A DNA stretch of 64,000 nt. It comes from Polynucleobacter necessarius (GTDB taxonomy: Bacteria; Pseudomonadota; Gammaproteobacteria; Burkholderiales; Burkholderiaceae). The stretch covers positions 2,712-66,711 of the forward strand of contig NZ_LT606946.1 of NCBI RefSeq assembly GCF_900095175.1. Direction: 5' to 3'. Both the position numbers and the translations under genes were made by a program. Each line of letters begins with the position of its first letter. Position 1 is the stretch's first letter. The notes beneath the pieces are model-generated. The model saw only the letters and a program-made list of their open reading frames with translations, did not search any database and was not told where the DNA came from. This document shows positions 1-64,000 of this stretch, in pieces.

Positions 1-606
1 TTGATTTTCATTTCTATTATTCAAGCTGTAGAAAGCATTTACACCAAAACCTGCAAACTTATCAGAGTTAAATTTCAATGCATTTGCGGCACGTAAGATA
101 TAGCCAATAGTATTACCGTTTGCATTACTATCCACACCACCCAAGTTGGTATTCTTTGGATAAATAACGTCACCAATGATGTTATTGTTTTGGCCGGCAG
201 AAGTTGCGCCAGTTGCATCATGCATCAAAGTGTACTGGGTACCAATAGCGCCTTTACCAACACCTTTTTTGGCTAAACCAACAAAAATTTGGCGGTTACC
301 ACCAATTAATGTACTGCTAGTAGTTCCAGCATTACCGCTTGGTGCTAGATTAACTTCAGCAGTGAAGAATGCAGACATACCGCCACCTAAATCTTCAGTA
401 CCTTTGAAACCCAAACGGCTTGATGATTCAGCTGAGGATGCAAATGCATTAGTAGTTTCAGCGGACTTAGCGCTTCCGAGGGTAGCTTTTTCATTGCCAC
501 CAACATAACCAACATCCAAAATACCGTAAACAGTCACTGATGACTGAGCTTGAGCTGCGCCAGCAAATGCTGTCATTGCTGCAACTGCTAATAGCGATTT
601 TTTCAT
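1..606 (-). CDS. Gram-negative porin, C-terminus cut by window edge
   Basis: General-diffusion outer-membrane porin of the Burkholderiales OmpC-like type. The first 202 codons are open from the ATG at 604-606 to the window edge. The N-terminus is a Sec signal peptide (MKKSLLAVAAMTAFAGAAQA, cut after AQA), followed at once by the typical first strand SSVTVYGILDVGYVGG. Further family marks are SSRLGFKGTEDLGGGMSAFFTAE and the loop with NRQIFVGL. A GGAGA ribosome site sits about 7 nt before the ATG. The product forms a trimeric beta-barrel pore for small solutes (family knowledge). It is transcribed away from the membrane protein gene at 677-1216, and no terminator is visible between them. Confidence 0.9.
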   Translation of the reverse strand, partial: MKKSLLAVAAMTAFAGAAQAQSSVTVYGILDVGYVGGNEKATLGSAKSAETTNAFASSAESSSRLGFKGTEDLGGGMSAFFTAEVNLAPSGNAGTTSSTLIGGNRQIFVGLAKKGVGKGAIGTQYTLMHDATGATSAGQNNNIIGDVIYPKNTNLGGVDSNANGNTIGYILRAANALKFNSDKFAGFGVNAFYSLNNRNENQ

Positions 607-676
607 TCTTTAAATCTCCATAAACTAAGTAATGAAGATTTAAGAATTCTTTGTGGCCCGACCTTTATGTTTTAAG

Positions 677-1216
677 CTAATCGATAAGTCTTCGATAAAA
701 ATAACTACAGACCTTAATAAGGTATAAGACTAAAAGTGATTCAGAGATATTAGCCGCCAGGGTTCCATACAAAAGAAATAATGAAATTTCGTTATTCTGT
801 AATAGATATGTAAATCTGAAAATCGCCACAAATCCCGCATTTAAAACTACAAGATAAAAGAGCTGAAGTGGGCTAATGTCGAGAAAGGAGTCCGTCTTGC
901 CAAATAAAAACTGCCATAGCTTATAAGCAATTAGGGTTGCGGATGAGGATAGAAGGGCCAGCCAAATAGCTTCATTTGGCTCGAAGCCTCTCATTAAAGA
1001 GCTGGAAATCGCATGGCCAATGAAGATGCCGAAAAATCCTACATAACCAAACAGGATAATTGCTAATAATCTTAGGCCGGCTAACAAGTATATTGAGTAG
1101 AGATATTTATCTGTCTTTAGATAATAAAATATCTCAACGTTGATAAAGTCACAAACGATCCAAATAACGGCAATAAATATAGCCGTGAAAAATTGAATAA
1201 TTTGTTTGTTTGCCAT
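677..1216 (-). CDS. MASE1-like multi-pass membrane protein, paralogue A
   Basis: A 179-residue, very hydrophobic protein with about five or six membrane segments (near residues 8-27, 42-70, 82-106, 118-138, 144-172) and no attached soluble signalling domain. The second segment contains YLLAGLRLLAIILFGYVG, which resembles the first conserved block of MASE1 sensor domains. The same block ([18 protein letters not shown]) occurs in the protein at 23865-24431, and the two align over most of their length. It is divergent from the winged-helix gene at 1366 with 149 nt between starts. The arrangement suggests a membrane sensor controlling, or controlled by, the neighbouring DNA-binding protein. That is inference; no function is established. 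Confidence 0.7.
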   Translation of the reverse strand: MANKQIIQFFTAIFIAVIWIVCDFINVEIFYYLKTDKYLYSIYLLAGLRLLAIILFGYVGFFGIFIGHAISSSLMRGFEPNEAIWLALLSSSATLIAYKLWQFLFGKTDSFLDISPLQLFYLVVLNAGFVAIFRFTYLLQNNEISLFLLYGTLAANISESLLVLYLIKVCSYFYRRLID

Positions 1217-1269
1217 TAGCCCATTCTCTTGTCTTAATTGTATTAAAATAAGTTTTACTTTTGAGAGTG

Positions 1270-1281
1270 TTAACCCTTAAG
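1270..1281. promoter_or_regulatory. 12-bp motif shared with the paralogous locus (candidate operator)
   Basis: TTAACCCTTAAG lies between the divergent genes, 53 nt from the membrane-protein start and 84 nt from the winged-helix start. The identical 12-mer lies, inverted on the window, between the homologous divergent pair at 23794-23805. Its TTAA-CCC-TTAA core is an inverted half-site pair as expected for a dimeric winged-helix protein. Operator function is inferred. Confidence 0.5.
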
Positions 1282-1365
1282 TCTCTTGAAAATATTTCCG
1301 ACGAAAATTTTTTTGGTATAGAGGAGTAGGGGTATAAAAAATTAAAAAAGTAATCGGAGATAGGC

Positions 1366-1725
1366 ATGCAATCTAATTTAATGGTCGAGGCGTACCTGAG
1401 GTTTGTGCGCTTAATGGAAACTCTAGGGGCCGCCCCATCTTTTCCTAGGCTGGATCATATCGAAAAGAAGCTTCTAGAGTTCATTGCTCTTAATGAGGCG
1501 GCTGGTAAAACACTGCTAGTGAGTGATGTGATTTACGCTAATGACATAGGCTCGCCTGCAACATTACGCAGGCGTAGTTCTAACCTAGAAAAACAGGATT
1601 TAATTCGATTCGGTGCTGATATTGACGGTAGAAAAAAATGTATCGAGCTAACCCCAAAATCCCGTGACTACTGGTCAAAGATGGGAAAATGTATAGTCAA
1701 GGCGGCTAGTGGGGTAGCGACCTAA
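1366..1725 (+). CDS. small winged-helix (MarR-like) DNA-binding protein, paralogue A
   Basis: A 119-residue soluble protein with the secondary-structure pattern of a MarR-type winged helix: an amphipathic N-terminal helix (YLRFVRLMETL), then DHIEKKLLEFI, a recognition-helix region SPATLRRRSSNLEKQDLI and a wing with DGRKKCIELT. It aligns end to end with the 116-residue protein at 23395-23745 (shared YxRF, LDxIExxLL, SxATLxxRxxNL, DGRKK). GGAGATAGGC precedes the ATG, supporting the start. Divergent from the membrane protein at 677-1216. Probably an autoregulated repressor or activator of that pair; target and signal unknown. Confidence 0.75.
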   Translation: MQSNLMVEAYLRFVRLMETLGAAPSFPRLDHIEKKLLEFIALNEAAGKTLLVSDVIYANDIGSPATLRRRSSNLEKQDLIRFGADIDGRKKCIELTPKSRDYWSKMGKCIVKAASGVAT

Positions 1726-1744
1726 GTTTTTTGTTTAATTGCGC

Positions 1745-2167
1745 TTATTTGTTTAAGCTGTCGCGGATCTCTCTCAAAAGAACAATATCCTCAGGAGTTG
1801 GGGGTGGAGGAGGTGCATCTATGGTGCGGACTCTATTTACGACTTTCACCATCTGGAAGATCACAAAAGCTAGCAAGATAAAGTTGATAGATATGGTAAT
1901 AAAGTTGCCATAGGCAAATATGGGCACTCCTGCCTTTTTGAGGGCATCAAATGTTCTTGGAACGCCTTCTGGAATTTTCCCTAAGACTAGGAAGAGGTTG
2001 GTGAAGTCAATATGACCCCCCAGCATGGTTGAAGTCACGGGCATGACGATGTCGTTGACCAGGGAATCTACTATCTTCCCAAACGCCCCACCGATAATCA
2101 CACCAACCGCCAAATCGATGACGTTGCCCTTGACCGCAAAGTCCCGAAATTCCTTTAAAACAGTCAT
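1745..2167 (-). CDS. mscL: large-conductance mechanosensitive channel MscL
   Basis: Homopentameric inner-membrane channel that opens under high membrane tension and protects against hypo-osmotic lysis. The 140-residue product begins [23 protein letters not shown], the conserved N-terminal helix and TM1; TM2 is near residues 78-103 and the C-terminal helix is [16 protein letters not shown] after a five-proline stretch. The upstream extension of the open frame is rejected because GAGGG lies just before the ATG at 2165-2167 and family members start there. Single gene, convergent with the winged-helix gene at 1366-1725 (19 nt apart). Confidence 0.95.
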
Positions 2168-2304
2168 AAATCCCTCTCTTTTCAAATTCATTGGGATTAT
2201 CTCAAGATTAACCCCATAACTTTCTTGCATACCCCACTTTTTACTTTAAAATCTTACCTTTAAGCAATTTCCACCTATAAATGCTCTTCCGAGGAATTTT
2301 GTAA

Positions 2305-2907
2305 ATGAGTGACAAGCCCTGTATGGACAAGGATCGCCGCAATTGGTTGATCGCTACTTCAGCGGTTGGCGGCGTTGGTGCAGCCGCAGCTCTTTACCCT
2401 TTTGTTGATAGTTTTGAGCCTTCTGAGCGTGCTAAGGCCGTTGGAGCTGCTGTTGAGATCGATATCGCTGGCATGCAGCCCGACGAGATGCGCATGGTTG
2501 AGTGGCGCGGTAAGCCGGTCTGGGTAGTGCGTCGAACACCTGAGCAAGTTGCAGAACTCTCAAAAATTGACTCTGAACTTGCAGACCCTGATTCTTTAAG
2601 GGATCCAGCCCAATTTACACCTCCTTATGCTCAAAACCAATGGCGCTCGATTAAGTCTGAGTACCTCGTTGTTGTGGGTATTTGCACTCATTTAGGATGC
2701 TCTCCAACCGCTAAATTTGAGGCGGGTCCTCAACCATCTTTACCGAATACTTGGCCAGGTGGCTTTCTATGCCCATGCCATGGCTCCACATTCGATATGG
2801 CAGGCCGTGTATTTAAAAATAAACCAGCCCCAGACAATATGGAAGTACCGCCACACATGTATTTGAGCGATACCAAGATTCTGGTTGGCGAAGATAAGAA
2901 GGCCTAA
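2305..2907 (+). CDS. petA: ubiquinol-cytochrome c reductase, Rieske iron-sulfur subunit
   Basis: Rieske subunit of the cytochrome bc1 complex; it carries electrons from quinol at the Qo site to cytochrome c1. 200 residues. The N-terminus has a twin-arginine segment (KDRRNWLIATS) followed by a single membrane anchor. The 2Fe-2S cluster boxes are CTHLGC (residues 127-132) and CPCHGS (156-161), with the usual insertion between them. First gene of petABC; petB follows 10 nt downstream. The frame is intact and of normal length. Confidence 0.97.
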   Translation: MSDKPCMDKDRRNWLIATSAVGGVGAAAALYPFVDSFEPSERAKAVGAAVEIDIAGMQPDEMRMVEWRGKPVWVVRRTPEQVAELSKIDSELADPDSLRDPAQFTPPYAQNQWRSIKSEYLVVVGICTHLGCSPTAKFEAGPQPSLPNTWPGGFLCPCHGSTFDMAGRVFKNKPAPDNMEVPPHMYLSDTKILVGEDKKA

Positions 2908-2917
2908 GGAGAGATAA

Positions 2918-4318
2918 ATGGCATTTCACGAAAAAGAAGTCCCGGCAGATGCTCCTGTAGCCCAGAAGGTATTGGCTTGGGTTGACTCCCGTTTCCCTCT
3001 GACGTCCTCGATTAAGGCTCACTTAACCGAGTATTACGCCCCTAAAAATCTAAACTTTTGGTACTTCTTTGGCTCCTTAGCCATTGTTGTACTGGCATTG
3101 CAGATCATCACTGGTATTTTCTTGGTGATGAACTACAAGCCTGATGCAGCTAAGGCTTTTGAATCTGTTGAGTACATCATGCGCGAAGTGCCATGGGGTT
3201 GGTTGATTCGGTATCTGCATTCAACTGGTGCTTCGATGTTCTTCGTAGTGGTCTATTTGCACATGTTCCGTGGATTGATCTATGGTTCATATCGCAAGCC
3301 ACGTGAATTAATTTGGGTTTTTGGTTGCGCAATTTTCTTGTGCTTAATGGGTGAAGCTTTCTTCGGTTACTTGCTCCCATGGGGTCAAATGTCCTATTGG
3401 GGCGCTCAAGTGATTGTGTATTTGTTCTCTGCTATTCCATTGATTGGCCCAGACCTTTCTTTATGGCTACGTGGTGACTACGTCGTTGGCGATGCTACTT
3501 TGAATCGCTTCTTCGCATTCCACGTTATTGCAATTCCACTGGTACTTATTGGTTTAGTTGCTGCCCACATCATTGCATTGCATGAAGTCGGCTCCAACAA
3601 TCCAGACGGCGTTGAAATCAAAGAAACACTAGATGAAAAAGGCATCCCATTAGACGGCATTCCTTTCCATCCTTACTACACCGTTCATGATGTATTTGGC
3701 TTGGGCGTGTTCTTGATGGTATTTGCTTGCATTGTGTTCTTTGCTCCAGAGATGGGCGGTTACTTCCTCGAGGCAAATAACTTCATCCCTGCAAACCCAT
3801 TTGTTACTCCAACACACATTGCACCAGTTTGGTATTTCACGCCGTTCTACTCGATGTTGCGTGCAACTACTTCAAACTTCTTATTGCCATTGTGGATTTT
3901 CTTGGCGGTGATTTTGGGTATGTTCGCGCTCAAATCTAAGGACATCAAAGTCAAAGGTGCTTGTGCAGCAATCGCACTCGTATTGGCTGCTGGGTTCTAT
4001 GCATTTGATGCGAAGTTTTGGGGTGTTGTGATCATGGGCGGTTCTGTTGTGATCATGTTCTTCTTGCCTTGGTTGGATCATTCACCAGTGAAGTCCATTC
4101 GCTATCGCCCACAGTTTCATAAATATATTTATGGCGTGTTTGTAGTGAGTTTTGTGGTCTTGGGTTATTTAGGTATCGAACCACCATCACCAGTGTTTGA
4201 AAAGATTTCTCAGATTTGCACTATTTATTATCTGGGCTTCTTCTTGGCAATGCCGTTCTGGAGCAAGCTTGGTACGTTTAAGCCAGTTCCAAAGCGCGTT
4301 ACTTTTAAGTCCCATTAA
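2918..4318 (+). CDS. petB: cytochrome b of the bc1 complex
   Basis: Membrane core of the bc1 complex holding hemes bL and bH and both quinone sites. The 466-residue length matches the betaproteobacterial form with extra C-terminal helices. Visible are heme-histidine regions (RYLHSTGASMFFVVVYLHMFRG and HVIAIPLVLIGLVAAHIIALH) and the Qo-site motif in the variant form PVWY rather than PEWY, a variant known from betaproteobacteria. AAGGAGAGATAA precedes the ATG, a strong ribosome site. Lies between petA and petC in one operon. Confidence 0.97.
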   Translation: MAFHEKEVPADAPVAQKVLAWVDSRFPLTSSIKAHLTEYYAPKNLNFWYFFGSLAIVVLALQIITGIFLVMNYKPDAAKAFESVEYIMREVPWGWLIRYLHSTGASMFFVVVYLHMFRGLIYGSYRKPRELIWVFGCAIFLCLMGEAFFGYLLPWGQMSYWGAQVIVYLFSAIPLIGPDLSLWLRGDYVVGDATLNRFFAFHVIAIPLVLIGLVAAHIIALHEVGSNNPDGVEIKETLDEKGIPLDGIPFHPYYTVHDVFGLGVFLMVFACIVFFAPEMGGYFLEANNFIPANPFVTPTHIAPVWYFTPFYSMLRATTSNFLLPLWIFLAVILGMFALKSKDIKVKGACAAIALVLAAGFYAFDAKFWGVVIMGGSVVIMFFLPWLDHSPVKSIRYRPQFHKYIYGVFVVSFVVLGYLGIEPPSPVFEKISQICTIYYLGFFLAMPFWSKLGTFKPVPKRVTFKSH

Positions 4319-4347
4319 TTCAGACACCCGAGAAATTAGGAACTGGT

Positions 4348-5121
4348 ATGAAACGAATTCTGCAAACTTTGATGGGCGTCTGCCAAGCAACTGTTTTAGT
4401 TGCTGCCCTAGGCATTAGCGTGAGCGCTAATGCCAATGAAGGTGGCTTTCCATTGGATACCGCACCAAACCGCGTAAGCAATAACGCTTCATTACAAAAC
4501 GGTGCCAAGTTATTTGTAAACTATTGCTTGAACTGTCATGCAGCTTCAAGCATGCGCTACAACCGCATGCGTGATATCGGTCTAACGGATCAGCAAATCA
4601 AAGACAACCTCATTTTGACCGACACTAAAGTGGGCGATCTCATGACGATCTCCATGACGCCAAAAGAAGGTAAGGCATTCTTTGGCAAGACTCCTCCTGA
4701 CCTATCGGTTGAGGCTCGTGCACGCGGTACGGATTGGCTTTACACCTATTTCCGTACTTTCTACAAAGACGATACTACTCAGACCGGCTGGAATAATTTG
4801 GTTTATCCAAACGTTGGAATGCCACATGTTCTCTGGGAGTTACAAGGTGAGCGCGCAGCAAAGTTTGAAGAGCGCAAAGATCCGCATGACGAGAGCCGTA
4901 CTGAGAAGGTATTCGTGGGCTTCGAGCAATTGACGTCTGGAACGATGAAGCCACAAGAGTATGACGACAATATTGCTGATTTAGTTGCGTTCATGTCTTG
5001 GATGGCTGAGCCAGTTCAACTTGAGCGTAAGCGTCTAGGTGTTGTTGTGCTGATCTTCTTGGCAATCTTCACTCTATTGGCATGGCGTTTGAACAAGGCT
5101 TATTGGAAAGATATTCATTAA
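4348..5121 (+). CDS. petC: cytochrome c1
   Basis: Heme c subunit of the bc1 complex, periplasmic with a C-terminal membrane anchor. 257 residues: Sec signal peptide (residues 1 to about 30, ending SANANE), heme-binding CLNCH at 60-64 followed by the family signature AASSMRYNRM, and a C-terminal helix GVVVLIFLAIFTLLAW near 232-248. Starts 29 nt after petB. With petA and petB it makes the complete three-subunit bacterial enzyme, so aerobic respiration through a cytochrome c pathway is expected. Confidence 0.97.
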   Translation: MKRILQTLMGVCQATVLVAALGISVSANANEGGFPLDTAPNRVSNNASLQNGAKLFVNYCLNCHAASSMRYNRMRDIGLTDQQIKDNLILTDTKVGDLMTISMTPKEGKAFFGKTPPDLSVEARARGTDWLYTYFRTFYKDDTTQTGWNNLVYPNVGMPHVLWELQGERAAKFEERKDPHDESRTEKVFVGFEQLTSGTMKPQEYDDNIADLVAFMSWMAEPVQLERKRLGVVVLIFLAIFTLLAWRLNKAYWKDIH

Positions 5122-5199
5122 TCCAAGCGCTTAGAAATTTAAAGTCGCAGTTGTATGTGCGTTTGTTGTATTGAAGTAGATATTTAAGGAAATAAATTT

Positions 5200-5811
5200 A
5201 TGATGGTGTTGTACTCGGGTACTAATTGCCCATTCTCGCAACGCTGCCGTTTGGTGCTTTTTGAAAAAGGCATGGACTTTGAGATCCGTGATGTCGACTT
5301 GTTTAACAAGCCAGAAGACATTTCGGCGATGAATCCTTATGGCCAAGTTCCAATCTTGGTTGAACGCGATTTGATTTTGTATGAGTCAAACATCATCAAT
5401 GAATATATTGATGAGCGTTTTCCACATCCACAGTTGATGCCGCCCGATCCAGTTGCTCGCGCACGTGCACGCCTCTTCCTTTTCAATTTTGAGAAAGAGT
5501 TATTTGTACACGTCGCAGCCTTGGAGAACGAAAAAGGCAAAGCTGCTGAAAAGGTTCATGAAAAAGCGCGTTTAGCTATTCGTGACCGTTTGACTCAGTT
5601 AGCCCCAATTTTCGTGAAGAATAAGTACATGCTGGGCGAAGGGTTTTCCATGCTTGACGTTGCTATTGCGCCCTTGTTGTGGCGTTTAGAGCATTACGGT
5701 ATTGACCTCTCTCGTAATGCAGCAGCCTTATTGAAGTACGCAGAGCGTATTTTCAGTAGACCTGCTTATATCGAGGCATTAACTCCTTCAGAAAAGGTAA
5801 TGCGTCGCTAA
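5200..5811 (+). CDS. sspA: stringent starvation protein A (GST-fold)
   Basis: RNA polymerase-associated protein with a glutathione-S-transferase fold. 203 residues: N-terminal thioredoxin-like domain starting MVLYSGTNCPFSQRCRLVLFEKG with the cis-proline segment GQVPILV, and an all-helical C-terminal domain. In enterobacteria SspA acts in stationary phase and acid stress. AAGGAAA lies upstream; the second ATG (one codon later) is an equally good start. Downstream of petABC and just upstream of sspB, an order common in Beta- and Gammaproteobacteria. Confidence 0.92.
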   Translation: MMVLYSGTNCPFSQRCRLVLFEKGMDFEIRDVDLFNKPEDISAMNPYGQVPILVERDLILYESNIINEYIDERFPHPQLMPPDPVARARARLFLFNFEKELFVHVAALENEKGKAAEKVHEKARLAIRDRLTQLAPIFVKNKYMLGEGFSMLDVAIAPLLWRLEHYGIDLSRNAAALLKYAERIFSRPAYIEALTPSEKVMRR

Positions 5812-5842
5812 GAGGCTTATTACCTATGCTGGCAAGATAAGC

Positions 5843-6244
5843 ATGTCAGATATTCCAAGCAATAAACCTTATCTAATCCGTGCGCTACATCAGTGGTGTA
5901 CGGATTTTGGTTTTACGCCCTTTATGGCGGTATTTGTGGACTCCAGCGTTGAAGTGCCGATGGAGTTTGTAAAGAAGGATGAGATAGTTTTAAATCTCTC
6001 TCTTGAGGCTTGCCATCAATTGAACCTAGACAATGACTGGATCAGCTTTCAGGCTAGATTTGGTGGGGTTCCAAGAAAAATCATGGTTCCGGTGAGTCAT
6101 GTTTTGGCAATCTATGCCCGAGAAAATGGCCAGGGAATGTTTTTTCCTTTTGATGTCAGCCAATCCGATAAACCCAAAGAAATCGATCCCGAGAACGCTG
6201 AAAAGCCAAAGGTCAGCAGACCTTCCTTGACGATTGTGAAATAG
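5843..6244 (+). CDS. sspB: ClpXP specificity-enhancing factor SspB
   Basis: Adaptor that tethers ssrA-tagged proteins from stalled ribosomes to the ClpXP protease. 133 residues: a beta-rich substrate-binding domain (residues about 5-105; conserved KPYLIRALHQW, VLNLSLEAC, GVPRKIMVPVSHVLAIYARENGQGM) followed by a flexible acidic linker and a short C-terminal ClpX-docking tail (RPSLTIVK). Starts 31 nt after sspA; likely the same transcript. Confidence 0.95.
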   Translation: MSDIPSNKPYLIRALHQWCTDFGFTPFMAVFVDSSVEVPMEFVKKDEIVLNLSLEACHQLNLDNDWISFQARFGGVPRKIMVPVSHVLAIYARENGQGMFFPFDVSQSDKPKEIDPENAEKPKVSRPSLTIVK

Positions 6245-6262
6245 GTTAAAATATTATCCGTT

Positions 6263-6338
6263 GCCCCTTTAGCTCATCTGGTAGAGCAACTGATTTGTAA
6301 TCAGTAGGTGGTCTGTTCGAGTCGGACAAGGGGCACCA
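6263..6338 (+). tRNA. tRNA-Thr (anticodon TGT)
   Basis: Full cloverleaf of 76 nt with encoded CCA. The acceptor stem GCCCCTT pairs with AAGGGGC; D-arm AGCTCATCTGGTAGAGC; anticodon stem ACTGA/TCAGT around the loop TTTGTAA with anticodon TGT at 6296-6298; T-arm GTCTG-TTCGAGT-CGGAC; discriminator A, then CCA at 6336-6338. It reads ACA codons. Confidence 0.97.
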
Positions 6339-6348
6339 TCAATATCTA

Positions 6349-6372
6349 GCACCTTTGTTGCAAGCAAGGTGC
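6349..6372 (+). other. inverted repeat after tRNA-Thr
   Basis: GCACCTT (6349-6355) and AAGGTGC (6366-6372) form a perfect 7-bp stem with a 10-nt loop, starting 11 nt after the tRNA CCA. No T-tract follows, so it may be a processing or weak termination structure, not a classic terminator. Function unproven. Confidence 0.4.
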
Positions 6373-6418
6373 GGGCCATCAAGATTGAGTAATGCCATGG
6401 GCATACAGGGCGAGAAGA

Positions 6419-7900
6419 GTGAGCAATCAAATTAATTTTCTTCTCGATCAAGCGCTTAACTATCTGCGAAGTGGAAACTTAAGCGGTGCTGAGTTACTTC
6501 TAAAGCAGATTATTAAGGTAAAGCCGAATAACTCTGAAGCCCTAAGACTTTACTCGGTCATCTGTGCTCAAAAAGGTGAAAACAATATTGCTTTACAGGT
6601 TATCCAAAAGTCAATTGCTGCCGATAGGCGAAATGGAATCGCGTATAGCAACCAAGGGAATATTCAACTGAATCTTGGGTTGACATTGGAGGCGGTTGCT
6701 TCTTATGAAAAGTCAATTCAGTTGGTGCCGAATTATGCTGAAGCTTACAGCAATCTTGGCAATGCATTTCAGGCGCTGGGTGAATCAACTAAGGCAATTG
6801 AATTTTATAAGGAAGCTATTTCGATTGATGGTGGTAACCCAGAGTTTCATTGCAATCTGGGAAACGCCTATTGGAAGTTAGATTTAATTAAAGATGCTCG
6901 AAAATTTTATGAAAGTACCATTTCCCTCGCTCCAGGCCATGTAAATGCTTTGCATAATCTTGCGCATTTAGATTTGCGTGAATTCAATTTCATGGAAGGC
7001 TGGCCCCGTTATGAATCCCGCTGGCACATAACTGAAGACAAACCCATTGCGCTAAGTACCTCTAAACCCAGATGGGATGGCGTGCCAAGAAATAACAGAT
7101 TATTTGTCTGGGCCGAGCAGGGCATTGGAGATCAAATTTTGCATGGATCTATGCTCAGAGATCTTGAGAAATATCCTCAAACTAAAATTATTTCCATAGA
7201 TAAAAAATTAGTTTCAATTTTTCAGCGATCATTCCCAAATTTCCAGGTTGTGGACAAGAGCGAGGAATTTCCAGACTCACTTTATGATGAACAAATTCCG
7301 ATAGCTAGTCTTGGGCAATTCCTTAGGCCTAATATACAGTCCTTCAATCTACCCAATTCAGGATACTTTCCTCCATTGGATAAGAGTCCTTTGGATTCAC
7401 ATTTAGTCAAGTATTTTGGTGGAAGAATTAATTGTGGAATTTCTTGGAAAAGTAATCGAGCTAAGCTCGGTCAGAGTAAAAGTATTTCACTTGATGAGTT
7501 GGCCCCCATTCTTAAGATGAGTTCTCTAAATTTCATTAATCTTCAATATGGGGATGTCAAAAGCGAAATTATGACTGCTAACACTCAATTGGACACCTCT
7601 ATTCAGGTAGTTGAAGAGGTCGATCTATATGAGGATATTGTGGGGCTGCAGTCTATCATCGAGGCATGCGATATCGTAGTTACAACAAGCAATACTACAG
7701 CCCATCTTGCTGGTATGTCTGGTAAAGAAACCTTGTTATTCTTGCCCATGGGAAACAGTAGATTTTGGTACTGGCATGACGTTGATGGAGCTAGCTTATG
7801 GTATCCATCTATAAGGATATTTAAGCAAGAAAAACAAGGAGATTGGTCTCAACCAATCGAGGCAGCTAAAGCATACTTGGAGAGTAGATTTGCGATCTAA
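6419..7900 (+). CDS. TPR-repeat protein with C-terminal glycosyltransferase-like domain
   Basis: About 493 residues. The first 200 hold around five tetratricopeptide repeats (for example NGIAYSNQGNIQLNLGLTLE and AEAYSNLGNAFQALGES). The remainder resembles the GT-B-fold glycosyltransferase domain often fused to TPRs: FVWAEQGIGDQILHGSML, a CGISWKSN strand, and IIEACDIVVTTSNTTAHLAG near the C-terminus. Such proteins glycosylate cell-surface or protein targets; the substrate here is unknown. A GTG at 6419 (SNQINFLLDQAL) is preferred over the ATG at 6392 because the upstream nine codons look non-coding. First gene of the AT-rich glycan island behind tRNA-Thr. Confidence 0.75.
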   Translation: MSNQINFLLDQALNYLRSGNLSGAELLLKQIIKVKPNNSEALRLYSVICAQKGENNIALQVIQKSIAADRRNGIAYSNQGNIQLNLGLTLEAVASYEKSIQLVPNYAEAYSNLGNAFQALGESTKAIEFYKEAISIDGGNPEFHCNLGNAYWKLDLIKDARKFYESTISLAPGHVNALHNLAHLDLREFNFMEGWPRYESRWHITEDKPIALSTSKPRWDGVPRNNRLFVWAEQGIGDQILHGSMLRDLEKYPQTKIISIDKKLVSIFQRSFPNFQVVDKSEEFPDSLYDEQIPIASLGQFLRPNIQSFNLPNSGYFPPLDKSPLDSHLVKYFGGRINCGISWKSNRAKLGQSKSISLDELAPILKMSSLNFINLQYGDVKSEIMTANTQLDTSIQVVEEVDLYEDIVGLQSIIEACDIVVTTSNTTAHLAGMSGKETLLFLPMGNSRFWYWHDVDGASLWYPSIRIFKQEKQGDWSQPIEAAKAYLESRFAI

Positions 7901-8570
7901 TATTTCAATTGTGGTGGGCTTTGATCAACGCGAGGCCGTTGCTTATCATGTTTTTTGTCAAAGCGTGATTGATAAATCATCGCAGCCGGTGCAATTTTTA
8001 CCTCTAGCAGAAAACAATTTGCGTGAGTACAAAGAGGTGCACACGGACGGAAGCAACAAATTCATTTACTCTCGATTCTTAACGCCATTTTTAATGAATT
8101 ATTCAGGCTGGGCAATTTTTGCGGATGGGGACATGGTTTGCCGGGCTGATGTTTCTGAGTTGTGGGCTTTGCGCGATGAATCAAAAGCTGTTCAGGTTGT
8201 TAAGCATGACTATCAAACAAAAGCCAACAAAAAATATCTGGGCAATAAAAATGAAAACTACCCAAGAAAAAATTGGTCTAGTGTTATTTTGTGGAGCTGC
8301 GCACATCCAGTAAATAAAATACTAAATCCTGAATTTATTCAAGCCCAGCCAGGGTCATATCTTCATAGATTTTCATGGTTAAGTGACGATTTAATTGGTG
8401 AGCTTCCAATTGAGTGGAATTGGTTGGCAATTGAGTATCCTGAAAATCTCAATGCAAAGTTAATTCATTACACGCTTGGAACGCCTTGCTTTAAAGATTA
8501 TGCTGAGGAATCAATGTCAGAATATTGGAAAGAGGTCTATGGAAGAAGTAACGAGGGGTTTGACCAGTAG
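7890..8570 (+). CDS. glycosyltransferase with DGD motif (GT-A, GT8-like)
   Basis: 226 residues with a GT-A style N-terminus (SIVVGFDQREAVAYHVFCQSVI), the segment NKFIYSRFLTPFLMNYSGWAIFADGDMVCRADVSELW containing a metal-binding DxD-like DGD, and a C-terminal IHYTLGTPCFKDY that resembles the HxxG region of retaining GT8 enzymes. Translation probably begins at a TTG (7890) with GGAGAG about 6 nt upstream, overlapping the end of the TPR gene by 11 nt, so the two are translationally coupled. Likely a sugar transferase for a surface polysaccharide; donor and acceptor unknown. Confidence 0.7.
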   Translation: MRSNISIVVGFDQREAVAYHVFCQSVIDKSSQPVQFLPLAENNLREYKEVHTDGSNKFIYSRFLTPFLMNYSGWAIFADGDMVCRADVSELWALRDESKAVQVVKHDYQTKANKKYLGNKNENYPRKNWSSVILWSCAHPVNKILNPEFIQAQPGSYLHRFSWLSDDLIGELPIEWNWLAIEYPENLNAKLIHYTLGTPCFKDYAEESMSEYWKEVYGRSNEGFDQ

Positions 8571-8590
8571 CATTTTTTATTTTATGTATA

Positions 8591-9330
8591 TTGAGTTCTA
8601 TCGTGAACGGTAATTTTGGAAATTATGGAGAGCCTTTTTATGCAGATGGTAAATATACCGTCAAAGAAAGGTTAGACCTACTTTCGTTACTTCCGCAACA
8701 CGTTTTATGTAACTCGATATTGGAGATTGGTTGCGCTGACAGGACAAATTTAAAATTTTTCGCTCATCATTTGAAGGTGCCGCCCTCTAAGTGTGAGGGG
8801 GTGGATATTTGTATGCCAAGCAATCAGGCAGAAGATGAAATCAAATTTACTCATTCATCTGTCGAGGCTTTATCCTTAACTCTTCAAAAAAATTCGATTT
8901 GATATTGCTATCCGATGTACTAGAGCACTTATATAACCCCTGGAGGGTGCTTTCTCAATTAAAGGATTTATTAACCCAATCTGGCCATCTTCTTATAAGT
9001 GTGCCCAATATTCAAAATTTACAGTATCTAAACGCCGTTAATTCTAGAAACTTTTACTATCAAAAGACGGGTCTATTTGACGAGACTCATATCAGATTTT
9101 TTTCATTTACAGCCCTTAAGAATTATCTTGCTGAGATTGATTTTAGGGTTTTAAAAAATGGATGGAGGCCAGATTTGAGTTTGCAATCTATCAGGAGCGG
9201 TATCGAGACGGAAATTAGAGAAAACAATTATGCCAATTTACAAATTGGTAATTTAGAAATAAATATATCTGATGCGACGCTAGATGAATATTTCGGACAG
9301 CAGATCTTAATATGCGCTACACATGAATAA
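8591..9330 (+). pseudogene. SAM-dependent methyltransferase, -1 frameshift in an A7 tract
   Basis: Class I methyltransferase (Methyltransf_23-like) split between two frames. The first frame (8591-8902) ends LTLQKNSI-stop and carries motif I (ILEIGCADRTNLKFF) and the acidic GVDICMP; the second frame carries SDVLEHLYNPWRVLSQLKDLL and HLLISVPNIQNLQYLN. They join naturally as QKKFDLILLSDVLEHL if the run A8886-A8892 (seven A) were eight. Total length is one base short of a multiple of three, as expected for a single deletion. The likely start is TTG 8591 or GTG 8603. Probable target is a glycan or lipid in the surrounding cluster. Confidence 0.75.
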
Positions 9331-10012
9331 TGACTTATTAATAGTAATTTCTTATTACTCGGAAAGATCTGACTCACATTTAAAAAAACTATTATCAAGC
9401 GTTTCTAACATCAATCAAAATATAGTTGTAGTTATCAATTCCGATGAATGTATTGATGAGGTTACAGGGATTTTCAATGGATACAAGGCAATAACTCGGC
9501 CAAATACTGGAATGAACATTGGAGCATGGGATTCGGTCTACAGGCATTATCCAAATTTTAAATACTATATATTTTTACAGGATGAATGCGTCATGACTAA
9601 CGCAGAATTTATGTCAGCATATGTTAGTAAATTAGAAATTCAGAGCGTTGGAATGATAGGGGAGTCCATTAATCATAAATGGGATAAGCCATGGTTGGAG
9701 ATGATGAAGAGTCCTTTAAATTATCCTGTCAATATTTTTGAGCATGGAAAAATACTTTCACGTGTTGAGTATTATTTGAGTTTAATGAGCGCTTGGAATG
9801 CTAATCCTGGATTAAATGGACGTCACTTGCGAGCATTAGTATGGGGTTTTTCTGGTGATGTTTTACGCCGTATTGGAGGCTTCCCCATAGGCAAAACCAA
9901 AGAGGAATGTATTGCGTCTGAAATTGCTATTTCGAAGAAAACTGAGCAGTTGGGTTTGAAAGTAGTTCAAATAGCCGAAGAGTCATTTAAATACTTTAGA
10001 CATGATGAGTGA
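9323..10012 (+). CDS. GT2-like glycosyltransferase or glycan-associated protein
   Basis: 229 residues, intact. The N-terminal LLIVISYYSERSDSHLKKLLSSV and the later PNTGMNIGAWDSVYRHY and YYIFLQDECVMTN are typical of GT2/GT-A fold transferases, with an acidic DE pair in place of a canonical DxD. A C-terminal WGFSGDVLRRIGGFP resembles the acceptor-side block of GT2 enzymes. It overlaps the preceding methyltransferase frame by 8 nt, so co-translation is likely. Substrate unknown; a non-catalytic relative cannot be excluded. Confidence 0.65.
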   Translation: MNNDLLIVISYYSERSDSHLKKLLSSVSNINQNIVVVINSDECIDEVTGIFNGYKAITRPNTGMNIGAWDSVYRHYPNFKYYIFLQDECVMTNAEFMSAYVSKLEIQSVGMIGESINHKWDKPWLEMMKSPLNYPVNIFEHGKILSRVEYYLSLMSAWNANPGLNGRHLRALVWGFSGDVLRRIGGFPIGKTKEECIASEIAISKKTEQLGLKVVQIAEESFKYFRHDE

Positions 10013-10042
10013 CGTCAGGACGGAGCTCAAAAGAAATAAAGT

Positions 10043-11106
10043 ATGCTGCACCTTCATTATTTAGTTCCTTATGCCTCTGATGATGACTTTACCACCCTAG
10101 CTCGATCTGATCTAGCAAGCGTTAGGTTGAGGTCTGCCCCCGTACTTAGAGTAGCCCGTGAACTAGGATGGCGAGTAACCTTTGGCGAAGTAATTTTGGA
10201 AAACCCATCAATAGTCTTGATTGGGAAGATTGGCTCTCAAAGATTGAGATTCGCCAAAAACTTTGGCTGGAGGAAATCCAGCGGGTTAAGAAAAATTCTC
10301 AAATATTCCTAGACTATACCGATCACCACCTTGGATTTGATTCTTCAATGTCACATTTCTATGAGTCAGCCATAAAAGAAGTCGATGGTTGTATCGTTCC
10401 ATCTCAAAGTATGGCTGCACTACTATCCAGCAGCTGAAGTGGTCTAATCTCTATTATTGAAGATCCTGTGGAGATTGATGCTTTCGCCCCCAAGGAATTT
10501 GTAGGACATCCTGTTATTTTGTTATGGTTTGGCCATTCATCAAATATTGACTTTTTAATCAACTTTTTGTCGGCAAGCTTTAATGCTGGTGATCATATTC
10601 GATTAATTGTCTTGTCTAACGAGGCTGGTTTGAATCACTTCGCAAACTCAAATTTAGTCTCTCCAGCAAAAATTGAATTTAATTTGGCATTGTGGTCTTT
10701 AGAGAATATGGTGGAAGTTGCAAAAATTGCTGATATGTGTATTATTCCGAGCGATTTAAGCAACCCCAAAATGATGGGGGCTAGCTCCAATAGACTCATA
10801 ACTGCTTTGACATTAGGGCTACTTACAGCCGCAGATAATTTACCAAGCTATAGAGAGTTCGAAAACTACTACTGTAACTTGCAATCCAATGGCTTTAGGG
10901 AGATGTTAGCCAATCCCTTGCAATTTAATCACATTGTAAATATTGCTCAGACTGAACTTAGCCCTAGATTCAGAATGGAAATATTGAACAAGATTGGGAA
11001 TCTTTTTTACTGGATACGACCTCTTAAAGTTATTCATTCAACTTGCTTTGCCTGGTTTCGGGTAGGTATAGAAGTGCCACTACTGTACCACTCGCTAAAA
11101 AAATAG
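10043..11106 (+). pseudogene. glycosyltransferase pseudogene (one frameshift plus in-frame TGA)
   Basis: Three fragments belong to one gene. Frame one (from 10043) gives RVARELGWRVTFGEVILENPSIVLIGKIG; after a -1 shift around 10220-10260 the next frame reads IEIRQKLWLEEIQRVKKNSQIFLDYTDHHLGF; an in-frame TGA at 10435-10437 then interrupts it before SGLISIIEDPVEIDAFAPKEF. The C-terminal part has a GT-B signature (CIIPSD followed by GASSNRLITALTLGL and LPSYREFENY). Total length is one base short of a multiple of three. Two independent lesions make real loss of function likely. Its 3' end overlaps the convergent transporter gene by 77 nt, so the original C-terminus may also be altered. Confidence 0.75.
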
Positions 11107-12346
11107 TCGGATACCATAAGCCTGCAACATTACTTTCCCAGTGTTGATTGAGCCAAGTCACAATAAGCGGTAGTAGTCCGCCAATCCAGCCTGCTGCCAA
11201 GTTGTGCGGAAGAGTTGCTGCGCTATTTCTGGTTTTTGCGGGAAAGAGCTCTGCAAGCAGTGCGGTTTGTGGACCAACAACTAGTGCCAGAATTCCTGAC
11301 AAGCCAATAAGAACCATTGCTATTAATGCTGTTGAGTTGCCATCGCTTTGCAGGAGCTGAAATGCCGGCAATATCAATATTGCCCCCAGAGCTAGACCAC
11401 TGACAACCACAGGCTTTCTACCAACCTTATCTGAGAGCCATCCGGCAAATATTGTGAGAGGTAGAAGAGCAACTGTTGCATAAACACTCAGTTGGTCTAC
11501 TAATTGCGGTGCAAGCTTGACCGATGTTTTAAGAAAGATTGAGGTATATACCTGCACACAGAAAAATAATACTGCTCCTCCTGCAGAAATGCAGAAGAAA
11601 AGCAGGAACATTCTTTTTCTGGTTTCCGGATCTTTGAAGTTGTCTCGAAGTGGGCTCTTTGATTGGGTCTCTGTTTGGCTCAGTTTTAGATAGATTGGCG
11701 TTTCTTCTAAGGCCATGCGAGCTTTAAATGCGATTAACAGCAGTATTAAAGAGATCCAAAATGGCACTCGCCATCCCCATGATAGAAATTCTTCTGGAGT
11801 GAGGTAGCTTTGAAGTACGGCAATTTGTAATGTAGATACTAAGATTCCTAGTGGTCCCATGAGTTGCAGGAAGCTAGTCTTAAAGCCGCGATTGGAGTCA
11901 CCAGCATGCTCGGTTAGGTAGACTGCGCTACCGCCAATCTCACCGCCTGCTGAGAGGCCCTGCAGCAATCTGAGGCCCACAAGCATGAGGGGCGCCCAGA
12001 TCCCAGCCTGGGCATAGGTCGGCAAAAATCCTACGCATACGGTGGCAATTCCCATGAGGGTAATGGTGATCATGAAAACAGGCCTTCTTCCAATGCGGTC
12101 ACCAATGCTGCCAAATATGGCCGCACCAATGGGTCTTACCACCATACCTACACCAAAGGTTGCTAGGCTAGCCAAAAGCGCTGTGCTGGGATCGCTAGAG
12201 GGAAAGAAGAGGGGGGCAAATACAACTGCAAGAGTTGCAAAGGTCAAAAAGTCATACCACTCTAGAAATGTTCCAAAGCAGGCAGCAATAGCAACTTTTC
12301 TATAGGAATGCGAGGAGGCTTGAGAGTCTGATGCGGTAGCAGTCAA
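11030..12346 (-). CDS. MFS transporter, metabolite:H+ symporter (MHS) family
   Basis: 438 residues with 12 predicted membrane helices. The MHS subfamily is shown by the N-terminal ACFGTFLEWYDFLTFATLA, the loop GSIGDRIGRRPVFMITITLMG and RLLQGLSAGGEIGGSAVYLTEHA. Relatives import shikimate, proline/betaine, citrate, alpha-ketoglutarate or other organic acids with protons; the substrate cannot be read from sequence. The frame starts at a TTG (12344-12346) with only a weak ribosome site. Convergent with, and overlapping, the broken glycosyltransferase; rmuC lies just upstream on the same strand. Confidence 0.88.
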   Translation of the reverse strand: MTATASDSQASSHSYRKVAIAACFGTFLEWYDFLTFATLAVVFAPLFFPSSDPSTALLASLATFGVGMVVRPIGAAIFGSIGDRIGRRPVFMITITLMGIATVCVGFLPTYAQAGIWAPLMLVGLRLLQGLSAGGEIGGSAVYLTEHAGDSNRGFKTSFLQLMGPLGILVSTLQIAVLQSYLTPEEFLSWGWRVPFWISLILLLIAFKARMALEETPIYLKLSQTETQSKSPLRDNFKDPETRKRMFLLFFCISAGGAVLFFCVQVYTSIFLKTSVKLAPQLVDQLSVYATVALLPLTIFAGWLSDKVGRKPVVVSGLALGAILILPAFQLLQSDGNSTALIAMVLIGLSGILALVVGPQTALLAELFPAKTRNSAATLPHNLAAGWIGGLLPLIVTWLNQHWESNVAGLWYPTIFLASGTVVALLYLPETRQSKLNE

Positions 12347-12360
12347 TTTTAATTCTGCGT

Positions 12361-13635
12361 TTATTCTGTATCAGCTGAGGATTCAATCAGGGGTGCAGAG
12401 ATATTCTTGCTAGGCTTAACGCCCAGTTCGCGCACCTTCTCGGCAGCCCGAATGAGATTACCTTTACCTGATTTCAACTTATTAAAGGCATCGTGATAAC
12501 TTGTTTGTGCTTGATCTAGGCGTTGGCCTAGTTTTTCAAGATCATCCACAAAGCCAACAAACTTATCGTAGAGCGTGCCACATTGCTTAGCAATTTCCAG
12601 TGCATTGCGATTTTGTGAGTCTTGACGCCACAGGTGCGCAACAGTTCTCAGGGTTGCCATCAAAGTACTTGGGCATACCAACACAATATTTTTAGCTAAA
12701 GCTTCTTGATAGAGATTTGGTGCAGTTTTCAGCGCCAGTAGGAAAGCGGGCTCAATTGGTACAAACATCAGCACAAAGTCTACCGAGCCAATGCCATATA
12801 AAGAGCTGTAGTTCTTGCTCGAAAGCCCCTGAATATGTTGCCTTAGAGACTGAATATGGGCCGCCAACTCTTGTTCCGAGACAATCGGATCAGTTGCTTC
12901 AGCATGGCGTGAATACGCAGTGATAGAAACCTTACTATCGACTACCAGGTTTCTGCCCTCTGGAAGTTTTACGACAACGTCAGGCTGAAGACGTGAGCCA
13001 TCAGTCTGAGTGTGACTATCTTGTACAAGGTATTCTTCGCCTTTTCGAAGGCCTGACGACTCTAAAATAGATTCGAGCACTAACTCACCCCAATTACCCT
13101 GTACCTTAGAGTCGCCTTTGAGTGCTTGGGTGAGTGAGCGGGTCTCATCTGACATGCGCAAATTTAGATTGGCAAGACGTTCGATCTCGCTCTTGAGTGC
13201 AAAGCGCTCACGAGCTTCATTGCCGTAAGAGGTATTTACCTGCTCTTTAAATTCTGAAAGCTTGGTTTGGAGTGGTTTCAGTAGGGCATCTAGATTGGCG
13301 ACATTCTGCTCGGTAAAGCGCTTAGACTTATCTTCCAGAATTTCATTGGCTAAATTTTTGAATTGATGAGTTAGAACCTCTTTAGCCTCATTGAGAGATT
13401 CAATTCTCCCCAGGCCCTGCTTGCGCTCGGAATCTAGCTCTGCTTCAAGTCGAATTGCATTTTGTAAGGCTTGGTCTTTTTCAGTGCGCAAGCTGATAGT
13501 GAGGGCGGCTTCTGTCTGCGCTTGTTGTTCGCTACGTTGAAGCGCAGATCTCAGATTAAGCGCATAAACCAAAAGGCCTGCGCATAAACCCAATGGCAGG
13601 CCAAACAGGAGAAGAGAGCTTAAATCAAAAGTCAC
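12361..13635 (-). CDS. rmuC: RmuC-family DNA recombination protein
   Basis: 424 residues: an N-terminal membrane anchor (about 6-26), a long coiled coil (about 30-175) and the conserved RmuC nuclease-like domain (QGNWGELVLESILESSGLRKGEEY, LQPDVVVKLPEGRNLVVDSKVSITAY, DFVLMFVPIEPAFLLAL). RmuC limits recombination between inverted repeats in E. coli. The start is GTG at 13633-13635. Lies between the MHS transporter and grxD on the same strand. Confidence 0.93.
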   Translation of the reverse strand: MTFDLSSLLLFGLPLGLCAGLLVYALNLRSALQRSEQQAQTEAALTISLRTEKDQALQNAIRLEAELDSERKQGLGRIESLNEAKEVLTHQFKNLANEILEDKSKRFTEQNVANLDALLKPLQTKLSEFKEQVNTSYGNEARERFALKSEIERLANLNLRMSDETRSLTQALKGDSKVQGNWGELVLESILESSGLRKGEEYLVQDSHTQTDGSRLQPDVVVKLPEGRNLVVDSKVSITAYSRHAEATDPIVSEQELAAHIQSLRQHIQGLSSKNYSSLYGIGSVDFVLMFVPIEPAFLLALKTAPNLYQEALAKNIVLVCPSTLMATLRTVAHLWRQDSQNRNALEIAKQCGTLYDKFVGFVDDLEKLGQRLDQAQTSYHDAFNKLKSGKGNLIRAAEKVRELGVKPSKNISAPLIESSADTE

Positions 13636-13662
13636 AAATGCAGTCTATGCAAGCTATTGAAC

Positions 13663-13971
13663 TTAGCCTTGAACTAACTTTTGTAATTCACCGCTTTGGA
13701 ACATCTCAGTCATGATGTCTGAGCCGCCAATGAATTCACCATTGATGTAGAGCTGAGGAATAGTTGGCCAGTTGGCAAATTCTTTAATGCCCTGACGAAT
13801 TTCTGCATCCTCCAATACGTTCACTGTATGCAATTTATCTACGCCACAAGTGCGCAAAATATTGACTGCATTTCGAGAAAATCCGCATTGTGGAAATTGG
13901 GCATTGCCCTTCATAAACAACACAACGGGATGGCTGCTAACGATTTCTTGAATTCTTGCTTGGGTATTCAT
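13663..13971 (-). CDS. grxD: monothiol glutaredoxin Grx4-type
   Basis: 102 residues, normal family length. Monothiol CGFS motif ([14 protein letters not shown]), the TxP-type glutathione-binding [20 protein letters not shown] and a C-terminal helix. CGFS glutaredoxins bind a bridging 2Fe-2S cluster with glutathione and pass it to client proteins, often with BolA. It follows hemA-prfA-prmC on the same strand, an arrangement common in Burkholderiales, after a 104-nt gap holding a possible terminator. Confidence 0.95.
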
Positions 13972-14049
13972 AATTTTCTTCCTGAATTGACGCTATAAGA
14001 TGATCTTGAATTGCAGCTAACAATAGCGTAATTTTAAGGCTATCTGCAG

Positions 14050-14068
14050 AAAAGGGTTAATTCCCTTT
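14050..14068 (-). terminator. weak hairpin after prmC
   Basis: On the minus strand AAAGGG-AATTAA-CCCTTT is followed by TC; the 6-bp stem begins 8 nt after the prmC stop. It could be a weak intrinsic terminator or attenuating hairpin between prmC and grxD. The stem is short and has only two G:C-rich turns. Confidence 0.35.
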
Positions 14069-14075
14069 GTGGGTT

Positions 14076-14924
14076 TTAGAGTCTTTTTCGCCCAGAAGCT
14101 GCTCGGTGGTGGCCCGCTAAATCGAGGTGAGCTTGCACATCGATTAGGCCCGCCTCTTTTATTAGCTCTAGCACTGCTTCGGATTGATCAAAGCCATGCT
14201 CTACAGCAATCAGCCCACCAGCTTTCAGATATTGATCTGCCCCGGCAATAATGATCTCTAGGCAGCTCAGCCCACCAGCGTAATCCGTCAGGGCGGATTC
14301 AGGCTCAAATCGAAGATCCCCTTCGGTGAGATGGGGGTCTTGGTTAGCGATATAGGGTGGGTTGCTAACAATCACATCAAACTGGGTTTGTGGGCTCAAT
14401 GCGTCATACCAATTGCCTTGAGAAAACTGGACTTGCTCTGTCAGATGCAGAAATTGGGCATTGTGCTTAGAGATTGCTAGGGCCTCAGCTGATCGATCTG
14501 TTGCAAGCAGTGACGCCAGAGGTGCGGCACTAGCAATCGAAAGGGCGATGGCGCCGGAGCCAGTGCCTAGATCTAACACTTTGGTGGGCTTATTGAGTTT
14601 GGCGATTTCACTAAGGGCAATCTCTACAAGAAGCTCAGTTTCTGGGCGAGGAATCAGTACCCCAGGCCCAACCTGTAACTCAATATTATGAAAATCCTTC
14701 TTACCCAAGATATAGGCGATGGGCTCGCCATTCACTCTTCTTGAAACTAGGCTTTCCCATTCCTGAAAAGCTTGCTCATCTAGACTCATATCATCGCGCG
14801 ATAGGAGGGCAGAGCGTGAGAGTTGGTAGTGCTTCTCTAATAGGTGAGCTAGCAATATTCGCGTTTCATTGGCTGGCAATGCGCACTTGCTAATTAATTC
14901 TCGTAAAGACTGGTTGATACTCAT
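14076..14924 (-). CDS. prmC: peptide chain release factor N5-glutamine methyltransferase
   Basis: Methylates the glutamine of the GGQ motif in release factors RF1 and RF2, raising termination efficiency. 282 residues: helical N-terminal domain with SLVSRRVNGEPIAYILGKKDF, SAM site VLDLGTGSGAIALSIA and the glutamine-binding NPPY (VIVSNPPYIANQD). The ATG at 14922-14924 (MSINQSLRELI) lies 10 nt after the prfA stop and is preferred to upstream TTG/GTG codons inside prfA. Its substrate RF1 is encoded immediately upstream. Confidence 0.95.
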   Translation of the reverse strand: MSINQSLRELISKCALPANETRILLAHLLEKHYQLSRSALLSRDDMSLDEQAFQEWESLVSRRVNGEPIAYILGKKDFHNIELQVGPGVLIPRPETELLVEIALSEIAKLNKPTKVLDLGTGSGAIALSIASAAPLASLLATDRSAEALAISKHNAQFLHLTEQVQFSQGNWYDALSPQTQFDVIVSNPPYIANQDPHLTEGDLRFEPESALTDYAGGLSCLEIIIAGADQYLKAGGLIAVEHGFDQSEAVLELIKEAGLIDVQAHLDLAGHHRAASGRKRL

Positions 14925-14934
14925 CCTGCTTGTG

Positions 14935-16014
14935 TTAACTATCACCAAGTGCCGCTAAAAGCTCTGCCTGATGTTCTGATGCCAAAGCATTGCACAGATC
15001 ATCTAAATCACCATCCATCATGGCATCAATCTTATAGAGCGTGAGGTTAATGCGGTGATCGGTAATGCGACCTTGTGGAAAGTTATAGGTCCGAATACGA
15101 TCGCTACGATCACCAGAGCCAATAAGAGACTTTCTGGTTTGAGCTTCGAGCTGATGTTTCTCACGTTCACGAGCATCCATGATTCGAGAAACGAGAACCT
15201 TCATCGCTTGCTCGCGATTGCGGTGTTGGCTACGGTCATCCTGACACTCAACCACTGTGCCTGTAGGTAAGTGCGTTATACGCACCGCTGAATCTGTTTT
15301 ATTAATATGTTGCCCACCGGCACCAGAAGCTCTAAAAGTATCAATACGCAGTTCAGCGGGATTAATCTTTACAGCCTCTAATTCATCAGCTTCGGGCATA
15401 ACCGCCACTGTGCAAGCTGATGTGTGTATACGACCCTGTGTTTCTGTTTGGGGGACACGTTGTACGCGATGTCCACCAGATTCAAACTTAAGTCGTGAGT
15501 AAACGGATTGACCCACTAAGCGCAGAACAACTTCTTTATACCCACCAAGATCGGATTCAGCAGCATTCACGACTTCAACCTTCCAACCTTGGCGCTCAGC
15601 AAAGCGCGTATACATTCGAAGTAAGTCACCAGCAAAGAGTGCGCTCTCATCACCACCCGTACCCGCACGAATTTCTAAGAAGACATTGCGTTCATCATTG
15701 ACATCTTTGGGTAGCAAGAGTTTTTGTAGGACGCCCTCAAGCTCCTCCATAGTAGCTTGTGCTTGTTTTTGTTCTTCGTCGGCAAAGTCCTTCATCTCGG
15801 GATCTTTGCGCATCTCTTCTGCGGCTTGTGCGTCGGCCTCAGCTTGTTTGTATAAGCCAAATTGCTCAACTACCATTGCAATATCAGAATGCTCGCGTGT
15901 GAGCTTCCGATAGTTGTCCATGTCTTTCGTGGACTCTTCGGTAGTTAATAGGGAATTGAGTTCGGCTAAGCGCGTGTCTAGGTGGTCTAGCTTAGCCCGC
16001 ATGCTGGGCTTCAT
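14935..16014 (-). CDS. prfA: peptide chain release factor 1
   Basis: Recognises UAA and UAG and triggers peptide release. 359 residues, normal length. The catalytic GGQ is in [25 protein letters not shown]; other signatures are [18 protein letters not shown] and [25 protein letters not shown]. Its ATG abuts the hemA stop with no spacer (TAG-ATG), so the two are translationally coupled. This is the release factor that reads the TAA interrupting the aldehyde dehydrogenase frame in this window. Confidence 0.97.
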
Positions 16015-17331
16015 CTAATGGTCCTCTGGCTTGGAGTGCGAGGCGAATAATTTGGGAAGCAACTTAATCAGGGCGTCACGCTCAGCGCCATTGGAATGTT
16101 GTAAAGCATGTAATGAGCCATGCAAAAACCTATTGGTTAAACCTTGAGCCATCGCATTAAGAACTTCTTGAGGATCTTCGCCACGCATCAATCGTTTCAT
16201 CGCGCGGTCGAGCTCAAGTTGTCTGAGGTGTTCACCTTGTTGCTGAATATCCTGAATCAACGGCACAGTCTTACGACCTTGCATCCAGTGCATAAAGTTG
16301 CCAACGCGATCTTCAATAATCGCTTCGGCTTGACTTACTGCGGCCTGACGAAGAGAGGTACCTGTTTGAATCATCACGCCTAAATCATCTACCGTATAAA
16401 GATAGATGTCATTTAAACGAGCAATCTCAGGTTCAAAGTCGCGAGGTACCGCTAAGTCAATCATCACCATCGGTTTATGGCGACGTTGCTTCAAAGCGCT
16501 CTCTACCATGCCCAAGCCAATAATCGGAAGTGAGGATGCTGTACTTGAAACAATGATGTCAAATTCATGCAATCGTGAGGGGAGTTCTGAAAGCTTGAAT
16601 GATTCAGCTTCAATATCTTGAATCGAAATCGAGTCTGCTAATTCTTGACCGCGTTCAATTGTTCGGTTGGCGATTGCAACTGTTTTAGGTTTACGCGCCA
16701 CAAAATGCGTTGCGCATAAGGTGATCATGTCGCCAGCACCGATAAACAGAACACGTTGATCAGCAATGCTTTCAAAAATGCGTTCGGCTAATCGAACTGA
16801 GGCGGCTGCCATCGAGATTGAGTGAGCGCCAATTTCTGTAGAGCCACGGACTTCCTTTGCGACGGCAAAGGTTTTTTGAAATAGTTGGTTGAGATAAGTG
16901 CCAAGGACACCTGCATCATTTGCAGTGCGTACAGCATCTTTCATCTGACCCAAGATTTGGGTTTCACCAATCACCATTGAATCTAATCCACAGGCAACTC
17001 TAAAGGTGTGACGAACTGCATCAGATTGCGGTAGTGAATAAATATGCGGCTCTAAGCTGCTTGGAGCAAGTTGTTGAGTTTTTGCCAACCAATCAAAAGT
17101 GGCTTCATGCAAAAGGCTAGCTGCATCTGCATCATTAGCGGCGCAATACACCTCAGTGCGATTGCAGGTCGACAAAATTGTGGCTTCAGGTAGCCCGGCC
17201 TGATTCGCACCAACGAGATGTTGGCGAAGATCGTGCAACGCTTCTTGAAGAAACTCAGGGTCGAAGGCGACCTTCTCCCGAATGGCGACCGGCGCTGTGT
17301 GATGATTGATGCCGAGTGTCAACAACTTCAT
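16015..17331 (-). CDS. hemA: glutamyl-tRNA reductase
   Basis: First committed enzyme of C5-pathway heme synthesis: reduces glutamyl-tRNA to glutamate-1-semialdehyde with NADPH. 438 residues: catalytic-domain start [23 protein letters not shown], active-site cysteine in [10 protein letters not shown] (about residue 56), NADPH domain near residues 170-310 ([18 protein letters not shown]) and a helical dimerisation domain. Head of the hemA-prfA-prmC operon. Divergent from the small membrane gene at 17374 with a 42-nt gap. Confidence 0.97.
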
Positions 17332-17373
17332 AATGGTGATTATAGATTTGATAGCAGCAACAATGGGGTGGTA

Positions 17374-17631
17374 ATGGGGTTTTTAGCTTTTCTGGTGATC
17401 GGCGGCTTAACGGGCGTATTTGCCCTGCTTTTTTATCCGGGGCAACGCCGTATTAAGCCCAAAGCTAAGAAATTTCTTATTGCAGCCTTAATTGGCTTCT
17501 CGGCCGCTCTAGCCAGCTCCTACGTAGGGCAATTTACAGGCTTATTTCAATCGGGTCAGATGCTGGAATGGCTGAGCGCCATAGTGGCTTCTTGCCTTGC
17601 AGGTTGCCTCTATGCGACAGTAAATAGTTAG
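17374..17631 (+). CDS. small membrane protein, GlsB/YeaQ/YmgE-like
   Basis: About 85 residues with three hydrophobic segments (residues about 1-20, 31-50, 60-80) and glycine-rich turns such as [16 protein letters not shown] and [15 protein letters not shown], resembling the transglycosylase-associated GlsB/YeaQ/YmgE family. The ATG at 17374 follows GGGGTGG; an upstream extension of the frame runs antisense to hemA and is rejected. Function unknown; relatives are often stress-inducible. Confidence 0.6.
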
Positions 17632-17675
17632 TTAAATAGGTTGATCTGAGGGCTAGTGCTGATGTTTTCCTCATC

Positions 17676-18404
17676 TCAGGCAGTCCAGTGAATCGGGGTT
17701 TCATGGTGCTCTACCAGCCATTCATTCGTTTTGGTGAAATGCCCGCAACTTGCCTTTGCACCAGGCTGTAGAAATGGCTGGTCTGTTTTGTAGACCCCCA
17801 GCTCAGAAGGGTGAGAGGATTGCAGAATCAATTGGTCTGGGGCTGTCTCAATCAGGGGCAACTTAGATTGAGCATGCCCACCCCAAAGCATCCAGACTAG
17901 ATTTGGCTTTTGGAGCGCTAAATTCTTGATAAGTCGATCAATAAGGGATTTCCACCCAAGATTGGCATGACTGCCTGCCTCACCCAATTTCACGCTAAGA
18001 GCCGTATTGAGTAGTAGCACGCCTTGCTCAGCCCAGCCGTGGAGATCTCCATTGGGAAGGGTGCCAAAACCCTCGAGCGCTAGGGCTTTTCTGATATTGC
18101 GTAAGGAGCTGGGAAATTGCCTGGAATTGGTCGGAATATTGGCGGGAATCGAAAAAGCCAAGCCCTGGGCCAGTCCAGGGGAGTGATACGGATCCTGCCC
18201 CAAGATGACGACCTTGACCTTAGTAAGTGGGGTTAATGTCAGCGTTTTAAAGAAATTCTGGGGCTCAGGACAAATTTTTTCTACATCTTTATTTAGCTCA
18301 AACCGTAGATTAGTCCGCAGTGTTTGCCACTCTAAAGACTCAAAATAATCCCCGAGTAGGGTGCGCCAGTCCTCTGGAATGTCAGCCGCAGAAAACGAAT
18401 GCAT
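17676..18404 (-). CDS. ung: uracil-DNA glycosylase family 1
   Basis: Removes uracil from DNA as the first step of base-excision repair. 242 residues. Catalytic water-activating motif GQDPYHSPGLAQGLAFS, the substrate-stacking and positioning segments GVLLLNTALSV and MLWGGHAQSK, and the DNA-intercalating SSHPSELGVY are all present. Its ATG overlaps the stop of the M61 peptidase gene (TAATG at 18402-18406), indicating coupled translation. Confidence 0.97.
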   Translation of the reverse strand: MHSFSAADIPEDWRTLLGDYFESLEWQTLRTNLRFELNKDVEKICPEPQNFFKTLTLTPLTKVKVVILGQDPYHSPGLAQGLAFSIPANIPTNSRQFPSSLRNIRKALALEGFGTLPNGDLHGWAEQGVLLLNTALSVKLGEAGSHANLGWKSLIDRLIKNLALQKPNLVWMLWGGHAQSKLPLIETAPDQLILQSSHPSELGVYKTDQPFLQPGAKASCGHFTKTNEWLVEHHETPIHWTA

Positions 18405-20188
18405 TACTCAGCAGGCGTCAGGGTGTATTGAGTTGGAATTTGATCATCCTCAAGAACAGTCATGCACTCATGCTCTAAATCATCTCGGTAAAAGCAAATC
18501 TGGATGACTTGCCCTGTGATCAAGCTAGATAACACCTTATCCCAGCGGGCGGCAGTAATGCGTTCACCATTGATGCTGGCTAGCAGATCTCCAGGGGCTA
18601 GACCCGCTAACTGTGCAGCTCCACCATCAAGTACATGCGTCACCTTGAGCCAACCATTGCTATCACTATGACGCAATCCCAATTGCAGTTTGATCTTCTC
18701 AAGCTTGGAATGGGTTTTCTGTTTAACCGAAATCGATTTTGAATCAATCCATTTTTGAATTGGAATATCTTGAGCGCCATAAATATAGCGCGACTTAAAT
18801 TCATTCCAAGTTTTGGAGAATTTTTTGCCAAGCAATTTCAATATCAAGTCATCCAAACCATTTTCAGCAATGCCATCTAGCGTGACTCCATGGGTTTGCC
18901 AGATGAGGCGCATCAAATCATCTAAGGATTGACGATTGCCTGTAAATGCGCGGATCTTGAGATCTAATCCCAGGGCGAGCAAGGCGCCCTTGCCGTAATA
19001 ACTTACGACCGCATTTGGTGTGTTTTCATCAGCTTGATAGTATTTAGTCCAAGCATCAAAAGAGCTATCTGCAAGGCTTTGCTTTAGCCTTCCTGGGCCA
19101 CGCAAAATGCCATTCCAATTATTCGCGACTAGCTTGAGGTAAGCCTTCAGATCAATACGTTTGCTGCGGAATAATTGCAAGTCATCGTAGTAACTCGTAA
19201 AACCTTCAAATAACCAGAGTAAGCGAGTATGGTTTCTACGATCAAGTTGATAGGGTTGGAATGCTTTAGGCAGAATGCGTTTGACTACCCAAGCATGAAA
19301 ATACTCATGACTGCAGAGACCTAGAAACTCACGATAGGATGCTTCATCTAAGGGTGTATTCACTTGAGGAATCTGATCCCGACGGCATAGCAGGGCGGTA
19401 CTATTGCGATGCTCAAGTCCACCGTATCCAGAAAGAACGGCATTGACTAAAAATAAATAACTTTCAAACGGTGCTTGTTTTATTTTTGGTTCAAATAAAT
19501 TAATCGTGCTGGTGCAAATTGCTTGCAGATCTTTGGCAAGGCGCTCAAGATCAATTTCATGAATACATCCTTGAATCGCCATAGCATGTGTAGTGCCATT
19601 CGATTGCCAATGCGCAATCTGAAACTCGCCCATGGCAATTGGATGATCAAGTAAGTCATCATAGTTTTTAGCGAGATAAAAGCCGTAGCCCTGACTGTCA
19701 ACTTTGACGGTCTGTAGTCCTGTCTGAACGGTCCATGAGTTTGCGCAAGCATCTTTTGGTGGAATCAACACTAAAGCGCAGGGTAAAGATTCTTGCCCCT
19801 TCACTGATATACACAGACTACTTGGGTTAATAAAAGCCCACTCAGTATCCAGATAGGCTGCGCGTACTGATGAGTCAAATGTATACACCGTTGTGAGAAT
19901 TTCTACTGCGCCAGCCACTTTGGGCAAACGCCATTGATCGTTGTCAATCCTTTCTAACGGTAGCGCTTCAATTGGGTTATCTAGTGCGAATGCTTCAATC
20001 GTTTCAATTTGTTTGCTGAAATCTCGAATCAAATAGCTACCCGGAATCCAGGCGGGCATTTGCAGAATTTGCCCATTGGGTAATGGGTTCTCAATGCGCA
20101 ACTTCACATGAAAGCGGTGGCCATGCAGATCGGCCGACCAAATGGTGTATTGGATTGAGGGTAGATCGGAGGTATTGATTTTGTTCAT
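18404..20188 (-). CDS. M61 family metallopeptidase with PDZ domain
   Basis: 594 residues, related to glycyl aminopeptidases. A beta-rich N-terminal domain (about 1-190) precedes the gluzincin catalytic domain with the zinc motif HEYFHAWVVKRI (HExxH) and a downstream glutamate in LLWLFEGFTSYYDD; a PDZ domain occupies about residues 490-580 (DGGAAQLAGLAPGDLLASINGERI). No signal peptide is evident, suggesting a cytoplasmic enzyme. Coupled to ung downstream; dsbC and the ubiH-like gene lie upstream on the same strand. Confidence 0.92.
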   Translation of the reverse strand: MNKINTSDLPSIQYTIWSADLHGHRFHVKLRIENPLPNGQILQMPAWIPGSYLIRDFSKQIETIEAFALDNPIEALPLERIDNDQWRLPKVAGAVEILTTVYTFDSSVRAAYLDTEWAFINPSSLCISVKGQESLPCALVLIPPKDACANSWTVQTGLQTVKVDSQGYGFYLAKNYDDLLDHPIAMGEFQIAHWQSNGTTHAMAIQGCIHEIDLERLAKDLQAICTSTINLFEPKIKQAPFESYLFLVNAVLSGYGGLEHRNSTALLCRRDQIPQVNTPLDEASYREFLGLCSHEYFHAWVVKRILPKAFQPYQLDRRNHTRLLWLFEGFTSYYDDLQLFRSKRIDLKAYLKLVANNWNGILRGPGRLKQSLADSSFDAWTKYYQADENTPNAVVSYYGKGALLALGLDLKIRAFTGNRQSLDDLMRLIWQTHGVTLDGIAENGLDDLILKLLGKKFSKTWNEFKSRYIYGAQDIPIQKWIDSKSISVKQKTHSKLEKIKLQLGLRHSDSNGWLKVTHVLDGGAAQLAGLAPGDLLASINGERITAARWDKVLSSLITGQVIQICFYRDDLEHECMTVLEDDQIPTQYTLTPAE

Positions 20189-20206
20189 CAGTATTGCCTA
20201 TTACGC

Positions 20207-20937
20207 CTATTGCTTCAGGCTGCTAAATTTCTTTTCAATATCGGTGATTTGAACGGCACCCGGAAAGCGACTGCCATCAGTAAAGAAAATAGTCGGTGTC
20301 CCTGTAATGCCGTAGGTCTTGGCAAAGGCCATATTTTTGTCCAAAGGAGTGTGGCGCAGTCACTTTTCCCGCTGGGTGCAATGCTATTAATCATCCAATC
20401 AATATAGGCTTTTTGGGGGTCAGCAGAGCACCAAATTTGTTTAGATTTCTGTGCAGAGTCAGCTGACAGAATCGGAATTAAGTAGGTATAAACAGTAACG
20501 TTATCCAGCTGCTGTAAAGATTTTTCTAAACGCTTGCAGTAGCCGCAATTGGGGTCGGAAAAAATAGCAAGCTGTCGACTGCCATTGCCACGAACTGCTT
20601 TTAATGCATTTGATAAATTGAGTTCAGACCACTTAATGCGATTCAGATCTGCCTGTTTTTGTTCGGTAATATTTTTTCCTGTAGCGATCTCAATGATTTC
20701 ACCTTGGATTAAATATTTGCTATTCGCATCGGTGTAAAACACATTATTTCCAACCAAGATCTCGTAAATGCCGGGAATAGGCGATTGAGAGACGCCTTTA
20801 ATTTTCGTGTTTGGCCCAATCTTTTTTTGCAGCTCAGATCGGACTTGTTGTTCCGACTGCGCATTAGCCAGTCCTGCTAATAGGCTGAGAGAGCAGGCGA
20901 ATGCGAGAGTAAGAAATAGTTTATTCAAAATCAGCAT
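20207..20937 (-). pseudogene. dsbC: disulfide isomerase DsbC, +2 frameshift
   Basis: Periplasmic thiol:disulfide isomerase of the DsbC/G type. Signal peptide ([23 protein letters not shown]), dimerisation domain, and catalytic CGYC in FSDPNCGYCKRLEKSL. After SGKSDCA the frame is lost: the present frame reads nonsense to 20215, whereas the other frame gives PLDKNMAFAKTYGITGTPT and continues to IEKKFSSLKQ-stop at 20207-20209. The change is explained by an extra dinucleotide in GTGT (20349-20352, plus strand). The cis-Pro segment GTPT lies after the shift, so the encoded product should be inactive. The start overlaps the end of the ubiH-like gene. Confidence 0.88.
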
Positions 20938-22195
20938 CTCCAAGGGCGCGTTCAATCAGGCGTCGTTTAATAAAGTGACTACGATTGACCATGCCCAGTC
21001 CCCAGTTGCGCAGTTGCTTCTCTGAACCGCTGCTTGCGGAGAATAGTTTCTTCAGTTTGTCGGTCACCCAGAGTAGAGCGCCGGTATCGCCTTGACGTTG
21101 GCGCTCGTAGCGACGTAATAAAACTCTATCGTTTGGCAGTCGGAAGGATTCACGTTGACTCAAGATATTGAGTAGAGTTGCCACATCCCTTAATCCCAGG
21201 TTCAAGCCTTGACCGGCCAAGGGATGCATCACATGAGCAGCATCACCAATTAGTGCAACCTTAGGATTATCTTCAGGACCAATAAAGCGATTGGCACGAA
21301 TTCTTCTGAGTGGGAAAGCAGCTGGCGTTGAATTGAGAATCAGCTCTCCAAGTTGAGAGACTACTGCACCAGTAGCGATCGAGCAAAGCTTGTCAGTCCA
21401 CATCGCTTGATCAAGCTTTAAAAGTTCCGCCGCATTTTCTGGTGAGGTAGACCACACCATCGAAACTTGTTTATTCGGTAATGGCAGCATAGCCACAATA
21501 TCGCCCCCTGGCAAAAACCATTGGTAGGCAGTTTCGAGATGTGCGTTACTGCAAATCCAATTGGCCACCATGGCACTTTGTGAATAACTTTCTTCTTTTG
21601 TGGAAATACCCAGCTCAGTGCGAATGGGTGAGTTGGCACCATCTGCAGCAATGACGAGTTGAGTACGTAGGGTGGATCCATTTGAGAGATGCAGGGTTAC
21701 CCCATCCGGATCTACTTCAATACTGTCAACTGCATCGCTGATGCGCTCTAATTTATTTTGGAAGCGTGAGGCTTGATCTAGAGTGTGCTCGATCACATTC
21801 GATTCACCAATCCAGGCTAACTGGGGTGTGCCCGCCTCAAAAGCGGATAGATGGAGTTGATCCCGTTTTTCTCCGCGATCACCATAAATCCGCATGTCTC
21901 TTACAGGCTGCAAGCGATTGTGATCTATGGCATCCCAAACCTGAAGATGGGCAAGTAATTTTTGGGTGCTAGGAGAAAAGGCGTAAATGCGTTGTCCCCA
22001 TTGATTACCCTGGGGTGCGGGAACTGCTTGCCCTAGGTCGGGGGCAATTTGAATGGTTTGAAGTCCAAGCTGGGCTAGACCCAATGCGCAAGCCTTGCCT
22101 GCTATGCCTCCACCCACCACGACGACATCAACCCCCCGGATTTGGGAGGCATTTTTAGGCAGCTTAGCGGAGGAATTTTGTTGAACTTCTGACAT
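20921..22195 (-). CDS. UbiH/UbiF/VisC-family FAD monooxygenase
   Basis: Class A flavin hydroxylase of ubiquinone biosynthesis. 424 residues: N-terminal dinucleotide fold [23 protein letters not shown], the DG motif region [17 protein letters not shown], and the FAD-ribityl motif [24 protein letters not shown]. Members hydroxylate the ring at C5, C6 or C1; which one cannot be decided from the sequence. Divergent from ychF (39 nt between starts). Together with coq7 at 37133 it indicates ubiquinone synthesis, matching the quinol-oxidising bc1 complex. Confidence 0.9.
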
Positions 22196-22234
22196 ATCTC
22201 GATGATATCGAAACTAGCCCTTTACAATACGGCT

Positions 22235-23329
22235 ATGTCTTTGAAATGTGGCATCGTCGGCCTGCCTAACGTCGGCAAATCTACCCTCTTTAACGCGCTT
22301 ACCAAGGCTGGAATCGCGGCGGAAAACTATCCTTTCTGCACGATCGAGCCTAATGTGGGTGTGGTTGAGATTCCCGACCCCCGTCTTGCCGCTTTGGCTG
22401 AGATCGTCAAGCCCGAGCGCATCCTGCCTGCGGCTGTCGAATTTGTCGACATTGCGGGCTTGGTTGCTGGAGCCTCCAAAGGTGAGGGTCTGGGAAACCA
22501 ATTCTTAGCCAATATTCGTGAAACTGACGCCATTACCCATGTGGTTCGTTGTTTTGAGGATGCCAACGTGATCCACGTGGCCGGCAAGATTGACCCGATT
22601 TCGGATATCGCAGTTATCGACACTGAGCTAGCCTTATCTGACTTAACGACCGTTGAAAAAACCCTTCAACGCTCCAGTAAAGCTGCTAAGTCAGGGAATG
22701 ACAAAGAGGCGGCAGCTCTCGTGGCTGTACTGACTAAGGTACAAGCCCATTTAGATCAAGCTCAGCCTGTCCGCAGCTTGAAACTGACTGACGAAGAAAA
22801 TTTGCTTTTAAAGCCACTATGCTTAATTACCGCAAAGCCTGCGATGTATATCGCTAACGTCAAAGAAGACGGCTTTGACAATAATCCGCATTTAGAGGCA
22901 GTGATTCAGCATGCAGCTAAAGAGGGTGCGCCAGTGGTTGCGGTATGTGCCGCAATCGAAGCCGAGATTGCTGATTTGGATGATGCTGACAAAGCTGAGT
23001 TCTTGGCGGACCTCGGTATGGAAGAGTCTGGATTGGATCGCGTGATTCGTGCAGGCTATAAGTTGTTAGGACTACAGACCTACTTTACAGCTGGCGTTAA
23101 AGAAGTTCGCGCCTGGACAATTCACCAAGGCGATACTGCTCCGCAGGCTGCCGGAGTCATTCATACAGATTTTGAGCGCGGCTTTATTCGTGCGCAAACC
23201 ATTGCTTTTGAGGGCTTTATTCAATTCAAGGGTGAGTCTGGTGCCAAGGAGGCTGGAAAGATGCGTGCTGAGGGTAAAGAGTATGTAGTTAAAGACGGTG
23301 ATGTTTTAAATTTCCTGTTTAACGTCTAA
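22235..23329 (+). CDS. ychF: redox-regulated ATPase/GTPase YchF (Obg family)
   Basis: 364 residues, the standard family length. P-loop [18 protein letters not shown], switch segment [32 protein letters not shown], a helical insertion, and the C-terminal TGS-like domain ([23 protein letters not shown]). YchF binds ATP rather than GTP and associates with ribosomes. The ATG at 22235 ([10 protein letters not shown]) is chosen over the frame start 33 nt upstream because all family members begin at this point. A strong terminator follows. Confidence 0.96.
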
Positions 23330-23348
23330 AAACAGCACCTCCAAAGGT

Positions 23349-23377
23349 AAAAAGCCCTTAGTGATAAGGGCTTTTTT
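23349..23377. terminator. rho-independent terminator after ychF, probably bidirectional
   Basis: Stem AAGCCCTTA/TAAGGGCTT with loop GTGA, followed by a run of T on the plus strand and preceded by a run of A, so it can also stop transcription of the convergent winged-helix gene that ends at 23395. Confidence 0.93.
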
Positions 23378-23394
23378 ATTTTCTTGAGCTTGAA

Positions 23395-23745
23395 TTAGTT
23401 TTCTTTAACAGCCTTTGCAAGACACTTAGAAATTTCTTCATAGCGTTTGATAGCCATCTTGCTGGGAACCACTTCTTTTTTGCGCCCATCTTCATTCGCT
23501 GCCATCTTGATATAGCCCATAGCGCTCAGATTCTTGAGTCGTCCATGTAGGGTCGCCTGGGATTCCAAATCAGAGAGAGAAATCAGGCCACCAACCAAAA
23601 TCGATTGCTTGGCATGAAAGCTCAAAATAATTTTGTCTAAAAGACTTTCTTCAATAGAGTCGAGTTTTTTCCCAGGATTGATACGGTCAAGAACGTCAAT
23701 TAGATTTAAGAAACGGATGTAGCAGGAGGATTTGGTGGTCGACAT
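23395..23745 (-). CDS. small winged-helix (MarR-like) DNA-binding protein, paralogue B
   Basis: 116 residues, homologous to the protein at 1366-1725: shared YIRFLNLIDVL, LDSIEESLLDKII, recognition-helix region SQATLHGRLKNLSAMGYI and the wing NEDGRKKEVV, then a basic C-terminal helix (KRYEEISKCLAKAVK). As in locus A it is divergent from a MASE1-like membrane protein (23865) with 119 nt between starts and the same 12-bp motif in the gap. The ribosome site is weak (AAAGAA). Function unknown; likely a transcription factor for the pair. Confidence 0.75.
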   Translation of the reverse strand: MSTTKSSCYIRFLNLIDVLDRINPGKKLDSIEESLLDKIILSFHAKQSILVGGLISLSDLESQATLHGRLKNLSAMGYIKMAANEDGRKKEVVPSKMAIKRYEEISKCLAKAVKEN

Positions 23746-23793
23746 TTCTTTTTCAGTTAGTTTAAAAGGTACTAAAACCTAATAAGCTATTGG

Positions 23794-23805
23794 CTTAAGG
23801 GTTAA
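23794..23805. promoter_or_regulatory. second copy of the shared 12-bp motif (candidate operator)
   Basis: CTTAAGGGTTAA here is the exact reverse complement of TTAACCCTTAAG at 1270-1281. Relative to the two genes the orientation is the same in both loci, and the distance to the membrane-protein start is similar (59 and 53 nt). Candidate binding site of the paralogous winged-helix proteins; inference. Confidence 0.5.
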
Positions 23806-23864
23806 TGTGAGTATATTCCCAAATTAATTGGCTGGTAGTATGACTTAATATTTTAAAAATAACC

Positions 23865-24431
23865 ATGCCAGTAGTCATGAAAAGAATACTCTCTGAGCAG
23901 ATGACTGGGTTTTTGGTGAGCGCGATCACCTACTCAAGCCTCTTTTATGTAAATGCTTGGCTTACAGCACACCTTGAATATGGTCTTGGGGTGAATTGGA
24001 TCTACCTTCCAGCTGGCTTACGATTATTTCTGACACTTATCTTTGGCTTATCAGGCGCCATTGGAATTGCGCTCGCATCTTTCATGATTTGTTATTTTGG
24101 GCAATTTCCACCCGATCTCACTACTTGTATTGGGGTGGGGTTGATTTCAGGATTTTCGCCTTACCTCGCAAAACTATTTGTTGCGAGCAATATCAAAATT
24201 TCACCAGATCTCAGTGATTTGAGTTTACCTAAATTGGCTGTTTGTATTTTGATTTATGCGCTCTTAAGTGCTGGCCTGCATCAATGGTGGTTTGCGCTGA
24301 GAGGGCTTGATGGGGCCGGAAGCTTTAATCACTTTGTTGTCATGTTCCTAGGTGATGTACTTGGAACGGTGTTGCTTATTGCTTTAATTAAGTACAGCCT
24401 AGATCTCTTAAAGACCTCAAGAGCAGTCTAA
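23865..24431 (+). CDS. MASE1-like multi-pass membrane protein, paralogue B
   Basis: 188 residues, about five or six membrane helices, no soluble output domain. Carries [30 protein letters not shown], matching the block at residues 40-70 of the protein at 677-1216, and also shares the late segments ([38 protein letters not shown]). An internal ATG at 23877 is an alternative start; neither has a strong ribosome site. The stop overlaps the convergent trpC stop by 3 nt. Sensor role is inferred from similarity to MASE1 domains and from gene context. Confidence 0.7.
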
Positions 24432-25231
24432 TTAAATAATTCACTTAAAGCTGCGCCCGGATCATTGGCTCGCATGAACGCCTCGCCTACTAAGAATGCA
24501 TTGATCTGATGATCGCGCATGAGTTGCACATCAGCGCGAGTCATGATTCCAGACTCGGTAACCAAAGTTTTACCTGTTGGTACCATTGATAGTAAAGATA
24601 AGGTGGTTTGCAGGGTAACTTCAAAGGTTTTCAGATTGCGATTATTAATACCGAGTAGCGGTGTCTTTAATTCAAGGGCTTGCTCTAGTTCAGGTGCGTT
24701 ATGTACCTCAACAAGCACATCTAGGCCCAGCTCATGTGCACAAGCTTCCAACTCTTTCATTTGATTGAGTTCAAGGCAGGCCACAATTAATAAAATCGCA
24801 TCAGCACCAATCGCCCTTGCTTCATAGACTTGGTATGGATCAATCGTAAAGTCTTTGCGTAATACAGGAATGCTACAAGCAGCTCTTGCAGCCTGAAGAT
24901 AGGCATTCGCCCCCTGGAAATAATCTCTATCGGTGAGAACGGATAGACAGGCCGCACCATTTTTTTCATAGGACTGAGCAATTTCAGCTGGCTGAAAATT
25001 TTCGCGCAAGATTCCTTTGCTGGGACTCGCTTTCTTAATCTCGGTAATCACACCCGCTTTACCTACTGCAATTTTTTGTTCGATAGACCGAATAAAACCA
25101 CGTGGCTTTAAAAGGGCGTCACGATTATTTTCTTCCGCCTGATCACGTTGATTGCCTAAAGAGATTTTTTTTGAATCAGCAGCTACCTCAATCTTCTTGG
25201 TGGCAACAATTTTGTCGAGGATATCGCTCAT
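24428..25231 (-). CDS. trpC: indole-3-glycerol phosphate synthase
   Basis: Fourth step of tryptophan synthesis, closing CdRP to indole-3-glycerol phosphate. 267-residue TIM barrel: N-terminal helix [77 protein letters not shown], and [12 protein letters not shown]. All catalytic segments are intact. Last gene of rpe-trpE-trpG-trpD-trpC, 11 nt after trpD. Confidence 0.97.
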
Positions 25232-25242
25232 GAAGATCTTAA

Positions 25243-26265
25243 TTAGTTTTGGGTTGCGGCTACAAATTGGTCCAGCTTGTGACGGGCAGCGCCAGATGCA
25301 ATGGCTGCTTGGGCCATCTGAATGCCGCTAGCAATACTCGGGGCTACATCCGCTACATACAGCACTGCTCCAGCATTGAGGCAAACAATGTCGCTCGCTG
25401 GGCCAGGAGTTTTATTGAGTACATCTAAAACAACGGCCTTAGATTCTTCAGCATCAGCCACCTTAAAGCTATTGGTCGGCGCAGTGTTCAAGCCAAAGTC
25501 TTTTGGATGAATCTCATATTCACGGACCTGACCATCTTTTAATTCGCCTACGAGGGTAGGACCTTCAAGAGAAATCTCATCCAAACCATCGCGGCCATAT
25601 ACAACGAGTGCGTGGTCCATGCTCATGGCTTGCAATACATGCGCCTGGATGCCGACTAAGTCAGCATGAAATACGCCCATCAGAATGCGTTTAGCATCTG
25701 CCGGGTTAGTAAGCGGTCCTAAGATATTGAATATCGTGCGCACGCCCAAATCTTTACGAATCGGCACAACATTCTTCATGGCAGGGTGATGATTGGGCGC
25801 AAACATAAAGCCTGCCCCCACTTCTGAAATACATTTCGCTACTTGCTCTGGGGAAAGTGATAGTTTTACGCCTAGAGACTCCAGAATATCTGCGCTTCCG
25901 GATTTGCTGCTGACACTACGATTGCCGTGCTTAGCAATTTTGGCTCCGGCAGCTGCCGCCACAAACATGGCAGCAGTAGAAATGTTGAAGGTGTGAGCTC
26001 CGTCGCCGCCAGTGCCCACCACATCCACTAAGTTTTTTCTATCCTCAACGATTACTGGAGTGGCAAATTCCCGCATGACTTGAGCGGCTGCGGCAATTTC
26101 ACCAACAGTTTCTTTTTTCGTCCGCAGGGCAACTAGTAGTCCTGCAACCAAGGTCGGCGGCATCTCACCGCTCATGATTAGACGCATCATTGCAGTCATC
26201 TCATCATGAAAGAGCTCGCGATGTTCAATGCAACGTTGCAATGCTTGCTGTGGAGTAATGGACAT
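25243..26265 (-). CDS. trpD: anthranilate phosphoribosyltransferase
   Basis: Joins anthranilate to PRPP in tryptophan synthesis. 340 residues. PRPP loop [50 protein letters not shown] split over conserved motifs GTGGDG and KHGNRS, then [20 protein letters not shown] and [14 protein letters not shown]. Intact and of normal length, between trpG and trpC on the minus strand. Confidence 0.97.
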
Positions 26266-26289
26266 GTGGGTCGACTTATTGCTATTAAG

Positions 26290-26856
26290 TTATTTGGCTT
26301 GGAGAAAATTCTTCAACAGCGCATGGCCATGCTCCGAAAGAATGGACTCAGGATGAAATTGCACACCTTCTACTGCGAGTTCTTTATGTCGGACACCCAT
26401 GATCTCGCCATCCGAGGATGTGGCTGTTACTTCAAGAACTGCGGGCAGCGAGCTCTTCTCAATGGCGAGAGAGTGATAACGCGTCACCTTAAATGGGTTT
26501 GGTAAGTCTTTGAAAACGCCAACACCAGTGTGATGAATACCATCTGTTTTGCCATGCATGACTTTTTGGGCGCGAATAATCTTGCCGCCGAATGCTTCAC
26601 CAATCGCTTGGTGTCCAAGACAGACGCCTAGGATAGGCATCTGTCCAGCATAGCGTTGGATCGTCGCTACAGAAATCCCTGCCTCTGCCGGACTACAAGG
26701 CCCTGGTGAAATACAAATGCGTGCAGGATTGATTTTGGCAATTTCATCAACGGAAATTTCATCATTGCGGAAGACTTTGACCTCTTCACCCAGTTCTGCA
26801 AAATACTGAACGAGGTTGTAGGTAAATGAATCGTAGTTATCAATCATGAGGAGCAT
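26290..26856 (-). CDS. trpG: anthranilate synthase glutamine amidotransferase component
   Basis: Hydrolyses glutamine to supply ammonia to TrpE. 188-residue class I glutamine amidotransferase: [19 protein letters not shown] start, oxyanion strand [12 protein letters not shown], nucleophile elbow [10 protein letters not shown] (Cys) and the His-Glu pair in [16 protein letters not shown]. Overlaps trpE by 17 nt, implying coupled synthesis of the two subunits in equal amounts. In some bacteria the same protein also serves PabB. Confidence 0.97.
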
Positions 26857-28345
26857 CGAGTCCTCCCCGTACTAAGTCTGCAGCCATTAATACCGCGCGT
26901 GCTTTGGCTTCTGTTTCTTTCCACTCGGCAGTGGGGTCGGAGTCTGCAACTACACCAGCACCAGCCTGGGAGTGCAATACACCATCACGAATCACGCCAG
27001 TGCGAATGGCAATTGCTACATCCATATCGCCAGAGAAAGAAAGATAGCCAACTGCGCCTCCATAGACGCCGCGTTTCACAATTTCCATCTCATCAATAAT
27101 TTCCATTGCCCGAATCTTTGGGGCACCCGATAAAGTGCCAGCAGGGAAGGTTGCGCGTAGAACATCCATATTGCTCATATTGTCTAGCAATTCACCTTCA
27201 ACCGAGCTAACGATGTGCTGTACATGGGAATATTTTTCGATCGACATCGAATCAGTCACTTTGACTGTGCCTGTTTTTGCGATACGACCCACATCGTTAC
27301 GAGCTAAGTCAATCAACATGACATGCTCGGCAATCTCTTTTGGATCTGCAAGTAGCTCTTTAGCAAGACGCTCATCTTCTTCAGGATTTACGCCGCGAGG
27401 GCGTGTGCCCGCTAGAGGGCGAATTGTCACAATCTTCTGACTCTCGCGTTGCTCTTGGCGCACCAAGATTTCTGGTGATGAACCCACGACCTGCAAATCA
27501 CCAAAGTCATAGAAGTACATATACGGTGATGGATTCAGAGAGCGTAATGCGCGATAGAGGGCAAGCGGTGAATCTGTGAATGGCTTGCTAATACGCTGGC
27601 CAATGACGACCTGCATGCAATCGCCAGCCAAAATATATTCTTTGGTTTTGAGAACAGCATTTTCAAAATCAGCCGCCCTGAACTTACGGATCAACTCTGT
27701 TTTGGTGTTCGGTAATGAAGCAGGCATGCTTACAGGTTTGCTTAAGCACGCAAGCAATTCTTTTAATCGAGCTTGACCCTTTTCATAACTATCGGTAACG
27801 CTTGGGTCTGCATAGACAATTAAATAAATACGACCTGCAACATTATCAATCACTGCCAACTCTTCTGTGAGCATTAGTTGAATATCAGGCACATCCAATT
27901 CATCTGGCAACTTATGTTTTGCTAAGCGAGATTCAATATAGCGAACCGTGTCGTAACCAAAGTAGCCTGCAAGTCCGCCACAGAAGCGTGGGAGACCAGG
28001 TTGAACCGCCACCTTGAAGCGCTTGAAATAAGCATCAACAAAGTCGAGTGGATTGTCGCGATTGGTTTCAATGACTTTGTCATTGAATAAAACTTCAGTC
28101 AGTGGTGCCGTTGGTGTGCCAACCGTTCTTAAAACAGTTTTAGCAGGAAGACCAATAAAGGAGAAGCGACCAAAGCGCTCGCCACCTAAAACAGACTCAA
28201 GTAGGTAAGTATTCTTTTGTCCAAATGCTTGGGTAAGTTTGACGTACAGCGAGAGCGGTGTCTCTAGGTCGGCTAAAACTTCTTTCACCAATGGAATGCG
28301 ATTGAAACCCTGTTTAGTTAGGGCAAGAAATTCTTCGTGCTGCAT
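26840..28345 (-). CDS. trpE: anthranilate synthase component I
   Basis: Converts chorismate to anthranilate; feedback-inhibited by tryptophan in characterised enzymes. 501 residues: N-terminal regulatory domain with the LLES element ([21 protein letters not shown]), and the chorismate-binding domain with [38 protein letters not shown] and [15 protein letters not shown]. The ATG shares bases with the rpe stop (TAATG). No leader peptide or attenuator is visible because rpe lies directly upstream. Confidence 0.97.
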
Positions 28346-29070
28346 TACGCTTTTCCTGGCGTGGCTAGTTCTGCGCGCATCGCTTTAATTACGTCAGCAT
28401 AATTTTCTTTGCCAAAGATTGCGGAGCCAGCAACAAATGTATCTGCACCAGCCTTAGCTACCTCTGCAATGTTATCGACTTTAATGCCGCCATCTACCTC
28501 TAGGCGAATGTGTCGACCAGTTTCTTGTTGATAGCGATCTAGTCGTGCACGAACTTGAGCAATCTTACTCAGAGTGCTTGGAATAAATGATTGCCCACCA
28601 AAGCCTGGATTCACAGACATTAGCAAAACGAGATCGAGTAGTTCTAGGGTGTGATCTAAGTGATGTAGTGGTGATGCAGGATTTAACACTAGCCCTGCCT
28701 GACATCCTTGATCACGAATTAAATTAATAGTGCGATCCACATGAGGGCTCGCCTCTGGGTGAAAGCTAATGAGGTTTGCTCCTGCTTTTGCAAAATCAGG
28801 AATGAGGCGGTCGACCGGTTCAACCATTAAGTGGACGTCGATCATGGCTGGTTTGCCATTTTTTGTCGCGTGTGGACGAATTGCCTCGCACACCAAGGGT
28901 CCAATAGTGAGGTTTGGAACGTAATGGTTGTCCATCACATCAAAGTGAATCCAGTCGGCGCCCGCCAAGAGAACATCTTGAACTTCTTTGCCCAGGCAGG
29001 CAAAGTCAGCCGACAAAATAGAGGGGGCGATGACAAACTGGCTATTTGAGGGTGATTTCTGGCTATCCAT
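28345..29070 (-). CDS. rpe: ribulose-phosphate 3-epimerase
   Basis: Interconverts ribulose-5-phosphate and xylulose-5-phosphate. 241-residue TIM barrel: [75 protein letters not shown]. Metal-ligand residues in HFDVMD, DVHLM and EVDGG are present. In many Burkholderiales a phosphoglycolate phosphatase gene separates rpe and trpE; here the two genes touch. Divergent from apaG. Confidence 0.96.
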
Positions 29071-29119
29071 CCCTGGATTCTAGCTTGCAGTTGGCCTTAG
29101 GATGGAGCAGAATTCGAGC

Positions 29120-29494
29120 ATGAATCCTCATGAAATCAGCATTACGGTCAAAACCCAGTATTTGCCCGACCAGTCTGACCCCGATAACCGCCAGTTTGCG
29201 TTCGCGTATACCGTCACCATTCGAAATACTGGCACGGCCAGTATTCAGCTCATTGCCCGCCATTGGTTCATTACTGATGGGGATAATGATGTTCAGGAAG
29301 TCCGTGGCCTGGGGGTTGTAGGGCAACAGCCGCTTCTGCGGGCGGGTGAGCAGTTTGAATACACCAGCTGGGCAACTTTACCGACGCCGACTGGCACGAT
29401 GCGCGGAGAATACTTCTGCGTGACTGAGGAGGCTCAGTTTTTCCAGGCCCCCATCCCCGAATTTGCCCTAGTGATGCCCAGAACCTTGCACTAG
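29120..29494 (+). CDS. apaG: Co2+/Mg2+ efflux-associated protein ApaG
   Basis: 124 residues from the second ATG, matching the usual 124-127. Single immunoglobulin-like fold: ISITVKTQYLPDQSDPDNRQFAFAYTVTI, ARHWFITDGDNDVQEVRGLGVVGQQPLL, FEYTSWATLPTPTGTMRGEYFCV. Its precise biochemical role is unsettled; mutants in enterobacteria show cobalt and magnesium phenotypes. The ATG at 29102 gives six extra residues and cannot be fully excluded. Divergent from rpe. Confidence 0.93.
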   Translation: MNPHEISITVKTQYLPDQSDPDNRQFAFAYTVTIRNTGTASIQLIARHWFITDGDNDVQEVRGLGVVGQQPLLRAGEQFEYTSWATLPTPTGTMRGEYFCVTEEAQFFQAPIPEFALVMPRTLH

Positions 29495-29508
29495 GCTCTC
29501 AAAAAACA

Positions 29509-29622
29509 TTATTTTTTGCCCTTACCAGTCCAAAGGACAATAAAGAGCAGGAGGGCTAAAGCAATGCCACCCTCCACGGCAAATAAGATCATGGGGTATT
29601 CATCGAGTAAGTTGGCAATCAT
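29509..29622 (-). CDS. candidate 37-residue single-pass membrane protein
   Basis: A short minus-strand frame starting at the ATG at 29620-29622 and ending at TAA 29509-29511. The product has an N-terminal IANLLDEYPM, one transmembrane helix (LFAVEGGIALALLLFIVLW) and a basic tail (KGKK), a positive-inside layout. It fills the gap between apaG and mltA, and its start codon overlaps the mltA start codon on the other strand. No strong ribosome site is visible. Protein-like composition is the main support. Confidence 0.45.
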   Translation of the reverse strand: MIANLLDEYPMILFAVEGGIALALLLFIVLWTGKGKK

Positions 29623-30775
29623 GATTTCTATATTCAAATTAATAAGTCGCAAGAAAACCCCGCGAATCCTTGCTTGCAGTGTATTCGTTCTAGCAATTGC
29701 TGGCTTATTGACAGCTTGCTCTACACCTCCTACCCGAGGATTTGGCTACCGCTCTGGCGGTGGCGCCCCATCCTCCTATAGCTCCTCAATTGCTAGCTTT
29801 CGATCAGCTTCGTGGCAAGACTTGCCTGGTTGGCAAGGGGATGATTTAACGCAGGCTTGGCCGGCTTGGCTCAAGAGTTGTGATGCCTTGCGTAAGCGTA
29901 ATAGTGAAGTTAACTGGCGTCAGGTATGCGCTCAAGCCAGTAGCGTTTCAGGTCGAGATGGACGTGCGATTCGCGAATATTTTGAGGGGAATTTTCAAGT
30001 ATATGAAGTAAGCAACAGCGCTACTGGCAAAGATTCTGGGTTGATAACGGGTTATTACGAGCCTGTCATGAGTGGCTCGCAGACTCGAACTGCCACTTAT
30101 ACCGTTCCCTTGTACGGTCTTCCAAAGGCTTGGAGAGGTTCTAAGTCAAATCCTGCACCAGTGCGTGCAGAACTGATGAGCTCTGGAGTGCTGAAGGGTT
30201 CTGAAATTGCCTGGGTACAGGATCCTGTCGCTGCCGCATTTATGCAAATCCAAGGCTCTGGAAAAATTCGTTTAGAAGATGGGCGCGTATTGCGACTTGG
30301 TTATGCCGGCACCAATAACCAACCCTTTAAGTCATTTGCGCAGTGGTTGCTAGACCGTAAAGAAATTAATCGCAGTCAGGCCACTATGCAGGGTATTAGT
30401 GCGTGGGCTAAACGTAACCCAGGCCAGGTAGAGGAGATGCTCAATGTCAATCCTCGCTTTGTATTCTTTAAAGAGTTGCCAGGTAATGTTAGCGCTGATC
30501 TGGGTCCTAATGGTGCATTGGGTGTGCCTTTAACAGCAGAGCGCAGCATTGCTATTGATTTGAAGGCTATGCCTTTGGGCGCCCCGGTATTTTTGAGTAC
30601 GACTAGACCTTTGAGTAGTCAAACCTTACAAAAATTAGTGATGGCGCAAGATACAGGTAAAGCCATTGTGGGTGGGGTGCGAGCGGATTACTATTGGGGA
30701 TCAGGGGATGCTGCAGGTGAATTAGCTGGACGTATGAAGCAAGCTGGCAAGATGTGGTTATTGTTGCCGCGCTGA
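29621..30775 (+). CDS. mltA: membrane-bound lytic murein transglycosylase A
   Basis: Outer-membrane lipoprotein that cleaves peptidoglycan glycan strands to 1,6-anhydromuropeptides. 384 residues from the ATG at 29621. Lipoprotein signal ending in lipobox LLTACS; MltA domain with SGLITGYYEPVMSGSQ and FMQIQGSGKIRL; C-terminal 3D domain with the aspartates in VMAQDTGKAIVGGVRADYYWGSGD. The upstream part of the open frame is non-coding: it overlaps the small minus-strand frame and lacks a signal peptide. Confidence 0.92.
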   Translation: MISIFKLISRKKTPRILACSVFVLAIAGLLTACSTPPTRGFGYRSGGGAPSSYSSSIASFRSASWQDLPGWQGDDLTQAWPAWLKSCDALRKRNSEVNWRQVCAQASSVSGRDGRAIREYFEGNFQVYEVSNSATGKDSGLITGYYEPVMSGSQTRTATYTVPLYGLPKAWRGSKSNPAPVRAELMSSGVLKGSEIAWVQDPVAAAFMQIQGSGKIRLEDGRVLRLGYAGTNNQPFKSFAQWLLDRKEINRSQATMQGISAWAKRNPGQVEEMLNVNPRFVFFKELPGNVSADLGPNGALGVPLTAERSIAIDLKAMPLGAPVFLSTTRPLSSQTLQKLVMAQDTGKAIVGGVRADYYWGSGDAAGELAGRMKQAGKMWLLLPR

Positions 30776-30799
30776 ACAAATCATTTTTGAAAGAGATCG

Positions 30800-31576
30800 A
30801 TGACTTACAACACCATATTGACTGAAGTGGATGGCAGGGTTGCCATCATTACCCTTAATCGCCCGCAAGTATTAAACGCCCTGAACGATGAGTTGATGGA
30901 TGAGTTAGGTGTAGCGTTATTGAGTTTTGATGCGGATGACAATATTGGATGCATTATTGTGACTGGTAGTGAAAAAGCATTTGCCGCTGGTGCTGATATC
31001 GCCACAATGGCGAAGTATGGATTTGCGGACGTCTATCGCGGCGACTTTATCTCTCGTAATTGGGAAGAGATTAGAAAAGTACGTAAGCCAGTGATTGCAG
31101 CGGTATCTGGTTATGCCCTAGGGGGTGGATGTGAGTTAGCGATGATGTGCGACACCATCATGGCCGCTGACAGCGCTAAGTTTGCACAACCGGAAGTGAA
31201 GTTAGGAATCATCCCTGGTGCTGGTGGTACTCAGCGTTTGCCGCGTGCAGTTTCAAAAGCAAAAGCGATGGATTTGGCTTTAACGGGTCGTATGATGGAT
31301 GCTGCTGAGGCTGAGCGCTCTGGCCTGGTTGCCCGCATTTTCCCTCAAGCGGATTTGCTAAAAAAAGTCAAAGCAATTGCCAAGACAATTGCAGACATGC
31401 CATTACTGACTGCAATGATGGTGAAAGAAGCAATTAATACTGCTTATGAAACAACGCTTTCAGAAGGAATTCATATTGAGCGCCGTTTGTTCCACACTTG
31501 CTTTGCAACAAACGATCAAAAAGAAGGTATGGCAGCTTTCATAGAAAAGCGCCCAGCAAAATTTACAAACTCATAA
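30800..31576 (+). CDS. enoyl-CoA hydratase
   Basis: Crotonase-fold enzyme that hydrates trans-2-enoyl-CoA in fatty acid or aromatic acid degradation. 258 residues. First oxyanion segment [12 protein letters not shown], second [40 protein letters not shown] (split here into [12 protein letters not shown] and [20 protein letters not shown]), with both catalytic glutamates (CELA and PEVK) present, marking a true hydratase. Closest in type to PaaF/short-chain hydratases; the exact pathway is unknown. RBS AAAGAG. Convergent with the M20 gene. Confidence 0.92.
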
Positions 31577-31598
31577 AAAGTTTACTTCTCAGGCTGAA

Positions 31599-32792
31599 TT
31601 ATTTTTCTAAGTAGCGTTGCGCTAGCTTGACCCAGTAGCTGACGCCTACTGGGATCAGTACGTCATTGAAGTCATAAGAAGGATTGTGAAGATGGCATGG
31701 GCCCATGCCATGACCTACTGCACGGTGATCACCATCACCATTACCTAAGAATACATAGCAGCCAGGCTTCTCCAGCAACATGAATGCAAAGTCCTCTGCG
31801 CCCATCGTGGGATCGATTGAGGTATTGACGTTTTGTGCTCCAACTAATTCGCTTATCACTTCACTGGCAAATTCAACTTCCTTGTCATGGTTAATGAGCG
31901 GAGGGTAGTTTCGAGCAAAGCTAATTTCTGCTTGGCAATCAAAGGCACTTGCTACGTTATGAGAAATTTCTCGTAAACGTTGCTCAATTAAATCTAGCAC
32001 CTCGATGGTGAATGTGCGAACGGTTCCGCCGATAAAAGCGCTATCCGGAATGACGTTACTAGTCTCACCCGCATGGAACTGTGTGACTGATAATACTGCG
32101 GCATCCACTGGACGTTTATTGCGCGTAATGATGCTTTGTAGGGCTTGTACAACTTGAGCGCCTGTAAGCACTGGATCAGCGCTGTTATGTGGCAAAGCAG
32201 CGTGACCGCCTTTGCCACGAATGGTGATTTCAAAGATATTGCTGGAAGCCATCATCGGGCCAGAGGTCACGCCAAAATGTCCTTCAGCAAGCCCTGGCCA
32301 GTTGTGTAGACCAAAAACAGCATCACAAGGAAATTGTTTAAATAGCCCATCGTTAATCATTTCTTGCGCGCCAGCACCACCTTCTTCAGCTGGCTGAAAA
32401 ATGAAAATGACTGTGCCTTTGAATTCGCGATGATTGGACAGATATTGAGCGGCACCCAAGAGCATTGCTGTATGGCCATCATGCCCACAGGCATGCATCT
32501 TCCCAGGATTCTTTGAAGCATGTTCAAAGGTATTGTGTTCTTGTAATGGCAGCGCATCCATATCAGCACGCAAACCAATCATCTTGCCTGGACCTAAGTC
32601 ACCATCAAGTTTGCCGACGACCCCGGTTTTGCCAAGGCCACGATAAACCGTGATCCCCCAACTCGAAAGTGCTTCAGCTACAAGATCAGAGGTGCGGTTT
32701 TCTTCAAAGCGTAATTCTGGATGCGCATGAATATTGCGACGAATCTCTTGAATGGCTGATGCGGAGTCGATGATTTCTGGAAGTAATCGCAT
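31599..32792 (-). CDS. M20 family amidohydrolase (hippurate hydrolase-like)
   Basis: 397 residues, M20D subfamily of metal-dependent amidohydrolases that deacylate N-acyl amino acids or hippurate. Metal motif MHACGHDGHTAMLLGAA, catalytic EEGGAGAQEMI, dimerisation domain around residues 185-295 (IRGKGGHAALPHNSADPVLTG), and C-terminal metal histidine in GPCHLHNPSYDFND. No signal peptide. The 20-nt gap to bioD and the shared strand may place it at the end of the bioAFD transcript, though a role in biotin metabolism is not implied. Confidence 0.9.
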   Translation of the reverse strand: MRLLPEIIDSASAIQEIRRNIHAHPELRFEENRTSDLVAEALSSWGITVYRGLGKTGVVGKLDGDLGPGKMIGLRADMDALPLQEHNTFEHASKNPGKMHACGHDGHTAMLLGAAQYLSNHREFKGTVIFIFQPAEEGGAGAQEMINDGLFKQFPCDAVFGLHNWPGLAEGHFGVTSGPMMASSNIFEITIRGKGGHAALPHNSADPVLTGAQVVQALQSIITRNKRPVDAAVLSVTQFHAGETSNVIPDSAFIGGTVRTFTIEVLDLIEQRLREISHNVASAFDCQAEISFARNYPPLINHDKEVEFASEVISELVGAQNVNTSIDPTMGAEDFAFMLLEKPGCYVFLGNGDGDHRAVGHGMGPCHLHNPSYDFNDVLIPVGVSYWVKLAQRYLEK

Positions 32793-32811
32793 AACTTCAT
32801 CTTATCTGAAT

Positions 32812-33534
32812 TTACTCTGGCAGATTTATATGCCCTGCAGCAAATTCTAAGGTCTCTATGGAGTAGGGGGCATTATTTGGTTTATGAAGCTGTTGAGGAA
32901 GGGTGGGAATGATGCCTAAAAATGGTGCAAAAACTCGGTCTTTTAGGGTTTGAATATTTTCTTCCAGCAGAGACATCTCCTCTGAAAGCGTATTCGCTAC
33001 CCAGCCGGCAATCGTTAACTGGCGAGACTGAATTGCTTCACAAGTGAGTAGGGCGTGATTAATGCAGCCCAAACGCATGCCTACAACGAGGATGACTGGT
33101 AAATCGATTGCCTGAGCGAGATCGCCTAAATCTTCTTGTTCATTTAAAGGAACTAAAAATCCACCAGCCCCCTCAACAACAACCGCCTCAAATTTTTGAT
33201 TTAGTGAATGCAAATCACCCAAAATGATGGAGGAGTCTAGGTAAACACCATTCTTTTTGGCAACAAGGTGGGGTGCTGCTGCTTGATCGAGAACGTAAGG
33301 ACAAAGACTTTGTTCTTGAGAATTTAATCCTGAAGCAATGCGTAATGTCTCTAAATCCTCGTTGAATTTTTGACCGCTAGTATCAATATAGGTTCCAGCA
33401 ACGACAGGTTTAAAGCCGACTGCGCTGATACCTGTTTCTCTCAGTTTCAGAATGAGCGCGCCGGCAACTAAAGTTTTACCAACCTCAGTATCGGTGCCTG
33501 TTACAAAAAAGCTAGTAGAGGTATTGATCGTCAT
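32812..33534 (-). CDS. bioD: dethiobiotin synthetase
   Basis: Closes the ureido ring of dethiobiotin from DAPA, CO2 and ATP. 240 residues: P-loop FVTGTDTEVGKTLVAGALI, the K in GFKPVVAGT, and VVEGAGGFLVPLNEQEDLGDLA. Intact, unlike bioA and bioF upstream. Its ATG overlaps the bioF stop by 4 nt (ATGA), so it depends on the decayed genes for coupled translation unless re-initiation is efficient. Confidence 0.95.
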   Translation of the reverse strand: MTINTSTSFFVTGTDTEVGKTLVAGALILKLRETGISAVGFKPVVAGTYIDTSGQKFNEDLETLRIASGLNSQEQSLCPYVLDQAAAPHLVAKKNGVYLDSSIILGDLHSLNQKFEAVVVEGAGGFLVPLNEQEDLGDLAQAIDLPVILVVGMRLGCINHALLTCEAIQSRQLTIAGWVANTLSEEMSLLEENIQTLKDRVFAPFLGIIPTLPQQLHKPNNAPYSIETLEFAAGHINLPE

Positions 33535-34657
33535 AAATTACTTTCTACGTGTTTCTCAATAGACTTCAATGTCTTAATCAGTTCACGTAAATCATCAGCG
33601 CTATGGTTTGCGGAAAAGGTAATACGCAACCGAGAGTTACCAACTGGTACCGTGGGTGGGCGGATTGCGGGGATCCAATAACCTGCTTCATCTAAGAGTT
33701 TGGCTGCCGCTAATGCATTAGCGTTACTTCCTAAAATTACTGGCTGAATGGGGGTAGATGAAGGGGTTTTTTCCCACCTTGAGAAATTCATCTCCTCATT
33801 CCAAATCTGAATCAACTTATAAGGGCGCCCCTTTTGGATGAGCCACTCAATAAACGGTGCAGCTGCACAAATAAAAGCACCGCTCACACCAGCTGCCTTG
33901 CCAAGTGTGCCGACATAAATAATTCTTTCTGAATGTACGTCTGCTTGCTCCAAAATACCGTGGCCTTGTTCGCCAAGCACGCCAAATCCGTGGGCATCAT
34001 CGACCATTAAGAGTGCATCATATTGTTCGGCGATATGGAGTAGTTTTTCTACGGGTGCAATATCCCCATCCATGCTGAAGACACCATCAACCACAATTAA
34101 TTTCAGTGGCAGAGTGTCTTGCTTTAATGCTTCTTCTAGCAAGTCAAGATTTTGGTGATCAAATAAATTTATCTTGGCTTTCGTTTGTGCGCTAGTTAGG
34201 CGTACGCCATCAATCAAAGAGGCATGATTGAGTTTGGCAGAATAAATGCTGGCTTGACCTTGCTCAGCAAGCCTAGAAATTCCAGTAATGGCGTTGATGT
34301 TTGCAAGATAGCCGGTGCTAAAGAACAGCGCTCTTGCATCGGGAATATGCTTGCCTTCACAGGCGGCTAATTTTTTTCAAGCAAGTCATGCGCAATGCTG
34401 TGACCGCTAATTAAGTGGGATGCGCCGCTACCAACCCCGTATAATTTTGCGCCTTCTGCAAGCGCAGAAACCAATCCAGGATGATTTGCTAGTCCCAAAT
34501 AGTCATTGCTACAAACTGCTTTCAGTTCTCGCTGACCAACGCGAGCCTTGGTGTCACAGGGTGACTCGGTAGTGCGCAGTTTGCGTCTCAGCAATTGCTC
34601 ATCTAGATCGGCAATCTGTTGAGTCGCCATCTCTCGAGCGGCAAATTTTGTACTCAT
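33531..34657 (-). pseudogene. bioF: 8-amino-7-oxononanoate synthase, -1 frameshift in a poly(A) tract
   Basis: PLP enzyme joining pimeloyl-ACP/CoA and alanine. The N-terminal frame (34657 down to 34367) has [14 protein letters not shown] and [14 protein letters not shown] and then stops after LLEKN; the other frame continues [20 protein letters not shown] to IYSAKLNHASLIDG, the DGVFSMDGDIAP region, and the PLP-lysine segment YVGTLGKAAGVSGAF. The frames join perfectly if the seven-T run at 34371-34377 (A on the coding strand) were eight. Total length is one base short of a multiple of three. Overlaps bioA and bioD by 4 nt each. Confidence 0.9.
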
Positions 34658-35991
34658 GCCAGCACCTGATTGAGAGCTTTTTGTACAGAAGTGCCCATTT
34701 GAATTGCTTCCTCAGTGGTGAGGATGTACGGTGGCATCACATAAATCGTGTTGCCAATGGGTCTGATGAGTAAGCCCTCTTTAAGACATGCTGAAAACAT
34801 CTCTCGTGAAAACGTAGCAGGATTTTTTAGTGATTCAGGTTTGATATCAAAGGCTAAGACCATTCCCTGCTGGCGCCAATGTTCAATTCGAGGATCTGCT
34901 TTTGCCCAGGCAAATGCCTTGGTAAGATCTTTACTGCGTTCAAGATTTTTTTCGAGAGCAGATTCAGTTTCAAAAATCTCTAGACACGCAAGCGCTGCAG
35001 CGCATGCCAATGGATTGCCTGTATAGGAGTGTGAGTGCAAGAAACCTTGTTGCATTTGATCGCCATAAAAAGCGCGATAAATTTTGTCAGTCGTCATGGA
35101 GAGTGACAACGGCAGGTAGCCGCCACTAATACCTTTGGACAACGTTAAGAACGTCTGGCCAAATCCCCGCATGTTCGCAAGCAAAAAACTTTCTTGATCG
35201 ACCGCAGCCCACTGCAATTTCATCGGCGATCAAATGAATGTTGTAGCGATCACAAAGTGATCTGACTAGGCGTAAATATTCTGGAGAGTACATCGCCATC
35301 TGCCCGGCACATTGAACGAGTGGTTCCACAATGATGGCGGCAATATGGCGATGCTCCGCTTCCAGTAGCCCCTCTAATTTTTTAGCAGCTTGTCTAGCAA
35401 CGTCTTCGGCACTTTCATCAGGCTTTGCTTTACGCGCATCAGGTGAGGGCGCAGTGAAAACATCTTGTAAGAGTGAACCGTATGCTTCGCGAAAGATTGC
35501 AACATCCGTTACTGCAAAGGCGCCTAAAGTTTCTCCGTGGTAACCATTTTCTAGACAGACAAATTTTTTCTTTTGAGGCTGATTATTCAATCGCCAGTAG
35601 TGATGACTCATCTTTAAGGCAATCTCTACTGCTGAGGCGCCATCAGATGCAAAAAACACATGACCCAAATGGCCTTGAGTTAAAGCGGACAATTTCTCGG
35701 AGAGAGCAACTACTGGCGGATGGGTGAATCCGGCGAGCATGACATGCTCAATTTTCTCCAGTTGACTCGTAAGGGCTTGGTTAATGCGTGGATTGGAGTG
35801 ACCAAAAAGATTGGTCCACCATGAGCTGATGCAATCGAGTAGTGTATTTTCCTTGTCATCAAACAACCAAGCACCCTTACCTTTTGTAATGGCAATGATT
35901 CGTGATGCTTCATCTGAGTGCAGGGATGCCATACGGCATCTAGGCTGCGATCAACCAGCGAGGTTTGATTTGGATCAGAAATAAGCTTCAT
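34654..35991 (-). pseudogene. bioA: DAPA aminotransferase BioA, two frameshifts
   Basis: PLP aminotransferase that makes 7,8-diaminopelargonate using SAM. Three frames are needed. The N-terminus (from ATG 35989-35991) reads SLDAVWHPCTQMKHHESLPL; near 35887-35896 the frame changes to IAITKGKGAWLFDDKENTLLDCISSWW and runs to CEHAGIWPD; near 35152 one extra base moves it to FLTLSKGISGGYLPLSLSMT, which includes the PLP-lysine. The first lesion is best explained by loss of one copy of a 10-bp tandem repeat (ATTGCCATTA on the coding strand), the second by a single inserted base. Two lesions make it non-functional as written. Divergent from bioB. Confidence 0.9.
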
Positions 35992-36080
35992 GTTTGGTAT
36001 TTGACCACTAGTTTTTCCTAATTTAGGCCTGTATCTGTTATGTTTATGCCTTGAATTGATCTATTTTCTGGAATTCGACC

Positions 36081-37118
36081 ATGCAGGCCACCCAAACTAC
36101 CGAAAAACCCCTCACTCAAGTCAAGTCTCAAAAAGATTTGCATAAAGAGGTCGACGCTTCGGGTGCTAGGTCTGTAGCCCAGATTGAGGCTTTATTTGTC
36201 CTCCCATTTAGTGAATTAATGTTCAGGGCGCAAGAAACCCATCGCGCCAACTTCCCTGATGGCGATGTGGAGCTGGCTACGCTTTTGTCAATCAAGACCG
36301 GTGGCTGCCCTGAGGATTGTGGCTATTGCCCACAGGCAGCTCGTTATGACACCGACGTCAAAGCGAATAAGCTGGTGGATCTGGATGAGGTTCTGGAGGC
36401 CGCTAAGGCTGCTAAAGCCGCAGGATCGAACCGTTTCTGTATGGGCGCTGCTTGGCGAGAGCCTAAAGACCGTGATATTGAAAAAGTCACCGCCATGATT
36501 AAGGGTGTAAAGGCCTTGGGCTTAGAAACCTGCGCCACACTGGGGATGTTGGAGGCTAATCAGGCTCAAGCGCTTCAGGAGGCCGGTTTGGACTTTTATA
36601 ACCACAATTTGGATACCAGCGAGGACTTCTATTGCTCAGTCATTTCCACCCGTGGATACCAAGACCGTTTAGATACGATTTCTAATGTACGTGCTGCAGG
36701 CATGTCAGTGTGTTGTGGCGGCATTGTGGGTATGGGCGAGTCTCGTGAACAGCGCGCAGCATTTCTGGCCCGTCTGGCCAATTTAAGCCCATATCCAGAG
36801 TCAGTGCCGATTAATCACTTGGTTCCAGTTGCTGGAACCCCTTTGGCAGATCAGAAACCTTTGGACCCATTGGAGTTTGTGAGAACTATTGCAGTGGCCC
36901 GAATCACCATGCCGCGTGCACGCGTGCGTTTGTCAGCTGGTCGCCAAGAGCTCGGCAGGGCAGTGCAGGCAATGTGCTTCCAAGCCGGTGCGAATTCTAT
37001 CTTCTATGGTGAGCAACTACTCACTACCGGTAATCCCGAGGCAGAGCAAGACCGTGAGCTATTGGCCGAGTTGGGTTTAAAGACCAAGCAAAGCTGCAAA
37101 GCTGAGGTTCTAGTCTAG
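36081..37118 (+). CDS. bioB: biotin synthase
   Basis: Radical-SAM enzyme inserting sulfur into dethiobiotin. 345 residues. 4Fe-4S motif [15 protein letters not shown] (CxxxCxxC) near residues 77-86; [11 protein letters not shown] and [19 protein letters not shown]-terminal SAGRQELG with the arginine that ligates the 2Fe-2S cluster. A long charged N-terminal extension (about 40 residues) precedes the barrel. Intact although bioA and bioF on the opposite strand are broken, so imported dethiobiotin or later intermediates could still be used. Confidence 0.97.
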
Positions 37119-37132
37119 TCTTTAAAACCCCC

Positions 37133-37762
37133 ATGGCCTTGATTGATCGCTTCATTATTGAGTTTGATACAGCTTTACGCTCTGTAGTAGGGGGTGCTCA
37201 TGCCCATCGTCCAACCCCGGGTTCAGATAAGCAATCTACTGCTTTATTAGATGCAAAAGATCGGGAGCATGCCGCAGGTTTAATGCGCGTCAATCATGTG
37301 GGTGAAGTCTGCGCCCAAGCCCTCTATCAATCGCAAAAATTAGTGGCCTGCAATCCTCAAATTCGGCAGATGCTGGATCACTCTGGCCAAGAGGAAATGG
37401 ACCATTTAGCTTGGTGCGAAACACGCCTCCAAGAGCTAGGTTCACACACTAGTTATCTCAACCCACTTTGGTATGCAGGATCCTTTGCAATCGGCTTGGC
37501 TGCGGGCTTAGCGGGCGATAAGTGGAGCCTGGGATTTGTTGCTGAAACTGAAAAGCAAGTAGAGAATCACCTGGAGAGTCATCTCGAAAAATTGCCCGTT
37601 GAAGATGAGCGTTCTCGTGCCATAGTTGATCAAATGCGCATCGACGAAATCGAGCATGGACAGGCTGCAATTTTAGTGGGTGGAGAAGTCTTACCGGGGC
37701 CGATTCAGAAGTTGATGTGGGCGATGTCTAAAGTCATGACAAGAACTGCTTACAAAATCTAG
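37133..37762 (+). CDS. coq7: 3-demethoxyubiquinol 3-hydroxylase (Coq7)
   Basis: Di-iron hydroxylase for a late ring hydroxylation of ubiquinone synthesis, replacing UbiF in many Betaproteobacteria. 209 residues: ferritin-like bundle with RVNHVGEVCAQALYQ, EEMDHLAWCETRL, ETEKQVENHLESH and DEIEHGQAA, which supply the E, ExxH, E, ExxH iron ligands; a hydrophobic GSFAIGLAAGLAGDKWSLGF segment aids membrane association. The 14-nt gap to bioB suggests co-transcription. Confidence 0.95.
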   Translation: MALIDRFIIEFDTALRSVVGGAHAHRPTPGSDKQSTALLDAKDREHAAGLMRVNHVGEVCAQALYQSQKLVACNPQIRQMLDHSGQEEMDHLAWCETRLQELGSHTSYLNPLWYAGSFAIGLAAGLAGDKWSLGFVAETEKQVENHLESHLEKLPVEDERSRAIVDQMRIDEIEHGQAAILVGGEVLPGPIQKLMWAMSKVMTRTAYKI

Positions 37763-37798
37763 TCCTAAATTATTTATTTTGTATATTTTTATTTAGAA

Positions 37799-37818
37799 TA
37801 CTGTTTATTAATACAGTA
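37799..37818. promoter_or_regulatory. LexA/SOS-box-like palindrome upstream of the dcw cluster
   Basis: A perfect CTGT-N8-ACAG with TA flanks on both sides and an all-A/T centre, matching the LexA consensus used by Beta- and Gammaproteobacteria. It lies 37 nt after the coq7 stop and 215 nt before mraZ, in a 271-nt gap (37763-38033) with no other gene. LexA binding is inferred from the match alone. Confidence 0.5.
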
Positions 37819-37977
37819 TATTTATCCATTATTGGACTAAATAGCTAAGACCTATTCTTAAGTATATTTTCCAAGCCGTTGTTTCAAGTAGCATTTTTAT
37901 ACGCACCATTTTATCAACACATGACGCTAAGTGTTTGTAATCACTAGGAAAATTGCTAAAAAATTACCCAAAAACAC

Positions 37978-38006
37978 TTGACCCTCTTATTGCGATCCTC
38001 TAAAGT
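37978..38006 (+). promoter_or_regulatory. sigma-70 promoter of mraZ
   Basis: TTGACC (37978-37983), a 17-nt spacer and TAAAGT (38001-38006) give a good -35/-10 pair. The start of transcription would fall near 38013, leaving a leader of about 20 nt. The -10 box directly abuts the MraZ repeats. Confidence 0.65.
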
Positions 38007-38030
38007 GGGAGGAAGTGTGAAAAAGTGGGG
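38006..38030 (+). promoter_or_regulatory. MraZ boxes (TGGGN repeats with 10-bp period)
   Basis: TGGGA (38006), TGTGA (38016) and TGGGG (38026) are spaced exactly 10 bp apart, the arrangement bound by MraZ in other bacteria. They overlap the -10 box, start point and ribosome site of mraZ, which suggests autorepression. A degenerate fourth unit (TGGTG) begins inside the start codon. Confidence 0.75.
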
Positions 38031-38033
38031 TAA

Positions 38034-38465
38034 ATGGTGTTTCAAGGTGCGTCAGCTCTCAATTTAGATGCAAAAGGCCGCATGTCTGTGCCGGCAAAGC
38101 ATCGTAATGCCTTGTTAGTTCAAGGTGAGGGCCGCATTACGCTCACAAAACACCCTGATGGATGCCTCCTGTTGTTTCCTCGTCCTGAGTGGGAAACCTT
38201 CCATTCACGTGTAGCGCAATTGCCGATGGATGCCCATTGGTGGCGTCGAATCTTCCTTGGTAATGCTGCGGAAGTGGATTTAGACAGCGCAGGAAGAATT
38301 TTGGTGAGCCCAGAGTTGCGATCAGCTGCTGGCATTGAAAAAGAAGTGATGCTACTCGGCATGGGTAGTCATCTCGAGTTGTGGGACGCCGCTACTTACG
38401 CTGCAAAAGAACAGGCTGCCATTGCACAAGGTATGCCTGAAGCTCTGAAGCAATTTAATTTTTGA
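38034..38465 (+). CDS. mraZ: transcriptional regulator MraZ
   Basis: AbrB-fold DNA-binding protein, ring-forming, that represses its own dcw promoter. 143 residues with the two repeated swapped-hairpin motifs: [28 protein letters not shown] near residues 1-25 and [26 protein letters not shown] near 77-102. First gene of the division/wall cluster; the GGGG of the last MraZ box also serves as its ribosome site. Confidence 0.96.
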
Positions 38466-38477
38466 TGACAGGGTGCC

Positions 38478-39428
38478 ATGAACATAACTCATCGCCCAGT
38501 ATTACTGGCCGAGGCGGTGACGGCGCTGATCAGTGGCCCACGCATCACCTCTCCCGAAGCATCAAAAAATCTACTCTTGATCGATGGAACCTTTGGGCGT
38601 GGCGGTCATACGCAAGCGCTGCTTTCACAATTGCCTCCGAGCGCGCGAATGATTTCCTTCGACAAGGATTTGGATGCGATCGCAGTCGCGGAAAAAATCA
38701 ACGATCCACGTTTACGAATCGTGCACGACAGTTTTGCGCAGATGGATCAGTACGCGGAGCCAGAGTCCGTCGATGGAATTTTGTTGGATCTGGGAATCAG
38801 CTCTCCACAAGTGGACGAAGCACATCGCGGGTTTTCCTTTCGCAAAGATGGCCCACTCGATATGCGCATGAATACCGATCATGGTTTGACGGCGGCAGAA
38901 TGGTTAGAGCAAGCATCACAAGAGGACATCACGCGTGTGATTAAGACTTATGGTGAAGAGCGTTTTGCATTTCAGATCGCAAAAGCTATCGTAGCTAAGC
39001 GAGAGGAAGGTTTGTCGCCTAAAACAACTTTGCAATTGGCGAGCTTGGTTGCCAGCGTCGTTCGCACAAGAGAGGTTGGACAAGATCCAGCTACTAGAAC
39101 TTTCCAGGCACTCCGAATTTTTATTAATCGTGAATTAGAAGATTTAGAGCTTGGATTAAAAGCGGCGCTAAGTTTGTTAAAGCCAGGCGCACGTTTGGCG
39201 GTCATTAGTTTCCACTCGCTAGAAGACCGCATTGTGAAGCAGTTTCTGCAGTCCCACGCCAAAGTTGAAGTGCCACGTGGCTTGCCTGTTCGCGATCGAG
39301 ATTTGCCGCAAAGTGCCCTAGAGATTATTGGGCGCGTTAAACCAAGTGATGAGGAGGCTCAAGAGAACCCTCGCGCTCGTTCTGCCATCATGCGTGTCGC
39401 AGAAAAACGCGCAGGAGAATTCGCTTGA
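38478..39428 (+). CDS. rsmH: 16S rRNA (cytosine1402-N4)-methyltransferase
   Basis: N4-methylates C1402 in the ribosomal decoding centre. 316 residues: [14 protein letters not shown] start, SAM motif [41 protein letters not shown], and [14 protein letters not shown] with [15 protein letters not shown]. 12 nt after mraZ; its stop overlaps ftsL. The long plus-strand frame in another register inside it (38462-38944) is a shadow. Confidence 0.96.
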
Positions 39429-39691
39429 ATCGCGCCACGTTGACATTACTCGTTTTGTTGTTAGTCTGCGCCCTGTCTTTGGTTGCAGCACAGCAGCGTG
39501 CACGTAAATTATTTATCTCCTTGGAGCGCGCACAAATTGAAGAGCGCAAGCTCAATCAAGATTGGTTGCGTTTAGAGTATGAGCAGCGCAACCTTTCAAA
39601 GTCTGCACGGATTCGCGATGTTGCTCGCAATCAGTTGCATATGGTCCCGATATCTCCTGAACGTACTTTGTATTTGAAGGAGACTAGATGA
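39425..39691 (+). CDS. ftsL: cell division protein FtsL
   Basis: Small bitopic divisome protein that forms the FtsQLB complex and helps activate FtsWI. 88 residues: one N-terminal helix ([17 protein letters not shown]) and a leucine-zipper-like periplasmic coiled coil ([26 protein letters not shown]). Begins with a TTG at 39425, overlapping the rsmH stop, with GGAG about 9 nt upstream. Overlaps ftsI by 4 nt. Confidence 0.93.
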
Positions 39692-41461
39692 GGCCGGTAG
39701 GTTTTTCAACTACGCCAAATTTAGTATTGCGTCTGCCAATGTGGCGGTCACGCCTGATGCTGTTTATGTTGTTCTTCGTATTTATGTTGTTGCTGATACG
39801 TGCCTTCTGGATTCAGGGTCCAGGAAATGCTTTCTATGAAGCCAAAGGTGTTCGCGGTACACAACGTGAGTTGGAGTTGCCTGCTTCCCGAGGAAAAATC
39901 TTAGATCGCAATGGTCAAGTGATTGCTACGAGTTTGGAGGCGAAGTCAGTTATAGCCTATAACGATACGGTGCCTGATGATTTGGCTGCCGAAAAAGTGA
40001 AGAAGTTAGCAAGCCTATTGCAGATTAGCGAATCCCAGTTACGAAGAAAGCTAAAGGAAGAGCGTAAGCAGATTTTCTTGAAGCGTCAAGTGGATCCAGA
40101 AGTGGCGCAGAAGATTAAGCAATTAGAAATTCCGGGTATTGGTTTGAACAACGAATATCGCCGCTTTTATCCAGAGGGTGAAGCAATGGCGCACGTCGTT
40201 GGCTTTACTAATGTAGAGGATCGTGGCCAAGAAGGCATGGAACTCTCTAGAGAAAAAGACTTAGCTGGACATCCAGGTGCTCGTCGCGTAGTGGTAGATC
40301 GCCTTGGTCGTGTGGTCGAAGACGTTGCAATTTTGCAGTTGCCACAAAACGGTAAAGATTTACAGCTCTCGATTGATAGCAAGATTCAGTTTCTGGCCTA
40401 TAACGCTGTCAAGAATGCAGTCGAGCAATACCGTGCAAGCGCTGGTGGTGCGGTAGTCCTAGATACGCATACCGGGGAGATCTTGGCATTAGCAAATTAC
40501 CCAAGCTATAACCCAAATGATCGTAAAAAGTTAACAGGTGAGCAGTTACGTAATCGTGTTTTGACTGATATCTTTGAGCCAGGCTCAACCATGAAGCCAT
40601 TGACTGTTGCAATTGCCTTGGAAAAAGGTGTCATTGCCCCGAATACCAATATGACGATTGGCGCTAAATATTTGGTCGGACCAAAGCCAGTTACAGATAC
40701 CCATCCATATGGCAATTTAACTGTTTCTCAAATCATTCAAAAATCAAGCAATATTGGAACGGCTAAAATTGCGATGAATAATTTAACCGCAGAAGAGATG
40801 TGGAATTTCTATACATCTGTTGGTTTGGGTCAAGCTCCGAAGATCGGTTTCCCCTGGCGCTGTTGCTGGCACGGTTCATCCTTATAAAAAGTGGATGCCA
40901 ACGGATCAGGCGCGGATTGCATTTGGTTACGGGATTTCAGGTTCACTCTTTCAGATAGCTCGTGCTTACACCATCTTTGCTCGTGATGGCGAATTGGTCC
41001 CTCTTACGATTGAACGTAGTCCAGATTTCAAGCCTGGTACGCATATTATTTCTGCGAAAACTGCGATTGAAATGCGCAACATGATGGAGTCAGTAACAGA
41101 GCCTGGCGGTACAGCCATTAAGGCGCAAGCTGAAGGTTATCGAGTTGGCGGAAAAACAGGGACAGCACATAAAGTAGTAGGCAAGAGCTACGCTAATAAA
41201 TACCGTGCCTACTTTGCAGGTCTTGCACCAATTAGTGCGCCACGCATTGTGGTCGCCGTCATGATTGATGAGCCAACTGGTGGTAGTCACTACGGTGGTG
41301 ATGTTGCAGCACCAGTGTTTTCTACTATCGTGAGCGAAACTCTTCGTGCTTTGAATGTATTACCAGATAGCAATCTTAAGCAGGTGGCACTTCAGGATAA
41401 AAATCCTGGAGAAGTTCAGAGTGCTGCAGTTAAATCAAATGCAGTGGTTTTAAAAAGATGA
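39688..41461 (+). pseudogene. ftsI: peptidoglycan transpeptidase FtsI (PBP3), split by a +1 frameshift
   Basis: Septal transpeptidase. One membrane helix (residues 20-43), pedestal domain, then the penicillin-binding domain with active-site STMK (EPGSTMKPLT) and SxN (SSNIG). In C4 at 40851-40854 the frame changes: frame one ends GFPWRCCWHGSSL-stop at 40887, frame two continues PGAVAGTVHPYKKWMPTDQA and holds the KTG motif (GGKTGTAHKV). Deleting one C, or a +1 slip at UUC-CCC-U, restores FPGAVAG exactly; the corrected protein would have 590 residues. FtsI is essential, so a miscalled base or frameshift-tolerant translation is more likely than true loss. Overlaps ftsL and murE by 4 nt. Confidence 0.9.
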
Positions 41462-43011
41462 TGGCAATGGTGAACATCGAACCCCATCTCTTGATCTCGC
41501 ATTTACGTGATCTCACATCGGCAGATGCAAAAGTCACTGCTGATAGTCGTCAAATTCAATCTGGCGATATATTCTTTGCATATCCTGTTGGTCATGGCAA
41601 TGCCTTGCGAGATGGCCGTGAATACATTGCAGCTGCTTTAGCAAATGGAGCTGCAGCAGTGGTATTTGATCCTGCTGATGGCGTTGCTAATGAGTACTTG
41701 GATCGACCAGAGTGTTTTGCGATTGAAGGCTTATCCAGCTTAGCTGGAGAACTCTGTGCTGAGTGGTATGACTACCCAAGTAAACAGCTCAACGTTATTG
41801 GCGTTACTGGCACTAATGGCAAAACTAGTATTACACAATGGCTGGCGCAAGCTTTAGATGAAGCCAATCATCGGGCGGCCGTACTGGGCACCTTGGGAGC
41901 TGGATTTCCAGGGGCATTAATTCAGACCGGCTACACCACCCCAGATGCACCACGTTTACAAACTCAATTGAAAGAATTGCTTGACAAAGGTGCTCAGCAA
42001 GTCGCTATAGAAATTTCCTCTCATGCGCTTGATCAAGATCGGGTTACTGGTTTGGATGTACGTGCGGCTGTGTTTACCAATTTGACTCAAGATCACTTGG
42101 ATTATCACGGCACGATGGGTGAGTACGCAGAGGCAAAAGCTAAGCTGTTTCAGCTACCTGAGCTTAAAAATGTCATCATCAATTTTGACGATGCATTTGG
42201 GCGCGAATTAGCAATGAAACTGCTTGCTGTTGGCGGTCCTGAAGTATGGGGCTACGCATTAAGCGGCAATGCATTTGCTGGATTTGAAAAATTTGGCGAT
42301 CGTCTGAAGCGTACTCATGCAGAAAACACCTTGTTTACAACTGCCGGCTATGAATCACAATTCAACTGTGATGCCTTAGGCTCAAGCGCTGTCCAGCTTG
42401 CAGTATTAGGTGAATTCAATTTAAGTAATTGCCTTGCTGTTTGGACGGTTCTGTTGTCTCAAGGCTTGAGTCCGAGCGAGGCCTCTAAGCGCATGAGCAA
42501 ACTGAGTGCTGTTCCTGGTCGCATGGAATTGATTCGTTTGAATAAAGCGCAAAGAACTGAGGGCCCATTAATTGTTGTGGACTATGCACATACATTGGAT
42601 GCCCTTACTAAAGCATTAACTGCATTACGCCCCATTGCAAATCAACGAGGTGGAAAAGTATGGTGTGTCTTTGGTTGCGGTGGTGATCGAGATATTGGTA
42701 AGCGCCCCCAAATGGGTCGTGCAGCGCAAGAGTTTGCTGATCATGTTGTGATTACGAGTGATAACCCCCGATCTGAAGATCCGGGTTCTATTATTGCCAT
42801 GATTGAAGCTGGTATGTCAGGCGACCTATCAAATGTGCAAGCGCTGCCTGATAGAGCGGCAGCCATCATGGCCGCGGTAAGACATGCCGATATCAGAGAT
42901 ATTGTTCTGGTTGCTGGCAAAGGACATGAGTCCACTCAAGAAATTAGTGGCAAAAAATTTGATTTTTCAGATCAAGAGCATATTCGTTTGGCGGCAGGAG
43001 GTAGTCTATGA
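41458..43011 (+). CDS. murE: UDP-MurNAc-tripeptide synthetase (meso-DAP adding)
   Basis: Adds meso-diaminopimelate to UDP-MurNAc-L-Ala-D-Glu. 517 residues in three Mur-ligase domains: ATP loop VIGVTGTNGKTSITQW near 113-128; HALDQDRVTGLDVRAAVFTNLTQDHLDYHGTM with the metal-site region; and the C-terminal TSDNPRSEDP, where DNPR marks meso-DAP rather than lysine specificity. The start is coupled to ftsI through ATGA. Confidence 0.96.
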   Translation: MMAMVNIEPHLLISHLRDLTSADAKVTADSRQIQSGDIFFAYPVGHGNALRDGREYIAAALANGAAAVVFDPADGVANEYLDRPECFAIEGLSSLAGELCAEWYDYPSKQLNVIGVTGTNGKTSITQWLAQALDEANHRAAVLGTLGAGFPGALIQTGYTTPDAPRLQTQLKELLDKGAQQVAIEISSHALDQDRVTGLDVRAAVFTNLTQDHLDYHGTMGEYAEAKAKLFQLPELKNVIINFDDAFGRELAMKLLAVGGPEVWGYALSGNAFAGFEKFGDRLKRTHAENTLFTTAGYESQFNCDALGSSAVQLAVLGEFNLSNCLAVWTVLLSQGLSPSEASKRMSKLSAVPGRMELIRLNKAQRTEGPLIVVDYAHTLDALTKALTALRPIANQRGGKVWCVFGCGGDRDIGKRPQMGRAAQEFADHVVITSDNPRSEDPGSIIAMIEAGMSGDLSNVQALPDRAAAIMAAVRHADIRDIVLVAGKGHESTQEISGKKFDFSDQEHIRLAAGGSL

Positions 43012-44456
43012 CTACGCCCATGACTACGCTTGCTCAAGTGCATGCCATGTTGCCAGGCAGCCAGTTGATTCATGCTGATGCAAAGTCTGCTGAAGGAATT
43101 TCTATTTCTCATATTGGCAGCGATAGCCGTCAGATTCAGCCCGGCGAATTATTCATTGCTTTGTCGGGCGATCGTTTCGATGCACATGATTTCTTGGGCG
43201 ATGTGGCAACATCAGGAGCAAGTGCGGCGCTGATTAGTGATAAAACAGCATGCCCAGAAAGCTTATCTGCGGTATGTGTCCAGGATGTTAAACAGGGTTT
43301 GGGTGCGTTGGCAAAGGCGTGGCGTGCCCAGTTTTCTATTCCAGTGGCTTTAGTAACTGGATCTAATGGTAAGACTACTGTGAAAGAGATGATTGCTTCA
43401 ATCTTCAAGGCGGCCGCGGGTGAAGAGCGCACTCTGGTCACTAAAGGTAACTTCAATAACGATATTGGCCTGCCTTTAACTTTGCTACGCATGCGAGCAA
43501 CTGATCGCTTGGCAGTAATTGAGCTAGGCATGAATTATCCTGGGGAAACAGCTGAATTAGCTGTTATTGCTCAAGCTAATATTGCCCTGATTAACAATGC
43601 GCAACGCGAGCATCAGGAATTTATGTCGACCGTGGAAGCAGTTGCAAAAGAACATGCGACTACCTTGAGCACACTTTCTGCGGATGGTGTTGCGGTATTT
43701 CCGGCAGACTCTGAATTTTCTGTTGTTTGGCATCAAGCCGCGGCAGGACGCAAGGTGATTGATTTTGCTTTGTCTACAGATTCTGCTTCAACCAAAGCCT
43801 CTGTAGTTGGTAAGTTATTGACCAGTGGGCGAATTGAGATTTCAACTGATCTTGGCAAGCTTGAGGTTCAACTGAATACATTGGGAAACCACAATGTTCG
43901 CAATGCATTAGCAGCCAGCGCAGTCGCATTGGGTGCTGGTTTAAGTTTGGAGCAGATTAAGGCTGGCCTGGAATCTTTTGTTCCAGTAAATGGACGCATG
44001 CAGTCAAAGCCTTTAAATGCTGGACGCACTTTGATTGATGATAGTTACAACGCCAATCCAGATTCAGTTAGGGCTGCTATTGATGCACTCAAACAGTCTG
44101 CAAATAATTCTTGGTTGGTACTGGGCGATATGGGTGAGGTAGGCGATCAAGGCCCCGCGTTTCATGAGGAAGTCGGTGTCTACGCTGCTGAGCAAGGCAT
44201 CTCTAAGTTATTTGCTATCGGCGAGCAGTGCAAATTCGCGGTGCAAGGATTTAATGAATCAGAGAAGGCTCTAGCTACTAGCGGGGCTACTCATTTCACA
44301 ACTTTGGATCGCTTGCTCGCAGAACTCAATTCAGCACTGGCAGATCAAGAGTTAGACAAGCAGTTGCACTTAGATATTTTGGTTAAGGGATCTCGTTTTA
44401 TGCGTATGGAGCGTGTAGTACAGGCCTTATTAGAGGAGGCTAAAGCATGCTCTTGA
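43008..44456 (+). CDS. murF: UDP-MurNAc-tripeptide-D-Ala-D-Ala ligase
   Basis: Completes the UDP-MurNAc-pentapeptide. 482 residues: N-terminal substrate domain with [20 protein letters not shown] loop [32 protein letters not shown], and [18 protein letters not shown] in the C-terminal domain. Overlaps murE by 4 nt and mraY by 10 nt, so the ligases are made from one coupled transcript. Confidence 0.96.
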
Positions 44457-45616
44457 TATTGGCGCAATGGTTGCAGGATGAATTTGGATTTTTCCGAGTC
44501 TTTAACTACATTACCTTTAGAGCGGTAATGGCAACAGTGACTGCTTTGCTGATTGGCTTAGCGGCTGGTCCATGGGTTATTCGGAAGTTGACTGCCTTGA
44601 AGATGGGTCAAGCTGTTCGTGCAGACGGCCCACAAACCCATTTAGTGAAATCAGGCGCCCCAACAATGGGTGGTGTATTGATTCTCTTGGGTATTTTTAT
44701 CTCCTGCATGTTGTGGGCTGATCTGAGTAATCGCTTTATTTGGATTGTGATGATTGTGACTTTTGGATTTGGCCTGGTGGGTTGGGTGGACGACTACCGC
44801 AAAGTAGCGCGCAAAGATCCTAAGGGCATGGCTTCAAGAGAAAAATTCTTTTGGCAAACATTGATTGGATTATTTGCCGCAATTTATTTGGCTTTCTCTG
44901 TATCAGAAGTAAATAACCTTAAAGTCTTGCAGTTGTTCTTTGATTGGCTCAAAAGCGGCTTCGCTTTAGATTTACCTGCTAAATCAAACTTGCTTATTCC
45001 TTTCATGAAAGAGATGAGCTATCCATTAGGTGTAATGGGCTTCATCATTCTGAGCTACTTGGTGATTGTTGGCAGCAGCAACGCTGTGAATCTCACAGAT
45101 GGACTCGATGGTCTAGTGATTATGCCGGTGATACTAGTTGGTGCCGCTCTAGGCGCTTTTGCTTATGTAATGGGTAATGCAATTTACGCAAAGTATTTGT
45201 TATTTCCATACATTCCTGGTGCAGGTGAGCTTATGATCTTCTGTGGTGCCATGGGTGGTGCGGGATTAGCATTCCTTTGGTACAACACACATCCTGCTCA
45301 AGTATTTATGGGTGATGTTGGCGCACTTGCTTTGGGTGGCGCACTTGGAACTATTGCAGTGATTGTTCGACAAGAAATCGTGCTCTTTGTGATGGGCGGC
45401 ATTTTCGTAGCAGAAACACTCTCAGTGATGCTGCAAGTGTTCTGGTTCAAATTGACCAAGAAGCGTTTTGGCGAAGGCCGTCGCATTTTTAGGATGGCCC
45501 CACTGCATCACCATTTTGAATTGGGTGGCTGGCGCGAAACACAGGTAGTGGTTCGCTTCTGGATCATCACGATTTTATTAGTTCTCATTGGCCTCTCCAG
45601 CCTGAAATTAAGGTAA
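44447..45616 (+). CDS. mraY: phospho-MurNAc-pentapeptide translocase
   Basis: Transfers phospho-MurNAc-pentapeptide to undecaprenyl phosphate, making lipid I. 389 residues with ten membrane helices. Conserved sites: GAPTMGG, the aspartates in [17 protein letters not shown] and [12 protein letters not shown], and the C-terminal HHHFELGGW. Intact, normal length; sits between murF and murD. Confidence 0.97.
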
Positions 45617-45626
45617 GCCAAAGAAT

Positions 45627-47246
45627 ATGCATAACTTAGACCAAGTCTTCGCTAACCCAGCTCTCATCGCAGATGAGGGCTATCAAGCACCTCAGCATTT
45701 CTTAATCTTGGGATTGGGAGAGTCTGGCTATGCCATGGCCAAGTGGTGTTTACGGAATGCTGCAAAGGTTAGCTTGGCAGATACGCGTGATCGCGAACAG
45801 TTAAGTGAGCGACAAAAAGCCTGGTTGGCTGATCTTGAATTTGCAGGACTTCAAGCAGCATTCTTTGGACCTCTGGATGACATTAATTTAAAGAATGTAG
45901 ATGTTATTGGAATTAGCCCTGGGCTATCACCTCTGCAAGAGCCAATTGCTTCATTCTTGGCTAAGGCGCAAGAATCTAATATTGATATCTGGGGAGAGTT
46001 GGAGTTCTTTGCGAGAGCGATTGCTGCATTGGATCGTATGGCTCAGGTTGAAGAAACCCAATGTAAGCCAGCTCTATTGGCTATCACCGGAACCAATGGA
46101 AAGACAACAACGACTGCTCTAACGGGGCAGTTGTGTGAGCGTGCTGGTAAGCGTGTTGCTGTTGCTGGCAATATTAGCCCGGCCGCTTTAGATGAGTTGA
46201 TGTCTTGCTTAGATGAGTCCGATCAGGTTGCCGATATGCCAGAGATTTGGGTGTTGGAACTCTCTAGCTTCCAATTGGTTTATACAAGCACTTTCAATGC
46301 AACGGCAGTTACTGTTTTAAATATTACTCAAGATCATTTGGACTGGCATGGTGATATGCAGGCCTACGTTGATGCAAAAGCCAATATCTTTGGACAAGAC
46401 ACTATCTGCATCTTGAATCGCGACGATTCACTAGTAATGAATTTACTGACTGATGAGCAAAAGGCAAATAAATCAGTTATTACTTTTGGCGCAAGTCGCC
46501 CTGATGAGCAGGGTGCTTTTGGTATTGAACATGATTTGCGTGCCGGTGGAATTGATTGGCTGGTCTGGGCTGAGGTAGATGAAGATCTTGAGCCTCAACC
46601 TAAGCGTCGTCGTAAAGCCGCTGCCGTAGAGGAAGAGCCATTAAGATTCAAGCGTTTAATACCTGCTGATGCTTTACGCATTCGCGGTCGCCACAATGCC
46701 TTAAATGCACTAGCCGCGTTAGCTTTGGCACGATCAGCTGGTTTGCCGATGAATATGCTTTTGCATGGCTTACGTGATTACCATGGTGAACCTCATCGTG
46801 TTCAAAGTGTATCAATTATCTCCAATGTTGAGTATGTGGACGATAGCAAGGGTACCAATGTAGGCGCCACAGTAGCCGCTTTGAATGGCCTAAGTGCCAA
46901 TGAGTCTGGCAAACGGATCTGGTTAATTGCTGGTGGTGCAGGCAAGGGCCAAGACTTTAGCCCCTTACGTGATCCTGCACTACGTTTTGTAAAAGGTGTT
47001 TTCCTCATTGGTAAAGATGCCCCAATTATTGCTGAGACTTTGGCTGATTCAGTGCCATGTGTCATGAGTGAGACTCTCCAAAACGCGGTGGCCGAAGCTG
47101 CAAAGCAGGCTCAGTCTGGCGATATCGTTTTGCTCTCGCCAGCTTGTGCCAGCTTTGACCAATTTAGTGATTACGTAGCGCGTGCTGAAGCGTTTGTGGC
47201 TGAAGTTCAGGAATTGGGAATGCAATTCGAAGGAGCAGATGCATGA
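45627..47246 (+). CDS. murD: UDP-MurNAc-L-Ala:D-Glu ligase
   Basis: Adds D-glutamate to UDP-MurNAc-L-Ala. 539 residues, longer than the common 440-500. N-terminal Rossmann-like domain (HFLILGLGESGYAMAKWCL), ATP loop ALLAITGTNGKTTTTALTG, VLELSSFQLVYTS, ITQDHLDWHGDM, and YVDDSKGTNVGATVAAL. The extra length comes partly from a charged insertion near residues 315-342 with a KRRRK cluster between acidic runs, similar in place to insertions in other Burkholderiales MurD. Overlaps ftsW by 4 nt. Confidence 0.95.
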   Translation: MHNLDQVFANPALIADEGYQAPQHFLILGLGESGYAMAKWCLRNAAKVSLADTRDREQLSERQKAWLADLEFAGLQAAFFGPLDDINLKNVDVIGISPGLSPLQEPIASFLAKAQESNIDIWGELEFFARAIAALDRMAQVEETQCKPALLAITGTNGKTTTTALTGQLCERAGKRVAVAGNISPAALDELMSCLDESDQVADMPEIWVLELSSFQLVYTSTFNATAVTVLNITQDHLDWHGDMQAYVDAKANIFGQDTICILNRDDSLVMNLLTDEQKANKSVITFGASRPDEQGAFGIEHDLRAGGIDWLVWAEVDEDLEPQPKRRRKAAAVEEEPLRFKRLIPADALRIRGRHNALNALAALALARSAGLPMNMLLHGLRDYHGEPHRVQSVSIISNVEYVDDSKGTNVGATVAALNGLSANESGKRIWLIAGGAGKGQDFSPLRDPALRFVKGVFLIGKDAPIIAETLADSVPCVMSETLQNAVAEAAKQAQSGDIVLLSPACASFDQFSDYVARAEAFVAEVQELGMQFEGADA

Positions 47247-48514
47247 GTTTGAAGGAAAAGCTCTTTCCTGAGAATAGATTGGGCCTTGGCCGCTTCTGGA
47301 ATTTTTCCAGAGGTGGGTTAGACAATTTCCGCAGTGGCTTGAGGGATGCAGTTTCTGGTGTTGAGCAAACTCGCTCACGCATGATGGATTATGACCAATT
47401 ATTAGTTTGGGCAGTATTGTCTTTAGCCTTGATCGGTTTGGTCATGGTCTACTCCGCATCCATCACTTTGGCAGATGGCCCTAAGTATGCAAACTACAGC
47501 AGTAATTATTTCTTGATTCGTCATTGCATTTCATTGGCTATTGCCATTGGTGTTGCTATTTGGGTATTCAAAATACCAACCCATGTTTGGGATCGCTATT
47601 CACCAATCATTTTCGGCTTTACGGTTCTGCTATTAATCGCGGTACTGATTCCTGGTGTTGGAAAAGGGGTAAATGGTGCCAAGCGTTGGATTCCATTGGG
47701 CCTCATGAATTTCCAGCCATCTGAATTAATGAAATTTGCTGCAGTGATTTTTGCCGCAAGTTACACGGTTCAGCGCCAAGAGTATCTCCACTCATTTGTG
47801 AAGGGCATGTTGCCCATGGGTATTGCAGTTGCATTGGTTGGTGGCCTATTAATGGCTGAGCCCGATATGGGTGCATTTGTTGTGGTTGCCTTAATTGCAT
47901 TTGGGATTTTGTTCTTGGGCGGCATCAACGCAAAATTGTTTGGTGGACTAGTGTTCGTAGGCCTATTGAGTGGTTCCATCATGATTGCGCTCTCACCATT
48001 TCGTCGTGGTCGCATGCTGGCATTTATGGACCCATGGCAAGTTGATAATGCGGCAAACAAAGGTTATCAATTAACCCACTCACTAATGGCGTTTGGTCGT
48101 GGCGAATGGTTTGGTTTAGGCTTGGGTGGCAGCGTTGAAAAATTACATTACCTTCCTGAAGCCCATACTGACTTCATCATGGCGGTCATTGGTGAAGAGC
48201 TTGGGTTTATAGGTGTAGTTGTGATGATCTTCTTGTTTTATTGGATCGTACGCCGTGCATTCATTATTGGCCGCACTGCTTTGCAGTTAGATCGCAGTTT
48301 TGCTGGCCTGGCCGCTAAAGGTGTAGCGATCTGGATTGGCTGGCAAGCCTTTATTAATATGGGCGTGAATTTAGGATTGCTACCAACTAAAGGCTTAACT
48401 CTTCCAATGGTCAGTTATGGCGGCTCAGGAATTTTAATGAATGCCGTTGCGATTGCAATGCTGCTCCGCATTGATTATGAAAATCGAATCTTGATGCGGG
48501 GAGGTAAGTTATGA
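47243..48514 (+). CDS. ftsW: septal peptidoglycan glycosyltransferase FtsW
   Basis: SEDS-family polymerase working with FtsI at the septum. 423 residues: a cytoplasmic N-terminal stretch of about 55 residues, ten membrane helices, and SEDS marks KRWIPLGLMNFQPSELMKFA, LMAEPDMGAFVVVA, PEAHTDFIMAVIGEELGF and the C-terminal PTKGLTLPMVSYGGSGILMN. Fully intact although its partner FtsI is split in this sequence. Confidence 0.96.
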   Translation: MSLKEKLFPENRLGLGRFWNFSRGGLDNFRSGLRDAVSGVEQTRSRMMDYDQLLVWAVLSLALIGLVMVYSASITLADGPKYANYSSNYFLIRHCISLAIAIGVAIWVFKIPTHVWDRYSPIIFGFTVLLLIAVLIPGVGKGVNGAKRWIPLGLMNFQPSELMKFAAVIFAASYTVQRQEYLHSFVKGMLPMGIAVALVGGLLMAEPDMGAFVVVALIAFGILFLGGINAKLFGGLVFVGLLSGSIMIALSPFRRGRMLAFMDPWQVDNAANKGYQLTHSLMAFGRGEWFGLGLGGSVEKLHYLPEAHTDFIMAVIGEELGFIGVVVMIFLFYWIVRRAFIIGRTALQLDRSFAGLAAKGVAIWIGWQAFINMGVNLGLLPTKGLTLPMVSYGGSGILMNAVAIAMLLRIDYENRILMRGGKL

Positions 48515-49584
48515 GCAAGCCTTCAATCTTGATTATGGCTGGGGGTACTGGCGGACATATTTTCCCAGGGCTAGCAGTGGCAGAATATTTACGCGTTTGT
48601 GGCTGGAACGTATCCTGGCTTGGCAATCAGAGCGGTATGGAATATCGACTGGTTAAAGCTCGAGACTTCCTATTTGAGGCGGTTGAGTTTAGCGGCTTGC
48701 GTGGAAAGGGCATCAAAGCAAAACTGATGCTGCCATTTAATCTTGCAAGAGCCAGTCTTCAGAGTTTGAAGATCATGCGCCGTATTAAACCAAATGTAGT
48801 TTTAGGTATGGGTGGTTACATTACCTTCCCGGGTGGCTTGATGGCTAAGTTTTTGAAGAAGCCGTTGGTTTTGCATGAGGCTAATTCTGTAGCAGGAAGT
48901 GCTAATCGTGCTTTAGCCAAAATTGCTATGCGTACCTTAACTGGTTTCCCGGATACGATGGCTCATGCTGAGTGGGTTGGCAATCCAATCTGTGAAGAAT
49001 TCGAAACTCTAGGCACACCATCTAAGCGATATGAAACGCGCACTGGACCTTTGTCGATTCTCGTAGTTGGTGGGAGCTTGGGGGCAGCTGCTTTAAATGA
49101 AGCAATTCCATCAGCCTTGGCGCTAATGGAAAAAGATGCGCGTCCATCTGTGATTCACCAGGCGGGAGATAAGCATCTTGCAGATCTACAGCAGCGCTAT
49201 GCTGACTTAGGTGTTGCCGCTGATATTCGCTCTTTTATTGATGACATGCCAACCGCTTACGCTCAAGCAGATCTTGTTATTTGTCGCTCGGGTGCAATGA
49301 CTGTTTCAGAAATCGCAGCATGTGGTGTTGCATCCTGCTTAATCCCATTTCCATATGCGATTGATGATCACCAAACTGCAAACGCACGTTTTTTGTCGGA
49401 TGCAGATGCAGCCATTCTGTTGCCACAACAAGATCTCAATCCACAGGATCTGGCGTCCATGATTCAAAACTTTAATCGCCAAGATTTACAAGTGATGGCT
49501 GAGCGTGCTCATGCTTTAGCAAAGCCTCATGCAACTCAGCGTGTGGCTGAAGTATGTGCAGATTGTGCGGGAGTGGGTATATGA
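48511..49584 (+). CDS. murG: MurG, lipid II-forming GlcNAc transferase
   Basis: Adds GlcNAc to lipid I on the cytoplasmic membrane face. 357 residues, GT-B fold (GT28): N-terminal glycine loop [20 protein letters not shown], second loop [15 protein letters not shown], and the donor-site [13 protein letters not shown] and [15 protein letters not shown] with IDDHQTANA. Overlaps ftsW by 4 nt and murC by 4 nt. Confidence 0.96.
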
Positions 49585-51017
49585 AACATATCGTTCAGCA
49601 AATACATTTTGTTGGTATCGGCGGCGCAGGCATGAGCGGTATTGCCGAAGTGCTGCTGAATCTGGGTTATCAGGTATCAGGGTCTGATTTGGCAGAAGGT
49701 GCCGCCACTAAGCGCTTAAAAGATTTGAGTGCAGTAATTCATATTGGGCATGACCCTAAAAATATTGGTACTGCAGAGGCGGTAGTGATTTCTACCGCAG
49801 TTGCAGGAAATAACCCTGAAGTGCTAGCTGCTCGCGCAGCTAAGGTTCCCGTCATTCAGCGTGCTGTCATGCTGGGTGAGCTCATGCGTTTAAAGCAGGG
49901 TATTGCGATTGCAGGAACTCATGGCAAAACAACGACAACCAGTTTGGTTGCCTCAGTCTTGGCTGAAGGCGGTTTAGATCCAACCTTTGTGATTGGTGGG
50001 AAGTTAAATTCTGCTGGCGCCAATGCACGATTAGGTCAGGGTGATTTCATTGTGGTCGAGGCGGATGAGTCCGATGCTTCTTTCTTGCAATTATTTCCAG
50101 CGATGGAGGTAGTTACTAATATCGATGCTGATCATATGGATACATATCAGCATGACATGGCGAGATTGAAGCAGGCTTTTGTCCAGTTTATTCAGCGTAT
50201 GCCATTTTATGGTGTGGCAGTGCTCTGTATTGATGATGCCAACGTTCGAGACATTATTCCGTTTGTATCTCAACCAGTACTACGTTACGGCTTATCTGAA
50301 GATGCAGATATTCGTGCAAGTAATGTGCGTGCTGAAGGCACGTGTATGCACTTCACGGTGGATCGTAAAACCGTACGACGCCACGGAAATAGGCCTGGAC
50401 GTCTTGAGGTGCAACTCAATTTACCCGGTTTACACAATGTACGAAATGCCTTGGCAGCAATTGGTATTGCTACTGAATTAGGTGTTGGTGATGAAGCCAT
50501 AGTGAAGGCTTTATCTGAATTTAGTGGTGTTGGTCGTCGCTTCCAAAGATATGGAGACATTCCTTTGGCATCTGGTGGAAGTTTCACCTTGATAGATGAT
50601 TACGGCCACCATCCTGTTGAGATGGCAGCTACTTTATCTGCAGCACGTGGCGCTTATCCAGATCGTCGATTGGTATTGGCATTTCAACCCCACCGCTTTA
50701 CAAGAACTCGGGATTGTTTTGGTGAATTTGTGCAAGTTCTCAAAAACTTTGATGCACTTGTACTTACTGAGGTATATCCAGCTGGTGAAGCGAAGATTCC
50801 AGGTGCAGATGGTCAAAGTCTCATGAAGGCGGCGCTCTCTGTTGATAAGACCGTAAATGGCTCCTTAGATAGCGCAGCTGTAGCCTTTACCCCAAGCGTA
50901 GGGGAAATGCCAGAAAAACTTAGCACTTTATTGCGTGATGGCGATGTCTTAATCACGATGGGCGCAGGTTCTATCTCTGGATTGCCTCATGTATTAGTGG
51001 AGGCAAAACATGCCTAA
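49581..51017 (+). CDS. murC: UDP-N-acetylmuramate:L-alanine ligase
   Basis: Adds the first stem-peptide residue. 478 residues from the ATG overlapping the murG stop (ATGA at 49581-49584); the nine-codon upstream extension is inside murG and rejected. N-terminal UDP-binding loop [22 protein letters not shown] loop [41 protein letters not shown] and [14 protein letters not shown] are intact. Confidence 0.96.
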
Positions 51018-52023
51018 GCAAAATCAACATTTACTTTCTTGGGGTGAGCGAGTTAAGCAAGAGCTTGCAAACTTAGATGTTCAATCTCTTGGTCAGGTTG
51101 GTGTATTGCTTGGCGGTCGTTCTGGCGAACGTGAGATTTCATTAATGTCTGGTGGTGGTGTTTTAGAAGCTTTGCTTTCTAAAGGAGTTGATGCGCACCC
51201 ATTTGATCCAGGCTTACGTTGCCCAACTGAATTAGCAAATGAAAAATTTGATCGCATCTTTATTTCCTTGCATGGACGCTATGGTGAAGATGGCACGATC
51301 CAAGGATTGCTTGAGCTCTTGGGTTTGCCTTATACCGGTAGCGGCGTATTAGCATCCGCATTAGCAATCGACAAAATTGCAACCAAGCTTGTCTGGCTTA
51401 GTAGTGGTCTTTCAACACCAGAGTTTCAGGAGCTCAAGACTGATAGTGATTGGAATGCAGTGGTGAAGCATTTGGGCTTGCCATTAATTGTGAAGCCAGC
51501 GCATGAAGGCTCCTCACTCGGTTTAACTAAAGTGAAATCTGTCGAGGAATTGCCTGCTGCTTACAAGTTGGCTGCTGGGATGGATAAAAAAGTGATTGCC
51601 GAGACTTGTATTGTTGGTGATGAGTTGACTTGCCCATTGGTTGGATTTGGTGCTGATGCTGAGGCTTTGCCCGTGATCAAAATTATTCCGCCAGAAGCTA
51701 ACTACGATTTTCATAATAAGTATTTTTCTGATGAGACTAAGTACTTGTGCCCAACGGACTTAGCACCGGAGGTAAATCAAGCAGTTCAAGATTTAGCGTT
51801 GTCTGCCTATCGTGCGCTTGGTTGTAAAACTTGGGGTCGTGCTGACGTGATGCTAGATAAGCAGACTGGAAAACCCTATCTTTTAGAAATGAATACTTCT
51901 CCAGGGATGACCTCGCATTCCTTGGTGCCTATGGCGGCAAAAGCAGCCGGTGTTGAATATGCCGAACTAGTTCTCTGGGTTATTGCTCAGACACTAAATA
52001 GTAAAGGGGCTGCGCAAGTATGA
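51010..52023 (+). CDS. ddl: D-alanine-D-alanine ligase
   Basis: ATP-grasp enzyme making D-Ala-D-Ala for MurF. 337 residues: [60 protein letters not shown], and the C-terminal [17 protein letters not shown] with metal-binding Glu and Asn. An N-terminal extension of about 30 residues precedes the usual start of the fold. Overlaps murC by 8 nt and ftsQ by 4 nt. Confidence 0.95.
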
Positions 52024-52886
52024 GTCGAGTGAGCGCCTTCTTAAACGGCTTCGGTGAAGTATTTGCTTCACTGGCATCTCCGCTTTGGAATCATCCAGAG
52101 CGGATGCAAAAGCTGAGCCGTTTCTTAATGCGCTGTTTCGCAGTCATGGTTTGTGTTGGAATTTTGGTGTGGTTAAGTCAGCACCCAGTCTTTGCCTTAC
52201 GCCAAGTGGTAATAGAGCCGGTGGCTGGAGAAACACTCAAGCATATTAATAAGCCTGTGGTGAAGCAACAGGTTTTGGAAACCGTTCAAGGAAATTTTTT
52301 CAGTGTGAGGCTAGAAGATGTGAAGCGTGGCTTCGAGTCCATGCCATGGGTTCGTCATGCCAATGTGCGCAGGGTCTGGCCTAACGGATTGATTGTGAGT
52401 ATTGAAGAGCAAAAACCATTTGGTACTTGGGGTGGAGCTGATAGTCATACCTTAATGAATACCCACGGTGAGCTTTTTGCAGGCCGTGTTTCTGATGTGG
52501 GGGATGGTATTACTTTGATTGATTTCTCTGGGCCAGAAGATGCAAGCAAAGAAGTCATGCGCTTGTACGAAAGAGCAAATGCTTGGTTTAAGCCTTGGAG
52601 TGCAGAGGTGAAAAGCTTGGCACTCTCAGAACGCTACGCCTGGCACGTGAAGTTATCCAATGGTATGAAGGTGGAGTTCGGTCGAGATGAAGAGAGTTCG
52701 GATAAAACATTAACCGAGGATCGCGTCGCGCGCCTCTTTAAGTATTGGCCACAAGTTCAAGAGAAGTGGGCTAATCGTGTGGATGCAATAGATCTGCGTT
52801 ATGCAAATGGTTTTGCAGTGCATCTTGCTTCGGCAAGTTTGAAAAAGAATGAAGCAGATGGTAAGAAAAGCGAGCAGAAGCAATGA
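52020..52886 (+). CDS. ftsQ: cell division protein FtsQ
   Basis: Bitopic divisome protein linking FtsA/FtsK to FtsL-FtsB. 288 residues: cytoplasmic tail (about 1-35), one membrane helix ([16 protein letters not shown]), POTRA domain ([21 protein letters not shown] to [21 protein letters not shown] region) and the beta domain ending in KKSEQKQ. Intact; separated from ftsA by 9 nt. Confidence 0.93.
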
Positions 52887-52895
52887 GGAATGAGA

Positions 52896-54125
52896 ATGAG
52901 TAAAGACAACCGTGATTTATTGGTCGGATTAGATATTGGAACTTCCAAGGTAGTTGCTTTGGTTGCTGAATTGGGGGTTGATGGCCAATTTAATGTGGTT
53001 GGTGTCGGCCAAACTGCATCTAAAGGTCTGAAGAAGGGTGTGGTTGTCAATATTGAGGCTACTGTCCAATCCATCCAAAAAGCGCTTGAAGAGGCTGAGG
53101 TCATGGCCGATCGCCAGATCGTGCAAGTTTTTACCGGCATCGCTGGAAATCATATTGTCAGTTTTAACTCTAGCGGTATGGTTGCCATTCGCGACAAAGA
53201 AGTTAGTGCTGGTGATGTCGAGCGTGTTTTAGAAACTGCTAAAGCAATCAATATTCCAACAGATCAGCAAATCCTCCATATTCTCGTCCAAGAATTCATT
53301 ATTGATGGACAAGAAGATGTTCGCGAGCCCATCGGGATGAGCGGACTTCGTCTTGAAGTAAAGGTGCATATTGTTACTGGCGCCGTTAGTGCTGCACAAA
53401 ATATTGTGAAGTGTGTCCGTCGTTGTGGTTTAGAGGTCAATGATTTAATTTTGCAACCTCTCGCATCCAGCTTGGCTGTGCTAACAGAAGATGAAAAAGA
53501 GTTGGGCGTTGTCTTAGTGGATATTGGTGGCGGTACAACTGATATCGCAATCTATTGCCAAGACTCCATTCGCCATACTGCTGTGATTCCGATTGCGGGC
53601 GATCAAATTACCAATGACATTGCAATGGCCTTGCGTACGCCTACGATTGATGCGGAAGATTTAAAAATTCAGTACGGCATCGCTCGTCAAGATATGGCAG
53701 ACTCGACCACCATGATTGACGTCCCAGGTGTTGGTGATCGCGAGCCGCGACCAATGTCTAAGCAAGCCTTAGCTGCAGTGATCGAGCCACGTGTTGAAGA
53801 ATTGTTCACTTTAGTGCGAGGTGTGGTGCGTGATTCTGGTTACGAAGATATGGTGTCTTCAGGAATCGTGCTCACTGGTGGAACTGCATTAATGCCGGGA
53901 ATGGTTGAGCTTGCTGAGCAAGTGTTTTTACGCCCTGCACGTATCGGTACGCCTGAATATCGTGGGCACTTACATGAAGTCTTACGTAGCCCAAGATTTG
54001 CTACCAGCATCGGTTTATTAATGGAAGGTCAAGCGCAGTTGTTGCGTGGCCGTCGAGTATCTCAGTCAGGCGCATTACAAAGTGTGATTTCGCGCATGAA
54101 GGAATGGTTCGCAGGAAATTTTTAA
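52896..54125 (+). CDS. ftsA: cell division protein FtsA
   Basis: Actin-like protein anchoring FtsZ to the membrane. 409 residues. Phosphate-binding LLVGLDIGTSKVVALVAELG, 1C domain after about residue 85, VLVDIGGGTTDIAIY, GIVLTGGTALMPGM, and a C-terminal amphipathic membrane-targeting helix (SVISRMKEWFAGNF). The ATG at 52896 is preferred because GAGGAA lies 5 nt upstream; another ATG two codons earlier is possible. Confidence 0.96.
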   Translation: MSKDNRDLLVGLDIGTSKVVALVAELGVDGQFNVVGVGQTASKGLKKGVVVNIEATVQSIQKALEEAEVMADRQIVQVFTGIAGNHIVSFNSSGMVAIRDKEVSAGDVERVLETAKAINIPTDQQILHILVQEFIIDGQEDVREPIGMSGLRLEVKVHIVTGAVSAAQNIVKCVRRCGLEVNDLILQPLASSLAVLTEDEKELGVVLVDIGGGTTDIAIYCQDSIRHTAVIPIAGDQITNDIAMALRTPTIDAEDLKIQYGIARQDMADSTTMIDVPGVGDREPRPMSKQALAAVIEPRVEELFTLVRGVVRDSGYEDMVSSGIVLTGGTALMPGMVELAEQVFLRPARIGTPEYRGHLHEVLRSPRFATSIGLLMEGQAQLLRGRRVSQSGALQSVISRMKEWFAGNF

Positions 54126-54170
54126 GTTTTTCGTCGTCGTCAATGTAGTACTTATTACCTAGGAGGGTAT

Positions 54171-55511
54171 ATGGAATTTGAAATGTTAGATCAAGAAACA
54201 GCCGGCAAAACCATTATTAAAGTGGTTGGAGTTGGCGGTGCGGGTGGTAATGCAGTTCAGCACATGATTCGTCGCGGTGTTAACGGCGTAGAGTTTATTT
54301 GTATGAACACCGATGCTGGCGCTCTACAGCGTTCTGAGGCATCTGTGAATTTGCAACTAGGCTCTAGCGGACTCGGTGCTGGCGCAAAACCTGAAATTGG
54401 CGCAGCTTCTGCTGAAGAGGCGCGTGCACGTATTGCAGATACATTGCAAGGTGCGCATATGGTATTCATCACGGCTGGTATGGGTGGTGGAACAGGTACT
54501 GGTGCAGCCCCAATCGTTGCTCAGGTTGCTAAAGAGATGGGTATCTTGACTGTTGGAGTAATTAGCAAGCCATTTGATTTTGAAGGTGTGAAGCGTCTAA
54601 AGGTTGCAGAGAATGGTGCTACCGAACTCGAAGCATATGTGGATTCATTGATCGTAGTTCTCAATGAGAAACTCTTTGAAGTGATGGGTGAGGATGCGGA
54701 GTTTGATAAGGCATTCGCCTGCGCCGATGATGTATTGCATAACGCTGTTTCAGGTATTGCAGAAATCATCAATGTTCAAGGTTTGATCAACGTCGACTTC
54801 GAAGACGTAAAAACAGCGATGAGTGAGCAAGGTAAGGCGATGATGGGAACGGCAACCGTTTCTGGCATGGATCGTGCACGCTTAGCCGCTGAAGCTGCTG
54901 TTGCTTCACCATTACTTGAAGGTGTGGATCTGTCTGGTGCGCGTGGTGTATTGGTCAACATTACAGCTAGTCGTTCACTCAAATTGTCTGAGACTCGTGA
55001 AGTGATGGCGGCGATTCGCGGTTACGCAGCGGATGATGCTACTGTGATCTTCGGTACCGTATACGACGAAAGCTTGGGTGATGCTTTACGCGTTACTGTT
55101 GTGGCTACTGGTTTGAATAATCCACAAGCGCGTCAAAGCCATCAACCAGAAGTAGTATGGAGACAAGCTACAGGTACACATGATGCGATGCCAACCATGG
55201 CTGACTTAAACAGCTTTGCTCCAGCAAGTGCATCAGCGGCAATGAGTAAGGTAGGTTTCGACTCAGCTCTGAACACTAGTGCTGGTTTGGCAATGACAGG
55301 TGCCGGTAGTGTGCCTTCCATGTCCGCTCAACCAGCCACTAGCGGTGTTGATTACAGCCAATATGATCTACCACGGGTATTCCGTAGTTCACGTGAGGCT
55401 ACACCAGCCCCTTCATTAGGTGCTGATAGCTCTCCACAGGCAAAAACCATGCTAGATAAAGGGGCTGATTACTATGAAATCCCAGCTTTTTTACGTAAGC
55501 AAGCAGATTAA
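54171..55511 (+). CDS. ftsZ: cell division GTPase FtsZ
   Basis: Tubulin homologue forming the division ring. 446 residues: [19 protein letters not shown], tubulin signature [18 protein letters not shown], synergy (T7) loop segment [11 protein letters not shown] with the catalytic aspartate, a variable linker of about 110 residues, and the C-terminal peptide [14 protein letters not shown] that binds FtsA/ZipA. Strong ribosome site TAGGAGGG. Last of the division genes; a GC-rich inverted-repeat element follows. Confidence 0.97.
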
Positions 55512-55542
55512 TTAACTACTTAATACAATAGGTACTTGCAGA

Positions 55543-55593
55543 ATGCCAGCGCGGCGCCCCTCCGGACGACGAATCCCGCGCTTGCGTTGGCAT
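55543..55593 (+). other. GC-rich structured element between ftsZ and the peroxiredoxin gene
   Basis: A 51-nt nested inverted repeat: ATGCCA (55543-55548) pairs with TGGCAT (55588-55593), and GCGCGG (55549-55554) with CCGCGC (55576-55581), with a 6-nt bulge on the 3' side and a GC-rich loop containing TCCGGA. There is no T-tract, so it is not a classic terminator. Its base composition stands out from the A/T-rich flanks. Could be a processed RNA structure, a small repeat element or a rho-related site. Confidence 0.5.
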
Positions 55594-55623
55594 GTTAAAT
55601 AACAATTACTTATTGGAGATGTC

Positions 55624-56124
55624 ATGATTGCTGTCGGACAAAAATTACCAAACGCTACTCTTTATGAATTTTTAGATGAAGCGAGTGAAGGTTGCGCTAT
55701 TGGGCCAAATGCATTTGAAGTTGAGAAACTAACTGCTGGAAAAAAGATTGTGATCTTTGCGCTGCCTGGTGCATTTACACCTACCTGCTCAGCAAAGCAT
55801 GTTCCTGGCTATGTTGAGCACTTTGATGCAATCAAAGCAAAAGGTGTTGATGAAATTTGGTGTATTTCGGTAAACGACCCATTTGTCATGGGTGCTTGGG
55901 GCCGTGATCAAAAGGTTGGAAAAAAGATTCGCATGTTGGGTGATGGTAGTGCTGAGTTCACTAAGAAACTCGGACTCGAGTTGGATTTGACTGCTCGCGG
56001 CTTGGGCCTTCGCTCTGATCGCTATGCCATGATTGTTGAAAATGGTGTAGTAACAACTTTGGATCGTGAAGCGCCTGGCAAGTTTGAAGTGAGCGATGCT
56101 GCTTCCATTTTGAAGAAGCTTTAA
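55624..56124 (+). CDS. peroxiredoxin, Prx5-like
   Basis: Thiol peroxidase reducing hydrogen and organic peroxides. 166 residues: thioredoxin-like fold with the peroxidatic cysteine in [18 protein letters not shown] (about residue 59), [15 protein letters not shown] and the arginine of [16 protein letters not shown]. This branch is usually reduced by glutathione/glutaredoxin. GGAG lies 7 nt before the ATG. It separates ftsZ from lpxC, as in other Burkholderiales. Confidence 0.92.
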
Positions 56125-56153
56125 GAGAAATATTCCTGAATTTAGATAAAGCC

Positions 56154-57068
56154 ATGATGAAGCAACGCACAATCGCCACCCCAATTAAAACTGTGGGGAT
56201 TGGCTTGCACTCTGGGCGTAAGGTGACCTTATCTATTAAGCCTGCACCGGTAAATTCAGGAATTCTATTTGTACGTGTAGACACCCCAGAGCAATCGGTC
56301 GTACCGGCTACTGCTCTGGCGGTTTGCGATACCCGCCTGGCTTCAGTAATTCAAAAAGATGGAGTACGCGTATCTACCGTGGAGCATTTGCTTTCAGCAT
56401 GTGCAGGCCTTGGGCTTGATAATTTATTGATCGAGCTTGATGGCGAAGAAGTTCCCATCATGGATGGTAGTGCGGCTTCCTTCCTGTTCTTAATGGAATC
56501 AGCTGGCATTGCTGAGCAAGAAGCACCAAGACAGTTTGTGGTGATTAAAAAACCTATAGAGGTGAAAGAGGGTGACAAGCTTGCGCGTCTAGAACCTTTC
56601 TTCGGGTTTAAATTGGATTTCACAATCGACTTTAAGCATCCAGCAGTCGATAAGACGGGTCAGCGCTTTATGGTCGACTTTGCAGAACACGCATATCGAA
56701 GCGAGATTGGTCGCGCTCGCACTTTTGGCTTTGCTCATGAAGTTGAAGCATTGCGAGAAATGGGATTGGCTCGCGGTGGAAGTTTGGATAACGCGATCGT
56801 GCTCGATGAGCATCGCATCCTCAATAACGAAGAATTACGTTACGAAGATGAGTTTGTGCGTCACAAAATTTTGGATGCCGTTGGCGATCTATATTTAGTT
56901 GGCCACCCAATAGTTGGCTCTTATGTCGCTGAAAAATCAGGACATGCCTTAAATAACGCGCTTTTACGTAAGCTCTTGGAAGATCCAAGTGCTTATGAAA
57001 TTAGTAGTTTTGCCGAAAATAAGGCCCCCTCAGCCTATTTAAAAGAGAGTCAACCCCTCTTTTTCTAG
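56154..57068 (+). CDS. lpxC: UDP-3-O-acyl-GlcNAc deacetylase LpxC
   Basis: First committed step of lipid A synthesis. 304 residues: [22 protein letters not shown], zinc histidine in [32 protein letters not shown], and [19 protein letters not shown] with the second zinc His, the Asp ligand and the catalytic His. Either of two adjacent ATG codons may be used. Confirms a lipid A-bearing outer membrane. Convergent with the DUF721 gene. Confidence 0.96.
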
Positions 57069-57070
57069 GT

Positions 57071-57574
57071 TTATTGAGGTTTGCTTTGAAGAAGACGTTC
57101 GACAGCTTTGCGCAGATCAGAGTCCGGCGCCAATTTATCTAGCAATGATTCCCAAGAAGCTCTTGCTACAGAGTTAAACCCTCTTGGCTTTTGGCTTGCT
57201 TGATGCCCCTCGCGAGACTTAATCTCCCAGGTCGGTGGCGCCGGCTTGAGGCGCACTTTAATGTTGCTGCAAACCACCCCTTTTTTAGCTAACTCATTGA
57301 TTAAACTGGGTAATATTTGCTGAAGACGGGTGGCAATACTTGCCCCGTTGACTAGCAAAAATAGTTCATTCTGGCCGCCAGAACGCCATCCAGGCTCAAT
57401 TTTGGGTGCTAAGTTATCCAAATCCATTTCAAGCAGAGCAGCCTTGAGGGCAACCTTGAGTTTGGCTAGATCTTCAGTTTTGGCCAAAATGCTACCCAAA
57501 CCCTCAGAGTCACGCAAATACTCCAGCCACTCATGGGCGGCTTTAGTGCGGACGGGTTTAGGGGCAAAGTTCAT
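57071..57574 (-). CDS. DUF721 (DciA-like) protein
   Basis: 167 residues from the ATG at 57574 (MNFAPKPVRTKAAHEWLEYL), or 177 from an upstream TTG. The middle region (VALKAALLEMDLDNLAPKI, LFLLVNGASIATRLQQILPSLINELAKKG, IKVRLKPAPP) has the KH-like pattern of DUF721; the ends are divergent. Some DUF721 proteins (DciA) load the replicative helicase, and this gene often flanks secA or lpxC. Assignment to true DciA is tentative. Confidence 0.75.
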   Translation of the reverse strand: MNFAPKPVRTKAAHEWLEYLRDSEGLGSILAKTEDLAKLKVALKAALLEMDLDNLAPKIEPGWRSGGQNELFLLVNGASIATRLQQILPSLINELAKKGVVCSNIKVRLKPAPPTWEIKSREGHQASQKPRGFNSVARASWESLLDKLAPDSDLRKAVERLLQSKPQ

Positions 57575-57628
57575 ATAAAAAGAGGGTGCGGGTGATAAAC
57601 TCAAGGTCTTAATTTACTTCAATATCCC

Positions 57629-60439
57629 ATGGTAATCGGTCTTCTTAAAACCCTGGTCGGCAGTCGAAACGACCGCCTCTTAAAACAGTATCGCAAAGTG
57701 GTTGCCAAGGTTGGTGCTTTCGAGCCTAGCTTGCAAGCTTTGGATGATGCCGCATTGCAAGCAAAAACTGCTGAGTTCAAGTCGCGTTTAGCTGCGGGCG
57801 AGTCATTGGATGATATTGCACCAGAGGCTTTTGCAGTAGTTCGTGAGGCTAGCTCACGGGTGATGAAGATGCGTCATTTTGATGCGCAGATGATGGGCGG
57901 ACTTGCATTACATCAAGGCAAGATTGCTGAGATGGGAACGGGTGAAGGTAAAACCTTAACTGCTACGCTTCCAGTGTATTTAAATGCATTAACTGGCAAA
58001 GGTGTTCACGTCATTACGGTAAATGATTACTTGGCTCAGCGAGATGCCGAGTGGATGTCAACGCTCTACAATTTCTTGGGTATGAAGGTGGGCGTCAATC
58101 TGTCACAGATGGATCACACAACTAAGCAAGAAGCTTATGCCGCTGATATCACTTACGGTACCAATAATGAGTTTGGCTTTGATTACCTCCGTGACAATAT
58201 GGTGCAAGATTTGGGCCAACGTGTTCAGCGTGGCCTGGCTTATGCGATCGTTGATGAGGTTGACTTTATTCTGATTGATGAGGCGCGTACCCCATTAATC
58301 ATTTCTGGTCAGGCTGAAGATCATACTGATTTGTACATCAAGATTAATGCTTTGCCAGCTTACTTAGAGCGTCAAATTGGCGAAGAGAAAGCCGATGGCA
58401 CTGGTGTTGAAAAGCCAGGCGATTATTGGGTAGACGAAAAGTCCCAGCAAGTTTATTTAACAGAGCGTGGTCATGACAAAGCGGAAACAGTCTTGGTTGA
58501 ACTGGGCGCTTTAAATGATGGTGATTCTTTGTACTCCCCGCAAAATATTACTTTGATGCATCACGTGTACGCAGCATTGCGTGCACACACTTTGTATCAC
58601 CGTGATCAACATTATGTTGTCCAGAATAAAGAAGTCATCATTGTTGATGAGTTCACAGGCCGCTTAATGCAGGGCCGTCGTTGGTCTGATGGTTTGCATC
58701 AAGCAGTAGAAGCCAAAGAGGGCGTTCCGATTCAGAATGAGAATCAAACTCTAGCCACAATTACTTTCCAGAATTACTTCCGCATGTACGGCAAGTTGGC
58801 TGGTATGACTGGTACTGCTGACACAGAAGCATATGAATTCAAGGAAATTTACAACCTTGAGACAGTAGTTATTCCGCCAAACCGCATCAGTCAAAGAAAA
58901 GATCGTCAAGACCAGATCTTTAAAACTTCGCGTGAGCGCTATGATGCGGTAATTAAAGATATTGAGGATTGTTATGAGCGTGGCCAACCTGTATTAGTTG
59001 GAACGACTTCAATCGAAAACTCAGAGTTAATCGCAGGCCTACTGAGTCAGCGTAAGTTGCCTCATCAAGTTCTGAACGCGAAGCAACATGCTCGGGAAGC
59101 GGAGATCATTGCTCAGGCTGGTAGACCAAAGATGATCACCATTGCTACCAATATGGCTGGTCGTGGCACGGATATTGTTTTAGGTGGAAACGTTGGCAAG
59201 CAATCTTCTTTGATTGAAGTGGATGCTGCGCTTTCAGATGCAGAAAAAGCCGCCAAGATTAAGATTCTGCAAGATGAATGGCAAAGTCTGCATGGTCAAG
59301 TTTTAGCTGCGGGTGGTTTACACATTATTGGTACAGAGCGTCACGAGAGTCGACGTATTGATAATCAGCTGCGCGGTCGTGCCGGTCGTCAAGGTGACTC
59401 AGGCTCTTCCCGTTTTTACCTTTCTTTGGACGATGCACTTCTGCGTATTTTTGCTGGAGAGCGTCTGCGTGCAGTGATGGATCGTCTCAAAATGCCGGAT
59501 GGCGAACCGATTGAGGCTGGTATGGTGACTCGTTCAATTGAGTCTGCTCAGCGTAAGGTTGAAGGCCGCAACTTTGATATTCGTAAACAGTTGTTGGAGT
59601 ATGACGACGTTGCTAATGATCAGCGTAAAGAGGCTTATCGCCTCAGAAATGAAGTGCTGGAAAGCGATGATGTCGGCGATCTGATTGCTAATTTGCGTGA
59701 AGACGTGTTGCGTGGCGTTTGTGCGCTATATGTTCCTTTGGAGTCTATGGAAGAGCAGTGGGACTTAGTTGGCCTAGAAAATGTATTGGCTAGCGATTGG
59801 GGTTTAACTGTCGACCTGAAAAATTGGGTTGAAAATGCGGAATCTATGGACGATGAGCAAATCGTTGATCGCGTTCTAGAAGCGGCAAAAGAGACGTATG
59901 ATGCAAAAGTAGAGCTTTCCGGACGTCCATCTTTTGCTGGATTTGAGCGCTCTGTTTTACTCTACAGCTTAGATACCCATTGGCGTGAGCATTTAGCTGC
60001 CTTGGATCATTTGCGTCAAGGCATCCATTTACGTGGCTATGCTCAAAAAGACCCAAAACAAGAATATCGCCGCGAAGCATTCGAGCTGTATGGTGAGTTG
60101 CTCAACGTCATTAAGAATGATGTTGTAAAAAACATCATGACAGTCCAAATTCGAAGTGCAAGTGAGTTGGACGAAGCCTCCGAGTCAATGAATGAGGACT
60201 TGGCCAAACTCTCAGACGTGCAGTATCAGCATGCCGATGCAGAGCTTGAGGTGGCTGGATCAACTGGCGATCTTGGTGCGGCAATTGAAATAGCTCCAGC
60301 ACCAATTCGCACTGGTCCTAAGATCGGTCGCAATGACCCTTGCACCTGCGGTAGTGGCAAGAGGTACAAGAACTGCTGCGGGGCCTTTGGCGTAATTAGG
60401 GTTTCGACTTTAAGTGGCGATACAAAGTATTTCTGCTGA
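57629..60439 (+). CDS. secA: preprotein translocase ATPase SecA
   Basis: Motor that drives proteins through SecYEG. 936 residues: Walker [17 protein letters not shown] (about 103-118), DEAD-like [28 protein letters not shown], helicase motif [23 protein letters not shown], and the C-terminal zinc-binding tail [16 protein letters not shown]. After that tail come about 18 unusual residues (from GAFGVIRV), encoded almost entirely by the antisense of the regulator gene end (overlap 60396-60439). Family members normally stop within a few residues of the zinc motif, so the original stop was probably lost when the downstream cassette arrived or rearranged. Confidence 0.95.
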
Positions 60440-61537
60440 TTCGCAACAACTTGGCTGCAAGACTAATGTTTCCATTAGTCTTCTCCAATGTTTTTTGAAT
60501 GGCCATTCTGGAGAGTTGTTTTAGTGCTCCGGATTCCGCCACACTCTCTAATGGATTTTCTGGAAAATCTTTATGGTGCGGCACCTCAGACTCTCGGGGG
60601 TGATAAGAATATGGCTGACTCAAACTGGCTCTGAAGAATAAAGATTTAGAGCTATGCGTTTTTAGTGCATGAACCTTAGCACTTTCCTTTTTGGCTCTAT
60701 CGAAGAGCCGTCCTAATGAAGTGTCTAAGATTTGCTGAATCTTGACGACGCCAATATCAATAGCCTTCATATCCAGTAGGGATAGAGCAACCCTATCAAT
60801 CCCAAGAATTATGCCGCTTTCATCAACTCCTACCATTCCTTCGCCCATAGATCCCAAACCTTCAGGACTGTTATGCACTCTTAGAATGAGGGCGTATTGA
60901 AATTCATTGGCAGAAAACAATTGTTTCTCTAAGGAGTGGACGGTTGCCTTTATTAGACCAAGAGTGTGAGGGTGGTGAGTGCTTTTTTCTGTGGAGATAT
61001 TTAAGACGCCACTAATCTTACCATCGGGCTCAAAAATGGGGGCTGCAGTGCAGCTTAGGAACCCATTATTTTCTAAAAAATGTTCTGAGCCATTGACAGA
61101 TACTGCCGCTCGATCAACTAATGCCGTACCAATGGCATTGGTACCCCGATGTTTTTCAAGCCAAGATGCACCCGTTTTTAGCAGCACTCGATCAGCTTTG
61201 GAGATAAATTCAGCGTCTCCGACCGAATGCACAATAACCCCTTGATGATCGGACAGCACAATGACGCCACCACTGCCAGACATTAAGCCGTGGAGGTAGT
61301 TCATGGTGGGTTTTGCTAATGCAATTAAATCTCGGCGTTGTTCAATCCGAGTTTGGAGTATCTGGCCACTCAAGATGTTGTCTGGCAACTTTTTTGATAT
61401 GCGTCTAAACCAGATTGCAAGCACCTTTGCCAGGATCGATAAACCGTTAATCCTAATTGTGTCTGAAGACCATCAGCAGGCGGGTCTCCGTGAAGAAGCC
61501 AGCTTCTTCTGATATCTCGGAGATTGGCAATTTTCAT
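60396..61537 (-). pseudogene. AcoR-like GAF/Fis regulator without AAA+ domain, -1 frameshift
   Basis: Putative activator of the divergent aldehyde dehydrogenase. The N-terminal frame reads MKIANLRDIRRSWLLHGD to SGLDAYQK and stops soon after; the other frame continues KLPDNILSGQILQTRIEQRRDLIALA, a GAF domain (MSGSGGVIVLSDHQGVIVHSVGD to GVLNISTEKSTHHPHTLGLI), a PAS-like segment and a C-terminal Fis-type helix-turn-helix ([22 protein letters not shown]). The frames join if the six-T run at 61390-61395 were seven. No Walker motifs or GAFTGA are present, so even the repaired 380-residue protein lacks the sigma-54 ATPase of true AcoR. Confidence 0.8.
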
Positions 61538-61822
61538 TTTGAGGTCACAAATAGTTAGATAGCTACTATATAAATAAACTTCGTTTGCTGAATGAGGCAA
61601 TACCCTTTAGTGAGGTTTAGGATTCTAGGTTGTCACAAAATTGAACAGTCGTACAGTTTTTTGATCAGGTAATACCCTGGTTTTCTGAAGTTTTATACAG
61701 TTTTATAAATTGCTGCGCTGCTTCTGATTGATAAAGAGGGTTGGCTTGCATGAAAGTCTCTATAACGGCATTTATGAATCAAGATAAATGAGATTGGTTA
61801 ATCACCTTATTAGGAGAAAATT
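61538..61822. other. 285-nt divergent intergenic region with direct repeats
   Basis: Separates the regulator and the aldehyde dehydrogenase. It holds two pairs of direct repeats: AATACCCT (61599-61606 and 61671-61678, both preceded by GGC or GGT) and TACAGTTTT (61652-61660 and 61696-61704). These may be regulator sites. No GG-N10-GC sigma-54 promoter with correct spacing is seen. TAGGAG before 61823 is the ribosome site of the dehydrogenase. Nothing else is recognisable. Confidence 0.4.
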
Positions 61823-63343
61823 ATGATCTATGCAGCCCCAGGCGCCCAAGGCGCAAAAATTCAGTACAAAGCTAAATACGATAATTTCATTGGTGGAAAG
61901 TGGGTTGCTCCAGTAAAGGGCCAATACTTTGATGTTATTACTCCGATTAGTGGGAAGGTTTACACACAAGCGGCTCGCTCTAGTGCGGAAGATATCGAAC
62001 TGGCTTTGGATGCAGCACATAAGGCTGCTGATGCATGGGGAAAAACATCCCCAACTGATCGCGCAAATATTCTCTTGAAGATTGCAGATCGTATTGAGGC
62101 TAACTTGGAGTTACTTGCCTATGCTGAAACGGTAGATAACGGCAAGGCGATCCGCGAAACCCTCAATGCAGATATTCCATTGACTGTTGACCACTTTAGA
62201 TATTTTGCTGGTTGTGTGCGTGCCCAGGAAGGTGCGCTGTCACAAATTGATGAAACCTCAGTTGCATATCACTTCCAAGAGCCTTTGGGTGTAGTTGGTC
62301 AAATCATTCCCTGGAATTTCCCAATTCTGATGGCGGCCTGGAAACTGGCTCCTGCCATAGGTGCTGGCAACTGCGTAGTATTGAAGCCAGCAGAGTCCAC
62401 CCCAGTTTCTATTTTAGTTTTGGCAGAATTAATTGCCGACCTCTTGCCTCCTGGGGTACTCAATATCGTGAATGGCTTCGGACGTGAGGCTGGAATGCCT
62501 CTTGCAACTAGCAAGAGAATTGCAAAGATTGCTTTTACTGGCTCAACCTCCACTGGTCGGGTTATTGCGCAAGCTGCAGCTAACAATCTGATTCCTGCAA
62601 CTCTTGAGTTGGGTGGAAAGTCACCAAACATTTTCTTTGCTGACATCATGGATAAAGATGATGGATTCTTGGATAAGGCAATTGAAGGTTTGGTCCTATT
62701 TGCTTTCAATCAAGGGGAGGTGTGCACCTGCCCATCAAGAGCCTTGATTCAGGAAAGTATTTATGACAAATTCATGGAGAAAGTTCTTAAGCGGGTTGCT
62801 GCAATTAAGCATGTAAATCCACTTGATACAGATAGCATGATGGGTGCGCAAGCTTCTAAAGAGCAGTTGACAAAGATTCTCTCTTATTTGGATCTGGGTA
62901 AGTAAGAAGGTGCGGAAGTGCTGATAGGTGGCTCACAAGCAAATTTAGAGGGCGATCTTGCTGGTGGCTACTATGTCCAGCCAACGCTATTTAAAGGCCA
63001 CAATAAGATGCGCATCTTCCAAGAGGAAATCTTTGGACCAGTCTTGGCTGTAACCACCTTTAAAGACGAAGCGGAGGCACTGGAAATTGCCAATGACACT
63101 CTCTATGGTCTGGGTGCTGGAGTATGGTCGCGCAATGGCAATGTTGCTTATCGTATGGGTCGCGCCATCAAGGCTGGCCGCGTTTGGACGAATTGTTACC
63201 ATGCTTATCTAGCCCATGCAGCATTTGGCGGCTATAAAGAGTCAGGCATTGGTAGGGAGACTCATAAGGTGATGCTTGATCGCTACCAGCAAACCAAGAA
63301 TCTATTGGTCAGCTATAGTGAGACTAAGTTGGGCTTCTTCTGA
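61823..63343 (+). pseudogene. NAD-dependent aldehyde dehydrogenase with in-frame TAA
   Basis: Acetaldehyde/long-chain aldehyde dehydrogenase of the AcoD/ExaC type, 506 codons if read through. Visible: [23 protein letters not shown], the NAD segment [18 protein letters not shown] and [10 protein letters not shown], catalytic Glu in LELGGKSPN and catalytic Cys in [13 protein letters not shown], then LDLGK followed by TAA at 62903-62905. The same frame resumes [18 protein letters not shown], the [13 protein letters not shown] block and the C-terminal [29 protein letters not shown]-to-TAA change in a KQEG sequence explains it. The truncated product lacks the end of the catalytic and oligomerisation domains. 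Confidence 0.88.
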
Positions 63344-63365
63344 CCCTAAAGCTTTTGTGTTTATT

Positions 63366-63391
63366 AAAGGGCGGAGAAATCCGCCCTTTTG
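63366..63391 (+). terminator. rho-independent terminator after the aldehyde dehydrogenase
   Basis: AAAGGGCGGA and TCCGCCCTTT form a perfect 10-bp stem with a GAAA tetraloop, followed by TTG. It lies 23 nt after the dehydrogenase stop and before the DUF779 gene, so the latter must have its own promoter or rely on read-through. Confidence 0.9.
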
Positions 63392-63419
63392 TCTAATGTA
63401 GCACCTCAAGGAAACAGCA

Positions 63420-63798
63420 ATGGTAGAGCGGGTAATTGCAACAGATGCGGCACTCGAACTAATTGGGCAACTAAAGGCTGAGCATGGCCAAATCATGTTT
63501 CACCAATCTGGAGGATGTTGTGACAATAGCGCGGCAAACTGCTATTTACCGACAGATCTCACAATTGGCCCATATGACATTAAATTAGGTGAGGTCGGAA
63601 GGGGTTCCTTTCTATATCGGAAAGCTCCAATATGAGTACTGGAAACACACCCAGTTGATTTTGGATGTGATCGATGGGCAGGGAGGAACGTTTTCCCTTG
63701 AGGGTTCTACTGGAAAGGCATTCCATACCCGTTCACGTTTGTTTGCTGACGAAGAGTGGGAATCAATCAAGGTGCAGGTGTTGAGAGATTTATCTTAG
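63420..63798 (+). pseudogene. DUF779 protein, +1 frameshift
   Basis: DUF779 genes usually accompany aldehyde dehydrogenases of this type. The first frame reads RVIATDAALELIGQLKAEHG, then MFHQSGGCCDNSAANCYLP and IKLGEVG before losing register; the next frame continues GVPFYIGKLQYEYWKHTQLI and FSLEGSTGKAFHTRSRLF. Removing one A of the pair at 63599-63600 restores LGEVGGVPFYIG, giving 125 residues. Cysteines of the GGCC motif remain in the first part. Its function is unknown; a role in dehydrogenase maturation has been suggested only by association. Confidence 0.82.
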
Positions 63799-63847
63799 TT
63801 AACCCCCCCAAGTGCTTCTTTAGGGTCTCATCTACAATTGTCAGATC

Positions 63848-64000
63848 ATGACAGTTAACTTACCACTCCCCCAAAAAGACCAACTAAAGCCTGTGAAGGG
63901 TTTTCAGATGGGCACCGCCGAAGCTGGAATCAAAAAGGCCAATCGCAAAGATCTATTGGTGATGACTTTGGTGCCTGGCTCCCAGGTTGCCGGTGTTTTT
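63848..64000 (+). CDS. argJ: glutamate N-acetyltransferase/amino-acid acetyltransferase, 5' part
   Basis: The first 51 codons are open to the window edge: [19 protein letters not shown], then [20 protein letters not shown] and [10 protein letters not shown], matching the N-terminus of ArgJ, which recycles the acetyl group in arginine synthesis. In Burkholderiales argJ commonly follows secA directly, so the regulator/dehydrogenase/DUF779 cassette appears to be an insertion between the two. Assignment rests on a short N-terminal segment. Confidence 0.8.

Follow-up and report, generated by a model that had tools for sequence, protein, structure and literature searches.

A putative two-gene sensory switch built from an S-component-fold membrane protein and a MarR-like regulator in Polynucleobacter and related bacteria

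The window analysed here, a stretch of 64 kb from the 1.9 Mb single-contig genome of Polynucleobacter necessarius (G000:C1:2712-66711), carries two pairs of genes, A and B, each encoding a small multi-pass membrane protein and a MarR-like winged-helix protein (wHTH). A two-gene sensory switch consisting of a membrane receptor and a MarR-like regulator is the best explanation of these pairs, with a probability of about 0.57. A receptor-regulator pair is most likely: it fits the predicted receptor fold, the absence of an output domain, the conserved partnership and the co-evolution of the partners. The four open reading frames lie where the preliminary description had placed them, with the same sizes, and both pairs are divergent, spaced by 149 nt (A) and 119 nt (B). 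The features are as follows.

677..1216, minus strand: A-mem, ORF for a 179 aa multi-pass membrane protein of a predicted S-component-fold, MASE1-like family, without output domain
1217..1365, no strand: intergenic region of pair A, 149 nt
1270..1281, plus strand: TTAACCCTTAAG, a 12-base word common to the A and B intergenic regions, putative element
1366..1725, plus strand: A-wHTH, ORF for a 119 aa MarR-like winged-helix protein, with a predicted model
23395..23745, minus strand: B-wHTH, ORF for a 116 aa MarR-like winged-helix protein, with family matches in other genomes
23790..23805, minus strand: TTAACCCTTAAGCCAA, degenerate palindrome copy with 2 mismatches to TTAGC-N6-GCTAA, 44 nt upstream of the B-wHTH start
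23810..23815, minus strand: TATACT, -10-like, putative B-wHTH promoter upstream of the palindrome, located by eye from the sequence
23865..24431, plus strand: B-mem, 188 aa membrane protein with six predicted helices

Pair A is directly adjoined by mscL (Pfam MscL; window 1745-2230, minus strand). A third wHTH paralogue is present elsewhere in the same genome, with no adjacent membrane partner (L120:2086-2427; G000:C1:1768991-1769296).

A-wHTH and B-wHTH are clearly homologous by sequence (35% identity over 104 aa, E 4e-18). Neither gave a Pfam match at E≤1 or exceeded the cut-off of a Pfam or NCBIfam MarR model; A-wHTH scored 14.1 bits against the HpaR model, whose cut-off is 121.2. Foldseek matched the predicted A-wHTH model (pLDDT 88) to MarR-family structures (best E 1.7e-4, probability 1.00), and the wHTH profile matched SlyA in the PDB at E 2e-7. 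MarR_2 hit 14 of 25 family members at E≤0.1 (best 9.1e-5). The D.R motif of the wing is invariant (D86 and R88 in 63/63 wHTHs), and the family thus combines the winged-helix fold and the wing motif of MarR proteins. One member is fused to a GAF domain in a 309 aa protein (L113:2102-3031; G002:C1), which points to a role of the wHTH as an output module joinable to other sensors. L111 (G023) has a pair of neighbouring frames that both match the wHTH profile; by eye, the second is similar to the GAF portion of L113.

A-mem and B-mem are very distant homologues by sequence. Only their AGLRL...FG block was significant in BLASTP (23 aa, E 4e-4), and a profile comparison aligned 168 columns (probability 94.7, E 5.6e-8); the homology of the A and B pairs claimed earlier is thereby upheld for both partners. 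The preliminary description spoke of a membrane protein with five to six helices and no output domain, and the predicted B-mem structure has six, arranged as in the fold of S-components, the vitamin-binding subunits of ECF transporters. The membrane family is predicted to have an S-component-type fold. No PDB chain matched the membrane protein by sequence at E≤1. The description 'MASE1-like' stood for B-mem at the profile level: against eight MASE1 proteins (a ninth candidate, L318, was left out as it had no ORF match), B-mem gave a probability of 96.1 and E 2.9e-9, which indicates common ancestry. It did not stand by Pfam, where B-mem scored 19 bits with MASE1 (PF05231; E 8e-4) against a gathering score of 29.8, nor firmly for A-mem, whose profile comparison with MASE1 was weak (probability 49.9, E 1.6e-4) and which had no Pfam match, MASE1 included, at E≤1. 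Across the family, PF05231 matched 6 of 25 members at E≤0.01 (best 4.4e-8), and a precomputed MASE1 domain was annotated in 3 of 120 B-mem relatives among the matches listed. Neither A-mem nor B-mem has the MASE1 architecture of about 300 aa and 8-10 transmembrane helices N-terminal to an output domain. An R or K follows PAG[LI] in 62 of 63 paired membrane proteins versus none of the eight MASE1 proteins compared. In three membrane-first tandem pairs of the genus, L102, L103 and L106 (G034, G011 and G021), [LM]PA[GA][VM]K replaces LPAGLR.

Each of the four ORFs has relatives, and such pairs are also present in further genera and families of the order. A first search set of 61 genomes (the window's own, 36 of the genus and 24 others of the order) gave matches to A-mem in 8 genomes, B-mem in 37, B-wHTH in 39 and A-wHTH in 40. 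Loci from these genomes were rescored with iterated profiles, with a neighbour limit of 1 kb. Among 48 distinct membrane loci, 35 were divergent to a wHTH gene, 4 were in tandem with one and 9 had none within 1 kb. The membrane family thus occurs mostly paired (39/48), rather than mostly apart, while the wHTH family is evenly split: 39 of its 78 loci adjoin a membrane gene and 39 do not. An order-wide set of 399 genomes, counting strong matches only (membrane E≤3.5e-15, wHTH E≤7.6e-13), contained the membrane family in 33 genomes, the wHTH in 36 and both in 31, leaving two membrane-only genomes (G302 and G387) and five with the wHTH only (G037, G121, G270, G323 and G352). Counted by genus (n=158), 13 had both, 1 the membrane protein only, 3 the wHTH only and 141 neither (Fisher p 2e-15). 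The earlier proposal that the pair is a functional unit is supported by these figures. Eight weaker membrane matches fell in open frames of 533-1236 aa; seven of them, together with a match in G717, are MASE1-type fusions by profile. A fused wHTH-membrane protein was considered for the long frames of G249, G352 and G302 and rejected, as no listed ORF matches both profiles.

In a class-wide set of 369 genomes, the membrane family was found in G000, G127, G611 and G462, with a MASE1 match in G717; the wHTH search at 1e-8 gave nothing outside G000 and G127. G462, a genome of 0.9 Mb from a different order, has an operon-like array (L244:2038-5417; G462:C7) of a weakly matching wHTH (E 1.5e-4 among few ORFs), two abutting receptor copies, an ABC ATPase and an ABC permease-like protein. 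A genome search at E 0.01 did not recover the G462 wHTH.

Two further claims of the preliminary description were not supported as worded. The divergent geometry is not conserved: 65 pairs comprise 44 divergent, 15 wHTH-first and 5 membrane-first arrangements (20 tandem in all) and 1 convergent. The frames of wHTH-first pairs overlap as scored in 13 of 15, by exactly 4 nt in three; because each ORF start is the one that gives the longest frame, the lengths of small gaps and overlaps are approximate. The neighbourhoods, one example of each checked by Pfam, are unrelated: porin/MscL, YchF/TrpC, NadA, HU, sulfate permease and seryl-tRNA synthetase. Since pairs occur in varied orders and neighbourhoods, it is the partnership that is conserved and not the geometry. 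Nor is a joint duplication inside this genome supported: the divergence between A and B is deep, and both have relatives in other genomes that occupy corresponding sites. In G012 and G018, the A site (porin - wHTH - MscL) includes a wHTH of 54-55% identity and an mscL-type neighbour as here, but no membrane gene. At the B site (ychF - wHTH - trpC), 24 of 26 loci with a wHTH also have the membrane gene, and G016 and G023 have the wHTH alone; contig-end fragments of this site in G020 and G022, in which no wHTH or membrane ORF was kept, were left out of the counts. In G005, G006, G009, G027, G029 and G032, a membrane gene and a wHTH gene each stand alone at separate places; G032 additionally carries an adjacent pair. 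Distance profiles singled out no partner for distant pairing in the genomes with lone genes.

The partners also show co-evolution. In a mirror-tree analysis of 63 of the 65 pairs (two with short partners were left out), the distance matrices of membrane proteins and their wHTH partners correlated with r 0.88, and the best of 2000 random pairings reached 0.29. Shared genome descent could lie behind part of this correlation. When partners were swapped within a genome, in the 12 genomes with at least two pairs, r fell every time. The largest drop occurred in the window's own genome (-0.086), and the effect was very small in G212, G413 and G142 (in G142 only two of three pairs were exchanged). These results are the strongest evidence that membrane protein and wHTH are passed on, and adapt, together.

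The intergenic regions were compared as well. At both A and B the word TTAACCCTTAAG points the same way with respect to the wHTH gene, and the 64 kb window has no further exact copy; a shared word of at least 12 bases arose in 15 of 1000 simulations. At the B site, TTAGC-N6-GCTAA occupies the same place as TTAACCCTTAAG, just 3' of the -10-like element by eye. Chance alone would give many copies with 2 mismatches in the window (34.5 expected, 44 observed). Across the 26 B-site loci, a palindrome with at most one mismatch precedes the wHTH start by 18-43 nt at 15 (8 exact, 7 one-mismatch), five more, the window's own included, have a copy with 2 mismatches at a distance of 16-55 nt upstream, a degree of similarity that shuffled sequence sometimes reaches too, and six have none near the wHTH (L017, L021, L024, L025, L028 and L029). 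Pairs at other sites are mostly without it, apart from 2-mismatch copies at 26-51 nt in L101, L108 and L002, and no copy with at most one mismatch was seen at the scanned loci outside the genus. The half-site equals that of the SlyA box as given in a passage of PMC5797941.

We had first read the palindrome as a wHTH autorepression site. Against this, exact copies also precede other genes, including a FixJ-type response regulator (Response_reg plus GerE in two tested) and a metallo-beta-lactamase-fold protein (two tested), where they immediately precede -35-like elements, as expected of an activator site. In genomes of the genus (L274-L306), the metallo-beta-lactamase-fold protein has a signal-peptide-like start, and a copy also precedes a 104 aa protein with no Pfam match. 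TTAGC-N6-GCTAA apparently marks a genus-wide regulon. Many single sites are nonetheless chance, because 25 genomes gave 158 matches on one strand versus 115 for the reversed control. Of the palindrome sites examined, 17 of 42 fall within ORFs; the 40 stretches were picked from the listed matches with pyrimidine-rich centres favoured, so the share of promoter sites is biased. Because copies stand before other genes and are mostly absent at other pairs, the binder may well be the FixJ-type response regulator, and we lean towards the palindrome being the site of another regulator, perhaps this one, that acts on the B pair. The wHTH itself is still a candidate binder, given three lone wHTH genes with an upstream copy of at most one mismatch (L076 and L080 at 184 nt, L125 at 13 nt).

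How might such a pair work? The membrane protein would be a stand-alone receptor with a six-helix S-component fold, whose profile matches the first half of MASE1. It would bind a small ligand or read the state of the membrane, and its cytoplasmic face would decide whether the MarR-like partner is free to bind DNA. In the simplest form of control, the wHTH would be held at the membrane or its dimer changed. We infer physical contact between the partners, a ligand, a sign of control and target genes of the pair; a sensor that acts through a separate DNA-binding protein would be the best-supported mechanism.

The main rival is that the membrane protein is no sensor at all. It could be a solitary S-component-type uptake protein, with the wHTH a local MarR-type repressor that senses the imported compound in the cytoplasm and regulates the membrane gene accordingly. 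The predicted fold is compatible with this, the conserved residues N30, R53, H139, W142, M160 and D164 could line a ligand site, and a divergent layout with a transporter is common for MarR regulators. Two results argue against ECF transport: EcfT/CbiQ (PF02361) was not detected in the window's own genome at E≤0.01, in a search whose control responds in 10 of 14, and the AXXXA motif of helix 1 is present in just 19 of 63 membrane proteins (a looser small-xxx-small pattern in 47). Solitary transport may still take place. The wHTH also occurs at the same sites without the membrane gene, no metabolic neighbour recurs by eye among the ORF tables listed, and the same wHTH family is retained despite deep divergence, over which local regulators are often exchanged. 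We regard uptake as the less likely of the two readings. Still less probable is a reading in which the membrane protein serves, like MASE1, as a platform where other signalling proteins dock, with the wHTH doing no more than regulating the expression of the membrane gene. The relation of the membrane protein to MASE1 and the docking of the partner protein RdcA by the MASE1 domain of DgcE, as described in part of PMC6510439, would allow this; the partner-specific co-evolution, paralogues included, is stronger than expected for a mere expression regulator. A selfish or toxin-antitoxin-like pair, in which the wHTH represses a harmful membrane protein, would suit the scattered placement of a two-gene unit across several families of one order, but is very improbable in view of the stable B pair between ychF and trpC and the two genomes with the membrane protein and no wHTH.

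We thus return to the receptor-regulator switch. Open-access literature searches found no study of a MASE1-like membrane protein paired with a MarR-like winged-helix protein, no title naming such a pair among the MASE1 papers listed, and nothing relevant on MarR in Polynucleobacter among the matches listed; within that scope we call the pair undescribed. It is about an even bet that the pairs form an undescribed two-gene signalling class of one order, in which a free-standing S-component-fold receptor lacking a kinase or cyclase directly contacts a separate MarR-like regulator and paralogous pairs are kept specific by co-evolution. If so, the S-component fold would have a further use, the control of a soluble regulator, beside transport and kinase input, and the poorly understood MASE1 relatives would gain a minimal stand-alone form. 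The class would also parallel LytTR regulatory systems with unrelated parts. Partner specificity could be tested by swapping between the paralogous pairs of a single genome.

Each half of the pair has known relatives. The wHTHs share the winged-helix fold and D.R wing motif of the MarR regulators SlyA, MepR and BpsR; unlike these, they are regularly paired with a membrane protein, and they are shorter (116-119 aa, against mostly about 140-165 aa in the MarR matches from the PDB), with a short C-terminal helix. To MASE1 (PF05231; E. coli DgcE), the membrane protein is linked by remote homology over the first half and a common PAG...G...G block, but MASE1 has about 300 aa, ten helices and a fused output, whereas the membrane protein has about 188 aa, six helices and no output (MASE1 as described in part of PMC6510439). 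With the S-components of ECF transporters and 5TMR-LYT sensor kinases it would have the six-helix fold in common, a fold used by both transporters and receptors according to passages of PMC11109136; in contrast to those systems, its own genome has no EcfT match and it carries no kinase or other soluble domain. The closest parallel in design is the LytTR regulatory systems (HdrRM and BrsRM), which, in the portions of PMC6193735 that describe them, are widespread, likewise comprise a soluble DNA-binding regulator and a transmembrane protein encoded by two genes, and so establish that such a combination can form a sensory system. There the regulator has a LytTR domain, the membrane protein is a shown inhibitor and positive autoregulation acts through direct repeats (PMC6193735, same portions). 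Here, by contrast, the regulator has a MarR-like fold and no LytTR DNA-binding domain, and the membrane protein, predicted to be of the S-component type, may act with either sign.
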